A DNA stretch of 64,000 nucleotides from Christiangramia echinicola DSM 19838 (lineage in GTDB: Bacteria; Bacteroidota; Bacteroidia; Flavobacteriales; Flavobacteriaceae): contig NZ_AUHG01000011.1 in the NCBI RefSeq assembly GCF_000423065.1, positions 186,001 through 250,000 of the forward strand. Reading direction: 5' to 3'. The notes beneath the pieces are model-generated. The model saw only the letters and a program-made list of their open reading frames with translations, was not told the DNA's origin and made no database searches. Made by a program: the position numbers and the translations under genes. This document shows, one piece after another, positions 1-64,000 of this stretch; within the stretch, counting starts at the first letter, position 1; each line of letters opens with the position of its first letter.

Positions 1-246
1 GTAATGCCAATTATTGTAGAATTATCTTATGCTGATGGAACTTCAGAAAAAGTAACTTACCCGGTGCAAATTTGGAGAAAGAATGATAAAACAGTTAGCA
101 AGGTGATCCCATCAGATAAGGAGATCACAAAAATAACTTTAGATCCAGATCTTGAAACGGCAGATGTTGATGTAGATAACAATAGCTGGCCAAAGAAAGA
201 AGCTAAGAATGAATTCGAAGAGTTCAAAGAAGCTGCTCAGGACTAA
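1..246 (+). CDS. C-terminal end of a probable M1-family metallopeptidase (5' end outside window)
   Basis: The reading frame is open to the left edge of the window, so this is the last 81 codons of a longer gene and the ATG at position 4 is probably internal. The visible tail (beta-rich, then LETADVDVDNNSWP and an acidic helix) resembles the C-terminal tail of large flavobacterial M1 aminopeptidase-like proteins, which I recognise from memory only. No catalytic motif lies in the visible part, so the family call is an inference. A strong terminator follows 22 bases after the stop, marking this as the last gene of its transcript. Confidence 0.5.
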   Translation, partial: VMPIIVELSYADGTSEKVTYPVQIWRKNDKTVSKVIPSDKEITKITLDPDLETADVDVDNNSWPKKEAKNEFEEFKEAAQD

Positions 247-268
247 GGATTTTCAGAAATAATATTTA

Positions 269-296
269 AGCCGACTTTAACGAGTCGGCTTTTTTT
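269..296 (+). terminator. Rho-independent terminator after the M1-like gene
   Basis: A perfect 8-bp stem (AGCCGACT/AGTCGGCT) with a 6-base loop is followed directly by six T residues. It separates the truncated first gene from the TatA-like gene. Confidence 0.85.
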
Positions 297-328
297 ATGC
301 TTAGATTTGTATTTATATTTGTCCTGCT

Positions 329-610
329 ATGCATACGTTACCTTTATTTATTAGTGGAGCTGAAATTGCCTTTATCATGTTTATCCTGGTAATGGTATTT
401 GGAGCTGATAAAATCCCAGATATTGCCCGTGGTTTAGGTAAAGGGATGAAAGCCGTTAAAAACGCCTCGAACGACATTAAGAGTGAAATTCAAAAAAGTG
501 CTGAAAAGCAGGGGATTGATACAGATTTCACCAAAGATGTGCGTGGAGAGATAGATAGGGTTAAAGAGGATATCGATGAAATTACCGGTTCTGTAAGGCG
601 TAAACCCTAA
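329..610 (+). CDS. tatA: TatA/Hcf106-like twin-arginine translocation protein
   Basis: A 93-residue protein with the layout of TatA: a short N-terminal part, one membrane segment at about residues 8-26, the hinge FGADKIPDIARGLGKGM (compare FGPxKLPELGRxLG in the family), and then an amphipathic, charged helix to the end. TatA subunits associate with TatC to export folded proteins across the inner membrane. The hinge and the single membrane segment are seen directly; whether this copy is TatA or a TatB-like paralogue cannot be decided from length alone. No tatC lies in the window. A PAP2 phosphatase gene follows 12 bases downstream on the same strand, so the two are likely co-transcribed. Confidence 0.85.
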   Translation: MHTLPLFISGAEIAFIMFILVMVFGADKIPDIARGLGKGMKAVKNASNDIKSEIQKSAEKQGIDTDFTKDVRGEIDRVKEDIDEITGSVRRKP

Positions 611-622
611 GTCTTTTTCAGC

Positions 623-1180
623 ATGTTAGAGAAAATTGCGCAATGGGACAGGGAGTTATTTGTATTCCTGAATAATCTGGGAATAGAAAAGTATGATGCT
701 TTCTGGATCTTCGTTACCAATCCGCGACACTGGATACCTCTCTATATTTTATTCTTTATATTTTTCTTTTTAGCATTCCACTGGAAAAAGGCTGTTTTTT
801 CATCTTTATTCTTACTGGCAGCCGTTTTTACTACCTGGGGCTTTACCAATCTGGTAAAGGGTTTGGCATTAAGATTAAGGCCGAATAATACACCCGAACT
901 AACCGAATTAATAAGGATCTTACAGGAACCCACTAATTACAGTTTCTTTTCAGGGCATTCTTCTACATCTTTTGCAGCTACTACCTTTATTGTACTGGTG
1001 ATTTCACAAAAGACCAGGTGGATTTACCTGGCTTATATCTGGCCAATTATTTTTGTAATGAGCCGAATATATGTAGGGGTGCATTATCCAGGAGACATCA
1101 TTGTTGGAATGATCGTAGGAATAATAATGGCTATTGTTTTCTATAGACTCTACGAAAGGTCGGGTCGAAGACTTTATTAG
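623..1180 (+). CDS. PAP2-family membrane phosphatase
   Basis: A 185-residue integral membrane protein with the three-part acid phosphatase signature of the PAP2 superfamily: KGLALRLRP at about residues 79-87, FSGHSS at about 110-115, and SRIYVGVHYPGD at about 146-157, with the catalytic His in GHYPGD-like position. Such enzymes dephosphorylate lipid phosphates such as phosphatidate, phosphatidylglycerol phosphate or undecaprenyl diphosphate, and the substrate cannot be read from the sequence. About five membrane segments are visible. It starts 12 bases after tatA, and its stop overlaps the 3' end of the convergent O-methyltransferase gene by 4 bases. Confidence 0.85.
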   Translation: MLEKIAQWDRELFVFLNNLGIEKYDAFWIFVTNPRHWIPLYILFFIFFFLAFHWKKAVFSSLFLLAAVFTTWGFTNLVKGLALRLRPNNTPELTELIRILQEPTNYSFFSGHSSTSFAATTFIVLVISQKTRWIYLAYIWPIIFVMSRIYVGVHYPGDIIVGMIVGIIMAIVFYRLYERSGRRLY

Positions 1181-1818
1181 ATCACCCGGGTTAAAGTAAG
1201 GCCATCTCTAATAGGTAAAATTACAGTTTCTACCCTGGGATCTTCATTAAGTAGTTTATTGTATTCCAAAAGTGCCTGAGTAGATTCATCATCTTTTCTT
1301 ACCTTCTCTATAACTTTACCGGACCATAGTACATTATCTGAAAGTATGATCCCGCCGGGATTCATTTTACTAATGATCAGTTCAAAATATTCCGGATAGT
1401 TAGGTTTGTCGGCATCTATAAAGACAAGATCAAAATTAGATTCGATACTGGGAATTATTTCAGTGGCATCTCCAAGATATTGCCTGATCTTACCTGCATG
1501 ATCAGACTCATTAAAGTATTTTTTCTGAAGATCGAAAAGCTCTTCATTTATATCTATAGTATGTAAAACACCATTTCTGGTTAGACCCTCGGCCAGGCAA
1601 AGAGCTGAATAACCTGTATAAGTTCCAATTTCCAGGATAGTTTCAGGCATTTTCATTTTAGATAATAGACTAAGTACCCTTCCCTGATAATGGCCACTTA
1701 ACATTCTTGGCTGCATTACCTTTTGATTAGTCTCGCGGTTCAACCTTGCCAGTAATTCCGGTTCACTTTGAGAATGAGAAACTATATAATCGTCTATATC
1801 TTCCGGTAAGAAATGCAT
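1177..1818 (-). CDS. SAM-dependent O-methyltransferase (catechol/caffeoyl-CoA OMT type)
   Basis: 213 residues, typical for the class I, metal-dependent bacterial O-methyltransferases. The SAM-binding motif ILEIGTYTGYSAL lies at about residues 61-73, the acidic motif VFIDADKPNYPEYF at about 132-145 and the metal-binding LSDNVLW at about 159-165. The natural substrate is unknown. A match to the Bacteroidota -7 element (TAATTTTG on the minus strand, 1835-1842) lies upstream of the start, without a good -33 box. It is divergent from kynU and converges with the PAP2 gene with a 4-base overlap. Confidence 0.85.
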   Translation of the reverse strand: MHFLPEDIDDYIVSHSQSEPELLARLNRETNQKVMQPRMLSGHYQGRVLSLLSKMKMPETILEIGTYTGYSALCLAEGLTRNGVLHTIDINEELFDLQKKYFNESDHAGKIRQYLGDATEIIPSIESNFDLVFIDADKPNYPEYFELIISKMNPGGIILSDNVLWSGKVIEKVRKDDESTQALLEYNKLLNEDPRVETVILPIRDGLTLTRVI

Positions 1819-1912
1819 CTGCTGTTTTTTTTGACAAAATTAAAGATTTTCTGCGGTGATTCGGCTCTATGTCATTTAAAACGAAATTGTATTTTTACCA
1901 AAAATTGAAAAT

Positions 1913-3199
1913 ATGCAGTTCGAGAATTCCAGGGAATTTGCCAGACAATTAGATAAGGAGGATAAGCTTTCTAAATATCGCAATGAATTTATCTTTCCTA
2001 AAGTGAATGGGAAGGATGTTATTTATTTCGTTGGTAATTCCTTAGGGCTTCAGCCAAAGACCGCGCAGAGGTATGTAGATGAAATAATGAAAGACTGGGC
2101 AGAGCTGGCTGTAGAAGGACATTTCTATGCCGAAAAATCCTGGTGGGATTATCACGAACGTTTTTCACAAAAACTAGCCAGGGTAGTAGGAGCAAATCCA
2201 GCTGAAGTTACGGTTATGAATACACTCACCGTAAATCTTCATTTGCTGATGGTTTCTTTTTACAGGCCTTCCGGAAAGAGATACAAGATAATTTGCGAGG
2301 AAAAGGCTTTTCCAAGCGATCAATATATGATCTCAAGTCAGGTTAGATTTCATGGTTATGATCCTAAGGACGCAATAGTAGAGATAAAAAAGCGTGATGG
2401 TGAAAATAATTTTAGAACTGAAGATGTACTCGCAAAAATTGAAGAGGTAGGCGAGGAGTGTGCATTAGTACTAATTGGAGGTGTTAATTACTATACCGGA
2501 CAGGTGTTCGACATGGCTACCATTACTAAGGCAGGACATGATGCTGGAGCTTTTGTTGGTTGGGATCTTGCCCATGCAGCCGGAAATATCGAACTAAAAC
2601 TAAGTGAGTGGAATGTTGATTTTGCGGCGTGGTGTAGTTATAAATATATGAATTCAGGTCCCGGTAATGCTTCAGGATGTTTTATCAATAAGAAATATCA
2701 TAACAAAAAAGATATTCCAAGATTTGAAGGCTGGTGGGGCCACAATAAAGAAAGACGTTTTTTAATGGAGCCTGAGTTTCAACCAGAGCCTACTGCAGAT
2801 GCCTGGCAAATAAGTAACGCTCCAATTCTGGCAATGGCGCCTTACCTTGCTTCATTGGAAATGTTTGATGAGGTTGGAATGCCTGCATTAATAGAAAAAC
2901 GAAATAAGATCGTTGCCTATCTTGAATATGTATTACACGAAATAGATAAAGATGTAGATAGTTCTTTTGAGATCATCACACCGGCAGATCAGGATAAAAG
3001 AGGAACGCAATTGTCGGTTTTCTTACACGGAGAAGGAAAGGAGCTATTTAGATATCTAATGGACCAGGGAGTGATCACAGATTGGAGAGAACCAAATGTG
3101 ATAAGGCTGGCACCTGCTCCTTTTTATTGTTCATTTGAAGATATGTATGAATTCGGGCAAATTCTTAAAGAAGGAATTTTAAACAAACAGAAAGTTTAA
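1913..3199 (+). CDS. kynU: Kynureninase
   Basis: 428 residues, the usual length. KynU is a PLP enzyme that cleaves kynurenine to anthranilate and alanine, or 3-hydroxykynurenine to 3-hydroxyanthranilate and alanine. The PLP lysine lies in WCSYKYMNSGPG at about residue 244; the fold-type I aspartate is in GWDLAHAAGN, and YFVGNSLGLQPKT near the N-terminus is the family's phosphate/substrate-binding segment. The partner enzyme kynurenine 3-monooxygenase is encoded 7 kb away (10436-11779), not in the same operon. No tryptophan dioxygenase or kynurenine formamidase is in the window. A bidirectional terminator follows. Confidence 0.95.
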   Translation: MQFENSREFARQLDKEDKLSKYRNEFIFPKVNGKDVIYFVGNSLGLQPKTAQRYVDEIMKDWAELAVEGHFYAEKSWWDYHERFSQKLARVVGANPAEVTVMNTLTVNLHLLMVSFYRPSGKRYKIICEEKAFPSDQYMISSQVRFHGYDPKDAIVEIKKRDGENNFRTEDVLAKIEEVGEECALVLIGGVNYYTGQVFDMATITKAGHDAGAFVGWDLAHAAGNIELKLSEWNVDFAAWCSYKYMNSGPGNASGCFINKKYHNKKDIPRFEGWWGHNKERRFLMEPEFQPEPTADAWQISNAPILAMAPYLASLEMFDEVGMPALIEKRNKIVAYLEYVLHEIDKDVDSSFEIITPADQDKRGTQLSVFLHGEGKELFRYLMDQGVITDWREPNVIRLAPAPFYCSFEDMYEFGQILKEGILNKQKV

Positions 3200-3204
3200 A
3201 TAAT

Positions 3205-3232
3205 AAAAAAGGAGGCCAATGCCTCCTTTTTT
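3205..3232. terminator. Bidirectional terminator between kynU and a lipoprotein gene
   Basis: A perfect 12-bp stem AAAAAAGGAGGC/GCCTCCTTTTTT with a CAAT loop. A and T runs flank both sides, so it can serve kynU on the plus strand and the convergent lipoprotein gene on the minus strand. Confidence 0.85.
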
Positions 3233-3265
3233 ATTTTAGATGAAAATCGTATTGATTTTAAAGAA

Positions 3266-3940
3266 TTAATCTTCTACCGAAATATCAGTGAAAAATAATT
3301 CAAAAGAGCCATCTTGAGATTTGTGCATTTTTGAAATTTTTACTCCTTCAAAATCTTCGTAGTCTTCCCAGGTAGTTGCCATTTCTCTTCCTCCACCAGC
3401 AGATTTATAAACCCATTCCTGGATCATAAATTCCTCATCAAAATAAATATCATAACTATCACCTGGGGTATAGCCACCTTCTGAAGGATAACTCACGGTA
3501 AGCATTTGCAGTTCATTTCCGCTAATAGGAGCTTTGGCGGTCTTGACATCGCTAAAATCTGCATCAGACCATTTAAGCTGATACGGGAAAAGTAGCCAGT
3601 AAGAGTCATTTATAAAACGCTGGTCTATATATTTTTTGTCTTCGGCAAGACTGTCTTTTTTAATGTAACTCATCGTAGAGTCTTTCTCTGTAAGACTTAT
3701 TTTATCATTTTTGATATCCCAGGCCCATCTTCTTTCAGAGCGTAAAGTGTCATTAACTTTCACATTGAAGGTGAATTTTATTTTACTTATACTGTCAAAA
3801 TTTTCAAATCCATTTGCCATGGCTATTTTTTCATGGACATCCAGGTTTGGATCTTCAGTGATTTCTTCCTGTTGCTTTTTCTTATCATTGCAGGAGATCA
3901 AAAATGCTCCCATGATCATTAAGAATACTAGTTTTTTCAT
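3266..3940 (-). CDS. Lipoprotein of unknown function (DUF6503-like)
   Basis: 224 residues with a lipoprotein signal peptide ending in the lipobox LISC, followed by a charged linker (NDKKKQQEE). The mature part is soluble and beta-rich, with YPSEGGYTPGDSYDIYFD and a Trp-rich end (EWVYKSAGGG, TTWEDYEDFEGVKI). This resembles flavobacterial outer-membrane-lipid-anchored proteins grouped as DUF6503, where the fold recalls lipoprotein carriers; I hold that name loosely. No catalytic motif is apparent. It lies downstream of the SDR gene on the same strand with a 35-base gap. Confidence 0.6.
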   Translation of the reverse strand: MKKLVFLMIMGAFLISCNDKKKQQEEITEDPNLDVHEKIAMANGFENFDSISKIKFTFNVKVNDTLRSERRWAWDIKNDKISLTEKDSTMSYIKKDSLAEDKKYIDQRFINDSYWLLFPYQLKWSDADFSDVKTAKAPISGNELQMLTVSYPSEGGYTPGDSYDIYFDEEFMIQEWVYKSAGGGREMATTWEDYEDFEGVKISKMHKSQDGSFELFFTDISVED

Positions 3941-3975
3941 TGCGTTAGTTTTTTTAAAGATATTAAATTTTGGAA

Positions 3976-4734
3976 CTATGTGGCATTGACACTCATTCCA
4001 CCATCTGCTATAATATTTTGTCCGGTGATAAATGAAGATTTATCCATAGCGAGAAAAGAAATGATAGCTGAAATTTCTTCAGGTTCTGCCACGCGATTTA
4101 AAGGTGTCTTATTCAGAATAGATTTCATTTTTTCCGCAATATTAAGGTAGCTTTCTGTAAGTGGAGTTTTAGTAAACCAGGGAGATACTGAATTTACCCT
4201 AATATTATCACTGGCCCATTCTACGGCCAGGCTTCGAGATAACTGTAATAGACCAGATTTAGACATGGCATAAGGAGTTCCTGTGCCTACATCCTGCATA
4301 GCTGCCGACGATGCGACATTAATAATAGAGGCATTCCCAGATTCCTTAAGATTGGAATAAAGAAGTCTGCTTAGTTCAAATGGGGCTGTTAGGTTTATTT
4401 CAAGTATTTTTCTAAACTCTTCTTCAGAATAATCTATGGCTTTCTTGCGAATATTAATACCTGCATTATGCACTACGATATCAAGTTTACCCCACTTTTC
4501 TTCTACCCATTTTTTAATTTTTATTCGATCCTCTTTTCTGGCGGAGTCGGCTACAATTCCATGTGCATTATAACCTTTGTCTTTAAGTTCCGTTTCAAAG
4601 GCTGAAATATCTGATTCGCTCCTCGATGTAAAAAGCACTTCACTTTCTAATTCTAAAAACTCCATTACAGTAGCTCTTCCAATACCTTTTGTGCCTCCGG
4701 TGACTAAAGCATTCTTGTTATTTAATCTCCACAT
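3976..4734 (-). CDS. SDR-family NAD(P)-dependent oxidoreductase (tropinone reductase-like)
   Basis: A 252-residue classical short-chain dehydrogenase. The cofactor motif TGGTKGIG is at about residues 12-19, NAG at about 90, and the catalytic Ser-Tyr-Lys appears as NVASS followed by YAMSK. The C-terminal part (VRVNSV-like NIRVNSVSPWFTKTPL) matches tropinone-reductase-like members; the substrate is unknown. I chose the ATG at 4734 (MWRLNNKNALV) because the cofactor motif then lies at the standard distance; a longer frame begins only at a TTG at 4755. Confidence 0.85.
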   Translation of the reverse strand: MWRLNNKNALVTGGTKGIGRATVMEFLELESEVLFTSRSESDISAFETELKDKGYNAHGIVADSARKEDRIKIKKWVEEKWGKLDIVVHNAGINIRKKAIDYSEEEFRKILEINLTAPFELSRLLYSNLKESGNASIINVASSAAMQDVGTGTPYAMSKSGLLQLSRSLAVEWASDNIRVNSVSPWFTKTPLTESYLNIAEKMKSILNKTPLNRVAEPEEISAIISFLAMDKSSFITGQNIIADGGMSVNAT

Positions 4735-4764
4735 CTCAATTCTATTTCTGGTCAATAATTCTGA

Positions 4765-4798
4765 ATAAAAAAAACCCTTTGATCTCTCAAAGGGTTGT
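4765..4798 (-). terminator. Terminator after the small membrane protein gene
   Basis: A 10-bp stem (AACCCTTTGA/TCAAAGGGTT) with a TCTC loop is followed, on the minus strand, by a run of T residues (A run at 4765-4774 on the plus strand). It ends the transcript of the 51-residue gene and isolates the SDR gene. Confidence 0.8.
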
Positions 4799-4815
4799 AT
4801 AAAATCTTCAACGTT

Positions 4816-4971
4816 CTATAGTCTTCGACCGGTAAGTAATTTATAAAGAATTAGAATAACGGCAAGAACTATTAAAATATGAATGATGCTTCCAAGATCT
4901 GGAAAAGCAAAATATCCAACTAGCCATCCAATTACTAGTAAAACTACAATAAGCCAAATTAAATCTTTCAT
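4816..4971 (-). CDS. 51-residue membrane protein, Lmo0937 family
   Basis: A small gene read directly from the minus strand: MKDLIWLIVVLLVIGW at the start, then VGYFAFPDLGSIIHILIVL, and ending KLLTGRRL. Two hydrophobic helices separated by a Gly/Pro turn and a C-terminal GRR are the hallmark of the widespread Lmo0937-type small membrane proteins, often stress-induced. Function is unknown. It has its own terminator downstream, which supports it being a real single-gene transcript. Confidence 0.8.
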   Translation of the reverse strand: MKDLIWLIVVLLVIGWLVGYFAFPDLGSIIHILIVLAVILILYKLLTGRRL

Positions 4972-5116
4972 GTCAGGTTGATTTTAAGGCAGCCTACCAG
5001 GCTTACCATTTGTTAATATTTAAGTTAGTTTGTTAAAATCTTGATTAATTCTTATACTAAGTTAGATAATAGAATTGCCTGTTACTGCTCCTTTAACCTT
5101 GATTTAACTTTACATA

Positions 5117-6664
5117 TTAAAAATCAGAAGGTTGATCGATTATTCTTTTGGCGCGTTCCCTTATTTTTTCCATTTCTCCTGAATCCTTCTTATCCAGTAG
5201 GCTAAACATCATTTTCATTCTTTGATTTCCCTGAAGTTCTTCTCGTTTTGAATCGAGAAAATTCCAGTATAGACTGTTAAAAGGACACGAATTATCACCG
5301 ATTTTTTTGCTCACCTTATAGTGGCAATTCTGGCAATAATTACTCATTTTGTTAATATAGCTACCACTGGAAACATAAGGTTTTGTAGCTACTATTCCAC
5401 CATCTGCAAACTGACTCATTCCACGGGTATTGGTGATTTCTACCCATTCTATAGCATCCATATAGATACCTAAATACCATTTATCTACTTCATCTGGATG
5501 CACCTGGGTTAATAAGGCGTAATTTCCTGTGATCATTAGCCGTTGTATATGATGCGCATATGCATTCTCAAGGCTGTTAATTATTGCATGATGCATACAG
5601 TTCATCTTGGTGTCTGCAGTCCAGTAGAACTCCGGTAATTGCTTCTGGTTTCTTAGTTTGTTCGTTCTTTTGTAACCAGGCATCTCTTTCCAGTAAATTC
5701 CACGCATATATTCCCTCCAGCCAAGGATCTGCCTTATAAAACCTTCTACCTGGGAAATATCTATCTCATCCTTATGATCATAATAGTAGTCCAGAATAGT
5801 ATTGATAACCTCTCCAGGACTTATCATTTTGGTATTGAGACTGAAAGATAATCTGGAATGGAAAAGATATTCCTGGTCTGTATGCAAGGCATCCTGAAAA
5901 TCTCCAAAATGAACCAGGAGATTTTTACAGAAATAATTTAGAACTGAAAGTGAATCCTCCCTGGAGGTAGGCCAGTTGAAGCTTTTTTCATTTACCATGC
6001 CTATAGTTTTGATCCCTGCTTTTTCAATTTCTGAATATAGTTTAGATACATCCTTTCGGAAACCTCGTGCATGCGGGATTTCAGGCTCACCTTTCCATTT
6101 CTTTCTATTCGATTTATCAAAATTCCATTTTCCTCCTTCTGGATCTTTAGCATTAGTCATTAAAATGCCATGTTTCTTCCGCATATCACGGTAGAAATAT
6201 TCCATGATGAGCTGCTTTTTTCCTTCAAAGAAATTTCTAAGGTCCTCTCGTTTTGTGAAGAAATGTTCAGTGTCAAAAACTTCCGTTTCAATACTGAGAT
6301 TGTTGCATATTTCCTTTAGTTGTTCATCCAGCCGGTATTCATCGGGCAGTTGATATTCGAATTTTTTAAAGTCGTTTGCTGAAATTAATTTCTCCAGGTT
6401 CTTTGCAAGATCCTGTTCATTTTTAGGATCGTTGATTTTGAAGTAGATCACCTCGTGATCTCTTTCTTTTAAATGCTTTGCGAAATTTCGCATGGCGCTG
6501 AAAAAGCCTATCACTTTTTGAATATGATGCGTCATATAGTCTGTTTCCTGGCGCATTTCTATGATCACATAAGTAATATTTTCCTGATCATCATTATACC
6601 AGCTGTGTTGATGGTTCAGCTGATCTCCAAGAATAAGTCTTAAGGTCTTTAATTTTTCAGCCAT
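5117..6664 (-). CDS. Iron-sulfur cryptochrome/photolyase (FeS-BCP, PhrB-like (6-4) photolyase)
   Basis: 515 residues, the size of the deoxyribodipyrimidine photolyase-related family (FeS-BCP). The start LRLILGDQLNHQHSW is the family's N-terminal signature. Four cysteines that would bind a 4Fe-4S cluster are visible: Cys at about 356 (MNCMHHA), then Cys 444, 447 and 460 (YCQNC...NSCPFN), a C-X2-C-X12-C spacing identical to that known in the family. FAD-binding helices lie between about 230 and 440 (GMSQFADGG, IHRLMITGNYAL-like). Members repair (6-4) photoproducts or act as light sensors. The start overlaps the end of the cryptochrome gene by 16 bases, so translation is probably coupled. Confidence 0.9.
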   Translation of the reverse strand: MAEKLKTLRLILGDQLNHQHSWYNDDQENITYVIIEMRQETDYMTHHIQKVIGFFSAMRNFAKHLKERDHEVIYFKINDPKNEQDLAKNLEKLISANDFKKFEYQLPDEYRLDEQLKEICNNLSIETEVFDTEHFFTKREDLRNFFEGKKQLIMEYFYRDMRKKHGILMTNAKDPEGGKWNFDKSNRKKWKGEPEIPHARGFRKDVSKLYSEIEKAGIKTIGMVNEKSFNWPTSREDSLSVLNYFCKNLLVHFGDFQDALHTDQEYLFHSRLSFSLNTKMISPGEVINTILDYYYDHKDEIDISQVEGFIRQILGWREYMRGIYWKEMPGYKRTNKLRNQKQLPEFYWTADTKMNCMHHAIINSLENAYAHHIQRLMITGNYALLTQVHPDEVDKWYLGIYMDAIEWVEITNTRGMSQFADGGIVATKPYVSSGSYINKMSNYCQNCHYKVSKKIGDNSCPFNSLYWNFLDSKREELQGNQRMKMMFSLLDKKDSGEMEKIRERAKRIIDQPSDF

Positions 6665-7937
6665 ACATCCTGGTATTCATTATTGGGGTCGTAGCGTTCT
6701 GCCTGGCTTTTTATATTATACTTACGGTCTCTTGGGTCATTGCCTACACCACTATTATACATCCAGTTACCCCAATTACTATGTACGTCATAATCTATTA
6801 GCTGGCTTTCAAAATACGCGGCTCCAATGCGCCAATCCTGTTTCAGTTCTTTAGCCCAGTAACTATTTACATTCTGCCTCCCCCTGTTGCTCATAAAACC
6901 TGTTGCGGCGATTTCATTCATATTGGCATTCACAAAATCCTCAGAAGTATTGCCGCTGATCCATTCTTTTAGTTTCTGCTCATCCCGGTGCCATTCCAGA
7001 TCATTATTTAATATTCCCCTAAGCTGAAATATTTTATTTCCGTGCTTTAAGGAGACATATTTAAAGAAATCACGCCAGATGAGTTCAAAGATCAGCCAGT
7101 AGGTACTTTGATTGCTTTTGACCTCTTTTTCATAATTTATTATTTCATGATAGATCTGCCTTGGTGAGATGGATCCATTCGCCAGCCATGCAGAAAGCTT
7201 GGAGCTGTATTCTTCTCCAATGAGTCCGTTTCGTGTTTCCTTATATTTTGAAAGATTTTGAGTTTCCCAGAAGTAACTTTCAATTCTTTTTTTGGCCTGA
7301 TCTTCCCCGCCTTGAAATGGAAATGCCGATCTTGGATCTTCCTGAAATTCTTCCAAACCAAGGTCTTTTAAATTAGGAATCTGTGTGTTATTAGATATAA
7401 ATGAATCCGATAATGGGTTAGGGGACTCGATAAGATTTTTAACTTCTGTCTTTATTTCACAGGATTTTCTGAATTCAGTAAAAATACGAGGTGTTTCCTG
7501 AAATGAGTCATAAGGAATATCTTCCGGGTGATATAGAAATTGCTGGTAGTAAGAATGAAATTTCACATTCCCAGACTTCAACTTTAAGCATTCCTCGACT
7601 TCTTTTTCTTCATGGGTCCATTCTTTCTGAAAGTAAACTGAATAAATAGTATATTTGAAGATCAAATCTGGAATAATTATCTCTGGCTCCTTCAGATATA
7701 CTAATAATGGAATATTAAGCTTTTGAAGATTTTGCTTTAATTCTTTAACTGTTTCAATTAGAAATTTAGCCCGGAACTTACCAGTTTTAATGAATCCGAA
7801 TTTATCTTTATGAAATGTCTGGGATCAAAACAATATAAGCCTATTAATTCATTATGATGGATGCTAGCCGTTTTTAATGCTTCGTGATCTGTTGTTCTTA
7901 GGTCGTTTCTAAACCATACCAGGCCTCTGCTCATCAT
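6649..7937 (-). pseudogene. DASH-type cryptochrome/photolyase gene, interrupted by a frameshift
   Basis: Two adjacent frames encode one DASH cryptochrome. The first starts at 7937 ([20 protein letters not shown]), reads 42 sensible residues to DPRHF and then meets a stop at 7758-7760. The second frame carries on from 7809 without any stop to 6649. One missing base at about 7811-7812 would join them: adding it restores RHFHKDKFGFIKTGKFRAKF and a 429-residue protein. The C-terminal part has the FAD-domain signatures WRDFFKYVSLKHG and SNRGRQNVNSYWA and the end GNDPRDRKYNIKSQAERYDP. The frame at 7665 begins only at a TTG inside the gene. Either a true inactivation or a sequencing error; the downstream reading frame is otherwise undamaged, which favours a recent event or an error. 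Confidence 0.85.
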
Positions 7938-8062
7938 TTAATTTTTCGGCATTTATCGCTACAATATTTTACATTATCCCAGTCTTTGTCCCATTTTTTT
8001 CTCCATTTAAAAGGCCTGTCACATACCAGGCAGATCTTCTCGGGGAGATGTTCTTTTTTCAT
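7934..8062 (-). CDS. DUF2256 small zinc-binding-type protein
   Basis: A 42-residue protein read from the minus strand, with the complete DUF2256 signature: [19 protein letters not shown] followed by VKYCSDKC. Four cysteines in two CxxC/CxxxC-type pairs suggest a single metal-binding knuckle. DUF2256 genes are commonly found beside cryptochrome/photolyase genes; their role is unknown. Here the gene overlaps its upstream neighbour (flavin reductase) by ATGA and its downstream neighbour (cryptochrome) by 3-4 bases, so the three are translationally linked. Confidence 0.9.
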
Positions 8063-8712
8063 AGATCTGCTTCCGGAGTGAAGAATGATTTCACTTCCTG
8101 GTTGGGTCTTGCATAATGAAACCGATCTAACAGGCTTGGTAAGGAGTACCCATCTAGACCATTAATTGAAACTGTGCCGGCATCATCAAGCCTTAACCAT
8201 CCATCTGGCATTTGTATTCCTTCGTCAAAATAAATATGTTCAATTGCCGCCACTACCAACAACGTATTGTTCTCTTTGATTTCATATTCATTTAAATATC
8301 TGCAACCCAGCCTGATCTCAGATTGCTTTACGTATGGAGCATGAAAATCTCCCAGGTATTCTTCAGTGAGCCCTGTTTTATTAAATTCTGAAATGTCCTC
8401 ATCATATTTTGCGGCAGTTTGATGCGCTTGCTCGATCATTTTTTCATGGATATGGTTTACCGTGAAATAGGAGGTCTCCTTTATATTTTTATATGTATTT
8501 CTAGATACACTTAAAGGTCTCGTAACGAAACCCAACATGGCAGGGTTACTTCCCATGTGTGTTACAGAACTAAAGACTGCTACATTTGGATTCCCGCTTT
8601 TAGATTTTGTAGCTATAAGATTAGCAGATTTGAAACCTGTGCAGCTATTAATTAAATTCAAACGGAAGATCTTTTCCATTTTTTCGATATCACTCGCGCT
8701 AATATGCTTCAT
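8059..8712 (-). CDS. Flavin reductase family protein (FMN-binding split barrel)
   Basis: 217 residues with the fold pattern of the flavin reductase / DIM6-NTAB family: [36 protein letters not shown] and [20 protein letters not shown] are typical FMN-binding segments. Such proteins reduce flavin or hold FMN. As the first gene of the operon with DUF2256, the cryptochrome and the FeS photolyase, it may supply reduced flavin to these flavoproteins; that is an inference from position. Its ATG directly abuts the T run of a terminator-like hairpin. Confidence 0.85.
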
Positions 8713-8740
8713 AAAAAAAGGTCAGTTTGTAGACTGACCT
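8713..8740 (-). terminator. Terminator-like hairpin directly before the flavin reductase start codon
   Basis: An 8-bp stem AGGTCAGT/ACTGACCT with a 6-base loop is followed on the minus strand by seven T residues, and the ATG of the flavin reductase gene starts right there. It may simply end the transcript of the gene at 8790-9032, or act as a leader structure for the photolyase operon. Confidence 0.75.
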
Positions 8741-8789
8741 CAATTTATAGATTGCTCGTTTAAAAGCCTGTTAATGTATTTTTAAATTA

Positions 8790-9032
8790 TCATTCATTTT
8801 CCATTTTATTAATGGCCATTTCGTATTCTTCCATCGCTTCTCGAACAGCATCGATATTGTCTGAAGCTTTCTGGTGTGCATCTTCCATCACTTTTTCCAA
8901 ATTCTTATCTGGATGTTGAAATAAGTCTGTGATCACATGATTGATTTTGTCAATAATACTACTTTGAGTATTCTTAATATCTTCCAGCTTATTTAACGTA
9001 GACCTCATGTGGTCAAGTTTCTCCTGATCCAT
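8790..9032 (-). CDS. Small helical protein of unknown function
   Basis: An 80-residue acidic, entirely helical protein with coiled-coil-like heptads (MRSTLNKLEDIKNTQSSIID, VREAMEEYEMAINKMENE). It contains no Cys, no membrane segment and no signal peptide. I do not recognise the family. The gene stands alone between the ene-reductase and the photolyase operon, with a terminator-like hairpin 50 bases downstream. Confidence 0.55.
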   Translation of the reverse strand: MDQEKLDHMRSTLNKLEDIKNTQSSIIDKINHVITDLFQHPDKNLEKVMEDAHQKASDNIDAVREAMEEYEMAINKMENE

Positions 9033-9122
9033 AATTTATATGTTTTTAGTTAATCTAATTTACTTTAACATTTAGATGGTCCAAAGACTCTTAACAGCTT
9101 TTAGAACAGGTTTATTATAATA

Positions 9123-10235
9123 TTATGAAACTTGTTCTTCATCGTAAGCAGGGTAATCTGTGTAACCTTCCTTGCCTGGAGTGTAAAAAGTATCCTGATC
9201 ATATTCTGCCAGTGGCCATTTATTTTCAAAACGCTTTGCCAGATCTGGGTTAGAAATGAACAGTTTTGCATAAGATACCAGGTCTGCATCACCGTCTTCA
9301 ATTACTTTGTTCCCAGATTCACGATCAAAACCATTATTGATCATTAGCGTACCGTTATAGATCTTACGGTAATGCTTGGCGATCTCTGTTTTTAAAAATG
9401 GTACATCGCTTACATCAGTAAATGGTTCAGATAGATGAACGTAGGCCAGATCATAAGCATTTAATTTTTCAATGATATAGTCGAAAGTGGCTATGCTTTC
9501 TTCTGTAGCCACAATTCCGAAGGATTTGTGCAACGATGGATTGAATCTGCATCCTATTTGATTCTCAGGCCAAACTTCAACGATGGCTTCCAGAACATCA
9601 AAGAAAAACCGTGCTCTGTTTGGGATGCTACCTCCGTAATCATCTGTTCGCTGATTTGCATTTGCATTAAAGAACTGGTGAAACAAATATCCGTTAGAGG
9701 AATGTATTTCTACACCGTCAAAACCTGCTTCTTTAGCCATTTGAGCCGCATTCTTAAATTCCTGGATTGTCTCCTGGATTTCCTGAATACTCATTTCTTT
9801 AGGCTCTGTAGTTTTTTCAAATCCTTCAGGAGTGTAAACCTTTTCATCAGGGTTTACCGCGCTTGGCGCCAAAGGTTTTTCCCCATCATGAAATTTTGGA
9901 TGAGAAATACGGCCTACGTGCCATAGTTGCATAAATATTTTACCGTCATTTTCATGTACCGCTTCGGTCACTTTTTTCCATCCATCAACCTGCTCTGCAG
10001 TGTGCATTCCCGGTGTGTTTACATAACCTACCGCTCTTTTAGAAACCTGTGAGCCTTCAGATATTATCAATCCTGCTCCAGCACGTTGAGAGTAATATTC
10101 TACATGCATATTAGTAGGAACTTTATCTTTATTGTCGGCACGGCTTCTGGTCATAGGAGCCATGATCACCCGGTTTTTCAATGTCATATTTCCCATCTTA
10201 AAGGGCTGTAATAAAGGTTGTTTTTCTGTATTCAT
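9123..10235 (-). CDS. Old Yellow Enzyme-family ene-reductase (alkene reductase)
   Basis: 370 residues, full length for the NemA/OYE family: an FMN-binding TIM barrel that reduces activated C=C bonds or nitro compounds using NAD(P)H. Visible landmarks are LKNRVIMAPMTRSRAD near the N-terminus, MQLWHVGRISHP, the active-site segment VEIHSSNGYLFHQFF with NQRTDDYGGSI, and the C-terminal flavin phosphate site. The active-site pair is His-Ser-Ser-Asn rather than the common His-x-x-His/Asn variants being distinguishable here. It is divergent from kmo across a 200-base gap. Confidence 0.9.
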   Translation of the reverse strand: MNTEKQPLLQPFKMGNMTLKNRVIMAPMTRSRADNKDKVPTNMHVEYYSQRAGAGLIISEGSQVSKRAVGYVNTPGMHTAEQVDGWKKVTEAVHENDGKIFMQLWHVGRISHPKFHDGEKPLAPSAVNPDEKVYTPEGFEKTTEPKEMSIQEIQETIQEFKNAAQMAKEAGFDGVEIHSSNGYLFHQFFNANANQRTDDYGGSIPNRARFFFDVLEAIVEVWPENQIGCRFNPSLHKSFGIVATEESIATFDYIIEKLNAYDLAYVHLSEPFTDVSDVPFLKTEIAKHYRKIYNGTLMINNGFDRESGNKVIEDGDADLVSYAKLFISNPDLAKRFENKWPLAEYDQDTFYTPGKEGYTDYPAYDEEQVS

Positions 10236-10435
10236 TGTTTTTTTTCTTAAAATTACCGGTTAAGATTTGTCCTTGCTGTTAATTAAATTATAAATGATCC
10301 CATTTAGGGGAGTGACACCTAATCCCTCGATAATAAAGACTGTTTCAGAATAATTAAGTAATTTCGCAAATAGAAATAATGCAATCTTTAGGCAATTTTT
10401 AAACCTCTGCCGGGATTTACTTTTCAAAACTATAC

Positions 10436-11779
10436 ATGCACAAAGAAAAAGATGTAGCCATAGTAGGATCAGGACTTGTAGGATCATTGCTTGCTATTTT
10501 CCTAAGGAATCAAGGGCATAAAGTTACTGTTTTCGACCGGCGACCAGATGTTCGTAAAGTTCAGTTTTCCGGCCGATCTATAAATCTGGCCATGTCTAAT
10601 AGGGGGTGGAAAGCATTGCGAGAAGCTGGAGTAGAAGATGAAATTAGGGATCTAGCCCTTCCTTTAGATAAAAGAGCTATGCATGTAGAGGGGCAACCGG
10701 TATACTTTCAGAAATACGGTGAAGAAGGAGAAGCAATTTATTCTATTTCCCGTGGTGTTCTAAACAGGAAGATGATAGATCTTGCCGAAGCTGCCGGGGC
10801 TGAATTCCGGTTTGAAGAAAAGATCTGGGATGTAGATATGAAAGAGGCCAGGCTCTATACGGGGGAGTCTGAAAAAAGCGTTTGGAAAGAATACAAATTT
10901 GATCTGATATTTGGCGCAGATGGCGCTTTCTCCAGGGTTCGCCATAAAATGCAGCGACAAAGTCGCTTTAATTATTCTCAGCACTTTATAGATGTTGGTT
11001 ATAAGGAGCTTACTATTCTGGCTAATGAAGATGGCTCACACAAGCTGGATAATTCTTCGTTTCATATTTGGCCACGTGGTAATTTTATGCTAATAGCAAT
11101 GCCTAACCTCGATGGGACATTTACCTGTACTTTATTTATGCCTTTTGAAGGAGATATCTCATTTGAAAGTTTAAAGACCGAGCAGCAGGCAGACGCTTTT
11201 TTTGAAACTTATTTCCCGGATATTAAAGATGAAATTTCGAATTTAAAGAAAGACTTCTTTAAAAATCCAACCAGTGCCATGGTGACTATTAAATGTTTCC
11301 CATGGTCTTATTTCGATAAGATCACCCTTGTTGGAGATTCTGCTCATGCGATTGTTCCTTTTTATGGCCAGGGTATGAATGCAGGTTTCGAGGATATCTC
11401 AGTTCTTAATGAGAAAATAGACAAATATGGGGATGACTGGGAGCAAATATTTGAGGAATATCAAACCGAAAGGAAGCCAAATGCAGACGCTATTGCGGAA
11501 TTAAGTTACCGCAATTTCATTGAAATGAGCAGTAAAACTGCAAATCCATTGTTTTTACTTAGAAAAAAGATCGAAAAGAAATTTGCCCAGAATCACCCTG
11601 ATCTCTGGATTCCTTTATACTCCAGAGTTACATTCTCAGATAAGGCCTATTCTGAAGCTTTGAAAATTGGCGATTACCAGAGAGAAATTATGGATGAGGT
11701 GATGAAGATCCCTCACATAGAAGAGACCTGGGAAAGTAAGGAAGTAGAGCAAAAAATTATAGATCTTATAAATAATTAA
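10436..11779 (+). CDS. kmo: Kynurenine 3-monooxygenase (FAD-dependent)
   Basis: 447 residues. KMO hydroxylates kynurenine to 3-hydroxykynurenine using NADPH and O2. The dinucleotide motif VGSGLVGSLLAIFLRNQGH is at residues 10-28, the family-specific RSINLAMSNRG at about 46-56, the FADGAFSRVR-type motif (GADGAFSRVRHK) at about 160, and the second FAD motif GDSAHAIVPFYGQGMNAGFE at about 300. The C-terminus has the helices that anchor eukaryotic KMO, here soluble. Together with kynU it would convert kynurenine to 3-hydroxyanthranilate. Confidence 0.93.
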   Translation: MHKEKDVAIVGSGLVGSLLAIFLRNQGHKVTVFDRRPDVRKVQFSGRSINLAMSNRGWKALREAGVEDEIRDLALPLDKRAMHVEGQPVYFQKYGEEGEAIYSISRGVLNRKMIDLAEAAGAEFRFEEKIWDVDMKEARLYTGESEKSVWKEYKFDLIFGADGAFSRVRHKMQRQSRFNYSQHFIDVGYKELTILANEDGSHKLDNSSFHIWPRGNFMLIAMPNLDGTFTCTLFMPFEGDISFESLKTEQQADAFFETYFPDIKDEISNLKKDFFKNPTSAMVTIKCFPWSYFDKITLVGDSAHAIVPFYGQGMNAGFEDISVLNEKIDKYGDDWEQIFEEYQTERKPNADAIAELSYRNFIEMSSKTANPLFLLRKKIEKKFAQNHPDLWIPLYSRVTFSDKAYSEALKIGDYQREIMDEVMKIPHIEETWESKEVEQKIIDLINN

Positions 11780-11806
11780 AAAAGCTGCCAATTGGCAGCC
11801 TTTTTT
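11778..11806. terminator. Bidirectional terminator between kmo and msrA
   Basis: The palindrome GCTGCCAATTGGCAGC (11784-11799) is flanked by an A run on the left and a T run on the right, so it can terminate both kmo and the convergent msrA transcript. Confidence 0.8.
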
Positions 11807-11808
11807 AA

Positions 11809-12471
11809 TTAATGAGCGTCCTCCTTGAGTATATCCGGGAATTTCGCTTTGAACCTATTTAGTCTTGGAATCGAAACATTCTGTATATAAGGATTGGAAG
11901 GATTGTTTCTTTCATAATCTTGATGGTAATCTTCTGCTTCCCAGAATTTCTGAAATGGGAGGATCTCGGCAGCAATAGGCTTGTCATAATTCTTAGCTAC
12001 TTCAGCCTTTACTTCTTCAATCATCTTCTTTTGTTCCGCATTTTGAAAAAATATAATTGATCTATATTGCGAACCCCTATCTGGTCCCTGTCCATTCACT
12101 TGCGTAGGATCCTGTGAGCCAAAATATACTTCTACCAGCGTTTTAAAGCTTACAACTTCAGGATCGTAAATAACTTCTACTGCCTCTGCATGTCCTGTTT
12201 TACCTGTGTTGCTGGATTCATAGGTTGGATTTTTGGTATGGCCGCCAGCATAACCGGAGATCGATTCATCAACACCTTCGATACTTTCATAAATAGCTTC
12301 AACACACCAGAAACATCCACTGGCAAAATATGCCTTTTTCATCCCATTCTGTGCCTTAACTTCTACAGGTTCTGCATTAGCAATTTCCGGTTTTGTAGCA
12401 TTAGAATCACCGGTTTGATTTCCGCAGGCCAGAAAGACGAGGCTGATAAAATTTAGTAATAAGAATTTCAT
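11809..12471 (-). CDS. msrA: Peptide-methionine (S)-S-oxide reductase, lipid-anchored
   Basis: 220 residues: a lipoprotein signal peptide with lipobox LACG, a linker of about 25 residues, and a full MsrA domain. The catalytic Cys is in ASGCFWCVEAIYE; GYAGGHTKNPTYE, GHAEAVEVIYDP and GSQDPTQVNGQGPDRGSQYR complete the substrate-binding signature. It reduces oxidised methionines, and the signal places this copy outside the cytoplasm, probably on the periplasmic face of a membrane. It sits 2 bases downstream of another lipoprotein gene, an apparent operon. Confidence 0.93.
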   Translation of the reverse strand: MKFLLLNFISLVFLACGNQTGDSNATKPEIANAEPVEVKAQNGMKKAYFASGCFWCVEAIYESIEGVDESISGYAGGHTKNPTYESSNTGKTGHAEAVEVIYDPEVVSFKTLVEVYFGSQDPTQVNGQGPDRGSQYRSIIFFQNAEQKKMIEEVKAEVAKNYDKPIAAEILPFQKFWEAEDYHQDYERNNPSNPYIQNVSIPRLNRFKAKFPDILKEDAH

Positions 12472-12473
12472 AG

Positions 12474-13082
12474 TTATTTCTTTTTATAAGTTCCTTCAAG
12501 GGTTTTTTTGCCATATAAAGCATAATCAACGGCTATTTTTCCGTCGATGGAAAAACCTTTCCAGTCCAGTTTCATAGTTCCATTAGGTTCAGGACTTAAA
12601 ACTGCAATTGGCGTACCAGTTTCAAATTTATCCCAGGGTATATCCTCATTTGAGGTACGTGAAGACTTTCCGCTATAATAAATTTCTATATTCTCTCCAT
12701 TTTTCTGAAAACTAGCATTGATAAACAGGTCATCTTCTTTTAGGCATAATTCTGAAGTACTGCTGGTAACTTCTAAGCAGAAGCACTGACAGCTATTATC
12801 TTCCAGATGATCTGTATTTATATACGTGCCGGCAAAATCACCATTGCTATAGTTTTTTTTAGTTTCATCTTCCTTTTCAGGATCTGAACCATTCAATTGG
12901 GAATCTTCATTGGATTGCGATGCATTTTCCTTTGACTTTGTGTTTAGGTTCTGATCTGAATTTTGGTCTGTATTCTGATATGCATTTTGATTAGGATCGG
13001 CATCTGCATCATTTTCCTTTTTTGAATCATTACATGATGTGATGCTTAGAAATAAGCATAATAAGATAATTGTAGCTCTCAT
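12474..13082 (-). CDS. Lipoprotein with an Asn/Gln/Asp-rich linker, unknown function
   Basis: 202 residues. The signal peptide ends in the lipobox ITSC; about 60 residues of low complexity follow (repeating NQN/DQN units such as NQNAYQNTDQNSDQN), then a compact C-terminal domain from about residue 85 containing one CQCFC cluster and a further Cys (LCLKEDD). The CQCFC pattern near the domain start suggests disulfides or metal binding. I do not recognise the family. It precedes msrA by 2 bases. Confidence 0.6.
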   Translation of the reverse strand: MRATIILLCLFLSITSCNDSKKENDADADPNQNAYQNTDQNSDQNLNTKSKENASQSNEDSQLNGSDPEKEDETKKNYSNGDFAGTYINTDHLEDNSCQCFCLEVTSSTSELCLKEDDLFINASFQKNGENIEIYYSGKSSRTSNEDIPWDKFETGTPIAVLSPEPNGTMKLDWKGFSIDGKIAVDYALYGKKTLEGTYKKK

Positions 13083-13183
13083 AATAAACGAAATTGGGTT
13101 AGCTAAAGGTAATCTATTAATGGTCGTTTATTGTGAAAGACTTGTTAATCCGGTAGCAGAGAGGGATTTTGAATTTGTAGTAT

Positions 13184-13248
13184 AAAAAAACTGCCTAAAG
13201 AACTTTTGCTTCAGATCCTAGATCTTACTGTTATTCTTCAGGCAGTTT
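13184..13248 (-). terminator. Long hairpin terminator after the coiled-coil gene
   Basis: AAACTGCCT (13188-13196) pairs with AGGCAGTTT (13240-13248); a 43-base loop contains the smaller palindrome AGATCCTAGATCT-like. On the minus strand the stem is followed by seven T residues. The loop is unusually long for a plain terminator. Confidence 0.65.
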
Positions 13249-13272
13249 ATTATATATAGAGAGTAAAAAAGT

Positions 13273-14052
13273 TTAGAACTTTTTGAACATACCTTCCATT
13301 TTCTCTTGCTCTTCTTTTGCCAGTTCTTCGTCTACTAAGATTCTTCCACTGTGCTCGTCTGTAATGATCTTTTTGCGACCAGCGATCTCCATGATCACCT
13401 GAGGTGGAATAGTGAAGAAAGAACCGCCAGAAGCTCCACGCTCTACAGGTACAACTGCAAGACCATTCTTAACGTTGCTTCTTATTCTTTTGTATGCTGA
13501 AACTAATCTGTCTTCGATATTCTTTTCGTATTCCTCAGACTTCGAGATAAGAGCCTGCTCTTCTTTTTCTGTCTCCTTCAGGATCTCATCAAGTTCACTT
13601 TTCTTATGCTTAAGGTGCGCCTGACGCTCAGAAAGTTTCTCTTTAGTTTGAGTAATCACTTCTTTCTTCTGCTCGATCTTCGCTTTGTATTCTTTGATGT
13701 GTTTCTCAGAAAGTTCGATCTCTAATTCCTGGAATTCAACTTCTTTACTTAAAGCGTTGAATTCTCTGTTGTTACGAACATTTTTCTGTTGGTCAGAGTA
13801 CTTTTTGATTGCAGTCTTAGATTCTTCAACCTGGTTCTTCTTGTTCTTGATGTCATTTTCAATGACCTCTATGTCTGCATCCAGTTTCTCCAGGCGTCTG
13901 TTTAAACCTGCTACTTCATCTTCTAGATCTTCAACTTCAAGAGGAAGTTCACCACGTACGTTCCTAATTTCATCAATTCGCGAATCCACCAACTGAAGAT
14001 CGTACAGTGATCTTAACTTCTCTTCTACAGTAACATCGTTTTTTTTCGCCAT
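13273..14052 (-). CDS. C4 zinc-ribbon (DUF164) family coiled-coil protein lacking its cysteines
   Basis: 259 residues: an N-terminal helical domain, a long antiparallel coiled coil at about residues 30-185, and a C-terminal ribbon-like domain. This is the layout of the C4-type zinc ribbon proteins (CT398/HP0958 type). However the ribbon segment (IPPQVIMEIAGRKKIITDEH, then SGRILVDEEL) has no cysteine at the positions where CxxC pairs normally lie, and the whole protein is Cys-free. HP0958 relatives act in flagellar export or RNA binding; the role here is unknown. It starts 1 base after the Nif3-like gene ends, a conserved pairing. Confidence 0.85.
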   Translation of the reverse strand: MAKKNDVTVEEKLRSLYDLQLVDSRIDEIRNVRGELPLEVEDLEDEVAGLNRRLEKLDADIEVIENDIKNKKNQVEESKTAIKKYSDQQKNVRNNREFNALSKEVEFQELEIELSEKHIKEYKAKIEQKKEVITQTKEKLSERQAHLKHKKSELDEILKETEKEEQALISKSEEYEKNIEDRLVSAYKRIRSNVKNGLAVVPVERGASGGSFFTIPPQVIMEIAGRKKIITDEHSGRILVDEELAKEEQEKMEGMFKKF

Positions 14053-14053
14053 A

Positions 14054-15148
14054 TTATAAATAATGTATTGGATTGGTATTTGTATCTGCTAAAATAAGTG
14101 CAAAACTACTAATTTTTTTGCTAAGAAAAGAATATAGTAAATTTTTTGTAAACTGTTCACTTTCATAGTGTCCAATATCTGCCAGCACCAGCTTTTCCTC
14201 GGCTTTATAGAAATCGTGATATTTTAGATCTGCAGTTATATAAATATCTGCTCCGGCAGCTTTGGCATTATTGATCGCAAAAGCGCCGCTTCCTCCCAGA
14301 ACAGCCACTTTTTTTATGGGTTTATTCAGGAGTTTGGAGTGTCTTACACAGCCAGTCTTAAAAGTTTCTTTTAACTGGTTTAAAAAAGTTTTTTCATCTG
14401 TTTCTGTTTCAAGCTCTCCGATCATTCCCATTCCCAGATGTTGATTGTTGTTTTCCAGGCTATGAATTTCATAAGCCACTTCTTCATAAGGATGAGCCTT
14501 AAAAAGATTTTTAAGAATTTTGGATTCTAAATGTGCAGAGTAGGTAATACCTATCTGAGATTCTTCCTCATAATGAACTTCTCCTTTTTTGCCAATAACG
14601 GGATTAGAGTCTTCATTACCCTTAAAGCTTCCTTTACCAATAACATTAAAGCTGCAGTTGTCATAATTTCCTATGCTTCCCGCTCCTGCAGCAAATAAAG
14701 CATCTCTAACTGTCTCTGAATCCTGACAGGGAACAAATGTCGTCAGTTTTTTAATTGAATTTTTTCTGGGGATTAGAATTTGCCTGTTTTTAAGGCCGAT
14801 CTTTTCACAGATCATATCATTCACTCCTTTATACTGATTGTCCAGAGCGGTATGGATCGCATAAATTGCAATGTTATTTTTAATTGCCTTTAGAATTGTT
14901 CTTTGAACATAATCTTTGCCTGTAAGCTTCTTAAGACCAGAGAAGATAATTGGATGAAAACTAATAACAAGATTACAATTTTTAGCTATTGCTTCATCTA
15001 CAGTGGCTTCAAGAGTATCCAGGGTGATAAGGGCACCGCTAACTTCTGTAGACGAATCTCCTACCAAAAGTCCTATATTGTCAAAGTCTTCAGCATACTT
15101 AGTGGGAGCAAAATCTTCTATCAGGTCAATTACTTCCTTTATGATCAT
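14054..15148 (-). CDS. Nif3-like dinuclear metal-centre protein
   Basis: 364 residues, the long version of the Nif3/GTP cyclohydrolase I type 2 family in which a PII-like domain is inserted in the middle (about residues 130-240). Metal-binding histidines appear in ISFHPIIFSGLKKLTG, AIHTALDN and, at the C-terminus, ADIGHYESEQ. Function in bacteria is unsettled. It is followed at 1 base by the coiled-coil gene and is probably co-transcribed with it; lpxK is divergent. Confidence 0.9.
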   Translation of the reverse strand: MIIKEVIDLIEDFAPTKYAEDFDNIGLLVGDSSTEVSGALITLDTLEATVDEAIAKNCNLVISFHPIIFSGLKKLTGKDYVQRTILKAIKNNIAIYAIHTALDNQYKGVNDMICEKIGLKNRQILIPRKNSIKKLTTFVPCQDSETVRDALFAAGAGSIGNYDNCSFNVIGKGSFKGNEDSNPVIGKKGEVHYEEESQIGITYSAHLESKILKNLFKAHPYEEVAYEIHSLENNNQHLGMGMIGELETETDEKTFLNQLKETFKTGCVRHSKLLNKPIKKVAVLGGSGAFAINNAKAAGADIYITADLKYHDFYKAEEKLVLADIGHYESEQFTKNLLYSFLSKKISSFALILADTNTNPIHYL

Positions 15149-15267
15149 AATTTAATATTTTAGCCTTCAGTTTGAAATGAACAACTGGTTGAAATTGTAG
15201 AAATAAGCTGCAATTTCTCAAATTTGTTTGGTAACTGTTCAAATATAAATATTATACAAAGCCTTTC

Positions 15268-16281
15268 ATGCCGAATCTAAGAAAATTACTTTTTCCATTT
15301 TCATTAATATACCATGGAGTAACAGAGGTTCGGAATAAGCTTTATGATGCAGGGATATTAAATTCTACAAGATATGATATACCAATTATAGCTGTGGGGA
15401 ATCTCAACATGGGGGGGACAGGTAAATCGCCCATGATCGAATATTTAATTGAAATATTAGGAAAGGATCATGTAGTAGCAAGTTTAAGTCGTGGATATAA
15501 AAGGGAAAGCGAAGGTTTTCAACTTGTGGAGATTTCAGATTCTGTTGCTAAATCTGGTGACGAACCCTTGCAGTTTAAAATTAAATTCCCGGAAACCATC
15601 GTTGCGGTAGATGCTAATAGGAGGGAAGGTATTGAAGAGTTAAAGAAATATTCTCCAGATCTTATTCTTCTGGATGACGCTTTTCAGCATAGAAAAGTAC
15701 AGGCTGGTTTGTATATTCTTTTAACCGCCTTTGGAGATCTGTATACAGATGATTTTGTCTTGCCAGTCGGAAATTTGAGGGAGTCTTCTAAAGGAGCTGA
15801 AAGGGCGCAGATCATCATAGTTACCAAATGCCCTGATGATCTAAGTTCCTCTGAAATGAGCAGGATTAGAAAGAAATTAAAGCCATCATTAGATCAGTCC
15901 GTATTTTTCAGTTCAATTAAATATGCAGGCAAAATCATATCAACAAAAGAGGAGTTGGCATTAAATGATATTGAAGCATCAGATTTTGTTCTGGTTACGG
16001 GCATAGCTAGGCCTAAGCCACTAATTGAATTCCTGGGATCAAAAAACATTGAGCTGGAGCATTTTAAGTTTCCAGATCATCATAATTTCACAGAAAAGGA
16101 GATTAGTAAACTTAAAGAAGCCTCTAAAATACTTACTACGGAAAAGGATTATATGAGGCTTAAAGATAAACTTCCGCTGGAAAAGCTTTATTATTTGCCT
16201 ATAGAAGTTGAATTTCTGGATCACGGCAAGGCCAATTTTGATAAGAAAATCATGTCATATGTGAATGAAAAAGAGGTGTAA
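15268..16281 (+). CDS. lpxK: Tetraacyldisaccharide 4'-kinase
   Basis: 337 residues. LpxK phosphorylates the lipid A disaccharide at the inner membrane. The P-loop NLNMGGTGKSPMIEYL is at about residues 46-61, and LSRGYKRESEGF, SGDEPLQFK, DDAFQHRKV and the C-terminal TEKDYMRLKD are family signatures. The start ATG fits the family N-terminus (LRKLLFPFSLIYHGVTEVRN). The stop codon lies inside the stem of the terminator. Confidence 0.95.
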   Translation: MPNLRKLLFPFSLIYHGVTEVRNKLYDAGILNSTRYDIPIIAVGNLNMGGTGKSPMIEYLIEILGKDHVVASLSRGYKRESEGFQLVEISDSVAKSGDEPLQFKIKFPETIVAVDANRREGIEELKKYSPDLILLDDAFQHRKVQAGLYILLTAFGDLYTDDFVLPVGNLRESSKGAERAQIIIVTKCPDDLSSSEMSRIRKKLKPSLDQSVFFSSIKYAGKIISTKEELALNDIEASDFVLVTGIARPKPLIEFLGSKNIELEHFKFPDHHNFTEKEISKLKEASKILTTEKDYMRLKDKLPLEKLYYLPIEVEFLDHGKANFDKKIMSYVNEKEV

Positions 16282-16296
16282 AAAACACCTCTTTTT
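16268..16296 (+). terminator. Terminator of lpxK
   Basis: A perfect 12-bp stem AAAAAGAGGTGT/ACACCTCTTTTT with a 5-base A loop; the 5' arm overlaps the last codons of lpxK. Confidence 0.85.
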
Positions 16297-16377
16297 ATAT
16301 TTGGCTAATTCAAACTATATGAGTCTTCTCTATATAATTTAATTAGCATTTCTTTTTACAAAGCCTGTGCCAGAAAT

Positions 16378-18606
16378 TTAGACTGTGGTTTCTCTAGCGG
16401 CCAGGTACTTATTTATCTTGTGGAAAAATTCTTCGGTTTTATAAGGCTTTGGGATAATATCATTAAAGCCATTTAGGTAGAATTCATCAAGATTATCGTC
16501 CAGAGTAACGGCAGTAAGAGCGATGATAGGAATAAATTCATCAAATTTCCTGATCTCTATAGTAGCTTCAATTCCACTAATTCCCGGCATATGTATATCC
16601 ATTAAAATAAGGTCAAAATTATTATTTTGAACCTTTTCAATAGCTATAGTTCCATTGTCGGCTACATCGCAAATTACCTTGTTCTTTTCAAGGATCTTAC
16701 GTGTGATCATCTGGTTGATCTTGTTATCCTCTACAACGAGGATACGTTTGTCTTCCATGATCTCGTTGGTAATCTTGGCTTGATCAATTTTAGCTGTAGC
16801 TATTGCTTTTTTAAGCTCAACCTCCGGAGCTTCAAAATCCAGTTCAAAAGTGAATTTTGATCCCTCGCCTAATTCACTTTCAAGGTCGATCTCACTACCC
16901 AGTAAACTAAGTAGGTTTTTAACGATAGATAGTCCTAAGCCTGTGCCTCCGAATTTTCTATTTATTTGAGTAGATCCCTGAGTGAAATTATCAAAGATTG
17001 CTTTCTGTTTTTCTTTGCCTATACCTTCACCATTATCTCTTATTTCGAATAATAAGGTAACATTTTTATCTACCTGTTTCGTCTTTTTAACTGATATCCA
17101 GATATCTCCATCTTCGGTAAATTTAATCGAGTTACCTATTAGATTTATTAATATCTGTGAGATCTTAAGAGGATCACCGCCTAATTTTTCAGGTATAGAT
17201 TTATCAAAATCAAAGTGAAGTTTTGTATTTCTTTCGTCTGCTGAATTCTTCAGGGCTATCAACACATCTGACATTCGTTTTTCAAGATCGAAATTTGAAT
17301 TCACAATTTCTACCTTGTTTGCCTCCAGTTTGTTGAGGTCTAGAATGTTGTTTATTAGAGAGAGTAGATATTCCCCAGAGAATTTAAGTGAATTTAGATG
17401 CTCTTTCTGACTTTCTGTAGGGCTTTCTTCAAGTAATAGGTGAGTTAGTCCCGTTACAGCATATAAAGGGGTTCTAAGTTCGTGTGTGATCGTTGTAAGA
17501 AATTGTGCCTTTGCAAGGGAGGCCTTTTCAGCATTTTCTTTTGCCAGTACTAATTCTGAATTTTTCTTCTGGAGTAATTCGTTCGCTCTGGCTCTTAGGT
17601 TGTTGTTTTTATATAGAGAAAGCGTTAATAGAGATAAAATGGTAATCAAAGCAACACTTAGGATCGTAGTGAGCTTGTTTACTTTTAAAGTTCTTTCTTG
17701 CTCTGCTGTTTGTAGTGTAAGTTCGTCTACAGTACTTTTTAAGGCATCGAGGCCAGATCTTGATCTGGCTTCAAAGGCCAGAGCTTCTTTATTCGCATTA
17801 AATACAGCATCGCTAACCTGTTCCTTTTTTTTCAGATAAGCCAGGGCTTCCTTAGGATTATTTCGATTTTCCTCGATTTCACTTAGAATTCCATAAGTAT
17901 ACAGCGTCATTCCAGTAAAATTCCCGCTACTGGCAATTTCCAGAGAGCCTAACGCAGCTTTTTCTGCCTTTTGAAAATCCCCCTGGTATATATGACCTCT
18001 AGCTAAGTAATAATGAAGTCTGGATAGTTCATATTTATTGTTGCTTTCTTCCAGGTATATCCCTGCATTGTTTAATTCAGACATTGCCCTATCCCGGGTT
18101 TTGTCTTCACGCATAAAGATTATAGCCTTGTTTAAGGCAATTATACCTAGTTGTTCATCATTTTCGGTTTCTGTATAATAATCATGGGCTAGATTAAGAT
18201 ATTTTAAAGCACGTTCTTTCTGACCTTTGTTATTTAATAGCTTTCCATACATTATATATGAATAATGTAGACCGGACTCATCGTCTATCTCTCGCTGTAT
18301 GGAGATGGCTCTTTCAAGTTGAGTGATTCCCTTGTCATACTCATGACGAACTCCATACATTCTAGCCAGAATACTACTACTAAGAGCAATATATCTATTA
18401 TGATTTATACGTTTTGAAAGCTCCAGGGATTTGTGCAGTTGATTAAGTGCCTGGTCAAATTGCATCATGTCAATAGACATTTCAGCATCGTTAAGCAACT
18501 GTTTGATTTGCGCCGGTTTGGGTTCGGTTTCGCTGATAGGTGCATCCTGGAATCCAAATTGTGCAAAACAACACAATAATATTAAGATAAGCTTTAAGTT
18601 CTTCAT
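16378..18606 (-). CDS. Hybrid sensor histidine kinase/response regulator with TPR sensor
   Basis: 742 residues. A signal peptide is followed by five to six TPR-like helical repeats (about 30-285), a coiled coil, one membrane segment (about 313-333), a HisKA domain with the phosphorylated His in ITHELRTPLYAV (about 376), a HATPase domain (NLIGNSIKF, DNGEGIG, GGTGLGLSIV), and a C-terminal receiver domain with the phosphorylated Asp in LILMDIHMPG (about 669). The TPR region would lie in the periplasm. There is no separate output regulator nearby, so signalling must pass to a partner elsewhere. It lies 42 bases after GAPDH on the same strand. Confidence 0.92.
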   Translation of the reverse strand: MKNLKLILILLCCFAQFGFQDAPISETEPKPAQIKQLLNDAEMSIDMMQFDQALNQLHKSLELSKRINHNRYIALSSSILARMYGVRHEYDKGITQLERAISIQREIDDESGLHYSYIMYGKLLNNKGQKERALKYLNLAHDYYTETENDEQLGIIALNKAIIFMREDKTRDRAMSELNNAGIYLEESNNKYELSRLHYYLARGHIYQGDFQKAEKAALGSLEIASSGNFTGMTLYTYGILSEIEENRNNPKEALAYLKKKEQVSDAVFNANKEALAFEARSRSGLDALKSTVDELTLQTAEQERTLKVNKLTTILSVALITILSLLTLSLYKNNNLRARANELLQKKNSELVLAKENAEKASLAKAQFLTTITHELRTPLYAVTGLTHLLLEESPTESQKEHLNSLKFSGEYLLSLINNILDLNKLEANKVEIVNSNFDLEKRMSDVLIALKNSADERNTKLHFDFDKSIPEKLGGDPLKISQILINLIGNSIKFTEDGDIWISVKKTKQVDKNVTLLFEIRDNGEGIGKEKQKAIFDNFTQGSTQINRKFGGTGLGLSIVKNLLSLLGSEIDLESELGEGSKFTFELDFEAPEVELKKAIATAKIDQAKITNEIMEDKRILVVEDNKINQMITRKILEKNKVICDVADNGTIAIEKVQNNNFDLILMDIHMPGISGIEATIEIRKFDEFIPIIALTAVTLDDNLDEFYLNGFNDIIPKPYKTEEFFHKINKYLAARETTV

Positions 18607-18648
18607 TAGGGAAAAATAGCTAGCAGCTGTTAATGTGGTTAAATATAG

Positions 18649-19656
18649 CTATTTATCGTTAATGAGTGAAATTAAATCGACAAGACGATTTGAGTAGCCA
18701 ATTTCATTATCGTACCATCCGATTAATTTTACCAATTTACCGCCAATTACTGAGGTCATCTGGGCATCAAAAACACAGCTATGTCCATTATCCAAAATAT
18801 CTACAGACACTATTGGATCTTCAGTATATTGGATGATGCCTTTTAATTGGCCTTCAGAAGCAGCTTTAAAAAGAGAATTGACCTCCTCAATGTTTGTTTC
18901 CTTTTTTACATTCAGGGTCATATCTGTAAGTGATCCATTTGGTACAGGTACTCTTATTCCGCATCCTCCAATAACATCGTTTAGATCTGGGAAAATACTT
19001 GTTAAAGCTTTAGCCGCACCAGTTGTTGTAGGGATAATAGATTGAGCTGCAGCTCTGCTTCTCCTAAGATCTTTATGCGGTTTGTCATGCAAACTCTGGT
19101 CTGAGGTGTAAGAGTGTACGGTAGTAATGTAAGCCTGAGTAACTTCCAGGTGGTCATGGATAACCTTTAACATTGGGGCAGCATTGTTCGTCGTGCAGGA
19201 GGCATTAGAAATAATGCTCTCAGAACCATCTAAAATTTCTTCATTAACACCAAGAACCACCATTTTTATATTGTCATCCTGAGGGGGGACTGAAAGTATA
19301 ACCTTTTTTACTCCTTCTTTAAGATGCCCTTTTAAAGTCTCTTCCGTTTTAAACTGACCTGAAGATTCTACGACAATGTCAACATGATGTTCATTCCATG
19401 GAATATCTGCAGGATTACTGAAATTAAGTAAGGGAATAAATTTACCATTTACGTTAATACCGGAATCTTCTGTAGCTACATCAGCTTTTAAGGTGCGATG
19501 TATACTATCGTATTTTAAAAGATGTGCGAGACTGTTAGCATCGTGAATATCATTTATTGCAACGACATTAATCACTGGATGATCCAGAAGAATTCTAAAT
19601 AGATTCCTGCCTATTCTGCCAAAACCATTAATGGCAATATTAATTGTTTTAGCCAT
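18649..19656 (-). CDS. gap: Glyceraldehyde-3-phosphate dehydrogenase, type I
   Basis: 335 residues, standard length. NAD-binding NGFGRIGRN lies at residues 9-17, the catalytic cysteine in SNASCTTNNAAP at about 153, and HSYTSDQSLHDKPHKDLRRS and GWYDNEIGYSNR are the usual substrate and C-terminal signatures. It interconverts glyceraldehyde-3-phosphate and 1,3-bisphosphoglycerate. Position next to lipA with a 7-base gap suggests co-transcription. Flavobacteria often have a second gap gene elsewhere, so which glycolytic direction this copy serves is unknown. Confidence 0.93.
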   Translation of the reverse strand: MAKTINIAINGFGRIGRNLFRILLDHPVINVVAINDIHDANSLAHLLKYDSIHRTLKADVATEDSGINVNGKFIPLLNFSNPADIPWNEHHVDIVVESSGQFKTEETLKGHLKEGVKKVILSVPPQDDNIKMVVLGVNEEILDGSESIISNASCTTNNAAPMLKVIHDHLEVTQAYITTVHSYTSDQSLHDKPHKDLRRSRAAAQSIIPTTTGAAKALTSIFPDLNDVIGGCGIRVPVPNGSLTDMTLNVKKETNIEEVNSLFKAASEGQLKGIIQYTEDPIVSVDILDNGHSCVFDAQMTSVIGGKLVKLIGWYDNEIGYSNRLVDLISLINDK

Positions 19657-19663
19657 CTAGAGA

Positions 19664-20545
19664 CTAGTTAATATGTTTCTGTGCTTTGTATGAAGATCTT
19701 ACCAGTGCGCTACTTTCAACGTGTCTAAACCCAAGGTCAAGACCAATTTGCTCATATTTCTTGAACTGGTCTGGGGTAACGAATTGTTTAACAGGTAAAT
19801 GCTTTTTACTAGGTTGTAAATACTGGCCAATGGTTACAACATCAACTCCCGCTTCACGAAGATCTTTAAGGGTTTGAATAACTTCCTCTTCCTGCTCTCC
19901 TAATCCAAGCATGATCCCGGATTTGGTTGTTTTTATGCCGTTATCCTTAAGGTATTTAAGCACCGCAAGACTTCGATCATATTTTGCCTGTATTCTTACC
20001 TCACGGGTAAGTCTTTTTACCGTTTCCATATTATGAGAAACAACTTCGGGCATTACTTCAATGATCCGGTCTATGTTTCTTTCATTACCCTGAAAATCTG
20101 GAATCAGTGTTTCCAGTGTGGTTTCAGGATTCATTCTTCGAATGGCTTTTACTGTTTCAGCCCAGATAATAGAACCCATATCTTTAAGATCGTCACGGTC
20201 TACACTAGTGACCACGGCATGCTTGATCTGCATTAACTTGATAGATCTGGCCACTTTTTCAGGCTCGTCCCAATCTACAGTTTCCGGTCTTCCGGTCTTA
20301 ACTCCACAAAAACCACAGGATCTGGTACAAACATTCCCTAAGATCATGAATGTAGCAGTACCTTCACTCCAGCATTCTCCCATATTAGGACAGCTACCAG
20401 AAGTACAAATAGTATGAAGGTCATACTTGTCTACAAGACTTCTTAATTCGGTATACTTTTTACCGGTAGGAAGTTTGACACGAAGCCATTTTGGTTTAGG
20501 CTTTCTTTCTGTTTTGGATTTTACGGGCGCAACGTCTGTATTCAT
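19664..20545 (-). CDS. lipA: Lipoyl synthase (radical SAM)
   Basis: 293 residues. Two 4Fe-4S clusters are visible: the auxiliary cluster cysteines in [12 protein letters not shown] (about residues 48-59) and the radical-SAM cysteines in CTRSCGFC (about 74-81), with the conserved RSSY serine in [10 protein letters not shown] near the end. LipA inserts two sulfurs into octanoyl groups on the E2 and H proteins. The gene is flanked by gap on one side and the sigma factor gene on the other, all on the minus strand. Confidence 0.96.
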
Positions 20546-20622
20546 AGCAAAAATCTGAGGTTCAAAGATACAATAATATGGTGAACTGCATAAATTAGAC
20601 TCGACAGTCTCAAAAACCTTAC

Positions 20623-21192
20623 TTAACTATTTCGGGCTTCAATGATCTCTGCTAATAACTTTTTGGCTCTCAGTAACTTCACCTTGATATTATTCATTGG
20701 TTCATCTAGAAATTTAGCAATTTCCTTATATGATTTTTCCTGAAAGAATCTAAGATTTATGACTTCCTGGTAGTGTGGTTTCAATTGTTTGATATCTGAA
20801 AGTAGCTGCTCCAGATTTTGCTCCTTAATAAGTTTGTCTTCAATACCGGGCGTTTCATCTACAATTTCATAAACACGTTCTTCATCATGAACCGAAGTAC
20901 GAGATTGTATAGAAGAATTCTTTTTACGTACCTGGTCTATATGTATATTCTTGGAAATCGCTATTAGCCACGTAGAAAATGAATAATTTTCGTCAAATGT
21001 ATCTATTTTGTTGAATGCTTTGGAGAAAGTTTGAATCGTAATATCTTCCGACTCGTATTCATTTCTGGTCTTTTTTAGCTGAAAACCATAAACGTCATTC
21101 CAGTATCTATCCAGTAAATAATTGAAAGCCGATTGACTTCCCTTTTTCGCCTCCCTGATTTTTTCAAGAAGATGGTCTGGATTTATTTCCAA
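20623..21192 (-). CDS. RNA polymerase sigma-70 factor, ECF type
   Basis: 189 residues with sigma region 2 ([16 protein letters not shown], then [20 protein letters not shown]) and region 4 ([20 protein letters not shown], then [20 protein letters not shown]). No anti-sigma gene is adjacent. The only start compatible with a full region 2 is TTG at 21192, because an in-frame stop lies about 33 bases upstream and no ATG occurs for the next 150 codons. The TTG overlaps the last 10 bases of the glycosyltransferase gene, suggesting coupled translation. Confidence 0.9.
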
Positions 21193-22286
21193 TGCTTGGG
21201 TTTTGAGATGAGGTTAGCTATAAAGATAGCCATTTGCATGAAAATTAAAAATAGATCGAAAAACGGGAATAGCCAAACTACATCATTTTCCTTCAGTTTT
21301 CTCCCAGCCTTAATATATACAAAAGCTTCTGTGACTAATTTCAATCCTAAAATACCCAGAACAATCTGCGGTTGAATTTCAAAAATTAAAAGTAAGGCAA
21401 ACAATACCCAGAATAATACTCTGAAAATATAAAAGGATCCTAGGAGCACTTTGTGCTTTGTCTTATAATGTCCAGCGACAGAAACATGCCTTCTTTTCTG
21501 ATGAAACCAGTCTGAAAAACTATTTTTAGGTACGCTGCGAGTAATAGAATCTGGATGGAAGCATATTGAGGTGTTATCGGCTGTAGAAGCTTCGTTAACA
21601 AAGAGATCATCATCACCAGATCTTAAATGGAGGTGACTGGCAAATCCCTTCATTTCATAAAATTGAGTAGAAGTGTAAGCAAGATTTCTTCCTACGCCCA
21701 TATATGGAGATCCAAGCTTTGCGTAAGAAAAATACTGTATGGCAGTTAGAAGGGTTTCAAAACGTATAAGCTTATTTAATATTGAGCCAGTATGCTGAAA
21801 GTAGCCTCCATAACCAAGAACAATAGAATTTCCAGGCTGGAAGTTTCTGGACATTTCACTTATCCAGTTTTTAGATTGTGGTGCGCAATCTGCATCTGTA
21901 AATAAGAGATGTTTATTGCGGGCTTTTTTAATTCCAAGAGTAAGGGCATATTTTTTATTAGCCCAGAATGCTTCATTGTTCTGTACATCAACCACCTGAA
22001 TTCTTGGATCTATTTTCTGAAATTCTTCAATTACGTCCAGGGTATCATCTGTAGAAGCATCATTGATAACGATTACTTCAAAATCTGGATAATCCTGTTC
22101 TAGGATAGCTGGTAGGAAATTTTTCAGATTTTCAGATTCATTCTTAGCGCATATAATAACAGATACAGCAACTTCTGGATGTAGTTTGCTTTTAGTATTT
22201 GTTGTCGCAAAAGAAAAGAATGAGAAGAAGTAGAGTAGATTTACTAAGCTAACAATTATGAAAATCCCCAGTAATAATGTTCCCAT
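21183..22286 (-). CDS. Glycosyltransferase family 2, membrane-bound
   Basis: 367 residues. An N-terminal membrane segment, the GT-A catalytic domain (VSVIICAKNESENLK, NDASTDDTL, the DxD motif in FTDADCAP) and QKRRHVSVAGHY in the acceptor-site position are visible, followed by three to four C-terminal membrane segments (about 275-360). It is likely to transfer a sugar to a lipid or growing polysaccharide at the inner membrane; the sugar is unknown. It shares a transcript with the sigma gene and follows a small membrane protein gene by 5 bases. Confidence 0.88.
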   Translation of the reverse strand: MGTLLLGIFIIVSLVNLLYFFSFFSFATTNTKSKLHPEVAVSVIICAKNESENLKNFLPAILEQDYPDFEVIVINDASTDDTLDVIEEFQKIDPRIQVVDVQNNEAFWANKKYALTLGIKKARNKHLLFTDADCAPQSKNWISEMSRNFQPGNSIVLGYGGYFQHTGSILNKLIRFETLLTAIQYFSYAKLGSPYMGVGRNLAYTSTQFYEMKGFASHLHLRSGDDDLFVNEASTADNTSICFHPDSITRSVPKNSFSDWFHQKRRHVSVAGHYKTKHKVLLGSFYIFRVLFWVLFALLLIFEIQPQIVLGILGLKLVTEAFVYIKAGRKLKENDVVWLFPFFDLFLIFMQMAIFIANLISKPKHWK

Positions 22287-22291
22287 CCAGC

Positions 22292-22498
22292 CTAGGTAGT
22301 CTTTGGAGTTTCAGAACAGTTTTCCATCTCATCTGGTAGTTTGCCACAGAAGCTACATGCTTCACCAGATTTATTCAAATAAGGATTCTGGCTTGCGCAG
22401 GTTCCGGCAAATTTACCATCTTTTTTACCCCAGATCTTTATAGCGATCCCGGCAAAAGCTAATCCTAATAATACGATGCTTATGATAAAAAGTTTCAT
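22292..22498 (-). CDS. Small membrane-anchored cysteine-rich protein
   Basis: 68 residues: one N-terminal membrane segment (residues 3-22), a basic stretch, and four cysteines in a short tail (GTCASQNPYL, ACSFCGKLPDE, ENCSE). The CxxC pair suggests metal or redox chemistry on one side of the membrane. The family is common in flavobacteria as an uncharacterised 'membrane or secreted protein'. It begins the transcript that continues into the glycosyltransferase and sigma genes. Confidence 0.7.
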   Translation of the reverse strand: MKLFIISIVLLGLAFAGIAIKIWGKKDGKFAGTCASQNPYLNKSGEACSFCGKLPDEMENCSETPKTT

Positions 22499-22664
22499 GT
22501 CTAATTATTGTGATGCAAAAATAACAATAAAAAGAAGCAACTAAAAATAGGAATGCGCATTAATATAATCTTTACAATATTTAACTAAACTTTAATCGAA
22601 TCATAGGTTATAACTGTCTTTTGCACAATATCTTGCACCGTTAATCACGAAAAAAACTACAATT

Positions 22665-23285
22665 ATGAAAATTAAAATGTTATTTAGCGTTCTTGCACTT
22701 TCTGCGCTTATGTTCACATCATGTAATGATGGTAAGAAAGAACAGGAAGAAAAGGAAAAAGAACGTATGGAACAAATGGAGGCTGAAAGAGAAGCTGAAA
22801 TGAAAGCCGAAAAGGAGAAGATGGAAATGGAATCTAACAGTATTGCTGCAAAGGCAATGGCAACAGATACCCTTAGTACTTTAGTAAGTGCATTACAGGC
22901 TGCAGAATTAGCTGAAATGTTGAAGACTGAGGAAGGTCCATTTACAGTATTTGCACCTAATAATGCAGCATTTGGCAAAGTAGATAAAGCCGCTCTTGAT
23001 AATTTAATGAAGGAAGAGAATCAGGATCAGCTGGCTGGAGTCCTGAAGTATCACGTTGTTGAAGGTGAAGTAACTTCTCAACAACTGGTTAAAATGATTC
23101 AGGACAATGATGGAGAATATGCAATTTCTACTGTAGGTGGTGGCGAATTAAAAGCGACTATTGAAGGTGAAAATGTAATTCTTACTGATGAAGCTGGAAA
23201 TAAAGCGACTGTTGTTCAGGCAGATGTTGATGCTTCTAATGGCGTTGTACATATCATTGATGCGGTTGTAATGAAGAAAGCATAA
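22665..23285 (+). CDS. Fasciclin-domain lipoprotein
   Basis: 206 residues: a lipoprotein signal (MFTSC lipobox), a highly charged Glu/Lys helix of about 45 residues (EEKEKERMEQMEAEREAEM), and one FAS1 domain at about 65-205 with LVSALQAAELAEML, GPFTVFAPNNAAFGKV, LKYHVVEGEV and the C-terminal NGVVHIIDAVVMK. FAS1 domains mediate adhesion or bind small ligands. The lipid anchor puts it in a cell-envelope membrane. It is a single-gene unit with its own terminator. Confidence 0.93.
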   Translation: MKIKMLFSVLALSALMFTSCNDGKKEQEEKEKERMEQMEAEREAEMKAEKEKMEMESNSIAAKAMATDTLSTLVSALQAAELAEMLKTEEGPFTVFAPNNAAFGKVDKAALDNLMKEENQDQLAGVLKYHVVEGEVTSQQLVKMIQDNDGEYAISTVGGGELKATIEGENVILTDEAGNKATVVQADVDASNGVVHIIDAVVMKKA

Positions 23286-23306
23286 GGATAAAATCCTTGG
23301 AAATTT

Positions 23307-23338
23307 AAAAAGGGAAATGCGAAAGCATTTCCCTTTTT
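23307..23338. terminator. Bidirectional terminator, fasciclin gene / murB
   Basis: A perfect 14-bp stem (AAAAAGGGAAATGC paired with GCATTTCCCTTTTT) with a GAAA tetraloop. A and T runs on both sides allow termination of the two convergent transcripts. Confidence 0.9.
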
Positions 23339-24352
23339 TTATATAATGTTTACTTCAGCTTCCAGATCTATGTCAAATTGATCTTTTATGGCATCTTGGA
23401 TCTTTTTTGAGAGAGAGAGTATCTCTTCGCCACTTGCCTCACCGTAATTTACCAGGACCAACGCCTGATTTTTATGAACTCCCGCATCTCCATTCCTATA
23501 TCCTTTAAAGCCGGCTTTATCTATTAGCCATCCTGCAGGTACTTTGATCTCGTCTTCAGAAATTGTATAAGAAGGAATTTCTGGAAACTTAGATTCTAGG
23601 ATTGAAAAATGAGCTTTTGTGATTACAGGGTTTTTAAAGAAACTACCGCTATTACCAATTTCCTTGGGATTGGGTAACTTTGAGTTTCTAATACTTATAA
23701 CTGCATTAGAAATATCCTGAATTGTGGGGGATTTCACTCCTTCCTTTTCTAATTCAGCGGATATAGCACCATATTTCGTTTGTAGATTATGATCAATTTT
23801 AGTTAACCTGAATCTAACCGAAGTTATAATATATTGTCCCTTTAACCTATTCTTAAAAATTGAATTCCTGTAGTCGAAATGACATTCTTCAAGATCAAAT
23901 ACTTTTTCTTCCAGTGTTTGTACGTTGGTGGCTTTACAGCTAACGAAGCTGTCTTTCAACTCTACGCCGTACGCACCAATATTCTGAATAGGCGCTGTGC
24001 CTACATTCCCGGGAATTAAGGATAGGTTTTCCAGTCCGCCAAAATCCTGGGAAAGCGTCCATAGAACAAACTGATGCCAGTTTTCTCCGGCCTCGGCTTC
24101 TACAATGACCTCCTTGTCAGTTTCAGAAATTATTCGCTTTCCTTTTAATGCAATGTGCAATACGGTTTTGCGAATATCCCGGGTTAAAAGCATATTACTG
24201 CCCCCACCAAGTATAAAAAGCTCTGAGGCGTAACTCTTACGCAGAATAGTTCTTAGATCCTCAAGATCTTTGATAGAAATATACTTATCGGCTTTAACTT
24301 CAATGCCAAAGCTGTTATAATCTTTAAGAGAAAAATTCCGCAGTACGCGCAT
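23339..24352 (-). CDS. murB: UDP-N-acetylmuramate dehydrogenase
   Basis: 337 residues, the Escherichia coli-like (type I) form. FAD-binding LGGGSNMLLT at about residues 49-58 and LIPGNVGTAPIQNIGAYG at about 113-130 are seen, as is the catalytic serine in GNSGSFFKNP and the C-terminal GYRNGDAGVHKNQALVLVN. It makes UDP-MurNAc for peptidoglycan. The start overlaps the aminotransferase stop by one base. Confidence 0.95.
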   Translation of the reverse strand: MRVLRNFSLKDYNSFGIEVKADKYISIKDLEDLRTILRKSYASELFILGGGSNMLLTRDIRKTVLHIALKGKRIISETDKEVIVEAEAGENWHQFVLWTLSQDFGGLENLSLIPGNVGTAPIQNIGAYGVELKDSFVSCKATNVQTLEEKVFDLEECHFDYRNSIFKNRLKGQYIITSVRFRLTKIDHNLQTKYGAISAELEKEGVKSPTIQDISNAVISIRNSKLPNPKEIGNSGSFFKNPVITKAHFSILESKFPEIPSYTISEDEIKVPAGWLIDKAGFKGYRNGDAGVHKNQALVLVNYGEASGEEILSLSKKIQDAIKDQFDIDLEAEVNII

Positions 24353-25548
24353 TAATTTTGCTGGTTATATTGCTTTAGCGCTTTTTCAAGAATAACGATT
24401 GCTCTCTCCAGATTTTCCTTTTTAAGAACATAGGCGATTCTAACCTGGTTCTTACCAGTGTTAGGGGTAGAGTAGAATCCGGCAGCAGGAGCGACCATGA
24501 TGGTTTCGTTATCATCTTCAAAATCTTCTAACAACCATCTTGCAAAATCATCTGCATCTTCAACCGGTAATTCAGCAATACAGTAGAAAGCACCCTTTGG
24601 TTTGGCAACTTTTACTCCATCAATTTTTTCCAGACCTTCTACAAGTAAATTTCTTCTATAAGTATATTGCTCTATTACGTCATCAAAATATTCTTGTGGA
24701 GTTTCCAATGCAGCTTCACTTGCAATTTGAGCGAATGTAGGAGGGCTAAGCCTGGCCTGAGCAAATTTCATTGCAGTAGCGATGACTTCTTTGTTTTTAG
24801 ATACAAGGCACCCAATACGTGCTCCACACATGCTGTATCTTTTGGATACAGAGTCTACCATTATTGCATTTTCAGCAAGTTCCGGGATGCTCATTATAGA
24901 ATGGTGAACCGCACCTTCATAAGCGAACTCTCTGTATACTTCATCTGAAACTATAAAAATATCATGTTTTAAAGCAAGATCTGCTAATTGTTTCACTTCC
25001 TCTTTGGTGTACAGGTAACCAGTGGGATTTCCCGGATTGCATAGAAGGATCCCCTTGGTTTTTTCAGTAATAAGCTTTTCGAATTCTGAGATTGGAGGTA
25101 GTGCAAATCCAGTATCGATACTAGCCTGAATTGGTCTTATTTTTACTCCAGAAGCGGTAGCAAAACCATTATAATTGGCATAAAACGGCTCAGGGATAAT
25201 TACTTCGTCACCTGGATCTGTAATGCTACCCATCGCGAACAATAACGCTTCAGAGCCACCTGTAGTTATGATGATATCATCTTTCTCTACTGGAATTGAA
25301 GTTTTTTGGTAATACCCGGCTAGTTTTTCTCTATAGCTTTCAAATCCTGCTGAATGACTATAAGATAATACTTCAATATTATGATTTTTTACAGCATCTA
25401 AAGCTCCCTGTGGAGTCTTGATATCTGGCTGTCCAATATTGAGCTGGTATATTTTACGACCCTTTTTTGTTGCTGCTTCAGCATAAGGAACCAGCTTTCT
25501 TATAGGAGATTCAGGCATTTCCCGCCCTTTATTTGAAATTTTAGGCAT
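24352..25548 (-). CDS. Pyridoxal phosphate-dependent aminotransferase (class I/II)
   Basis: 398 residues. NPGNPTGYLYTKEE (about 165-178) and the PLP lysine in DSVSKRYSMCGARIG (about 232-246) define the aspartate/aromatic aminotransferase fold type I family; GGSEALLFAMGSI is the cofactor phosphate loop. The substrate is uncertain. Its 1-base overlap with murB points to one transcript. Confidence 0.9.
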   Translation of the reverse strand: MPKISNKGREMPESPIRKLVPYAEAATKKGRKIYQLNIGQPDIKTPQGALDAVKNHNIEVLSYSHSAGFESYREKLAGYYQKTSIPVEKDDIIITTGGSEALLFAMGSITDPGDEVIIPEPFYANYNGFATASGVKIRPIQASIDTGFALPPISEFEKLITEKTKGILLCNPGNPTGYLYTKEEVKQLADLALKHDIFIVSDEVYREFAYEGAVHHSIMSIPELAENAIMVDSVSKRYSMCGARIGCLVSKNKEVIATAMKFAQARLSPPTFAQIASEAALETPQEYFDDVIEQYTYRRNLLVEGLEKIDGVKVAKPKGAFYCIAELPVEDADDFARWLLEDFEDDNETIMVAPAAGFYSTPNTGKNQVRIAYVLKKENLERAIVILEKALKQYNQQN

Positions 25549-25644
25549 AGCTTTTTATTTGTGGATTGCAAAATTGCAAAATTAAACGATGAATCAATAA
25601 TAATAGATAGTAATTATCCGGTATTTTTTGTAATTTAATAAGGT

Positions 25645-26997
25645 ATGATCTCAAATAGCAAAATACCAGCTCGGGTCATAGTCTTTTTAGTTTCTGTAAT
25701 TTTTACAAATGTTTTCTCTCAGAATGATTTTGAAATTGATAATGATAAAGGGTATTTCAAACAGAAATTTGAGCTTGTAAATGACCTTGTGATATTGCCG
25801 GTTGAATTAAACGGGAGAAAATTGTCATTTTTGCTAGACACTGGTGTGAATTCTACTATTCTTTTCAGCTTTACCAGTGAAGATTCAATTGAGGTGAATA
25901 ATCCATCTGTGATTTATATCAAAGGCCTTGGCTCTGGAAAACCTCTACGGGCTTTAAAATCTAAGAAGAATAAATTACGTGTAGGAGAAGCCATAAGTTT
26001 TGATCTGGATGTCTACCTGATAGAAGGCGGAGTTTTTAGTATTTCTAACCGTCTTGGTATCCCTATAAACGGAATATTAGGCTATGATTTTTTTAAAGAT
26101 TTTGTGGTAGAGTTCAATTACAGGGCAGAATGGATGAAAGTTTATCATCCAGATGAATTCAAATACAAAAAATGCAGAAGATGTGTGGAATTGCCATTAC
26201 AATTCTATAAGCAAAAGCCTTATATACAGGCTGAAGTTTCTATTAATGACAATGAATCTGAGATAGTTGACCTTTTGGTTGATAGCGGTTCTGGAGATGC
26301 ACTCTGGTTATTTAAGGATCCAGGTAAAGGATTATATGTTCCGGAAAAGTCTTTTAAAGACTTCCTGGGATTTGGTATAACAGGAAGTGTATATGGAGAT
26401 AGAAGCAGGATTGATGGTCTTTCATTAAAAGATTATTCCTTTAAAGATATCACGGTTAGTTTTCCAGATAGTTTATCCCTGGTGGCCGTAAATTCATTTG
26501 AGGAAAGAGACGGAAGTATCGGTGCTCAGGTTTTAAAGCGATTTCATTCTGTTTTTGACTATCAACGACGAATATTAAGATTGAAACCTAACGGCAATTT
26601 TCGGGATCCATTTGAATATAATATGAGTGGTATTGTAATTAGACATAACGGCTACAGGATGGTGAAAGATGAAGCTATCGTGAAATCACAGTTTAATATA
26701 GAAAATGAGAACAAGGATGGAGTTCTAGCTTATAGTTCAGGTAAGAAGGTGAATATAATTTTTTCTCTTGAACCAAGTTATGAAATAGCTGAAGTGAGAC
26801 CAGATTCTCCTGCCGATATTTCCGGTTTGCAGGTTGGAGATGAAGTTATTGAAATAAACGGGAGGCCGGTATATCGCTATAACCTAAAAAAAATAAACGA
26901 GATACTTTCATCAAAAGAGGGTAGGAGAATTAAGATCGAGGTAGTTCGAAAAGGAAGGCCTATCGAAATCGAATTCCGACTAGAAAGAATCCTATAA
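25645..26997 (+). CDS. Retropepsin-like aspartyl protease with C-terminal PDZ domain
   Basis: 450 residues with a signal peptide (cleavage after VFSQ). Two aspartyl-protease half-domains follow: the first has FLLDTGVNSTILF at about residue 63, the second LLVDSGSGDALW at about 208, matching the D-T/S-G active sites. A PDZ domain occupies about 365-445 (EVRPDSPADISGLQVGDEVI, then EINGRPVYRYN). These periplasmic proteins are common in Bacteroidota and of unknown substrate. A terminator lies right after the stop. Confidence 0.9.
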   Translation: MISNSKIPARVIVFLVSVIFTNVFSQNDFEIDNDKGYFKQKFELVNDLVILPVELNGRKLSFLLDTGVNSTILFSFTSEDSIEVNNPSVIYIKGLGSGKPLRALKSKKNKLRVGEAISFDLDVYLIEGGVFSISNRLGIPINGILGYDFFKDFVVEFNYRAEWMKVYHPDEFKYKKCRRCVELPLQFYKQKPYIQAEVSINDNESEIVDLLVDSGSGDALWLFKDPGKGLYVPEKSFKDFLGFGITGSVYGDRSRIDGLSLKDYSFKDITVSFPDSLSLVAVNSFEERDGSIGAQVLKRFHSVFDYQRRILRLKPNGNFRDPFEYNMSGIVIRHNGYRMVKDEAIVKSQFNIENENKDGVLAYSSGKKVNIIFSLEPSYEIAEVRPDSPADISGLQVGDEVIEINGRPVYRYNLKKINEILSSKEGRRIKIEVVRKGRPIEIEFRLERIL

Positions 26998-27025
26998 AAA
27001 AAGCCTTCCGGTGTGGGAAGGCTTT
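26998..27025 (+). terminator. Terminator after the aspartyl protease gene
   Basis: A 10-bp stem AAAGCCTTCC/GGAAGGCTTT with a 6-base loop; T residues follow only briefly on the plus strand, but an A run precedes it, so it may work mainly for the convergent DUF1573 transcript. Confidence 0.7.
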
Positions 27026-27048
27026 ATAAAATATATCATATTCAGATA

Positions 27049-27450
27049 TTAGCTTTCGTCTTCATCACTACTTTCAACATCTAGAATAGTACCCTTAATT
27101 TTTAAGGCTTTCACAGATTCTGCAGCATTAGAATATACAGTTACTGTTTTTCTAATAGGGCCAACTCTTTTGGTGTCATATTTCACCTCAATCTGTCCGG
27201 TTTTTCCTGGTAGAATTGGTTCTTCTGGTTTCTTCGGAACCGTACAACCACAACTTGATTTTACGTCTTCAATAACCAGAGGAGCGTCACCAGTATTCGT
27301 AAATTCAAATACTCTAACACCGTCACTACCTTTTTTTATTTCACCATAGTCTATAGTTTCAGACTTAAATTCCATTTTAGCTATTTTCTGAGCCTGTGCT
27401 ACAGACATTCCAGCGAAAACGAATATGGCGATTGCAATTAGTTTTTTCAT
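27049..27450 (-). CDS. DUF1573 domain periplasmic protein
   Basis: 133 residues counted from the ATG at 27450, where a signal peptide (MKKLIAIAIFVFAGMSVAQA) starts; the longer frame to 27504 has no ATG there and lies in the promoter. The Ig-like DUF1573 domain is evident from FEFTNTGDAPLVIEDVKSSC followed by GCTVPKKPEEPI and VKYDTKRVGPIRKTVTVYSN, and the C-terminus is acidic. Function is unknown; many paralogues are typical of Bacteroidota. A consensus promoter (27474-27505) precedes it. Confidence 0.88.
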   Translation of the reverse strand: MKKLIAIAIFVFAGMSVAQAQKIAKMEFKSETIDYGEIKKGSDGVRVFEFTNTGDAPLVIEDVKSSCGCTVPKKPEEPILPGKTGQIEVKYDTKRVGPIRKTVTVYSNAAESVKALKIKGTILDVESSDEDES

Positions 27451-27473
27451 AATTTTAAAATTTAGCGGAATAG

Positions 27474-27505
27474 TAAAGATAAGCTGAAATAATTCAATTC
27501 TCAAA
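27474..27505 (-). promoter_or_regulatory. Predicted promoter of the DUF1573 gene
   Basis: On the minus strand TTTG, 20 bases, then TATCTTTA, close to the Bacteroidota consensus TTTG-N19-21-TAnnTTTG. It leaves about 20-25 bases of leader before the ATG at 27450 and argues against the upstream-extended start. Confidence 0.65.
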
Positions 27506-27525
27506 ATTTATATCAATTCAGCAGC

Positions 27526-27556
27526 TTTCATAATCCTTCATTAATAATTACTTTTG
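27526..27556 (+). promoter_or_regulatory. Predicted promoter of valS
   Basis: TTTC, 19 bases, then TACTTTTG, matching the -7 box of the Bacteroidota consensus exactly and the -33 box in 3 of 4 bases. The potential TTG start at 27554 would lie inside this -7 box, supporting the ATG at 27584. Confidence 0.6.
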
Positions 27557-27583
27557 CCATTATTTCAAAAATCAGACCAAGAA

Positions 27584-30214
27584 ATGGCAATTGCTTCACA
27601 ATACAATGCGAAAAAAGTAGAGGATAAGTGGTACGACTACTGGATGAAGAATAATTATTTTCATTCCAGTGTAGATGAGAGAGAGCCATATACTATTGTA
27701 ATACCGCCGCCCAACGTGACAGGAGTGCTTCATATGGGGCATATGTTGAATAATACTATTCAAGATGTGTTGGTTAGAAGAGCCAGGTTGAAAGGTTATA
27801 ATGCTTGTTGGGTACCGGGAACAGATCATGCATCTATTGCTACAGAAGCTAAAGTAGTAGCCAAATTGAAATCTGAGGGGATTGAAAAGAATGATCTAAG
27901 TCGGGAGGAATTTCTACAACATGCCTGGGATTGGACTCATAAGCATGGCGGAATCATTTTACAGCAACTAAAACATTTAGGAGCTTCCTGTGATTGGGAC
28001 AGGACGAAATTCACCATGGATGAGGATATGTCTGATTCTGTGATCAAGGTTTTTGTAGATCTTTATAAAAAAGGATTGGTTTATCGTGGATACAGAATGG
28101 TTAACTGGGATCCTCAGGCCAAAACGACCTTGTCTGATGAGGAAGTGCATTATGAAGAGAGAAATGGTAAGCTATACTATCTAAAGTATAAAATTGATGG
28201 CACTAATGAGGAGCTAACGATTGCGACTACAAGACCTGAAACTATATTGGGGGATACCGCGATCTGTATTAATCCAAATGACGAAAGGTTTGAGCATTTA
28301 AAAGGTAAAAAGGCTATTGTGCCTATTTGTAATAGAGCCATTCCTATCATCGAGGATGAGTATGTGGATATGGAATTTGGTACCGGTTGTCTAAAAGTGA
28401 CTCCGGCACATGATGAAAACGATAAGAATTTAGGAGATAAACATAATCTTGATGTAGTAGATATCTTTAATGATGATGCGACTTTAAATCACTACGGATT
28501 ACATTATGAAGGAAAAGATCGTTTTGTGGTTCGTGCTGAAATCGTTGAGGAACTTGAGCTTTCTGGATTTCTGGAGAAAGTAGAAGATCATGTAAATAAA
28601 GTTGGTACCAGTGAACGTACGGGAGCTGTAATAGAACCAAAACTTAGTGATCAATGGTTCCTGAAAATGAAAGAAATGGCAGAGCCTGCCCTGGCAGCTG
28701 TAGTTGGCGATGATATTAACCTGGTTCCTGAAAAATTCATGAATACCTACCGTCACTGGATGGAAAATGTGAGAGACTGGAATATTTCACGTCAGTTATG
28801 GTGGGGACACCAGATCCCAGCTTACTATTATGGTTCAGGGAAAAATGATTTTGTAGTAGCTGAATCTGCAGAAGAGGCGCTGGAGAGTGCAAGATTGGCT
28901 TCTGGAAATTCAGATTTGCAGGCATCAGAGCTTACTCAGGACAAAGATGTGCTTGATACCTGGTTCTCTTCATGGTTATGGCCAATGAGCGTTTTTAATG
29001 GTATTCTGGAGCCTGAAAATGAAGAAATTCAATATTACTATCCTACGAATGACCTGGTAACTGCCCCTGAAATTCTTTTCTTCTGGGTGGCCAGGATGAT
29101 CATGGCAGGTTATGAGTATCGAGGAGAGAGGCCATTCAGGAATGTTTACCTTACTGGAATTGTAAGAGATAAGCAAAGAAGAAAAATGTCTAAATCTCTT
29201 GGGAATTCTCCAGACCCTCTAGGTTTGATCGAGGAATACGGTGCAGATGGTGTACGAGTAGGAATGCTATTGAGTTCACCTGCTGGTAATGACCTTATGT
29301 TTGACGAGGACTTGTGCAAACAGGGAAGTGGTTTTACCAATAAGATCTGGAATGCTTTCCGGTTAGTGAAAGGATGGGAAATTTCAGAAGAAATTGAGCA
29401 GCCGGAAACTGCAAGAATGGCTATTGATTGGTATACCTCCAAATTTCAAAAAACCTTACGTGAGATCGAGGATCATTATTCTAAATATAGAATTAGTGAT
29501 GCATTGATGGCTACTTATAAGTTGGTTTGGGATGATTACTGTAGCTGGTTCCTGGAAATGGTAAAACCTGCTTATGGAGCTCCCATGGATGCGAAAACCT
29601 TTAAAGAGATCATCGCTATACTGGAGGATAATTTAAAATTGTTACATCCTTTTATGCCATTTGTTACTGAAGAGATCTGGCAGGAAATAACAGAACGGAC
29701 TCCAGAGGAAGCTTTAATTATTGCATCATGGCCAGAAGAAGTTGCATTTGATGAAACCATTATAAAAGAGTTTTCTCATGCTGCAGAGGTAATTGCAGGG
29801 GTTAGAAAGATTAGAAAGGATAAGAATATTTCTTTTAAAAATGAAATAGATCTAAGTGTTCTTGATAATGAAGACTCTTCTAAAACCTTTGACTCTGTTA
29901 TTTCTAAAATGGGGAATGTTGGTAAATTGGAATACGTAAATGGTTCAGTGGATGGTGCACTTTCTTTCAGGGTTAGATCTAACGAGTACTTTATACCTAT
30001 CGTTGGTGCTATAGATGTTGAGGCAGAAAAGAAGAAGATCCAGGAAGAATTGAGCTATACTGAAGGTTTCTTGAAATCTGTAGATAAAAAGCTTTCTAAT
30101 GAAAGATTTGTGAATAACGCACCAGATAAAGTTGTTGAAATTGAAAAAACCAAAAAGGCTGATGCTGAGGCTAAAATTGAAGCCTTGAAAGCAAGTCTTA
30201 AAAGTCTGGGGTAA
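27584..30214 (+). CDS. valS: Valyl-tRNA synthetase
   Basis: 876 residues counted from the ATG at 27584 ([20 protein letters not shown]). Class I signatures: [10 protein letters not shown] (HIGH-type, about 47-56) and [10 protein letters not shown] (KMSKS, about 537-546), an editing domain between them, the anticodon-binding domain with [10 protein letters not shown], and a C-terminal coiled-coil arm ([17 protein letters not shown]) typical of ValRS. It charges tRNA-Val. A terminator follows at 30236-30268. Confidence 0.96.
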
Positions 30215-30236
30215 TTTCCAGTCATATAATAGAAAA

Positions 30237-30268
30237 CAAAAAGAGGACTAATAGTCCTCTTTTTTTTG
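30237..30268. terminator. Terminator, valS / acyl-CoA-binding protein gene
   Basis: AAAAAGAGGACT pairs with AGTCCTCTTTTT around a 3-base AAT loop, followed by further T residues. A-rich sequence on the left allows use from both directions. Confidence 0.85.
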
Positions 30269-30287
30269 TTTTTGAATTTAAAGAAAA

Positions 30288-30563
30288 TTATTTCGGTATT
30301 TCTCCAATGTGTTGTTCTACCATTTCTATATAGCGTTCCTGTGCTTCCTTCTTGCTCAGGTCTTTAACCTGCACCAGTGCATTGATCTTAAATGCACTTC
30401 TAAGGTCACCCTGGTTGGTTGGAGGTATGTAGAATCCATTCCTTTCAGTAGCTCGCTTATAAAGGGCGTAAAAATGTAAAAGCACATCTGGTGGAAATTG
30501 CTGTTGGGTGCAACTCGCCATATCGTAGGCTTTTAGAAATTTTGAATTTTCTTGTGCCATCAT
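30288..30563 (-). CDS. Acyl-CoA-binding protein
   Basis: A 91-residue four-helix ACBP domain: FYALYKRATERNGFYIPPTN corresponds to the YKQATVGDxN core, and KINALVQVKDLSKKEAQERY to the final helix with Lys/Tyr contacts to the CoA moiety. It binds long-chain acyl-CoA in the cytoplasm. ACBP is uncommon in bacteria outside a few phyla. It is the last gene of the cdsA/psd transcript (5-base gap), which fits a lipid role. Confidence 0.85.
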   Translation of the reverse strand: MMAQENSKFLKAYDMASCTQQQFPPDVLLHFYALYKRATERNGFYIPPTNQGDLRSAFKINALVQVKDLSKKEAQERYIEMVEQHIGEIPK

Positions 30564-30568
30564 AATAA

Positions 30569-31225
30569 TTATGAAGCGACATCAGCGATAACACTAACGC
30601 CTCCTTTTACTTTTTGATTTATCTCAACATTCACTTTTGTACCTACAGGAACAAACACATCTACACGACTACCAAATTTAATAAATCCGCTGTCACTTCC
30701 CTGAACTACTTCAGTGTCAACTTCGGCATAATTTACGATTCTCTTAGCCATTGCACCGGCAATTTGCCTGTAAAGGATCTCACCGGCAATATCATTTTTA
30801 ACCACAACAGTAGTTCTTTCATTCTCTTCGCTGGATTTTGGATGCCAGGCTACAAGAAATTTTCCAGGATGATATTTACTATATGTTACTTTTCCACCAA
30901 CAGGATGCCGCGTTACATGTACATTGATTGGTGACATAAAGATCGAAATTTGTAATCTATTGTCTTTGAAATATTCTTTTTCATAAACTTCCTCTATCGC
31001 TACAACTTTACCATCTACTGGAGCGATAATATGCTTGTTGTTATGGCTTGTTGCTCTTTTCGGGTTTCTGAAAAACTGAATTATCAGAAGAAAAAATATG
31101 ATCGATACAACAAGAATGGCGAATTTAATCCAGTATACATTTATAAAACTGTAGGTGATCATATTTATTGCAATCAATATGATTGCCGTGATCGTCATTA
31201 TTTTGTATCCTTCTTTATGAAACAT
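30569..31225 (-). CDS. psd: Phosphatidylserine decarboxylase family protein
   Basis: 218 residues, the short class II type. After an N-terminal membrane region (about 10-50) come APVDGKVVAIEEV, MSPINVHVTRHPVGGKVTYS and the C-terminal self-cleavage site in IKFGSRVDVFVP, where the serine of GS becomes the pyruvoyl group. It converts phosphatidylserine to phosphatidylethanolamine. It overlaps the end of cdsA by 11 bases, which joins CDP-diacylglycerol synthesis and PE synthesis in one operon. Confidence 0.92.
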   Translation of the reverse strand: MFHKEGYKIMTITAIILIAINMITYSFINVYWIKFAILVVSIIFFLLIIQFFRNPKRATSHNNKHIIAPVDGKVVAIEEVYEKEYFKDNRLQISIFMSPINVHVTRHPVGGKVTYSKYHPGKFLVAWHPKSSEENERTTVVVKNDIAGEILYRQIAGAMAKRIVNYAEVDTEVVQGSDSGFIKFGSRVDVFVPVGTKVNVEINQKVKGGVSVIADVAS

Positions 31226-32018
31226 AGTTTAGTATATATAAATAGGCATAAATAAATGGGCTCGCAAAGATAATACTATCTAGTCTATCAAACAATCCTC
31301 CGTGTCCCGGCATTAGCTTCCCACTATCCTTTACGCCTGCCTGTCGTTTAAATTTTGATTGAATAAGGTCCCCTAGAGTACCAAAAATGCTAAGGATTAT
31401 AGCCATTCCCAGCCAGGTCCACATGGTTAGGAAATCTGTATAATACCATATGGCGTAGCTCATTAATACGCTAAAGACTAGCCCTCCTAGAAACCCTTCA
31501 ATAGTTTTATTAGGAGAAATTTTCTCATAAAGCTTTCGTTTTCCGAAGTTCTTACCAATTAAATAAGCAAAAGTGTCATTAGTCCAGATCAGGAAAAAGA
31601 TTCCAATAACAAGTTTCGGAATAAAAACACCTTCGATAGTAGGTATGAGGGTTAAAAATATCGTTGAAGATATGAGGTAGAAAATAATGATAATATATTT
31701 TTTCTTCTCAAATACAGGGATCTTCTTAACGATGATAAGGTCCTTTACCAGAAACAGGTTGACAAATATTGTTATGAATAAAAGTAATACAGTTGCATTC
31801 TGGTTGAATTTCAGAAAGCTAAACAGGTAGAATAATAGTGCCTGTAATAGGTAGAGTGCGTAGCTTTTTAGACGCAGGAGTTTCTGCATCTCAACTAAGC
31901 ATACCAGGCTTAGAAGATAAAAAAGTATTATAAATATAATTTCGGAAGACAGAATTGAGGCAACCAGTATAGCGGTATACAACAATCCCGAAACAGCACG
32001 AATAATGGTTTCCCTCAT
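31215..32018 (-). CDS. cdsA: Phosphatidate cytidylyltransferase (CDP-diacylglycerol synthase)
   Basis: 267 residues, seven to eight membrane segments. The family signature appears as SKFKRQAGVKDSGKLMPGHG followed by GLFDRLDSI, with SPNKTIEGFLGG upstream. It makes CDP-diacylglycerol from phosphatidate and CTP. It overlaps psd by 11 bases and lies 3 bases after the LUD gene; the set is a conserved flavobacterial cluster. Confidence 0.95.
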   Translation of the reverse strand: MRETIIRAVSGLLYTAILVASILSSEIIFIILFYLLSLVCLVEMQKLLRLKSYALYLLQALLFYLFSFLKFNQNATVLLLFITIFVNLFLVKDLIIVKKIPVFEKKKYIIIIFYLISSTIFLTLIPTIEGVFIPKLVIGIFFLIWTNDTFAYLIGKNFGKRKLYEKISPNKTIEGFLGGLVFSVLMSYAIWYYTDFLTMWTWLGMAIILSIFGTLGDLIQSKFKRQAGVKDSGKLMPGHGGLFDRLDSIIFASPFIYAYLYILNYVS

Positions 32019-32021
32019 AAA

Positions 32022-32633
32022 TTACAGATCTTCCAGAAGCAGCAAATATAGGTTTTTTGTACTACTTCCGTAAGTCATAAAATCACCTTCTTTTTGAGTT
32101 TCAAAATTTTTAATGGTGGTTATATTGGAAGGGATTTGCTGTTTGTTCTTAAATTTTATGCCTCTTAGGCCTTCTCCAATGGTGTCAATTAGTTGACTGG
32201 TAGAAGCTAGTATAATGAAATTTGCAGGAAGTTCGTGCAGTTTTCTTTCCTTGATCTGGTTGGATGAAATTAATATCGAACCATCATTTGCAACAAGAAA
32301 TTCACAGGTAGATAAGTAAAATTCAGCATTTGCTGATTTATTGAACTCGAGGTTAAAACCTTCGAATTTACTTTTTAGTTTTTCATCAAAGCAACAGCAT
32401 TCTGTCTCATACCAGTCATTCTCCATTAATATGTTGTCAAATGCTTCCTGGATTTCTGAATCTTCCACACAGTATAAGAATTTCCCGCCGTTATTTTTAA
32501 AATTGAGCATAAAGCGCTCGTCGGTAGGTAATTTTACCTCCGGCATATACTTCCCTCTATCGGCATTTTCAGGGACATCCTGATCCTGATCTGCTTTCGC
32601 TTTGGGATTAAGAAACCTTTTGAATAGATTCAT
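32022..32633 (-). CDS. LUD-domain protein (LutC/YkgG-like)
   Basis: 203 residues. The LUD domain spans about 60-200: GEGLRGIKFKNKQQIP and the central ANDGSILISSNQIKERK segment resemble LutC/YkgG, whose members act in lactate oxidation. There are no lutA or lutB genes nearby, and its place between FtsH and CdsA in this lineage suggests a different job. The N-terminal 50 residues are a variable, charged extension. A long hairpin separates it from ftsH. Confidence 0.75.
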   Translation of the reverse strand: MNLFKRFLNPKAKADQDQDVPENADRGKYMPEVKLPTDERFMLNFKNNGGKFLYCVEDSEIQEAFDNILMENDWYETECCCFDEKLKSKFEGFNLEFNKSANAEFYLSTCEFLVANDGSILISSNQIKERKLHELPANFIILASTSQLIDTIGEGLRGIKFKNKQQIPSNITTIKNFETQKEGDFMTYGSSTKNLYLLLLEDL

Positions 32634-32673
32634 AGGGTTTGGGTGTGATTCTTACAGTCATTTAATCAAAGTT

Positions 32674-32714
32674 AAAAAATCTGAAATTAACCATTGTTTA
32701 ATTTCAGATTTTTT
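32674..32714 (-). terminator. Long perfect hairpin between ftsH and the LUD gene
   Basis: A 17-bp perfect stem (arms 32674-32690 and 32698-32714, AAAAAATCTGAAATTAA and its complement) with a 7-base loop, giving a T run at the 3' end on the minus strand. It should terminate the rsfS-ftsH transcript, at least in part. Confidence 0.8.
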
Positions 32715-32729
32715 ACTTCAACTTCTACA

Positions 32730-34781
32730 CTACTTATTAACCGAATCGTTTTCGGTTAATTTTCCTTCTTCATCTGTATCTTTTCCTTCAGAGTCCTCGC
32801 TATTTGCTACCTCTTCGCTGGGAATCGTCTTTTGTTTTGAAGGCTTAGCTAATGGTTTTTCTTTCTCAAAAGGACGTTTTCCAAAGATCTTTTCAAGATC
32901 ATCCTTAAAGATAACTTCTTTGTCTAATAAGATTTCAGCAAGCTGAGTCAACTTGTCTTTGTTGTGCTCTAATAGATCGATAGCTCTATTGTATTGCTCT
33001 TCGATTAAATTAGAGATTTCCTTATCTATTAATTCTGAAGTCTTCTCGCTATATGGTTTTGTGAAATTATATTCACTTTGCCCTGAGGAGTCATAATAAG
33101 TCAAATTACCAATGGCATCATTTAAACCATAAATGGTAACCATCGCTCTGGCCTGCTTTGTAACCTTCTCCAGATCACTTAAAGCTCCTGTTGAAATGTT
33201 ATTAAAGATGACTTTCTCTGCTGCACGACCACCTAAAGCGGCACACATTTCATCTAACATTTGTTCTGGTCTTACAATAAGACGTTCTTCAGGTAAATAC
33301 CATGCAGCACCTAAGGATTGTCCTCTAGGTACAATGGTTACTTTTACCAGTGGAGCTGCGTGTTCTAACATCCAGCTAACAGTGGCATGTCCTGCCTCGT
33401 GGAAAGCTATTGCTTTCTTTTCTGAAGGAGTAATGATCTTGTTCTTTTTCTCAAGTCCACCTACGATACGATCTACTGCATCAAGGAAATCCTGTTTCCC
33501 AACAGCTTTGTTCCCTTTTCTGGCAGCAATTAATGCAGCTTCATTACAAACATTAGCAATATCTGCTCCTGAGAAACCAGGTGTTTGTTTTGCCAGGAAT
33601 TCCGTATCCAGTTCGTCAGCTACTTTTTTAAGAGGGCTTAAATGAACTTCAAATATTTCTTTTCTTTCATTAAGATCTGGAAGATCAACATAGATCTGTC
33701 TGTCAAAACGTCCAGCTCTCATCAATGCTTTATCAAGTACATCTGCCCGGTTAGTTGCGGCGACAACTATCACGTTGGTGTTAGTACCAAAACCATCCAT
33801 TTCAGTTAATAACTGATTCAGTGTATTTTCACGTTCGTCATTAGATCCTGAGAAATTACTTTTCCCTCTGGCTCTACCTATAGCGTCGATCTCATCAATA
33901 AAAATGATCGAAGGCGACTTTTCTTTCGCTTGTTTAAATAGGTCACGTACTCTGGAAGCACCTACACCCACAAACATTTCAACGAAATCTGAACCTGACA
34001 GAGAAAAGAAAGGCACTTTAGCTTCACCGGCAACGGCTTTAGCCAATAATGTTTTACCAGTTCCTGGAGGTCCTACTAATAAGGCTCCTTTAGGGATCTT
34101 ACCACCAAGAGCCGTGTACTTCTCTGGTTGTTTTAGGAAATCAACGATCTCCTGAACTTCTTCTTTTGCACCTTCCAAACCAGCAACATCCTTAAATGAT
34201 GTTTTTACATCTGTATTCTGATCGAATAATTTGGCTTTAGATTTACCAATATTGAAGATCTGTCCTCCAGCACCGCCACCGGCTCCAGAGCTCATTTTCC
34301 TCATTATGAATATCCAGACACCAATGATTAATATAAATGGAAGTAAAGCCCAGAACAACTCACCAATTACGTCGCTAGAAGTGTCATAGGTCACAACAGT
34401 GTTTAAGCTGTTTTCCTTTTTTATTTCATTTATATCGTTCTCAAAATTCTGAAGGTCTCCAAATTGAAAAGTATAGGTTGGAGATTCTCCTGTAGGTAAA
34501 AAATCTGGTTCAATATTTTTCTTATGGATCTCTTTTTCCTTGGCCTCTTCTGTTAAATAAACACGCGCCTGGTTACGATTGATGATTTCAACTTTTTCGA
34601 TATCACCATTTCTAAGATAATCCTTGAATTCGGCTGGATTTGTCTTGGCAGGTTCTGAGAAACCTCCGTCACCAAACAAATTGAGGCCTAAAAATATAAT
34701 AATGATCGCACCATAAATCCAGTAAGCACTGAATTTAGGTTTTTTTGGATCTAATTTTTTCTTTGGTTTTTGATTCGCCAT
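32730..34781 (-). CDS. ftsH: ATP-dependent zinc metalloprotease FtsH
   Basis: 683 residues. Two membrane segments (about 20-38 and 140-160) flank a periplasmic domain; then the AAA module with Walker A GPPGTGKT, Walker [13 protein letters not shown] and the second region of homology [20 protein letters not shown], and the peptidase with the zinc motif HEAGH and distal zinc ligand in the D-rich helix. It degrades misfolded membrane proteins and some regulators. The C-terminal tail is a 45-residue acidic extension ([14 protein letters not shown]). It lies downstream of rsfS by 24 bases. Confidence 0.97.
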
Positions 34782-34805
34782 TATGTCTTTCTAAATGATT
34801 TGGAT

Positions 34806-35177
34806 TTAATAACTGGTTTCTATGGAAGTGATCTTTGCATCACCCCATAGGCTTTCAATATCGTAAAATTCCCTGATATGCTTCTGGAAAACGTGAACTA
34901 CCACATTTACGTAGTCCATAAGTACCCATTCTGCATTATCACTACCCTCAATGTGCCAGGGTTTATCTTTCAGGTTTTTACTAACTGTTTTTTGTATGGA
35001 ATTGACAATGGCGTTAACCTGTGTATTGGAAGTACCGTTGCAGATTATGAAGTAGTCACAAACGGTGTTTTCTATTTCTCTAAGATCCAGGATATCAATA
35101 TCATTACCCTTAACTTCCTCTATCCCTTTTATAATATTTGCAATAAGTTGATCGCTGTTTATTTCCTTTTTTGACAT
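34806..35177 (-). CDS. rsfS: Ribosome silencing factor RsfS
   Basis: 123 residues, full length for the RsfS/Iojap family, with IEGSDNAEWVLMDYVNVVVH and FQKHIREFYDIESLWGDA as the conserved core. RsfS binds ribosomal protein uL14 and prevents subunit joining in starvation. A TAAATTTG -7 element (35196-35203, minus strand) is well placed upstream. It is divergent from birA and co-directional with ftsH. Confidence 0.93.
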   Translation of the reverse strand: MSKKEINSDQLIANIIKGIEEVKGNDIDILDLREIENTVCDYFIICNGTSNTQVNAIVNSIQKTVSKNLKDKPWHIEGSDNAEWVLMDYVNVVVHVFQKHIREFYDIESLWGDAKITSIETSY

Positions 35178-35269
35178 TAAATTAATTTATTTACGCAAAT
35201 TTATCATTTTTTGCTCTTTTAAAGAGATTGTTTGCAGAAGATTTAACGCCTTATCTCTTATACTTTTAT

Positions 35270-36001
35270 ATGCGTATAATCAAAGTTAATGCCATTGATT
35301 CCACTAATTCCTTTGTGCGTAAGTTTTACGAAGGAAGCAGAGATTTTGAACCTGTTTGTGTAAGAGCAATTTCACAAACGGCAGGCAGGGGGCAAAGAGG
35401 CTCCAACTGGTTGTCAAAAGCAGGTGAGAATCTAACCTTCAGCATTCTCTATCCTCAATACAAACTGAATATTTCCAGACATTTTTTGCTTAGTGCAACT
35501 ATTTCCCTGGCGGTTTTAGAGGTGTTAAAGACTCTAGAAATACCTGAATTAAAGGTAAAGTGGCCAAACGACATTCTGTCAGCAAAACAAAAGATTGGCG
35601 GCATCCTTATCGAAAACATAGTGAAAACAGAAGGGATTGTTGCTAGTATAATCGGGATAGGTCTCAATATTAATCAATCTAATTTTGAAGGTCTACCTCA
35701 GGCCGGTTCTTTAAAAAGTATAACTGGTAATACTTATGATCTGGATGAGATCCTTGAAAAATTGATTTATAAAATAGAGCGGGAACTAAAAGAGTTGCCT
35801 AATAAGACTAGGACAGAAATCCTGGAGCAATATGCGCAGAGTATGTTCAGGCTAAATGTTGTTTCCACCTTTTCTGCTAATGACAGAGAAAATTTTAACG
35901 GAATTATTCGAGGGGTGACTACAGAAGGTAAACTTAATCTTGAAATTGAAGATGCGGTTTTTAAAACTTATGATCTCAAGGAAATTCAATTACTTTATTA
36001 A
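35270..36001 (+). CDS. birA: Biotin--[acetyl-CoA-carboxylase] ligase
   Basis: 243 residues counted from the ATG at 35270 (MRIIKVNAIDSTNSFVRKFY); the frame to 35228 starts with TTG only. The catalytic biotin loop is seen as GRGQRGSNWLSKAGENLTFS, with KWPNDILSAKQKIGGILIE downstream. There is no N-terminal DNA-binding domain, so this is a monofunctional ligase that does not repress biotin genes. It attaches biotin to carboxyl-carrier proteins. Confidence 0.93.
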   Translation: MRIIKVNAIDSTNSFVRKFYEGSRDFEPVCVRAISQTAGRGQRGSNWLSKAGENLTFSILYPQYKLNISRHFLLSATISLAVLEVLKTLEIPELKVKWPNDILSAKQKIGGILIENIVKTEGIVASIIGIGLNINQSNFEGLPQAGSLKSITGNTYDLDEILEKLIYKIERELKELPNKTRTEILEQYAQSMFRLNVVSTFSANDRENFNGIIRGVTTEGKLNLEIEDAVFKTYDLKEIQLLY

Positions 36002-36005
36002 ACCA

Positions 36006-36038
36006 AAAAGCCGGAAAATGTCCGGCTTTTAATTTTTT
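36006..36038. terminator. Terminator, birA / SRPBCC gene
   Basis: AAAAGCCGGA pairs with TCCGGCTTTT around a 5-base loop, followed by a T-rich run on the plus strand. Confidence 0.8.
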
Positions 36039-36050
36039 TATCTTCTAGAA

Positions 36051-36443
36051 TTATAGTTTTCCTATATTCTCTGTTAGGGCGGTTATAAATTTCTTTAACG
36101 GGCCTTTGATCATCATGCTCATCATAGGGTTGAATTTTCCTTCAAAATCCATATTTACTTCACTTTGCTCAGCTCCTGCATCTGCAATGTGAGTATTTAG
36201 ATGAAATGGGAATTTATCTGAAGTTGAACCCAATACTACTAATTCTGGTTCTTTAGTCTCAGTTATTTGTAATCTAATTTCAGGCATTCCTTTTAATTGG
36301 AAAAGGAAGGTGTCTTCAGAAATTACTTCAAACTTCTCCTTGCTGCTTGGCATTATCTGTTCGTAGTTTTCAACATTGGTAAGAAACTGAAACATTTCCT
36401 GCTGACTTTTTCCTGCGGTTACCTTTGGACTTTCTAATTTCAT
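36051..36443 (-). CDS. SRPBCC-fold protein of unknown function
   Basis: 130 residues from the ATG at 36443 (MKLESPKVTAGKSQQEMFQF); a 12-residue longer frame starts inside pyrE. The alternating beta pattern and a long C-terminal helix (MSMMIKGPLKKFITALTENI) are those of START/SRPBCC ligand-binding proteins. Ligand unknown. It lies 2 bases after pyrE and is very probably co-transcribed with it. Confidence 0.8.
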   Translation of the reverse strand: MKLESPKVTAGKSQQEMFQFLTNVENYEQIMPSSKEKFEVISEDTFLFQLKGMPEIRLQITETKEPELVVLGSTSDKFPFHLNTHIADAGAEQSEVNMDFEGKFNPMMSMMIKGPLKKFITALTENIGKL

Positions 36444-36445
36444 GT

Positions 36446-37087
36446 TTATGATTTCCAGTTGGCAGGATCTTCTCTCCATTTACGGAGTACTACTGCCTCT
36501 TCTGTATTTATATAATTTTTATTCTGTGCTGTTTCTATAAGATTTTCATAATCACTCAAAGTGTGAAGTTCGATTTCGAGATTTTCGAAATTTTTCACAG
36601 AGGTGTCAAAACCATAGGTAAATATCGCGAACATCCCTTTTACATTTGCTCCGGCTTCTTTAAGAGCTTTTACGGCATTAAGGCTGCTATTTCCTGTGCT
36701 TATTAGATCTTCAATCACTACCACCGTCTGGCCTTCTTCCAGATTACCTTCAATCTGGTTTTGCCTTCCGTGGCCTTTAGGTTCTGGTCTCACATAGGCA
36801 AAAGGTAGGCTCAAGTATTCGGCTACTAACATTCCAATTCCTATGGCACCAGTTGCTACTGCTGCGATCACATCTGGTTTCCCATACTTCTCTTCAATCT
36901 GTCTCGCGAAATTCTCACGAACATAATTTCTGATCATAGGGTAAGACAAAATTATCCTGTTGTCGCAATATATTGGCGACTTCCAACCGCTAGCCCAGGT
37001 AAAGGGTTGTTGTGGTTCTAATTTTATTGCTTTAATTTGCAACAAAAGCTCAGCAGTCTTTTTAGCTGTTTCTTTATTCAAAATCAT
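36446..37087 (-). CDS. pyrE: Orotate phosphoribosyltransferase
   Basis: 213 residues. The PRPP-binding motif VVVIEDLISTGNSSLNAV lies at about 115-132; YVRPEPKGHGRQNQIEG contains the flexible-loop catalytic lysine. It makes orotidine 5'-phosphate in pyrimidine synthesis. Its start is only 8 bases from the start of the divergent NUDIX gene, so its promoter must lie within that gene's 5' end. Confidence 0.96.
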   Translation of the reverse strand: MILNKETAKKTAELLLQIKAIKLEPQQPFTWASGWKSPIYCDNRIILSYPMIRNYVRENFARQIEEKYGKPDVIAAVATGAIGIGMLVAEYLSLPFAYVRPEPKGHGRQNQIEGNLEEGQTVVVIEDLISTGNSSLNAVKALKEAGANVKGMFAIFTYGFDTSVKNFENLEIELHTLSDYENLIETAQNKNYINTEEAVVLRKWREDPANWKS

Positions 37088-37095
37088 AGCTGCAA

Positions 37096-37719
37096 ATGTA
37101 TAAAGTTTTTGTGAATGATATTCCCATAATTATCTCTACGCAGAAAGAAATTGGGGAAAAATATACTTCTTTTCCGTTAAAGACGGTACGTCTTAAAAAA
37201 GTGATCAGGAAAATCCTTAAAGGAAAATTAATGTATGTGAACCTCTATCATCCCGATGAGGCCAAACTTTTAAAATTCCTTTTGAAGAAAATGAAAGTGG
37301 TTACTGCAGCAGGGGGAATGGTTATAAATCCAGAAAAAGAGATTCTGTTCATCTATCGTAATAATCGTTGGGACTTACCAAAAGGAAAAACAGAAAAGAA
37401 CGAAAGTATTGAAGAATCTGCTATTAGAGAGGTGGAGGAGGAGACTGGTGTTCGCAATCTGGAGATCAAACGTTTTATAACCAGAACCTATCATGTATTC
37501 AAAAGAAAGGGTAAGCTTCGTCTAAAGGAAACCTACTGGTACGAAATGTACACGGAATTTGATGGAGAGCTAATTCCTGAGCAAAGTGAAGGAATTAAGA
37601 AAGCCAAATGGAAGAATTTTGAAAAAAGCCAGAAAGCTTTGAAAAAATCCTACGCCAATATTAAAATGTTATTTCCAGAAAAATACTTAGCGGGGAAGTC
37701 TGAAGATCGGGTAGCGTAA
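37096..37719 (+). CDS. NUDIX hydrolase
   Basis: 207 residues. The NUDIX box GKTEKNESIEESAIREVEEE followed by TGV is at about 96-118, complete with the REVEEE metal ligands. About 65 N-terminal residues form an extra, beta-rich domain of unknown role. Substrate unknown. The gene starts 8 bases from pyrE on the opposite strand, and its last 33 bases overlap the 3' end of the M14 peptidase gene on the opposite strand. Confidence 0.9.
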   Translation: MYKVFVNDIPIIISTQKEIGEKYTSFPLKTVRLKKVIRKILKGKLMYVNLYHPDEAKLLKFLLKKMKVVTAAGGMVINPEKEILFIYRNNRWDLPKGKTEKNESIEESAIREVEEETGVRNLEIKRFITRTYHVFKRKGKLRLKETYWYEMYTEFDGELIPEQSEGIKKAKWKNFEKSQKALKKSYANIKMLFPEKYLAGKSEDRVA

Positions 37720-39438
37720 ATGCGCCTTCTCGTAGTTGTCAGATCTTTTATGTAGCCAGTCCAACTGTGCATACCAGTCATTCCTGAAATCGGCATCCCT
37801 ACGTTTTATACTGTCAAATTTGCTTTTAAGATCTGGATCATTTTCCAGTAGTTCTTTGGCAATATCTTCGAATACATAAGGTGAAAAACCTTCTTTCTGC
37901 TGAAGAACGGTATCAAAGAAATTCCAGTTAAAGAATGAATCTACAGCTGATGGCTCAAGAGTCTCAATTAAATATCTTGCTCCATCCTGAAATGTAGTAA
38001 CCAAATAATCTCCTTTTCTGAATCTTATCGTTTCAATTGATTTAGATACTTGCGTGTTCTTATGAAGGTAGTGTCCCTCGTAAGCAGTTTCACTTGTTTC
38101 AAAATCTTCGATCCTGTATGCTTCAACATTAATTAAGGTGTCTCTCTCTAGAGCCTCCATTTTAATATTGTTCATTTTTAAACGGTCTATCACCTGCCAC
38201 CATCCCTGAGGAATGATATACGCCCTGGGGATTTCGATTTTCTCTGTTACCTTAAAATTGTCGTAATATTCGATCTCTCTGGTGAAAGGTTGGTCACGAT
38301 CGTATTTCAATCTTTCCTGCTCGGTTATTTCACTTTCTAAATTTTCACCTTCGAATCCTTTAAAATTTCTTTTGGTAGGTTTTTCTTTATCAACTTCAAA
38401 TTTTAAAGGATAACTGCGGTCAGTTAAATATTTCCTTCGGGCTTGATTTCGTAGATCTTTAATTATTAAAGTCTCGGCATCAGTGATTTTTATCATTGAT
38501 CTCATGAGTTCATAGGTTCCCATGACTCTTTTGTCGTATGGTTTTAGCATATGTGTTTCAACCATCATTCCTAATGTATTCCATAGGGTCGTATAACCTG
38601 TGGAATATCTGGGAGAGTCCATAAATTGGGTGAAACCTTTATCAGGAACTTCATTGAACACATTTACATAGGGCGTAATGTCCCAATCCTTTGTCTTTAG
38701 TGAATCTTCCAGGGCAGGCATCATCTTTTTCTGAAGGTAATCTCCGAGATTTCCTCCCAGTTTATCATGTTGAGTGAACAAATGAGTTAAGGAGTATTGA
38801 TAATCTGCACCATTGCTAACATGATTGTCTATAAAAACATCCGGATTCAGATAATGAAAAATTTCATAAAATGCCTGAGCATTTTTCGTGTCTGCTTTAA
38901 TGAAATCCCGATTGAGATCATAGTTGCGGGCATTACCTCTAAATCCATATTCTTCAGGTCCATTTTGGTTAGTTCTGGTTGTTGAATTTCGGTTCAGTGC
39001 TCCGCCAACATTATATATAGGAATTGTGGCAATAATCGTATTCTTTGGTGAAGCAATAGAATCGCCGGCCAAATCTCTAAAAAGCATCATCGTGGCATCA
39101 ATACCATCACTTTCTCCAGGATGAATACCATTATTAATTAGCATGATACTATTCGATTTTCTTACTTTCTCGAGATCCTGTTCTCCACTTTTGTTGTAAA
39201 TAATTAAATGAAGAGGCAGTCCACTGTCAGTTTCTCCAAATTCCTGAACAGTTATACTCGGGTATGCATCTGCCAGTTCGTTATAAAATTCAATGACTTC
39301 AACATAGGTGCCTGTTTCTGTACCGCCAGATTTTTCGAAACGTGTTTCGAAATCATATTCTGATGTAAGCGTATATTTTGAGAAATCACAGGACGTAAGG
39401 CTGATCAAAATCCCCAATACCAACCATAGTTTTTTCAT
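37687..39438 (-). CDS. M14-family zinc carboxypeptidase-like lipoprotein
   Basis: 583 residues: a lipoprotein signal (LTSC lipobox) and an N-terminal M14 domain with zinc ligands in NNGIHPGESDGIDA (about 104-117) and IDNHVSNGADYQ (about 203-214), plus RNYDLNRDFIKADT for substrate carboxylate binding. About 270 further residues form an uncharacterised C-terminal region. The lipid anchor suggests it trims peptides at the cell surface or in the periplasm. It converges on the NUDIX gene with a 33-base overlap. Confidence 0.9.
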   Translation of the reverse strand: MKKLWLVLGILISLTSCDFSKYTLTSEYDFETRFEKSGGTETGTYVEVIEFYNELADAYPSITVQEFGETDSGLPLHLIIYNKSGEQDLEKVRKSNSIMLINNGIHPGESDGIDATMMLFRDLAGDSIASPKNTIIATIPIYNVGGALNRNSTTRTNQNGPEEYGFRGNARNYDLNRDFIKADTKNAQAFYEIFHYLNPDVFIDNHVSNGADYQYSLTHLFTQHDKLGGNLGDYLQKKMMPALEDSLKTKDWDITPYVNVFNEVPDKGFTQFMDSPRYSTGYTTLWNTLGMMVETHMLKPYDKRVMGTYELMRSMIKITDAETLIIKDLRNQARRKYLTDRSYPLKFEVDKEKPTKRNFKGFEGENLESEITEQERLKYDRDQPFTREIEYYDNFKVTEKIEIPRAYIIPQGWWQVIDRLKMNNIKMEALERDTLINVEAYRIEDFETSETAYEGHYLHKNTQVSKSIETIRFRKGDYLVTTFQDGARYLIETLEPSAVDSFFNWNFFDTVLQQKEGFSPYVFEDIAKELLENDPDLKSKFDSIKRRDADFRNDWYAQLDWLHKRSDNYEKAHLRYPIFRLPR

Positions 39439-39688
39439 CTGGTGATGTTTATTTTAATTGTTGGTCAGATGAAATTCGCCAATTTAGATTATAAATAGAA
39501 TCATATTTCACTAAAGGCTCATTTCATAAATTTTCCTAAAAATCGAGCCGTAAACTTAATTAAAAAGTCACAGAACATCTAAAAAACAGTGATTTTCTAA
39601 TATTCTACTGGCTTGTTAAATTAAATCCAAACTCTCGAAGATTCTTTCTGCAAACAATTTTTCATCTTACTTTTAATAAAAAAGGGAC

Positions 39689-40981
39689 ATGAAAAAAGTA
39701 ATAAGGACGCTTGGTTTTATTGTAGCTGTATCATTTTCAATGAATTTGGCAGGCCAGGCAAATGAAAACTTAAGTGAAGAGAAAAAGAAAGAATTAGCGC
39801 AATCTGGACCAGATTATGTTGAAACTGCAATTGGTGAAATTGAATTGCCGGCGCCTTTTACAACTGAATCTGTTAGCAAAGAAAGTAAAATTATTCCCTG
39901 GCCTGAGGGACAAATGCCGGAAGCTCCTGATGGTTTTAAGGTGACTAAATTCGCGGGTGATCTGGAGCATCCTCGTTGGACTTACGTCGCGCCAAATAAT
40001 GACATTTTTGTTGTGGAATCTAATGATGCTAAGAAAAGTGCCAATAAGATCACCATGTTTAGAGATAAAGATCAGGATGGTGTGCCAGACGAGCGATATA
40101 ATTTTCTAAAAAACCTGAACCAGCCTTTCGGAATGTTGGTACTGGGAGATTATTTTTATGTTGCCAATGTTGACGCATTACTTAGATTTCCGTATAAAGC
40201 TGGCCAGAATACTATAGAAGGTGAACCTGAAAAGGTGATGGATCTGCCAGCTGGTGGATATAATCATCACTGGACTAGAAATATCATTGCAGGGCCAAAT
40301 AATGATAAAATTTACATTACAGTAGGAAGCTCCAGTAATGTAGGTGAACACGGAATGGAAAAAGAGGAGCGAAGGGCGAATATTATTGAAATTAATCCTG
40401 ATGGTACCGGAGAGAAAATATATGCTGCCGGACTTAGAAACCCTGTTGGGATAGACTGGAATCCTGTAACCGGTGAATTATGGACTGCAGTTAATGAAAG
40501 AGATAAAATAGGCAATAATCTCGTGCCAGATTATGTGACTAGCGTCAAGGAAGATGGCTGGTATGGTTGGCCATATTCTTATTTCGGAGATATCAAAGAT
40601 CCAAGGTGGGCTTCAAACCCTCATGAGGAGATGGTTAATAAGTCTATAATTCCAGATGTTCCTGTTGGAGCTCATACGGCTTCATTAGGCTTGACTTTTT
40701 ATACAGAACAATCCTTTCCTGAAAAATACCATAATGGAGCTTTCGTTGGGCAACATGGATCATGGAACAGGGCTGAATTTGCAGGATACAAAGTATTGTT
40801 CATACCTTTCGACGAAAATGGAAACCCACAGCAGCCGGAAGACTTTCTAACTGGATTCATTGCAGATGATGATTCAAGTCAGGTTTATGGTAGACCGGTA
40901 GGTGTCACAACTTTGCCAGACGGTTCACTTTTAGTGAACGATGATGACGGAAATGTGATCTGGAGGGTTTCAGCTGAATAG
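39689..40981 (+). CDS. PQQ-dependent sugar (sorbosone-type) dehydrogenase, periplasmic
   Basis: 430 residues with a signal peptide. The six-bladed propeller of the glucose/sorbosone dehydrogenase family is recognisable from GDLEHPRWTYVAPNNDIFVV, YNHHWTRNIIAGPNNDKIYI, AGLRNPVGIDWNPVTGELWT and GQHGSWNRAEFAGYKV. Such enzymes oxidise sugars using PQQ and calcium in the periplasm. A TonB receptor gene starts 6 bases after the stop on the same strand, indicating one operon and a linked function. No PQQ synthesis genes occur in the window. Confidence 0.88.
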   Translation: MKKVIRTLGFIVAVSFSMNLAGQANENLSEEKKKELAQSGPDYVETAIGEIELPAPFTTESVSKESKIIPWPEGQMPEAPDGFKVTKFAGDLEHPRWTYVAPNNDIFVVESNDAKKSANKITMFRDKDQDGVPDERYNFLKNLNQPFGMLVLGDYFYVANVDALLRFPYKAGQNTIEGEPEKVMDLPAGGYNHHWTRNIIAGPNNDKIYITVGSSSNVGEHGMEKEERRANIIEINPDGTGEKIYAAGLRNPVGIDWNPVTGELWTAVNERDKIGNNLVPDYVTSVKEDGWYGWPYSYFGDIKDPRWASNPHEEMVNKSIIPDVPVGAHTASLGLTFYTEQSFPEKYHNGAFVGQHGSWNRAEFAGYKVLFIPFDENGNPQQPEDFLTGFIADDDSSQVYGRPVGVTTLPDGSLLVNDDDGNVIWRVSAE

Positions 40982-40987
40982 ATCAAT

Positions 40988-43276
40988 TTGAAGAAAATTA
41001 TATTATTTCTTTTCGTAATTGTAACTATTACGAAATCAATCGCACAGGAATTTAGCGGAAGGGTACTGGATAGTAAATCAGGTGTACCTTTAAAGGGTGT
41101 CGAGATCAAAGATCTCAATTCTGGAGAAGCAATTAAGACCAATAAGAATGGGAATTTTACATTTATATCTGTAGCATTTCCCCTGGAACTTGAATTTTGT
41201 AAAACTGGTTTTCTCTGTTCTTTTTTGACTGTTGAGGAGAATCAGGTAGATATGAAAGTATATCTTCAAAAGGATATAGATCAGCTTTCTGAAGTTATTG
41301 TTAGAAGTTCTAATATTCCACAGGAAATCAGGAAGATTCCGGCTTCAGTAAGTCTTATTTCTGATAATGATCTTCAACGAACAGATAATTTTAATCTGGT
41401 CCAGAATTTCAATTATGTACCAGGTGTTTTTGTTGGTCAGGGTGCACTGAATACAAATAAGATCAATATCCGTGGAATTGGCTCCAGAGCCCAATACAGT
41501 ACAAACAGGATCAAGGCTTATATAAATGGAATTCCGCTTACCACTGCTGAGGGTGAATTAACCCTGGATGATTTTGATCCAGAATATCTGGATAGAATTG
41601 AAATTTTTAAGGGCCCGGTTTCCTCCGCTTTTGGTGCAGGACTGGGAGGAGCCATTGGTTTATTTACAGATAAGCAAAGGCCGGAAGGTAGTTCTATCAA
41701 AGCCGGATTCAATTATGGTAGTTTTAATTCTAAAAAGATTAAAGCAAATTTCAACTATGTAAAAGATAGTCTTGATCTTTCATTTTATTATAATCAGATT
41801 GACAGTGACGGATATCGACAAAATGGAGAATATGACAGGATCTCTTTGCTCGGTTCTGCTGGTTTATTAAACAAGAGCGGGAATTACTGGAATTTCTTTT
41901 TTTCTTTTACCAATCTGAAAGCTTATATCCCGAGTTCACTAAATGAAGATGATCTTAAAACTGATCCTGAGAAAGCTGCTTTTACATGGAATGAGGCGGC
42001 GGGTTATGAATCTTACGATAAAAATATCTTCGGAATTTCCTACGAACATAACTTTTCAACTGATCTAAAAAATCAAACCTCGGTATTTTATAATTCCAGA
42101 GATGGTTATGAGCCAAGACCCTTCAATATTCTGGATGAGAATCGTAAAAGTTTTGGTGCCAGAGCAAAATTCAATTATCAAACCTCAATTTTCAACAAAA
42201 TTTCAGAGTTAAGTTTTGGTGCGGAAACCATGCTCGAATTTTATGAAACAGGAACTTTTGAGAATTTATATGAAGAAAGTGCAGCAAGAAGAAGTGTCCA
42301 GGGGGATCGCCTGAGTCTGAATGAGCAGAACAGAAATTATATTAATTTATTTGCACAGTTGAATGCCGAAATAACTTCAAAATTATTACTGGAGGCGGGA
42401 TTCAATTTTAATAGTACAGCTTATGATCTGCAAGATAAATTTGTTCAGGGCGACGTAGACCAGTCCGGAGATTATAGATTTGACCCTGTTTTATCACCAA
42501 GACTTGGATTAAGTTTTGAGGCTTTTCCGGGAAAGAATATTTATGCTTCGGCAAGTCATGGGTTTTCCACGCCTACGGTAGCCGAAACTTTAACTCCAGA
42601 AGGCCTCATCAATACAGATCTTCAAACCGAAACCGGCTGGAATTATGAAATTGGTTTTAAAGGGAATTGGTTAAGTAATAAACTTTATACGGAAGTAAAT
42701 CTGTATTCAATTCAGATCAGAAATTTACTCGTAGCAAGAAGAGTAGGGCAGGATCAATATGTTGGAGTGAATGCTGGGAAAGCCGATCATAATGGAATTG
42801 AATTCTCTTCAGCTTATCAGACATATTTAAATGATGAATTTCAATTAAGATTATTTCTCAACTCAAATTTCAACTTTTTCAAGTTTGACAAATTTGTAGA
42901 CCTGGGAGAAAATTATTCTGGAAATACTATTCCTGGAGTCCCAGAATATATGATCTCTCCAGGAGTAGAAACGATTTTTAAAAATTTGACTGCTAACGTC
43001 AATTTCCAGGCCTTCGGTGAAATGGCACTAAATGATGGTAATACTGGCTATACAGATCCTTATGAGTTGCTTAATCTGAAACTTAATTATAATTGGTCAT
43101 TAAATCAGAATCTCAGGCTTCAATTTAATTTCGGGATAAATAATATTCTGGATGAAGAGTATGCGGCTAGTATAGTTCCTAATGCAGTTGGATTTGGAGG
43201 CTCAGCGCCACGTTATTATTACCCGGGAAATCCAAGGAATTTTTATACCGGAGTGATTTTTGATTTTGATTTTTAG
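40988..43276 (+). CDS. TonB-dependent outer-membrane receptor (candidate PQQ uptake receptor)
   Basis: 762 residues. Translation must begin at the TTG at 40988: an in-frame stop lies 9 bases upstream and only this start gives a complete signal peptide (KKIILFLFVIVTITKSIAQ). A carboxypeptidase-regulatory-like domain (about 22-100) precedes the plug (RKIPASVSLISDNDLQ, INIRGIGSRAQYSTNRIKAY, RIEIFKGPVSSAFG) and a 22-strand-type barrel ending in aromatic FDFDF. The cargo is inferred only from the adjacent PQQ enzyme; iron or sugar complexes are alternatives. Confidence 0.9.
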   Translation: MKKIILFLFVIVTITKSIAQEFSGRVLDSKSGVPLKGVEIKDLNSGEAIKTNKNGNFTFISVAFPLELEFCKTGFLCSFLTVEENQVDMKVYLQKDIDQLSEVIVRSSNIPQEIRKIPASVSLISDNDLQRTDNFNLVQNFNYVPGVFVGQGALNTNKINIRGIGSRAQYSTNRIKAYINGIPLTTAEGELTLDDFDPEYLDRIEIFKGPVSSAFGAGLGGAIGLFTDKQRPEGSSIKAGFNYGSFNSKKIKANFNYVKDSLDLSFYYNQIDSDGYRQNGEYDRISLLGSAGLLNKSGNYWNFFFSFTNLKAYIPSSLNEDDLKTDPEKAAFTWNEAAGYESYDKNIFGISYEHNFSTDLKNQTSVFYNSRDGYEPRPFNILDENRKSFGARAKFNYQTSIFNKISELSFGAETMLEFYETGTFENLYEESAARRSVQGDRLSLNEQNRNYINLFAQLNAEITSKLLLEAGFNFNSTAYDLQDKFVQGDVDQSGDYRFDPVLSPRLGLSFEAFPGKNIYASASHGFSTPTVAETLTPEGLINTDLQTETGWNYEIGFKGNWLSNKLYTEVNLYSIQIRNLLVARRVGQDQYVGVNAGKADHNGIEFSSAYQTYLNDEFQLRLFLNSNFNFFKFDKFVDLGENYSGNTIPGVPEYMISPGVETIFKNLTANVNFQAFGEMALNDGNTGYTDPYELLNLKLNYNWSLNQNLRLQFNFGINNILDEEYAASIVPNAVGFGGSAPRYYYPGNPRNFYTGVIFDFDF

Positions 43277-43279
43277 AGA

Positions 43280-43341
43280 CGTCATCCTGAACTTGTTTCA
43301 GGATCTAAACTTTGAGATTCCTCACTTTGTTCGGAATGACA
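43280..43341 (+). repeat. Palindromic intergenic repeat, copy A
   Basis: Starts CGTCATCCTGAACTTGT and ends GGAATGAC. The first half folds as TCCTGAA/TTCAGGA with a 5-base loop, the second as ATTCC/GGAAT. Shares its layout with copies at 47474, 49366 and (inverted) 53133. It fills the gap between the TonB receptor and coaD and may act as a bidirectional terminator. Confidence 0.75.
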
Positions 43342-43350
43342 TTTTTAAGA

Positions 43351-43806
43351 TTACTTTTTCCTAACCACATCAGGTACCATAAACTCATAATTTCCGCTGT
43401 GATGCATAACATCTCTAACTACAGTTGAAGAGATATGAGCCTTGCCCGAACTAGACAGGAGAAATACACTATCAATTCCAGACATTTTATAATTCGTCTG
43501 GCCAATAGCTTTTTCGAATTCCAGATCCTGCCCGTTCCTTAACCCACGCAGAATGAAACCGGCCTTCTTAGATTTACAAAAATCAACCGTTAGTCCTTTG
43601 TAGGTTTCAACCTTTATTTTTGGTTCATTCTTATAAGTTTCTTGCAAAAAATGAAGACGGTCTTCAAGACTGAACATATATTTCTTACTGGAATTAGTTC
43701 CAATAGCCAGAATGATCTCATCAAATAAAGGGAGAGCACGGTCAATAATATCTGTATGTCCTAAAGTAAGAGGATCGAATGATCCGGGAAAAACTGCTTT
43801 TTTCAT
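43351..43806 (-). CDS. coaD: Phosphopantetheine adenylyltransferase
   Basis: 151 residues. The nucleotidyltransferase signature FPGSFDPLTLGHTDIIDRAL (TxGH at about 15-18) and the C-terminal KAHISSTVVRDVMHHSGNYE (ISSTxVR) are present. It makes dephospho-CoA in coenzyme A synthesis. It follows ddl by 47 bases on the same strand. Confidence 0.96.
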   Translation of the reverse strand: MKKAVFPGSFDPLTLGHTDIIDRALPLFDEIILAIGTNSSKKYMFSLEDRLHFLQETYKNEPKIKVETYKGLTVDFCKSKKAGFILRGLRNGQDLEFEKAIGQTNYKMSGIDSVFLLSSSGKAHISSTVVRDVMHHSGNYEFMVPDVVRKK

Positions 43807-43853
43807 CAGGCGGTTTTTGATAGGTTATGAATGGAAAAGATAATCAGAAATTA

Positions 43854-44834
43854 TCACTTTTGGTTTAGAGCGGCTTCGATAGCACTGCCAAAAAGATCTT
43901 TCAGGCTTATTCCTGCCTTTTTTGCCTGTTGAGGTAAAATACTCGCCTGGCTTATTCCGGGGTTCGTATTCATCTCAATAAAGTGAGGTTCGCCTTCATG
44001 GAAAATAAATTCAGACCTCGAAAAACCTTTCATTTTTAATTTCTTGTAGATCATAACCGCAATATCCTGAACCTTTTGAGTGTCTTCCTCAGAAATTCTA
44101 GCCGGGGTGATCTCCTGGGATTTCCCAAGATACTTTGCAGCGTAGTCGAAGAATTCACCTTCAGGAACGATCTCTGTAACCGGTAGCGCAATGATCTCAC
44201 CTTTATAAGTGATAACACCTACCGAAACTTCAGTTCCATCGAGGAAAGATTCAACAATAGCTTCATTATCTTCTGTAAAGGCAGTTTTTGCCGCATCTTC
44301 GATCTCGTCTTCCGTCTTCACTTTAGTAACTCCAAAACTGCTTCCGGCTCGATTAGCCTTTATAAAACAAGGTAGGCCAACTTTTTCAACAATTTCAGCA
44401 GTATTAATTTCTTCGTCCTTATTTAAAAAGTAATTGGTCGCTGCCTTAACTCCATAAGGTTTCAGTACACTTATAAGATCTCTTTTATTAAAAGTTAAAG
44501 CAGACTGGTAGTAATCACAGCTGGTTTGTGGAATTCCAATTAATTCAAGATAAGCCTGAAGTAGTCCGTTCTCGCCTGGAGTTCCGTGGATAGTATTAAA
44601 GACACAGTCAAATTTTATGACCTTGTCATTCATCTTCACCGTAAAATTGCTCTTATTAATAGGATAAGGAGTGTCATCTTCTGCCACTACGAACCATTCT
44701 CCTTTTAAAATATGAACGCGGTAGGGTTCATAAAGATCGCGGTTGAGGTGTTTATAAACAATATTTCCGCTGTTGATGGAAATGCGATATTCGCTGGAAT
44801 ATCCGCCCATTGCAATGGCAATTTTTTTCTTCAT
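43854..44834 (-). CDS. ddl: D-alanine--D-alanine ligase
   Basis: 326 residues from the ATG at 44834 (MKKKIAIAMGGYSSEYRISI); the longer frame begins at a TTG. ATP-grasp features: NTIHGTPGENGLLQAYLEL, PCFIKANRAGSSFGVTKVK and the C-terminal FIEMNTNPGISQASILPQQA with the Glu/Asn metal ligands. It makes D-Ala-D-Ala for peptidoglycan. It is divergent from the PASTA protein gene. Confidence 0.96.
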   Translation of the reverse strand: MKKKIAIAMGGYSSEYRISINSGNIVYKHLNRDLYEPYRVHILKGEWFVVAEDDTPYPINKSNFTVKMNDKVIKFDCVFNTIHGTPGENGLLQAYLELIGIPQTSCDYYQSALTFNKRDLISVLKPYGVKAATNYFLNKDEEINTAEIVEKVGLPCFIKANRAGSSFGVTKVKTEDEIEDAAKTAFTEDNEAIVESFLDGTEVSVGVITYKGEIIALPVTEIVPEGEFFDYAAKYLGKSQEITPARISEEDTQKVQDIAVMIYKKLKMKGFSRSEFIFHEGEPHFIEMNTNPGISQASILPQQAKKAGISLKDLFGSAIEAALNQK

Positions 44835-44910
44835 ATTCAATATATCCGGTTAGATGTCGTTAAACAAAAATATCACTTAAAAGGGCAGTCACCAAAACCA
44901 AAGGGTTTTA

Positions 44911-44918
44911 TATCTTTG
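44911..44918 (+). promoter_or_regulatory. Predicted -7 element before the PASTA gene
   Basis: An exact TATCTTTG match to the Bacteroidota -7 consensus, 17 bases before the ATG. No TTTG is found at the expected -33 distance, so the prediction rests on one box. Confidence 0.45.
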
Positions 44919-44935
44919 CCCATTATCTAAAAACT

Positions 44936-45559
44936 ATGGGATTATTTCGATTTATATTCAGCAAGACTTTTTTAATTCAATTGGTGCTTGCCGGTATTGT
45001 AATAGTGGTGCTTGCATTTCTAACGATGCAATGGCTTGATTATTCTACCAATCAGGACCAGAGAATTGAAGTGCCAGACCTGGCTAAGATGAATCTGGAT
45101 AATGTGGAAGAGAGGCTGAACGAGATGGATCTGGATTTTGAGATCCTCGATTCTGCTAATTTCAATCCCGATTTTCCAAGGTATTCTGTGATAGATCAGG
45201 TGCCTGCTCCGGGTAAATTTGTAAAAGAAGATCGAAAGATCTACCTAACGCTTAATCCTTCAGGATATAGAAAGATTGAAGTTCCGAATAACCTTATTAG
45301 AAAGACAAGAAGGCAGGTGGAGCCGACTTTAAGATCTCTTGGATTCGAAATTGGAGAAATAAGTTATAAGCCAGATATTGCTGAAGATGCAGTTCTTGAA
45401 CTTAGACACAAAGGAAAGCTGGTAGAGCCGGGGGAGAAGCTAATGAAAACTTCTAAAATAGACCTTGTTCTTGGGGATGGCAGCGGAAGATATAGAAATA
45501 CAGAAGAAGATAGTCTTGATATAGAAGACGAAAACGAAAGCGAAGTAGATGAGTTCTAA
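44936..45559 (+). CDS. PASTA-domain membrane protein
   Basis: 207 residues: a membrane segment at about 9-31, then two PASTA domains (IEVPDLAKMNLDNVEERLNE at about 42-61; KIEVPNNLIRKTRRQVEPTL at about 113) and an acidic tail. PASTA domains bind peptidoglycan or beta-lactam-like structures. No kinase domain is attached, unlike in Gram-positive bacteria. It overlaps the rluD start by 11 bases. Confidence 0.88.
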   Translation: MGLFRFIFSKTFLIQLVLAGIVIVVLAFLTMQWLDYSTNQDQRIEVPDLAKMNLDNVEERLNEMDLDFEILDSANFNPDFPRYSVIDQVPAPGKFVKEDRKIYLTLNPSGYRKIEVPNNLIRKTRRQVEPTLRSLGFEIGEISYKPDIAEDAVLELRHKGKLVEPGEKLMKTSKIDLVLGDGSGRYRNTEEDSLDIEDENESEVDEF

Positions 45560-46607
45560 TAGAGACCAGAGAGAAGAGATAGAGAATGAAGAGGAGGACG
45601 AAAGTCTTTATGAACATCATAAATTTAAAGCTGAAGTAGGGCAGAAGCCCCTAAGAGTGGATAAATATTTGATGAATTTCATCGAGAACGCTACTCGGAA
45701 TAAAATTCAGAAGGCTGCTAAAAGCGGGAATATCTATGTGAATGGAGAAACTGTAAAGCAGAATTATAAAGTAAAAGGTGGAGATACCATTCAGGTGATG
45801 TTCGAGCATCCGCCTTATGAGTACCTTTTGGTGCCAGAAGATATTCCGCTTGATATAGTTTATGAAGATGATGTGTTACTCGTAGTAAATAAAGCTGCGG
45901 GAATGGTGGTGCATCCGGGACATGGGAACTACAGCGGAACTTTGATAAATGCCCTGGTTCATCATTTTGATAATTTACCTAATAACAGTAGTGACCGGCC
46001 GGGATTAGTTCATCGAATAGACAAAGATACCAGCGGACTTCTTGTGATCGCCAAAACGGAAGAGGCGATGGCTCATCTTTCCAGGCAATTCTTTGATAAA
46101 ACAAGTGAACGTGAATATGTTGCGATCGTTTGGGGGAATGTAGACGAAGAGGAAGGAACTATCGAAGGTAATATTGGTAGAAACCCAAAAAACCGACTTC
46201 AGAATATAGTTTATCTTGGGGATGATGCTGAAAATGGCAAACCTGCGGTTACTCATTATAAAGTTATTGAGCGTTTAGGTTATGTTACTTTGGTTGGCTG
46301 TAAATTGGAAACTGGAAGAACACACCAGATCAGGGTTCATATGAAGCATATTGGTCATACTCTTTTTAACGATGAACGTTATGGTGGTGACAGGATCCTG
46401 AAGGGAACAACTTTCACAAAATACAAGCAATTTGTAGATAATTGCTTTAAAATACTTCCAAGACAGGCATTACACGCTAAGACTTTAGGATTTGAACATC
46501 CTAAAACCGGTGAATGGATGAGCTTTAATTCTGATATTCCTCAGGACATGGTAAATTGTATAGAGAAATGGCGTGGTTATGCAAAGAATCAATTAGAAGA
46601 TCTCTAG
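45549..46607 (+). CDS. rluD: Pseudouridine synthase, RluD/RluA family
   Basis: 352 residues. An N-terminal S4 RNA-binding domain (LRVDKYLMNFIENATRNKIQ) is followed by the catalytic domain with the active-site Asp in PGLVHRIDKDTSGLLVIAKT (about 155) and the GRTHQIRVHMKHIGH motif. RluD modifies helix 69 of 23S rRNA; assigning this copy to RluD rather than RluC is by overall similarity. It overlaps the PASTA gene by 11 bases. Confidence 0.92.
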   Translation: MSSNRDQREEIENEEEDESLYEHHKFKAEVGQKPLRVDKYLMNFIENATRNKIQKAAKSGNIYVNGETVKQNYKVKGGDTIQVMFEHPPYEYLLVPEDIPLDIVYEDDVLLVVNKAAGMVVHPGHGNYSGTLINALVHHFDNLPNNSSDRPGLVHRIDKDTSGLLVIAKTEEAMAHLSRQFFDKTSEREYVAIVWGNVDEEEGTIEGNIGRNPKNRLQNIVYLGDDAENGKPAVTHYKVIERLGYVTLVGCKLETGRTHQIRVHMKHIGHTLFNDERYGGDRILKGTTFTKYKQFVDNCFKILPRQALHAKTLGFEHPKTGEWMSFNSDIPQDMVNCIEKWRGYAKNQLEDL

Positions 46608-46675
46608 CATAAACGGCTTCTATATATTCATAAGAAACAAATTTCAGGGATTTTTTAGTTTTTGAACTGTTAGGT

Positions 46676-46683
46676 TATCTTTG
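46676..46683 (+). promoter_or_regulatory. Predicted -7 element before yaaA
   Basis: TATCTTTG, an exact match to the -7 consensus, 22 bases before the yaaA ATG. A TTTG at 46661 is too close (11 bases) to be a proper -33 box. Confidence 0.4.
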
Positions 46684-46705
46684 ATAGAAAATTAACTGAA
46701 AAGAA

Positions 46706-47467
46706 ATGAAAATTGTTGTTTCGCCGGCGAAAACGCTGGATTATGAATCAAAACTACCCACTACCAGAGGCACCCAACCTGAATTTCTGGAAACGGCTTC
46801 CAAACTGAATCGTAAACTTTCCAGGCAAAGTAAAAAGAAGATCTCAGATCTTATGAGTATTAGCGATAAGCTGGCAGATCTTAACTACACCAGGTACCAG
46901 GAGTTTCAGGAAGAGCATGATAAAACAAATTCCCGTCCTGCCATGTACGCTTTCAACGGCGATGTTTATACAGGGCTAGATTCTTATACGATTCCAACAG
47001 ATAAATTGGATAAAGTTCAGGATACTCTAAGGATTCTTTCGGGAATGTATGGTATTTTGAGACCGTTGGATCTAATTCAGCCTTATCGGCTTGAAATGGG
47101 AACTTCCATTGGAATAGATAGAAAAAAAGATCTTTACGGCGTCTGGCAAAGAAAAGTGACCGATTATCTTAATTCTGAATTGAAAGATGATGAGCTTTTC
47201 GTGAACCTGGCCAGCAACGAATACTTTAAAGCAGTTGATACTAAAAAACTGAAAGTTCCTGTGATCTCTCCTGTATTTAAGGATTTTAAGAACGGGAAAT
47301 TAAAGATCATTAGTTTCTTTGCTAAAAAAGCTCGCGGTTCTATGGTACGCTATATTATTGATAATGATTGTAAAACTCTGGAAGATATAAAAGGCTTCGA
47401 TTATGATGATTATCGCTATAGTGAAGAGCATACCGAAAATGAAAATGAACCAACATTTATTAGATAA
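46706..47467 (+). CDS. yaaA: YaaA family peroxide stress protein (DUF328)
   Basis: 253 residues, full length. Starts with the invariant [15 protein letters not shown], and contains [43 protein letters not shown] and [12 protein letters not shown], all family signatures. E. coli YaaA limits free iron and protects DNA during H2O2 stress and binds DNA. It is followed by repeat copy B and by a DNA-glycosylase-like gene. Confidence 0.95.
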
Positions 47468-47473
47468 CAAAAT

Positions 47474-47530
47474 CTGTCATCATGAACTCGATTCAGGGTC
47501 TTTAAGAAGCTGAGTCAAGTTCAGCTTGAC
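47474..47530 (+). repeat. Palindromic intergenic repeat, copy B
   Basis: Begins TGTCATCATGAACTCG and ends CAGCTTGACG. Its second half forms AAGCTGA/TCAGCTT with a 7-base loop. It lies between yaaA and the glycosylase-like gene and ends 18 bases before the TTG start of the latter. Confidence 0.7.
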
Positions 47531-47548
47531 GGGACAAAAATTAATCCT

Positions 47549-48214
47549 TTGGAACTTTTTCATCATAAACATCCATATGCGCCATTTATTCCTGACACAG
47601 CGACCAAGCTCGTTGTAGGTACGCTACCGCCTCCCAGATTTACTAAAAGAGAGTTCAAGGAAGATGATGTTGATTTTTGCTATGGTAGCCGTGATGGACA
47701 GCTCTGGACCATTTTAGATCGAATATTTGATCTTAATCTCAAATTTGAAAATACTCAGGAAGCCATAGATCAGCGGAAGAATTTTCTTCGGAATCGAGGA
47801 ATTGGAATTTGCGATGTGGTGGAGAGCAGTAGAAGAGAGAAGATCGATGCTTCAGATATTGGCATGCAAAAAGTTGAATTGCGTGATATGATCGCTATTC
47901 TTAGAGAGAACCCTAAAGTTGAAACTCTTCTTTTTACTGGTGGAAACTCTAAAAACGGACCTGAATACTTCTTTAGAAAATATCTCAAGGAAAATCATCC
48001 TGAAATAAGAATGAAGGTAGTTTCAAATGAGTCGCCAAAAATTCATCAATTCGTACTTGATGGCAGATTGATCAAAACAGTTTCATTGATTGCGCCTTCA
48101 GGAGCGGCAAATATTGCTGTTGGTAGTTCGCAATTGTATAAAGACCTGAAAAAGAAAAACCCTGAATTCAATACTCTTGATTTCAGGGTTCTTCAGTATA
48201 AAGAATTTTTCTAG
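47549..48214 (+). CDS. Uracil-DNA glycosylase superfamily protein
   Basis: 221 residues. The N-terminal motif TKLVVGTLPPPRF resembles the GxxP motif I of mismatch-specific and family 4/6-like uracil-DNA glycosylases, and SPKIHQFVLDGRL/VSLIAPSGAAN resembles the C-terminal LPSPS region, here LIAPSGAAN. It would excise deaminated bases from DNA; the exact specificity is unknown. The start is TTG at 47549, because no ATG occurs in the next 130 codons and the N-terminus HPYAPFIP is expected here. It converges with the bTHX gene with a 1-base gap. Confidence 0.75.
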   Translation: MELFHHKHPYAPFIPDTATKLVVGTLPPPRFTKREFKEDDVDFCYGSRDGQLWTILDRIFDLNLKFENTQEAIDQRKNFLRNRGIGICDVVESSRREKIDASDIGMQKVELRDMIAILRENPKVETLLFTGGNSKNGPEYFFRKYLKENHPEIRMKVVSNESPKIHQFVLDGRLIKTVSLIAPSGAANIAVGSSQLYKDLKKKNPEFNTLDFRVLQYKEFF

Positions 48215-48215
48215 A

Positions 48216-48350
48216 TTATCGCAATTCTTTCTTATCCTGGTCGGCCAGTGTGGTTGGCTTTATTTTAAACTTTTTACGTTTAGGCCTTAATTTACCACTG
48301 GTGCCAATGGCGATCTTTCCTCTTTTGGTTTTTTTATCACCTCTACCCAT
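48216..48350 (-). CDS. Small ribosomal subunit protein bTHX
   Basis: A 44-residue very basic protein read from the minus strand: MGRGDKKTKRGKIAIGTSGK then LRPKRKKFK and a short acidic end. The start GxGDKKTxRGKI is the signature of bTHX, a small protein of the 30S head found in Thermus and Bacteroidota. It lies 3 bases after the 49-residue gene and ends 1 base before the convergent glycosylase stop. Confidence 0.9.
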   Translation of the reverse strand: MGRGDKKTKRGKIAIGTSGKLRPKRKKFKIKPTTLADQDKKELR

Positions 48351-48353
48351 GAA

Positions 48354-48503
48354 TTACTTTTTATTTTGTTGATCTTTTATAGTTTCTTCATCATAATCAA
48401 CTTTGTTCGTTTTCTTATCACGATCGCCTAAATCCCCAGTTAGTGGATCATCTTTCCTGCGATCTTTCTTTCCTTTGTGTTTATCTTCAATTGGTCCACC
48501 CAT
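48354..48503 (-). CDS. 49-residue highly charged protein, unknown
   Basis: A small gene on the minus strand encoding MGGPIEDKHKGKKDRRKDDP and a tail DYDEETIKDQQNKK. It is hydrophilic and probably disordered, with no Cys, no membrane segment and alternating Lys/Asp. It begins at an ATG 71 bases from trpA's stop side and ends 3 bases before the bTHX start, so the two form one transcript. Conservation in relatives would be needed to be sure. Confidence 0.6.
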   Translation of the reverse strand: MGGPIEDKHKGKKDRRKDDPLTGDLGDRDKKTNKVDYDEETIKDQQNKK

Positions 48504-48575
48504 AACTTTAAGTTTTTAAGATTTACTCTAAGATAACCAGAACTGAATTGAAAAGTTGCTAAAAGCCTGTTACAA

Positions 48576-49346
48576 TTAGGTTAAAGCTTTAACATTTTGG
48601 ACAAAACCTTTAATATTCGCTGTGCCATTTTCATTTAAATGTTTGATGAATGCACTTCCAATAATAGCCCCTTTTGCATATTGCGTAGCCTGATCGAAAG
48701 TTTCTTTATCTTTTATTCCGAAACCAACAATTTGCGGATTTTTTAGCTTCAGCTCATTTATTCTTTTGAAATAGGCTTTGGTGTTTTCGCCAAATCCGCT
48801 GGTAGAACCAGTAACGCTTGCGCTGCTAACCATATAAATAAAACCGTCTGAAACCGAATCAATAAACCTGATCCTGTCATTTGAAGTTTGCGGAGTGATC
48901 AAAAATATATTTATCAACCCATATTCTTCAAAAAGCTGTTTGTAATGCTCATGATATACATCTACCGGAAGGTCTGGAATTATGAGTCCGTCGATACCAG
49001 TTTCCTGACATTTCCTGCAAAAAGCTTCCACTCCATATTGAAGTATAGGGTTAAAATAACCCATTATTATCAGCGGGATTTCAACCTTATCTCGGATTCC
49101 CTCCAATTGCTGAAATAACTTTTCAGTAGTCATTCCATTTTTTAAAGCCCTGGTTGAACTTTCCTGGATAGTTGGGCCATCAGCTAAAGGATCACTAAAA
49201 GGTAACCCAATTTCAATAAAATCGACTCCATTCTTCTCCAGATCTACAATGATCTTTTCGGTGTCATTTATATCCGGATATCCCGCGGTAAAATATATAG
49301 AAAGCAGTTTTTGGTCTACCTGCAGTTTTTTATTTATTCTGTTCAT
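48576..49346 (-). CDS. trpA: Tryptophan synthase alpha chain
   Basis: 256 residues from the ATG at 49346; two more codons begin only at TTG. FIEIGLPFSDPLADGPTIQE (catalytic Glu and Asp), SSASVTGSTSGFG and IVGFGIKD are the signatures. The alpha chain cleaves indole-3-glycerol phosphate. It is the last gene of the trp operon, separated from trpB by 80 bases containing repeat copy C. Confidence 0.96.
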   Translation of the reverse strand: MNRINKKLQVDQKLLSIYFTAGYPDINDTEKIIVDLEKNGVDFIEIGLPFSDPLADGPTIQESSTRALKNGMTTEKLFQQLEGIRDKVEIPLIIMGYFNPILQYGVEAFCRKCQETGIDGLIIPDLPVDVYHEHYKQLFEEYGLINIFLITPQTSNDRIRFIDSVSDGFIYMVSSASVTGSTSGFGENTKAYFKRINELKLKNPQIVGFGIKDKETFDQATQYAKGAIIGSAFIKHLNENGTANIKGFVQNVKALT

Positions 49347-49365
49347 TTTCAATATTTCTTTGAAC

Positions 49366-49422
49366 CGTCATTCTGAACTTGTTTCAGAATCTCTTGAGAC
49401 GCTGAAATAAATTCGGCGTGAC
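49366..49422 (+). repeat. Palindromic intergenic repeat, copy C
   Basis: CGTCATTCTGAACTTGTTTC at the start folds perfectly as ATTCTGAA/TTCAGAAT with a 5-base loop; the end GTGAC complements the start CGTCA. It occupies the trpB-trpA gap and could tune expression of trpA or the stability of its message. Confidence 0.75.
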
Positions 49423-49426
49423 AGGT

Positions 49427-50608
49427 TTATAGATTAAAATATTCGATATAGGTATTAAGGTCCTTATCACCACGACCGGATAGATTCACTATTACTATAT
49501 CATCTTTCTCAAATTTTCTGGTCTCAAAAATAGCCAGGGCATGAGAGGTTTCTATTGCGGGAATAATTCCTTCCAGTTTTGCCAGTTCCAGGCCTGCTTT
49601 CATCGCATCTTCATCTGTAATACTAATGAATTCTCCACGGCCACTAGCATAAAGATTAGCATGCATTGGTCCCACGCCAGGATAATCTAACCCGGCAGAA
49701 ATTGAATAAGGCTCGGTAATTTGTCCATCACCGGTTTGCATGAGCAAGGTCTTGCTTCCGTGGATAATTCCGGCCTTACCAAGGGCAGAGGTAGCTGCGC
49801 TCTCACCTGAATCTACTCCTTTTCCGGCTGCTTCCACCGCAATGATTCCAACATCGGGATTATCGAGATAATGATAGTAGGCTCCGGCAGCATTACTCCC
49901 GCCGCCTACACAGGCCACTACAAAATCTGGATCTTCCTTGCCTTCTTTTTCCTTCAGCTGATTTTTGATCTCCTCAGAGATCACCGCCTGGAATCGCGCT
50001 ACCATATCTGGATAAGGATGAGGTCCCACTACAGAACCAATAATATAATGCGTATCCACCGGGTTATTAATCCAGTCTCGAATGGCTTCATTGGTCGCGT
50101 CCTTTAAGGTTCGGCTACCAGATTTTGCCGGAACAACGGTAGCTCCAAGCATTTTCATACGTGCAACATTTGGCGCCTGTCTGTCAATATCGATCTCGCC
50201 CATATAAACAATGCATTCCATTCCCATAAGTGCACAAACTGTTGCTGTAGCAACTCCATGCTGACCAGCACCAGTTTCAGCAATAATGCGTTTTTTGCCG
50301 AGTTTTTGCGCCATCAGGATCTGCCCTATGGTGTTATTTACCTTATGAGCGCCAGTATGACAAAGATCTTCCCTTTTCAGGTATACTTTCGTACCATATT
50401 TTTCACTGAATCTTTTTGCATAATAGAGCGGAGTAGGGCGTCCTACATATTCTTTTAGTAGCTCCTTGAATTCTTTCTGAAAGGATTCTTCTTTCATAAT
50501 GTTCAGGTAGCGTGAACGCAATTCCTCAACATTGGGATATAACATTTCGGGAATATAGGCACCGCCAAATTCTCCATAATATCCTTTTTCATCAACCTGA
50601 TAGCTCAT
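49427..50608 (-). CDS. trpB: Tryptophan synthase beta chain
   Basis: 393 residues. The PLP lysine is in [13 protein letters not shown] (about 86), the phosphate loop is [11 protein letters not shown], and the N-terminal [14 protein letters not shown] matches the TrpB1 type that pairs with TrpA. It condenses indole with serine. It lies 1 base after trpF. Confidence 0.97.
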
Positions 50609-50609
50609 T

Positions 50610-51323
50610 CTATGAATTTATATTGGTTTTGAAATCTTTCAATTCCTTTAATTTTTTTAATCCGGGTTTCAATTCAAATTTGCTGTTTACATCAACAGCA
50701 TATAATAATCCCGGTTTGCCATTTCTGTGAAAATGACTTTTCAATTCGGCAATAGCTCGGCCATGTTCCGGTCCAATCCCTCCACTTAAGAAAAATGGAG
50801 TACTAGAGGGGTAATTTTTCAGGATCTGCCAGTCAAATTCAGTACCGTTGCCACCGCGAAGTTTTCCTTTGGTATCGAATAGAAAATAATCAACGATTCC
50901 CTCGAAAGGTTTAATTTGCTGAAAATCGAAATCATCGCCAACAGAAAAAACCTTAATGATCTCCGGAGTATTTCCTGATTTTTGAAGTTCTCCTTTTAGA
51001 TCCTTAGCGTATCCGGCATCTTCTTCTCCATGTAACTGAATGGCATTGAGATTGTACTTTAGGACTTTCGCCTTAATTTCTTCAATTTCAGCATTGACAA
51101 AAACACCGGCCTTTTTTATTTCCGAAGATATTTCTGGTAGTTCACCGTCAAAATATCTTGGAGATTTTTCATAAAATATCAAGCCCATATAATCGGGTTG
51201 TAATTCAGCTACCTGAATCATATTTCCGGGTTGCTGCATACCGCAAACCTTAAGACTCAATCCAGAACTTTGTCCTGATGCCGAAGTAGTCAGGGCTTTT
51301 TCATTCATGTTCTCTTGATGCAT
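50610..51323 (-). CDS. trpF: Phosphoribosylanthranilate isomerase
   Basis: 237 residues with an N-terminal low-complexity extension of about 22 residues (Ser/Ala rich) before the family start LKVCGM. The active-site Cys and the C-terminal [15 protein letters not shown] (phosphate binding) are present, and [15 protein letters not shown] contains the catalytic Asp. An internal ATG at 51308 would shorten the extension by only five residues. It abuts trpC directly. Confidence 0.94.
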
Positions 51324-52112
51324 TTATACCTTAGATTTTAATTCTGTGATAAATTCTTTCGCTGCAGCTCCGGGGTTATCGGTTTTCATGAAATTTTCAC
51401 CAATAAGAAATCCTTCGTAACCATAATTCTTAAGTTCAGCTATCGCTGCAGTATTACTAATTCCACTTTCTGAAACTTTCACAACTCCATCAGGAATTAG
51501 CTTAGCTAATTTTTTCGAATTATCAATGCTTACCTCAAAGGTTTTGAGGTTTCGGTTATTCACCCCGATCATATCTGCATTTACCCTCAAAGACTTCTCC
51601 AATTCTTCTTCATTGTGAACTTCTAAAAGAACATCCATTCCCAGATATTTTGCTGCATCTGCAAGATAAATTAATTGTTCTTGCGTCAAAACCGAAGCAA
51701 TAAGAAGAATAGCATCTGCACCGTAAGCTTTAGCTTCAGTGATCTGGTATTCATCTATCATAAATTCCTTTCTAAGTATCGGTATTTGAACTGAAGCTCT
51801 GGCATATAATAGATCTTCCAGGGAGCCACCAAAATATTTCCCATCTGTGAGGACTGAAATTCCTGAAGCTTCAGCATTTTCATAACCTTTAGCCACATCC
51901 TGAACATTTAAATTCTGGTTTATAACAGATTTTGAAGGAGATCTCCTTTTATGTTCAGTAATTATTCCTGAGCCGGTCTTTATACTTTCAGCCAGCGAAA
52001 CACATTTCCGGTCGAATAACACTGAATTTTCCAGTTGAGATACCGGAATCAGCGATTTTTTTAATTCAATTTCCCTGAATTTATCTGCAATGATCTTATC
52101 GAGAATATTCAT
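51324..52112 (-). CDS. trpC: Indole-3-glycerol phosphate synthase
   Basis: 262 residues. IITEHKRRSPSKSVI (catalytic Glu/Lys), PILRKEFMIDEYQITEAKAY, LLEVHNEEEL, IGVNNRNLKTF and VSESGI follow the family order. It is a separate gene, not fused to trpF. Its ATG overlaps the trpD stop by one base and its stop touches the trpF start. Confidence 0.96.
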   Translation of the reverse strand: MNILDKIIADKFREIELKKSLIPVSQLENSVLFDRKCVSLAESIKTGSGIITEHKRRSPSKSVINQNLNVQDVAKGYENAEASGISVLTDGKYFGGSLEDLLYARASVQIPILRKEFMIDEYQITEAKAYGADAILLIASVLTQEQLIYLADAAKYLGMDVLLEVHNEEELEKSLRVNADMIGVNNRNLKTFEVSIDNSKKLAKLIPDGVVKVSESGISNTAAIAELKNYGYEGFLIGENFMKTDNPGAAAKEFITELKSKV

Positions 52113-53113
52113 TAAATTCCGTTTTGACTTAATTCCTGTAATTTTTTAAAACTTTCAAACGCCTTTCCCGATTCAATTGATTCTTTAGCAGCATCGAAAC
52201 CTTCCTGCGGACTCAAATTTCTTGAAGTTGCAATAGCCATTCCAGCATTTGCACAAACCACATTATTCTGCGCCTCTGTTCCGTTTCCTTTTAATATGTT
52301 GGTCAGGATTTCGGCAGAACTTTCTATAGAACCACCACCAGCAATTTCAGAAATTTTTAATTCTGAAACTCCAAAATCTGAAGGTTTTAAGATTCTTTCA
52401 GAAGTATTGCTAATGCTTTTAGTTTCACCAGTCAGCGAAATCTCATCGTAACCATCTAAAGCGTGCAAAATGGTATAATTCTTATCGGTATTCTGATATA
52501 GATAGGCGTACATTCTGGCTAACTCCAGACTAAAAACCCCAACCAGTTGATTTTTTGGAAAAGCCGGATTTACCATCGGGCCTAACATGTTAAAGAATGT
52601 TTTCACAGCAAGACTTTTTCTCACCGGAGCAACATTCTTCATCGCAGGGTGAAATAACGGGGCATGTAAAATGCAAATATTAGCCTGGTCTATACATTTT
52701 TCCAGAAATCCGGCATCGTTGCTGAATTTCATTCCCAGGTATTCCATCACATTCGAACTACCACTAACTGAAGAAACTCCGTAGTTTCCATGCTTGGCAA
52801 CCTTCACGCCTGCTCCTGCAGTAACAAATGAAGAGGTAGTTGAAATATTGAAAGTATCCTTTCCGTCGCCACCGGTTCCACAAAGGTCTACCGCCTCATA
52901 GCCTGAAAGATCAACTTTAATACATAGTTCTAATAGCGCATCACGAAAACCTTCCAGCTCTTCGATGGTTATACTTCGCATCATATAAACGGTAAGAAAA
53001 GCCGCAATCTGCGTTTCGTTATATTTACCTTCAGAAATATTGAAAATAACCTGTTTAGCCTCCTCAGTACTTATGGTTTCATGGCTTATGAGCCTGTTTA
53101 GAAGTTCTTTCAT
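52112..53113 (-). CDS. trpD: Anthranilate phosphoribosyltransferase
   Basis: 333 residues. The PRPP-binding GTGGDGKDTFNISTTSSFV is at about 80-98, with KHGNYGVSSVSGSSNVMEYL and the anthranilate-binding helices. No fusion with trpG. Repeat copy D fills the 107 bases to trpG. Confidence 0.96.
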   Translation of the reverse strand: MKELLNRLISHETISTEEAKQVIFNISEGKYNETQIAAFLTVYMMRSITIEELEGFRDALLELCIKVDLSGYEAVDLCGTGGDGKDTFNISTTSSFVTAGAGVKVAKHGNYGVSSVSGSSNVMEYLGMKFSNDAGFLEKCIDQANICILHAPLFHPAMKNVAPVRKSLAVKTFFNMLGPMVNPAFPKNQLVGVFSLELARMYAYLYQNTDKNYTILHALDGYDEISLTGETKSISNTSERILKPSDFGVSELKISEIAGGGSIESSAEILTNILKGNGTEAQNNVVCANAGMAIATSRNLSPQEGFDAAKESIESGKAFESFKKLQELSQNGI

Positions 53114-53132
53114 AGATGTGATTTCTTCTCTG

Positions 53133-53209
53133 CGTCAAGCTGAAATTGGATAACTACGTATCTACAATTTCAGCTTCTCTAGAGATCCTGATATGAATTC
53201 AGGATGACG
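53133..53209 (-). repeat. Palindromic intergenic repeat, copy D (inverted orientation)
   Basis: Read on the minus strand it starts CGTCATCCTGAATTCA and ends CAGCTTGACG. Two hairpins are perfect: AAGCTGAAATTG/CAATTTCAGCTT (12 bp, with an extra GATA/TATC inside) and ATCCTGA/TCAGGAT (7 bp); the outer CGTCA/TGACG also pair. It is the longest of four copies (77 bases) and lies in the trpG-trpD gap. Confidence 0.8.
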
Positions 53210-53220
53210 ATTTTTTAAAT

Positions 53221-53853
53221 TTATATTATTGGTTTTTCTGATGTAGAGGTTTCCTCTTTTTGGGTATTACCTGAATCAGCACCATTAACCCAGTTTCTTA
53301 TCATCTTTTTGCCATCTGGAGTCAGCACAGATTCAGGATGAAATTGTACTCCACGAACATCATATTCAGTATGTCTTAAAGACATAATTTCACCCTTTTC
53401 ATCGTAACTAGTAGCCTGTAAAACAGGTGGCAAATTCTTTTTTACGACCCAGGAGTGATACCTACCAACCTGTATTTCTTTATCAAGACCTGCAAATAAG
53501 TATTCATCATCCACGAATAATTCTATTTTGGTAGCAACACCATGATAGACTTCATCAAGATTTAAAAGGGTTCCACCAAAAACTTCTCCTATAGCCTGCA
53601 TTCCTAAACAAACGCCAAGAATACTTTTGGTTGAGGCGTATTTTTCGATAATTGGCTTTAATAAGCCTGCTTCTTCAGGGATACCTGGGCCGGGTGATAA
53701 TAATATTTTATCATAATCTGCAACATCATCAATATGAAGTTGATCATTACGTCTCACTACCACCTGGCAATCGAGTTCCTCCAGATAATGCACCAGATTA
53801 TATACGAAAGAATCGTAATTATCTATAACCAGTATTTTCTTCTTCTCTTTCAT
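53221..53853 (-). CDS. trpG: Anthranilate synthase component II (glutamine amidotransferase)
   Basis: 210 residues from the ATG at 53853 (MKEKKKILVIDNYDSFVYNL); an 8-residue longer frame starts with TTG inside trpE. LLSPGPGIPEEAG, the nucleophile Cys in GVCLGMQAIG (about 83) and VQFHPESVLTPDG complete the class I amidotransferase triad. It has a 20-residue Thr/Ser/Glu tail. It starts 1 base after the trpE stop, in keeping with a 1:1 complex. Confidence 0.95.
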   Translation of the reverse strand: MKEKKKILVIDNYDSFVYNLVHYLEELDCQVVVRRNDQLHIDDVADYDKILLSPGPGIPEEAGLLKPIIEKYASTKSILGVCLGMQAIGEVFGGTLLNLDEVYHGVATKIELFVDDEYLFAGLDKEIQVGRYHSWVVKKNLPPVLQATSYDEKGEIMSLRHTEYDVRGVQFHPESVLTPDGKKMIRNWVNGADSGNTQKEETSTSEKPII

Positions 53854-53854
53854 T

Positions 53855-55249
53855 CTAGATTTCTTCAGCAATTTCAAGGGCTTTGGTCAAAGCACCTAAT
53901 TTATTATATACTTCCTGTAATTCATTTTCAGGCTTGGATTCTGAAACGATTCCCGCGCCCGCCTGGTAATGCAACTCGTGGTTTTTACTTACAAAAGACC
54001 TGATGATAATAGCATGATTGAAGTTTCCTTCAAAATCCATAAATCCAATTGCCCCCCCATAAGCACTACGATTCACATTTTCGAACTTCTCGATCAATTT
54101 TAAAGCCATAGGTTTTGGAGCTCCACTGAGTGTTCCTGCTGGAAATGTATCTGCCACAATTTGGGGAGTGGGAACTTTCGAGTCAATTTTACCGGTAACC
54201 TTACTAACTAAATGGATCACATGAGAAAAGAATTGGATCTCCCTGTAATTTTCAACCTTTACATCGCTCCCGTTTCTACTCAGATCATTACGGGCCAGAT
54301 CAACTAACATTACATGCTCTGCATTCTCTTTTTCATCTGCGGCAAGTTCCTTAGCTATTTCAGCATCTTTTTCATCATTTCCGGTCCTTTTAAATGTTCC
54401 TGCAATAGGATGAATTTCAGCTCTACCTTTATCCACGACTAATTGAGCTTCAGGAGAACTTCCGAAGATCTTAAAATTCCCATAGTCGAAATAGAACAGG
54501 TAAGGGGAGGGGTTTACATTACGTAAAGCCCGGTAAACATTAAATTCATCTCCCTTAAATTTCTGAGAAAACCTTCTGGAAAGTACCAATTGGAAAACAT
54601 CGCCACGATGACAATGCTCTTTGGCGGCAGCTACAACAGCTCTGTATTCCTCATCGGTTAAATTAGATTCAGGTTCATTACTTCTACTGAAATTATAGGA
54701 AGCGAAATTCTTCACCTTCAATAATTGCTCGATTTCCTCAATCTTATTTTCAGATTCATAAGAATGGTCAAAAATATAGGCCTCATTCTTAAAATGATTT
54801 ATGGCAATGATATTTTGATATACCGCGTAATAAATATCAGGGATCTGTAGATCTTTCTCTCTTCTGGTAACCTCCACGTCTTCAAAATATCTTACTGAAT
54901 CATAAGCGATATAGCCGAAAAGTCCGTTGTTGATGAACTTAAATTCTGAAGAATCTGCCTTGAATTTCTGAGAAAAATTTTGAATCGCTTCAGGTACAGA
55001 AACAGATTTATCCACAGTCCTGGTTTTGACACTTCCGTCAGGAAAAGTCTCTGTTATCTGATCATTTTCAACCTTAAATGAAGCGATTGGATTGCAACAG
55101 ATATAAGAGAAACTATTATCGCTGGCGTGATAATCACTACTTTCCAGGAGCAGACTATTGGGATATTTATCCCGAAGTTTAAGATAGATACTTACCGGAG
55201 TAATAGTATCTGCCAGGATCTTCTTGTATATTGTATTAAGTTCAAACAT
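53855..55249 (-). CDS. trpE: Anthranilate synthase component I
   Basis: 464 residues from the ATG at 55249 ([20 protein letters not shown]). The longer frame to 55294 runs into the attenuator and lacks an ATG start. The N-terminal LLLESSD is the LLES motif that binds tryptophan in feedback-inhibited enzymes; the C-terminal chorismate-binding domain carries [32 protein letters not shown] and [20 protein letters not shown]. Expression is predicted to be governed by the upstream leader peptide and terminator (55271-55424), so this gene appears to be controlled both by attenuation and by feedback. Confidence 0.96.
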
Positions 55250-55270
55250 TGAATGTTGATTTTTAGCAAT

Positions 55271-55300
55271 AAAAAAAGGCTTGTCGTGAGACAAGCCTTT
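55271..55300 (-). terminator. Attenuator terminator upstream of trpE
   Basis: On the minus strand AAAGGCTTGT, a CTCACG loop, ACAAGCCTTT, then more T residues: a perfect 10-bp stem of high stability with a T run, 21 bases before the trpE ATG. A terminator between promoter and first structural gene is the defining part of an attenuator. Confidence 0.88.
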
Positions 55301-55337
55301 GTAATTTCTATATAGGAAATAGCAGTTTAGCTCACGA
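55284..55337 (-). promoter_or_regulatory. Predicted antiterminator pairing of the trp leader
   Basis: TCGTGAG (55331-55337, spanning the leader peptide stop codon) is complementary over 7 bases to CTCACGA (55284-55290, the terminator loop and one base of its 3' arm). After a 1-base mismatch, TAA (55327-55329) can further pair with TTG of the 5' arm. A ribosome at the stop codon would cover this strand; one stalled at the Trp codons about 20 bases upstream would leave it free. Folding energies were not computed. Confidence 0.6.
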
Positions 55338-55379
55338 GTTTTGACGTAAGTTATTCCACCACCAGTTATTTCTATTCAT
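55332..55379 (-). CDS. trpL: trp operon leader peptide (Trp-Trp-Trp)
   Basis: A 15-residue open frame MNRNNWWWNNLRQNS read on the minus strand, ending in TGA. Three consecutive TGG codons in 15 are far beyond chance given the low frequency of Trp. It lies between a consensus promoter and the terminator before trpE. A further in-frame ATG three codons upstream (55388) could extend it to 18 residues. It would act as a sensor of charged tRNA-Trp, the peptide itself having no function. The gene symbol is used by analogy with proteobacterial trp leaders. Confidence 0.85.
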   Translation of the reverse strand: MNRNNWWWNNLRQNS

Positions 55380-55393
55380 TTTTAACATGACTT

Positions 55394-55424
55394 CAAAGAT
55401 AGAGATGAAATTATTCTAAACAAA
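55394..55424 (-). promoter_or_regulatory. Predicted promoter of the trp operon
   Basis: TTTG (55421-55424), 19 bases, TATCTTTG (55394-55401) on the minus strand: a perfect fit to the Bacteroidota consensus. Transcription would start a few bases downstream and the leader peptide would begin almost at the 5' end of the RNA. Confidence 0.8.
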
Positions 55425-55437
55425 CATTTTTTCAAAT

Positions 55438-55464
55438 AAAAATCCCGGAAGTAGGGTTCCGGGA
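55438..55464 (-). terminator. Terminator of the MarR/nitroreductase/YceI operon
   Basis: TCCCGGAA pairs with TTCCGGGA around a 6-base loop and is followed on the minus strand by TTTTTATTTG. It isolates the trp promoter, only 14 bases away, from upstream transcription. Confidence 0.85.
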
Positions 55465-55473
55465 CTTTCAGAA

Positions 55474-56043
55474 TTAGAACTTAAGGTTTACATCAAGTTC
55501 GAAATTGTCATAAATCGTCTTGTCTCCCAGGTTATCGAAGAAACTTCCTGAACCATATCTTACATTATATTTAGATCTGTCTATTGTAAGATGAGTTTTT
55601 GCTGAATCTTCATTTACGCTAAGGTCGAAAGTAATTGGATGAGTTTCATTTTTGATCGTAAGATCTCCAACAATTCCATATTTACCGTTTCCTTTAGATG
55701 CAGCACTTGTAATCACAAGTTTCGCCTCTGGATGCTTTTCAATTCCGAAGAAATCTTCAGACTTCAAATGACCTTCCAGTTTCCCTTTATTTTCACCAGA
55801 AAGATCAGTTACAGTAATAGAACTCATATCCATTACAAATTCTCCTCCTACGATCTTATCGTCTTCCATCATAATGTGACCACTTTTAAGCTCAATAGTT
55901 CCATTGTGGGAACCAGTTACTTTTTCTCCAGTCCAGGCAATTGTACTTGCTTCAACATCTACTTCTTTTTTCGTATTTGTAAATGCTACGGTTGCTAAAA
56001 CGATTACAGCAGCTAGTCCGCCTTTTAAAATTCTATTTTTCAT
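55474..56043 (-). CDS. yceI: YceI-family periplasmic lipid-binding protein
   Basis: 189 residues with a signal peptide and the YceI barrel: STIAWTGEKVTGSHNGTIEL at about 33-52, LEGHLKSEDFFGIEKHPEAK, GDLTIKNETHPITF and IDRSKYNVRYGSGSFFDNLG. YceI proteins bind isoprenoid-type lipids in the periplasm. It is the last gene of the MarR operon, 19 bases after the nitroreductase gene. Confidence 0.92.
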   Translation of the reverse strand: MKNRILKGGLAAVIVLATVAFTNTKKEVDVEASTIAWTGEKVTGSHNGTIELKSGHIMMEDDKIVGGEFVMDMSSITVTDLSGENKGKLEGHLKSEDFFGIEKHPEAKLVITSAASKGNGKYGIVGDLTIKNETHPITFDLSVNEDSAKTHLTIDRSKYNVRYGSGSFFDNLGDKTIYDNFELDVNLKF

Positions 56044-56062
56044 AGTTATTGATTTTTAATTT

Positions 56063-56716
56063 TTAAATTACTTCTATTAGATCTGATTTTGATTTTCTTA
56101 CTTTGGCCAGGTGTTGATATTGATCATCTTCACTTCTATAACCTATTGGCGCTATCACAGCCGTGGTTAGATTTCTATCTTTTAATCCAAGAATCTCATC
56201 GAATTTTTCAGCGTCAAAACCTTCCATAGGGCAGGTATCGATCTTTAAATTTGCTGCTGCAGATAGTAAATTCCCTAGCGCGATATATGCTTGCTTGGAC
56301 GCCCATGCATTTTGAGATTCTGCTGGAAGTTTAAGGGTGGTATTTTTAATCATGTCTTCCATACCTTTAAGGTCTTCTCGTGATAGATTACGAGTTTTAG
56401 CTATATTGTCCAGGTAGGTGTAGACATAATTTTCTGTTACCGACTTTAAATTTGCAAATACTAATAGGTAAGATGCGTCTGTGATCTGAGTCTGGTTCCA
56501 GGCAACTTCCTTTAATTTTTCTCTGGTAGCTTGATCTTTTACTACGATAACCTCATAAGGTTGTAAACCATAGGATGAAGCAGTCAACTGAATACTTTCT
56601 AATAGAATATTCAGGTCTTCCTGACTAATTTCCCTTTCTGGATTGAATTTCTTCGTGGCATACCGCCAATTAAGATCATCATTGTAGGTGCTTCTTGTAC
56701 TAACTTCTAAGCTCAT
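56063..56716 (-). CDS. NAD(P)H-dependent nitroreductase family oxidoreductase
   Basis: 217 residues, FMN-binding nitroreductase fold: RYATKKFNPEREISQEDLNI at about 18-37, QLTASSYGLQPYEVIVV, SKQAYIALGNLLSAAANLKI and TCPMEGFDAEKFDEILGL. Natural substrates include quinones and nitroaromatics. Its start overlaps the marR gene by 17 bases. Confidence 0.92.
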   Translation of the reverse strand: MSLEVSTRSTYNDDLNWRYATKKFNPEREISQEDLNILLESIQLTASSYGLQPYEVIVVKDQATREKLKEVAWNQTQITDASYLLVFANLKSVTENYVYTYLDNIAKTRNLSREDLKGMEDMIKNTTLKLPAESQNAWASKQAYIALGNLLSAAANLKIDTCPMEGFDAEKFDEILGLKDRNLTTAVIAPIGYRSEDDQYQHLAKVRKSKSDLIEVI

Positions 56717-57149
56717 TTAATTTAGTGTTTAGTGATAAAATTTCTTTTTGGTTTATTTTCTTAGCAATACTTTCTTCGTGATCCTTAATTAACGGATCTA
56801 ATTTTTCTAGCAATTTTAATCCCAATTCGGTAATTCTAATTTCAATTTTCCTTCTGTTCGAAGGACATACAATTCTTGCGCAAAGATTTTTATCTACCAG
56901 CTTGTCGACTAATCTGGTAGTATTACTCATCTTCGAAACCATTCTTTCCTGAATTGTAGAAAGATTCGCTGGTTTCCCCTGTTGCCCTCGTAAAATTCTT
57001 AAAACATTGAATTGCTGACTGCTTATTTCGAAAGGCTTTAAAATTTCGGCAAGCCCTTCACTTAAATAATTTGCAGTAACAATAATATTCAATACCAGCT
57101 TCTTTGCTTCCGGCATCTCATTCGTTTTAAGTAATTCTTCAATTTTCAT
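56700..57149 (-). CDS. MarR-family transcriptional regulator
   Basis: 149 residues with the winged helix-turn-helix at about 35-100 (FNVLRILRGQQGKPANLSTI, SKMSNTTRLVDKLVDKNLCA, NRRKIEIRITELGLKLLEKL). Two cysteines (LCARIVCPSNRR) near the wing could sense oxidants or electrophiles. It is first in an operon with the nitroreductase and yceI genes. The 12-base perfect palindrome 16 bases before its start is the probable site of autoregulation. Confidence 0.92.
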   Translation of the reverse strand: MKIEELLKTNEMPEAKKLVLNIIVTANYLSEGLAEILKPFEISSQQFNVLRILRGQQGKPANLSTIQERMVSKMSNTTRLVDKLVDKNLCARIVCPSNRRKIEIRITELGLKLLEKLDPLIKDHEESIAKKINQKEILSLNTKLNELRS

Positions 57150-57164
57150 TTGTACTTACAATTG

Positions 57165-57181
57165 TTGTATATACAAATGTA
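57165..57181 (-). promoter_or_regulatory. Predicted MarR operator overlapping the operon's -7 box
   Basis: The perfect 12-base palindrome TTGTATATACAA (57165-57176) overlaps the end of an exact -7 element TACATTTG (57174-57181, minus strand) and covers the expected start of transcription. MarR proteins bind such palindromes, so binding here would block the promoter of marR itself. Confidence 0.6.
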
Positions 57182-57298
57182 GTAAATTAGGTTAATGAAT
57201 ATTTTAATATTCTGTTAAATTTTTCTGATTGGGCGTTTCAGATTTCTCAGCCAAAAAATTAGATTATCTTTACAACACCAATTATAAACTTAACTACT

Positions 57299-57613
57299 AT
57301 GAAAGAATTAAGTCAGGAAGAATGGCAGAACCAATTAAAAAACGATAAAGATTCTGTAATTCTTGATGTACGTACCGAAGAGGAAGTAGAAGAAGGATAT
57401 ATCCCAAATTCTAAAAATATTGATATTTATAAAGGACAGGGATTCATCAATGAAGTTGAAAAATTAGATAAGTCCAAGCATTATTATATCTATTGCCGTT
57501 CAGGTAAAAGAAGTTCACAAGCCTGTACTTTATTAGACCAAATGGGATTCAGTGAAACTTACAATCTTCTAGGAGGTTTTTCTGAATGGGAAGGTGAAAA
57601 AACTAGCGATTAG
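57299..57613 (+). CDS. Rhodanese-like domain protein
   Basis: 104 residues, a single rhodanese domain with the catalytic Cys in YIYCRSGKRSSQACTLL (about 64). VILDVRTEEEVEEGYIPNSK carries the CH2A-type motif. Its role may be sulfur transfer to an acceptor; none is encoded nearby. A TATCTTTA -7 element (57265-57272) precedes it. Confidence 0.9.
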   Translation: MKELSQEEWQNQLKNDKDSVILDVRTEEEVEEGYIPNSKNIDIYKGQGFINEVEKLDKSKHYYIYCRSGKRSSQACTLLDQMGFSETYNLLGGFSEWEGEKTSD

Positions 57614-57633
57614 ATAGAATCTATATAAAATTA

Positions 57634-57660
57634 GAAAGCACCATAACCTGGTGCTTTTTC
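57634..57660 (+). terminator. Terminator of the rhodanese gene
   Basis: GAAAGCACCA pairs with TGGTGCTTTTTC around a 5-base loop with a T run. Confidence 0.85.
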
Positions 57661-57713
57661 TATTTTAGGATACTCAATTAGAAATTTTTACGTTAAAAAC
57701 ATAGGTTGAACTA

Positions 57714-57743
57714 TTTGAATAGTCTATTAAATTGATATATTTA
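57714..57743 (+). promoter_or_regulatory. Predicted promoter of the outer-membrane barrel gene
   Basis: TTTG, 18 bases, TATATTTA: both boxes close to consensus with spacing 1-2 bases short. The ATG is 26 bases downstream. Confidence 0.5.
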
Positions 57744-57768
57744 ACCCCGACAGTCCACGAATTATACT

Positions 57769-58464
57769 ATGAATATGAATAAAGCACTTTATCTACTTAT
57801 TATTGGTTTGTTATGCTTTTCAGCAACTAACGCTCAGGAATTTAGCTTTGGTATCAAGGGTGGTCCTAGTTATGTCTCAGGAGGTCAGATAACGGGTAGA
57901 GTAGGCGGCGGAACCGATTTTGGAGGAACCGTTGAAGCAGACTCGAAATTTAAATATCACGGAGGTGGTTTTTTTGAAGTTAGATTCGATAAATTTTTAA
58001 TACGCCCAGAACTTATTTATAGCGCGATGGAAACGGAATTTGATTTTCCTACTCAGCCTTCAACGTATGCCTTGGAAAAAATAAGTGTTCCTTTATTATT
58101 GGGGTATAATGTATGGGGTCCAGTAGATATTTATGCAGGTCCAGCTTATCAGAAAATATTAGACGCTACTTTAGAGGGAAATGAGCCTGATCAACCTGTT
58201 ATAGTTCAAAATAGTCCTTTAGCCGGACAGGCAGGAATTAAAGCAGCATTTGGTAGATTTGAATTGGATCTAAGGTATGATAGAACATTTGCATCGAAAG
58301 AACCTTACATTATTAATATTGTTAATGGAGGTGCTGATGGTTATGGTATTAATACTGCAGATTTTGATGACTCTAGACTCAATCAAATACTTCTTAGTAT
58401 AAGTTTTAAAATCTTTGATAGTTCAGCTAATCCAGGAAGAAGAAAAGGTAGTTGTTACTTTTAG
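57769..58464 (+). CDS. Outer-membrane beta-barrel protein (OmpA/PorT-like)
   Basis: 231 residues with a signal peptide (cut after TNAQ). Alternating hydrophobic strands (FSFGIKGGPSYVSG, GGGFFEVRFDKFLIRPELIY, KISVPLLLGYNVWGPVDIYA, RFELDLRYDRTF, RLNQILLSISFKI) match the PF13568-type 8-strand barrels common in Bacteroidota. The C-terminal extension ends with RRKGSCYF. Function is unknown. Confidence 0.85.
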   Translation: MNMNKALYLLIIGLLCFSATNAQEFSFGIKGGPSYVSGGQITGRVGGGTDFGGTVEADSKFKYHGGGFFEVRFDKFLIRPELIYSAMETEFDFPTQPSTYALEKISVPLLLGYNVWGPVDIYAGPAYQKILDATLEGNEPDQPVIVQNSPLAGQAGIKAAFGRFELDLRYDRTFASKEPYIINIVNGGADGYGINTADFDDSRLNQILLSISFKIFDSSANPGRRKGSCYF

Positions 58465-58490
58465 AATGATATCTTAATTTTTTAATATAG

Positions 58491-58516
58491 AATGCTCCAA
58501 TTATGGAGCATTTTTC
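58491..58516 (+). terminator. Terminator of the barrel protein gene
   Basis: AATGCTCCA pairs with TGGAGCATT around an ATTA loop, followed by TTTTTC. Confidence 0.85.
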
Positions 58517-59096
58517 ATTTATAATACATTAGCCTTTATCCCAAACCAAAGCTTTCTTAGAAAGATAGTAGAGTACCACTAACAATCAGAATGGAGGCCT
58601 TTAAATATACACCATAGATCCAATATCCACATTTTCACCTCTGAAAATCTAAACTTTTACACTCGTAAATTGAAAGGAAATAACACCAGAAACCAGAATT
58701 GTGTTAATTAATTCCGGACATAAATTCGCCACCATATAAAATTGAAAGACCTAAAGCCAGCCAGACATCACCCTAATATGCTGTGAGACATTCTGAAGTA
58801 ATAGTTTTGGAGTAGAAATTACACTTTAAAGGATTGCCGTATTATTTCTAATATAGTTCACCAATTCTTTTTCTAAAGCTGATATACGATATTTCAAAAT
58901 AAAAAAACTAAAGTAGATATCAGAAAATAAAAAAGGGATAACAATCGCTATCCCTTTTCTTGAGTTGGTTAGTTAAAGAATAAGGTTGAAATATCACCTA
59001 TGCTATATACTTACTCGATAACAAAAACTTTGAAATTTAAAGTTATAGTTAATTTTTCAATTATCCTACTAAGTGAAAATTAGCAAAATTTGATCA
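58517..59096. other. Non-coding stretch of about 580 bases
   Basis: No gene is supported here. The longest open frame with coding-like amino acids is a 22-residue minus-strand fragment (58704-58775) that lacks a start. The sequence is AT-rich and holds one clear hairpin at 58931-58958. It could be the remnant of a decayed gene, or a long untranslated region of the HD-domain gene. I see no tRNA-like or known RNA structure. Confidence 0.5.
58928..58960 (-). terminator. Terminator, probably of the HD-domain gene
   Basis: AAAAGGGATA pairs with TATCCCTTTT around an 8-base loop; the T run is long on the minus strand. It is about 140 bases after the HD gene stop. Confidence 0.7.
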
Positions 59097-59681
59097 TTAC
59101 ATTTTAGCCCATAATCTGGCTAGATTCTTGAAATGTTTATCTTTTACTGGTGCCAGAAATTTAAGGGCATAATCTGTATGAAAGTGATGAGCTTTAAGAA
59201 AATCAAGCTGAATTTTCACCCATTCTTTATCAGTAATTTCTGGATTAAAATGTTTTAATTCCAGATATAATTTTTCTGAATAGAAGTCATATTCTTCAGT
59301 ACCCAGATAGAAAAGGTCTGCATCCGCTACAATATTTTCGTAATTATTATGTGTTTTCTGTGGAATACGCGTGGCATTTATCATTCCGCATATGGTTATA
59401 ATTTCCTTCTTTGAGAAATTATATTCTGGCAGTTCTTTGGAGGCAAGGTTACAGCTTTTGGTTTCGTGATCTTCCCTGCCTATTAAAAATCCAGCATCAT
59501 GATAAAGCGCAGCAACTTTAATTAAATAAATTTCCGCATTAGATAAATTCTCTTTTTTCGCCAGAAATACTGCACGTTCCATAACACTTAAAGTATGTTC
59601 TGGACAGTGATAGTATAGATAATATGGAAGCTCATTTTTTAGACGCTTATATAAATTATCAAATACTTGATTGTTTTCCAT
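59097..59681 (-). CDS. HD-domain phosphohydrolase-like protein
   Basis: 194 residues. The HD core is seen as HTLSVMERAVFLA, AALYHDAGFLIG and VADADLFYLG, giving the H...HD...D metal ligands. Such proteins hydrolyse nucleotides or (p)ppGpp-like or cyclic-di-nucleotide substrates; none can be assigned. No partner gene. Confidence 0.85.
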   Translation of the reverse strand: MENNQVFDNLYKRLKNELPYYLYYHCPEHTLSVMERAVFLAKKENLSNAEIYLIKVAALYHDAGFLIGREDHETKSCNLASKELPEYNFSKKEIITICGMINATRIPQKTHNNYENIVADADLFYLGTEEYDFYSEKLYLELKHFNPEITDKEWVKIQLDFLKAHHFHTDYALKFLAPVKDKHFKNLARLWAKM

Positions 59682-59829
59682 TCGTGCTTAATTCGTCAAG
59701 ATAACCTCCTTAAGTAATACTATTTACGAAAATTAACGCAATAAACCCGAATTTTTGATAATCAACTTTAAAATGTGAAGAATTATTACATTATTTCTAT
59801 TTATGATCTTATGAAACATAAGTTTCAAT

Positions 59830-60687
59830 TTACTCGAATTTCCAGGCTATAATTCTGCTTTTCTTATTACCATGACCCATTTCAATAGTTCTATAACTTG
59901 CACCGATTTTTTTCAATTGTTTATAAATCTTCGGAAGGTTCTCTTTTTTAGAAACGAGACTTGTAAACCAACCTACCTGATTTTTAAAAAGTACACTTTC
60001 CTTTATCAATCTTTTAATAAAGAGTGCTTCTCCACCATTGCACCAAAGTTCATTTGCTTGTCCGCCGAAATTCAGATCTGAGGAATTTTTAAGATTAAGA
60101 TTTTTAACCTTTCTGGAATTAGCCTTTTGTGCTTCCTTTTCTGAAGCATGGAAAGGTGGATTACACATACTGAAATGGTAATAATCGTCCTCTTTGATAA
60201 TACCTTTGAAAATACTACCACGATCCTTTTGCTGAATGATCTCGATATTTTCTGAAAGCTTTTCATTGGAGTTTATATTTGTCCTTGCCATCTCAACAGA
60301 TTTTACTTCAATATCTGTTCCCAGCATTTTCCAACCGTATATGCTATTTGCTAAGATGGGATAGATGGCATTGGCACCAACGCCTATATCAATTCCTTTT
60401 ATTTGAACGTGAATATTCTCCTCTAATAACAGATCATTTAAATGATGAATATAATCTGCTCTTCCAGGAATGGGAGGGCATAAATAATCCTTAGGGATAC
60501 TCCAGTTATCAATCCCGTAGTGATACTTCAATAAAGCCTTATTCAGTTTAAGAACGGCATCCTGATCTGAGAAATCAATGGTTTTAGTTCCATATTTATT
60601 TTCAAAAACGTACTGAGAAAGTTCAGGTATCGCATCAGTGAGTACATCAAAATCATAGGGTTTATTATGTATATTCTCAGGATGCAT
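59830..60687 (-). CDS. rlmF: 23S rRNA (adenine(1618)-N6)-methyltransferase
   Basis: 285 residues from the ATG at 60687 (MHPENIHNKPYDFDVLTDAI), the usual RlmF start; the frame continues to 60837 without conservation and overlaps the DEAD-box gene. GIDIGVGANAIYPILANSIY (SAM motif I) and the catalytic NPPF in MCNPPFHASEKEA are visible, as is the C-terminal IIAWKF. It methylates A1618 (E. coli numbering) of 23S rRNA. It is divergent from the DEAD-box helicase gene. Confidence 0.94.
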   Translation of the reverse strand: MHPENIHNKPYDFDVLTDAIPELSQYVFENKYGTKTIDFSDQDAVLKLNKALLKYHYGIDNWSIPKDYLCPPIPGRADYIHHLNDLLLEENIHVQIKGIDIGVGANAIYPILANSIYGWKMLGTDIEVKSVEMARTNINSNEKLSENIEIIQQKDRGSIFKGIIKEDDYYHFSMCNPPFHASEKEAQKANSRKVKNLNLKNSSDLNFGGQANELWCNGGEALFIKRLIKESVLFKNQVGWFTSLVSKKENLPKIYKQLKKIGASYRTIEMGHGNKKSRIIAWKFE

Positions 60688-60765
60688 TTTTTTGATTTTA
60701 GGATCCCTCCAAAGGTATAAGATTTCATAATGATTAAACTCTACAATTAGCTGTACTTTTGCGCC

Positions 60766-62076
60766 ATGGCCAATTATATAAAATCTGAAGAAGAAATTCT
60801 GAATAAATTGAAGATCACCGAGCTGAATGCTATGCAAAAAGAAACAGCTAAAGCTATAAATTCTTCAAAAAATACAATTTTGTTATCTCCCACCGGAACT
60901 GGTAAAACACTGGCTTTTTTGCTACCGCTTTTAGATGAACTCGATGTTGAGGTTTCTAATGTACAGGCGATGATCCTGGTGCCTTCGAGAGAATTGGCTA
61001 TTCAAATAGAACAGGTGATCAGGGAGATGGGGACCGGTTTTAAAGCTAATGCAGTTTACGGCGGCAGATCTTCGGCAAAAGATAAGGTTGACCTTAAACA
61101 TCCCCCAGCTATCCTAATTGGAACTCCTGGCAGACTTGCAGATCATTTGAGAAGAGAAACATTCTCTTCAGAAGATATAAAGACCATAATCCTTGATGAA
61201 TTTGATAAATCCCTGGAAATTGGGTTTAAGGACGAAATGTCTGAAATTTTTGATCTTTTGCCCTCTATTGAAAAACGAATTTTAACCTCGGCTACCAGGA
61301 ATGTTGAAATTCCACGTTTTGTTGGGATGAAAGACCCCACGGAGATAAACTATCTTCAGGAGGAGGCACCTTTGCTGAAGGTAAAGACCTTAAATTCTCC
61401 AGATCGGGATAAATTAGAAAGTCTTTTGGATCTTCTTGCTCATATCGATAATAAACCAGGTATCATATTTTGCAATTATAAAGATAGCATACAGCGTGTA
61501 AGTGATTTTCTTAACGAAAACAGAATTTCGCACGGAACTTTTCACGGCGGAATGGAGCAACAGGATAGGGAAAGAGCTTTGATCAAATTCAGAAATGGAA
61601 CTCATCGAATAATTATTGCTACAGATCTTGCTGCTCGAGGAATTGATATTCCAGAGTTGAACTTTATCATTCATTATCAACTTCCGTTAAAAGAAGCTGA
61701 ATTCACCCATAGAAATGGAAGAACAGCGAGAATGCAAGCAGAGGGAACCGCTTATGTATTAAAATGGGCGAAAGAGGATCTTCCAGAGTTCATTGCCGAA
61801 TCTGCTATTCAAAAACTTGAAAATAATTCACTTAAAAGAGAAACTGAATGGAAAACACTGTTTATTTCTGGTGGACGAAAAGATAAGATATCTAAGGGTG
61901 ATATTGCTGGATTGTTCTTCAAACAAGGAGGACTTAATAAGGATGAATTAGGTACCATTGAATTAAAACAGGACTGTAGCTTTGTATCTGTGGCAGCTGT
62001 AAAAGCAACCGGTATCATCCAGGCTTTGGATAATTCCAGGTTGAAGAAGAAAAAAGTAAGAATAAGACAGATTTAA
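60766..62076 (+). CDS. DEAD-box-like RNA helicase (DbpA-type)
   Basis: 436 residues. Q motif region, motif I SPTGTGKT (about 46), PSRELA, TPGR, motif II, SAT, ARGIDIP and motif VI HRNGRTAR are in order. Motif II reads LDEFDKS, not DEAD, and motif VI departs from HRIGRTGR. The C-terminal 75 residues resemble the DbpA RNA-binding domain (KGDIAGLFFKQGGLNKDELG). A role in large-subunit ribosome assembly would fit with neighbouring rlmF. Confidence 0.92.
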   Translation: MANYIKSEEEILNKLKITELNAMQKETAKAINSSKNTILLSPTGTGKTLAFLLPLLDELDVEVSNVQAMILVPSRELAIQIEQVIREMGTGFKANAVYGGRSSAKDKVDLKHPPAILIGTPGRLADHLRRETFSSEDIKTIILDEFDKSLEIGFKDEMSEIFDLLPSIEKRILTSATRNVEIPRFVGMKDPTEINYLQEEAPLLKVKTLNSPDRDKLESLLDLLAHIDNKPGIIFCNYKDSIQRVSDFLNENRISHGTFHGGMEQQDRERALIKFRNGTHRIIIATDLAARGIDIPELNFIIHYQLPLKEAEFTHRNGRTARMQAEGTAYVLKWAKEDLPEFIAESAIQKLENNSLKRETEWKTLFISGGRKDKISKGDIAGLFFKQGGLNKDELGTIELKQDCSFVSVAAVKATGIIQALDNSRLKKKKVRIRQI

Positions 62077-62094
62077 AATGCTAATCGTGGAAAA

Positions 62095-63522
62095 CTAATG
62101 AAACCAATCTGCCGGTTCATTTTCTATCACTTCTTCAATGCTATTGAGTGGGAGTTTATTTAGATTGTTTTTGGTATTAATGTAACGGCTCACCAGGCGG
62201 TCTGTATAACTTGAATTTTTCTGTGGAATCAAATAATTTCTAAAATCTTCCGGATGTGAAAAATCCTCTGAATTATTAATAAATCCGTAGCCCGCATATC
62301 TTCCTTTATCCAGGTAAATAAAAGATTTTTCTTCCTTCGTTCGGCCTTTTTCCATGATCAAACATGAGTTCTCATATTGATTTATAAAATCTAGCGCATG
62401 GGCCACACGATCATTATAATCATCAACCTCAATTTGACCTTTACAAACTCCGCTGCAACTATGAATCTTATAATGATCACAGGTCGTAACGCCTCTTTGT
62501 AACCCGGCGTACTTGGGACATAATTCAAATTTTTCACATACATATTCCATAAATTTTATCGCTTCTTCCCGGGTATAAAATTTCATCCAGTTCACCGGTG
62601 AGATCTTGTTTTTATGAAGTGCAAAAACCTCAATACCTTTTTGATTATGATAGGAGGTAAGTGTATATGGTTTTGTATATTTTTTCTGAGCTTTGTTGAA
62701 TTTCGGATAGTATTTCAGAATAAGATCTGATTCTCTCAAAAGCGCTAAAAATTCATTCCCGGTAAGCTCATAATCAATACTGTAAGTTTCCTGCATCAAT
62801 TTGTACTTCCGGTTAGATCGCTCCTGAAAATGAGATTTAATTCGGCTTTTTATGTTTTTTGCTTTCCCTATATATAAAGGAATCCCATCCTTATCCTTAA
62901 AAAAGTAAACTCCGGTTTCCTTCGGTAATTTTTCAAAATCAGAATTTTTGAAGTTTGGAGGCAGGTAAGCTGCTCCGGTCTTTCGGTTAAGAAACTCAGT
63001 GATCACTTCATATTCAGGATCCAGGGAAACACAACGTTGAAACAGCGTTACTGTAGCCTCGCAATCGCCTCCGGCACGATGCCTGTCAAAGTGCGGAATA
63101 TTGATACTGGTACAAATATTACCAAGGCTATAAGAGAAAAGTCCGGGAATAAGTTTCTTCGTTAAACGAACCGTACAAATGCGCTTTCTTTTGAAATCCC
63201 TGTTGATATTAGAGAATTCAGCACGTAGAATATTATAGTCGAAACTCACATTATGTGCCACAAAAATACAGTCCCTGGTGATCTTTTCTACTTCGTCTGC
63301 AATTTCAGAAAACTGAGGGGCGTTGCTCACCATCTCATCATTGATACCGGTAAGACTTTCAATATATAATGGAATTGACTGACTTGGATTTACCAGGGAA
63401 GAATATTGATCTATTAATTCTCCGTTTTGTACAACCATCACGCAAATTTCCGTTATTCTATTGCCCTTTATCCCGTTGCCGGTAGTCTCAATATCGGTAA
63501 TGGCGAACTTCGCATCTTTCAT
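62095..63522 (-). CDS. DEDDh exonuclease fused to a GIY-YIG endonuclease domain
   Basis: 475 residues with two nuclease domains. Residues 1-165 form a DNA polymerase III epsilon-type exonuclease (ITDIETTG, AHNVSFDYNIL, HRAGGDCEAT). A GIY-YIG domain follows at about 200-285 (GVYFFKDKDGIPLYIGKAKN), then about 190 residues similar to UvrC/Cho C-terminal parts with a cysteine cluster (ELCPKY, TTCDHY, HSCSGVCKGQI). The pairing resembles the Cho-like proteins that assist nucleotide excision repair. It converges on the helicase gene with an 18-base gap. Confidence 0.9.
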   Translation of the reverse strand: MKDAKFAITDIETTGNGIKGNRITEICVMVVQNGELIDQYSSLVNPSQSIPLYIESLTGINDEMVSNAPQFSEIADEVEKITRDCIFVAHNVSFDYNILRAEFSNINRDFKRKRICTVRLTKKLIPGLFSYSLGNICTSINIPHFDRHRAGGDCEATVTLFQRCVSLDPEYEVITEFLNRKTGAAYLPPNFKNSDFEKLPKETGVYFFKDKDGIPLYIGKAKNIKSRIKSHFQERSNRKYKLMQETYSIDYELTGNEFLALLRESDLILKYYPKFNKAQKKYTKPYTLTSYHNQKGIEVFALHKNKISPVNWMKFYTREEAIKFMEYVCEKFELCPKYAGLQRGVTTCDHYKIHSCSGVCKGQIEVDDYNDRVAHALDFINQYENSCLIMEKGRTKEEKSFIYLDKGRYAGYGFINNSEDFSHPEDFRNYLIPQKNSSYTDRLVSRYINTKNNLNKLPLNSIEEVIENEPADWFH

Positions 63523-63631
63523 GGTGGAAAATTACAGTATAATTGGAAAATATCCAAACAATAGGATAAAATCCAATTTTATTAGATCTTCTAATAAGGT
63601 TGTCGCGTTCGAAGACAGAAACTAACTGAAT

Positions 63632-63660
63632 AAAAAAAGGACCTAACATAGATTAGATCC
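63632..63660 (-). terminator. Terminator of the vWA-domain gene
   Basis: GGACCTAA pairs with TTAGATCC (one G-T pair) and is followed on the minus strand by seven T residues, 25 bases after the stop. Confidence 0.75.
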
Positions 63661-63684
63661 GTCAATTAAAATTGGGGAATAAAA

Positions 63685-64000
63685 TTATTCCTCAGCTATA
63701 TCGTTCGTGCTTTCATAGCTTTTTACCAGCCTGATAAATTCGGCACGGTAACCTTCGTTATCATTTCCTCTTCCTTTTTCCGCGAGATCCAGGACTAAAG
63801 GAAATTTTTTTCCATTGGTGAATTCAGATTCTCTCAAATTCATTCCGAATAGAGCAAGAGCAGATATAAAATTAAAATCTTCTGAAAGTTCTTTTTCAGA
63901 AGCGGTATAAACAACCTCTTCCAGAAGCTTACTTTTTTCACCGTCCGGTTCTTTATATCTGAATTTTACAGTAAGAAGTTCACCTGAATTGGTAGCTGTT
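63685..64000 (-). CDS. C-terminal end of a YfbK-like von Willebrand factor A protein (5' end outside window)
   Basis: About 104 C-terminal residues were read on the minus strand: NSGELLTVKFRYKEPDGEKS, then SEDFNFISALALFGMNLRES, then GRGNDNEGYRAEFIRLVKSY and a short acidic tail. This matches the C-terminal DUF3520 domain of YfbK-type vWA lipoproteins; the vWA domain itself lies outside the window. The frame is open to the right edge. Function of this family is unknown. Confidence 0.8.
   Translation of the reverse strand, partial: TATNSGELLTVKFRYKEPDGEKSKLLEEVVYTASEKELSEDFNFISALALFGMNLRESEFTNGKKFPLVLDLAEKGRGNDNEGYRAEFIRLVKSYESTNDIAEE

Follow-up and report, generated by a model that had tools for sequence, protein, structure and literature searches.

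The stretch of DNA analysed here, called the window, comprises 64,000 nucleotides from Christiangramia echinicola DSM 19838 and carries on its minus strand the trp genes trpEGDCFBA (48576-55249), of which trpE (53855-55249) is the first. The trpG, trpD, trpC, trpB and trpA genes score over a curated NCBIfam cut-off, and trpE and trpF are named by their best match below cut-off. Among named genomes, the closest TrpE is that of a Christiangramia sp. (88%), in a search that may omit the window's own records. TrpE contains the LLES motif (SLLLESSDY) already picked out in an earlier reading of the DNA letters (hereafter the sequence-only reading), a presumed feedback site. The putative trp attenuator element occupies positions 55424-55271 of the same strand and ends 21 bases upstream of trpE.

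A covariance-model scan of the 64 kb identified this element as a match to the Rfam family RF01692 (55290-55408, minus strand; model positions 1-131), with 58.8 bits against a gathering cut-off of 49 and an E-value of 1.3e-4. No other Rfam family is over its cut-off in the window, where the T-box model has no match at gathering score either. RF01692, or Bacteroid-trp, was published in silico (Weinberg et al., 2010; PMC2864571), where it is listed among candidate cis-regulatory elements of Bacteroidetes; its placement before trp genes in Bacteroidota is found here too, with trpEGDCFBA lying downstream of the element. In a 2019 paper (PMC6414381), RF01692 is described as a conserved element upstream of the Flavobacterium psychrophilum trp operon and compared with the E. 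coli leader; the family name also appears in a third paper (PMC4977773). Being an RF01692 member, the element is therefore already catalogued and not a new kind, and the novelty suggested by the sequence-only reading does not hold. Its statement of being unaware of an experimentally described example is in line with our searches; no experimental or mechanistic work on the RF01692 element was recognised in the open-access literature, the passages concerned in PMC4833913 and PMC2395257 giving no description of it. What is added here is the apparent wiring, which is absent from the literature passages on the element and of which a testable model can now be given, together with signs of sister leaders. 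The phylum concerned has a promoter type of its own, and the model describes how amino-acid genes may be controlled in it.

The promoter had been read as TTTG-N19-TAnnTTTG, and it is indeed present and of the Flavobacteria type, with TTTG at 55424-55421, a 19-base spacer and TATCTTTG at 55401-55394 (minus strand). Of 177 sequences, 167 have a TAnnTTTG box no more than 60 bases before the start of the leader, compared with 6% of shuffles, and TTTG stands 16-23 bases above it in 98 of the 177 (0.4% of shuffles). Because 5 bases separate the end of the promoter box of the window from the ATG of the leader, the transcript is probably close to leaderless, starting a few bases before this codon. A gap of 4-5 bases recurs in 40 of the 167 box-bearing sequences, the commonest gap in the others being 17-19 bases. 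A near-leaderless start was also considered as a general trait and rejected, since most relatives have a longer gap between box and ATG.

The leader ORF (55332-55388, minus strand), whose start is set by homology, encodes MLKMNRNNWWWNNLRQNS before its stop codon and includes the three consecutive Trp codons reported earlier (TGG at 55364-55356, minus strand). The previous estimate of 15 codons starts from a downstream in-frame ATG (55379); the leader is probably 18 codons long, because the first Trp codon is preceded by an ATG at exactly 8 codons in 168 of the 179 distinct canonical sequences, among them the window. An in-frame ATG is absent from 4 of 177 sequences, and the Trp run consists of three codons in 170 of the 177 and of two in the other 7.

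Four segments can be delineated on the minus strand of the element. Segment 1 (55345-55363) extends from GGTGGTGG to CTTACG (55350-55345) and is drawn from the minimum free energy fold, its CTTACG changing in step with segment 2 in relatives. Segment 2 (55318-55337) consists of TCGTGAG (55337-55331), inside which the leader stop TGA sits, as previously seen, and of bases downstream; it can pair either with segment 1, giving the protector, or with the terminator loop, giving the antiterminator. The core of segment 3 is CTCACGA (55284-55290), made of the terminator loop and flanking bases and, as had been pointed out, complementary to TCGTGAG. The intrinsic terminator (3:4) is formed by AAAGGCTTGTC-TCAC-GACAAGCCTTT and a T-run (55271-55300, -15.6 kcal/mol). 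The element folds with a z-score of -3.4, none of 200 shuffles being equally stable. The pattern GGCTTGTC-N(2-9)-GACAAGCC has a single exact match in the genome, namely this terminator. The stem GGCTTGTC/GACAAGCC (55300-55275) is nearly invariant across Flavobacteriaceae loci, which stem pairing alone does not demand.

Regarding the protector helix 1:2, CTTACG:CGTGAG forms with P ~0.99 in the free fold of the window, alongside the terminator; the Trp codons take part in this helix too, which extends into the bases after CGTGAG. Many pairs of the hairpin drawn in the Rfam consensus are marked as non-standard in the window, and a related hairpin folds there with P ~0.99. In relatives, the two strands of the helix vary in step (CTTACG:CGTGAG in 39, TTTACG:CGTGAA in 29 and ATTACG:CGTGAT in 3). 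A 1:2 helix of at least 6 bp is present in 56% of 172 relatives versus 8.5% of shuffles, and one of at least 4 bp in 66% of them versus 47%; by the rule applied, the core helix is missing from 58 of the 172. The sequence-only reading had proposed an attenuator with only two alternative structures, simpler than that of enterics. Segment 2 has a second partner upstream, so that four segments instead appear to be at work, as in the enteric attenuator, segment 2 being directed mainly at the terminator loop.

Conservation of the 2:3 pairing was followed in 203 family-type loci, of which 188 were matched, giving 179 distinct sequences with the window included. TCGTGA and TCACGA occur together in 163 of the 179; TCGTGA accompanies a canonical terminator in 169 sequences, of which these 163 have TCACGA in the loop. 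Taken with the divergent loci described below, the relatives support the pairing between TCGTGAG and the terminator loop put forward earlier. The complementarity is damaged in some relatives, such as loci L196 and L203, and L182 is one of six without TCACGA. TCGTGA follows the first Trp codon at 26-28 bases in 166 of the 169 sequences, whereas the leader stop falls inside TCGTGA (+3), where the window has it, in 112 sequences and at other positions between -11 and +8 in 57, so that the distance between Trp codons and segment 2 is held more strictly than the position of the stop. A seventh 2:3 pair is Watson-Crick in 60 of 163 sequences versus 36.8 in shuffles, a comparison confounded by relatedness, and when wobbles are counted the observed value is equalled or exceeded in 463 of 10000 shuffles. 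A further candidate, the pairing of segment 2 with the 5' arm of the terminator (helix B), attains at least 5 bp in 57 of 171 canonical relatives (33%) versus ~21% of shuffled segments; it is not claimed, because this enrichment is weak.

With regard to distribution, matches to RF01692 at E<=0.001 were obtained in 275 of the 397 family genomes (241 over cut-off) and in 30 of 296 genomes of the phylum, in both cases with strict filters by which weak matches are lost. Loci selected through RF01692 are not independent evidence for conservation, and TrpE-selected loci were used for that. Among the best 80 of 590 TrpE-selected loci, 69 fit Trp codons followed by a family-type terminator by pattern and 7 more do so on inspection; two of the remaining loci begin inside the element and two are without upstream DNA. 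Trp codons and terminator are thus found in 76 of 76 loci having enough upstream DNA. From the 122 family genomes without an RF01692 match, 10 of high completeness were taken from among 20 listed: a TrpE orthologue is present in 8 of the 10, the other two giving weak matches only, and in 8 of 8 there is a terminator and a leader whose Trp run is WW or WWW. In a sample of the phylum drawn by TrpE (129 of 148 genomes), a frame with two or more Trp codons lies nearby, together with a terminator recognised automatically or by eye, in 18 of 18 loci that share the order or class of the window but not its family. In other classes, leader and terminator occur in 13 of 17 loci sampled from 96, which suggests that the Rfam model covers a part only; a Trp-rich frame with a terminator was not found in the other four of these 17 (L252, L261, L263 and L264). 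In another family of the same class, locus L097 has an RF01692 leader not before trpE but before a trpB-like gene, named by its likeness to the TrpB of the window.

Because the 2:3 core is nearly invariant within the family, the evidence for this pairing was taken from distant loci. Thirty-eight divergent loci were selected because they have both leader and terminator, irrespective of complementarity, with dinucleotide shuffles as controls. The leader segment is complementary to its own terminator with a combined z of -9.4 (n=38), 17 of the 38 loci being individually below 0.05; the window alone is not significant in this test (z -1.56, p 0.09). In a swap test of 35 loci, in which G+C is uncontrolled, the mean energy of leaders with their own terminators is -18.5 kcal/mol versus -14.1 kcal/mol, and none of 20000 permutations reaches the own value. 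The swap test was run without L097, L122 and L249, which have no terminator by rule, and took L236 with a wrong terminator; in the 38-locus test the terminators of these four were set by hand. The near-duplicates L240 and L245 and the four loci L252, L261, L263 and L264 were left out of both. In L123, for example, GGATTCAG of the leader pairs with CTGAATCC of a terminator of unrelated sequence. In distant lineages, segment 2 may be directed at the 5' arm of the terminator (L239, L254 and L255), or its target may take in much of the 3' arm (L236 and L250).

The effect of a ribosome was examined by folding RNA ending just past the loop and full-length RNA, with assumed ribosome footprints. In RNA ending just past the loop, P(2:3) is ~0.12 when the RNA is free, ~0.99 for the inner pairs with a ribosome on any Trp codon, and 0 when the ribosome sits at the stop. 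Once the RNA is complete, the terminator 3:4 has P>0.9999 in every case, stalled ribosome included, and 2:3 loses. Since the full-length terminator always wins, control must be co-transcriptional, and a kinetic argument is needed.

According to the model that we propose, RNA polymerase would start very near the leader ATG, a few bases ahead of it, which would let a ribosome load early, and the reading of the three Trp codons by this ribosome probably decides between termination and continuation. When charged tRNA-Trp is scarce, the ribosome would stall on TGG-TGG-TGG and cover segment 1; segment 2 (TCGTGAG), once freed, would capture the emerging terminator loop before the 3' arm exists, and transcription would proceed into trpE. 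When Trp is plentiful, the ribosome reaching the stop inside segment 2 would mask this segment and let the terminator form; in an untranslated leader, helix 1:2 would hold segment 2, with the same outcome. Such a switch would require 2:3 to form first and to delay the terminator stem during transcription. The bases taken up by 2:3 are mostly those of the loop, and a terminator bound by its loop might still be functional.

Ribosome-mediated attenuation, as formulated in the sequence-only reading, is upheld in outline though not in detail, and the element is, with high confidence, a four-segment member of RF01692 that attenuates transcription of the trp operon through the ribosome on its leader. 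A two-state version without the protector hairpin, as drawn in the sequence-only reading, in which only the masking of TCGTGAG by a ribosome at the stop codon counts, has in its favour that no helix beyond 2:3 and 3:4 is needed to explain the stalled and completed states; it also accords with the 58 relatives lacking a short CGTGA helix by rule and with the stop lying inside TCGTGA in most of the 169 sequences. It is nevertheless unlikely, given the near-certain CTTACG:CGTGAG helix in the free fold of the window, the in-step changes of segments 1 and 2, the 57 sequences with the stop elsewhere, and the stability of the leader hairpin over shuffles in the divergent loci (combined z -6.4, n=38).

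The location of the terminator, in a short intergenic gap that follows a same-strand gene (55474-56043), would also fit a constitutive transcript end or a weak intergenic terminator beside an ORF that is Trp-rich by chance. This is very improbable in view of the fixed spacing between Trp codons and TCGTGA, the widespread promoter box, the RF01692 match and the recurrence of leader and terminator in other families and classes. T-box leaders, TRAP-like protein sites and riboswitches can each drive a terminator before trp genes, and a Trp sensor of one of these types is a further alternative; against it stand the lack of any further Rfam family at cut-off in the window and the nature of the conserved feature, i.e., codons in frame at a fixed spacing, and we give it just as little credence.

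The element resembles RF01692 by its score over the curated cut-off, its position before a trp operon, its Trp codons and the presence of the terminator 5' arm at the 3' end of the match. However, the Rfam consensus ends within the terminator, and the leader hairpin alone is paired in its structure line, so that the 2:3 antiterminator and the full terminator of the window are missing from it; moreover, the same architecture is found in all 8 TrpE-bearing genomes picked for having no RF01692 match. The enteric trpL leader comprises a short leader peptide with Trp codons, the alternatives 1:2, 2:3 and 3:4, and a coupling of ribosome and polymerase, all of which recur in the proposed model. In contrast to trpL, the element has three Trp codons, probably a very short 5' UTR, a stop inside segment 2 and a segment 2 that seems to aim mainly at the terminator loop, while an enteric-like targeting of the 5' arm is suggested in some other Bacteroidota loci (the above-mentioned L239, L254 and L255).

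There are signs that the same genome has switches like that of trp for histidine and aromatic amino acids. The candidates before hisG, pheA and ilvD resemble the trp leader in having a short ORF rich in cognate codons followed by an intrinsic terminator, and differ from it in their codons and terminators; none of 10 his, phe and ilv loci, nor one thrA locus, has an Rfam match at cut-off. Before hisG (locus L270, own genome G000:C6, ~1200-1350, plus strand), the His leader MRNYTVHHHHFSTHAHAR is followed by the terminator AACCCGTTTGA-gcaa-TCAAACGGGTT. A His-rich leader with a terminator is found in 16 of 16 hisG-bearing genomes among 20 relatives searched, most of them from one genus, and 9 of 28 further hisG loci in a phylum sample pass a similar rule. 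Before pheA (L352, own genome G000:C7, from ~1343, minus strand), the Phe/Tyr leader MTSIINWNAFYYFYFYTRDRIGNAI and a terminator are present, and a Phe/Tyr-rich leader with a terminator was recognised by eye in 10 of 11 pheA loci. Before ilvD (L287, own genome G000:C2, from ~1084, plus strand), the Ile/Val/Leu-rich leader MITAVQNIIASIIEVLFVFENRP precedes a terminator, such an arrangement being seen in 8 of 13 loci examined (of 15), own included. Complementarity between leader and terminator in chosen loci, which are not independent because many are close relatives, gives combined z-scores of -11.3 for his (18/25), -4.1 for phe (6/10) and -2.5 for ilv (7/8), the ilv pairing being weak (n=7, two loci with positive z).

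Attenuation may well be general in this genome, as its his, phe and ilv candidates suggest. It seems somewhat more plausible than the contrary that Flavobacteria and much of the Bacteroidota control amino-acid biosynthesis through ribosome-mediated attenuators (trp, his, phe/tyr and ilv), most of them uncatalogued by Rfam, in which the antiterminator target would slide among the 5' arm, loop and 3' arm of the terminator by lineage, the loop capture of trp being one point in this range. Upstream of thrA (L356, own genome G000:C2, ~288-401, plus strand) lies a Thr/Ile-rich frame of 37 codons with a GTG start and ending in ITITRITPFGVLTI. No terminator was seen after this frame in the loci looked at, and similar endings occur in 4 of 5 of them; the frame is possibly a leader or an arrest peptide.
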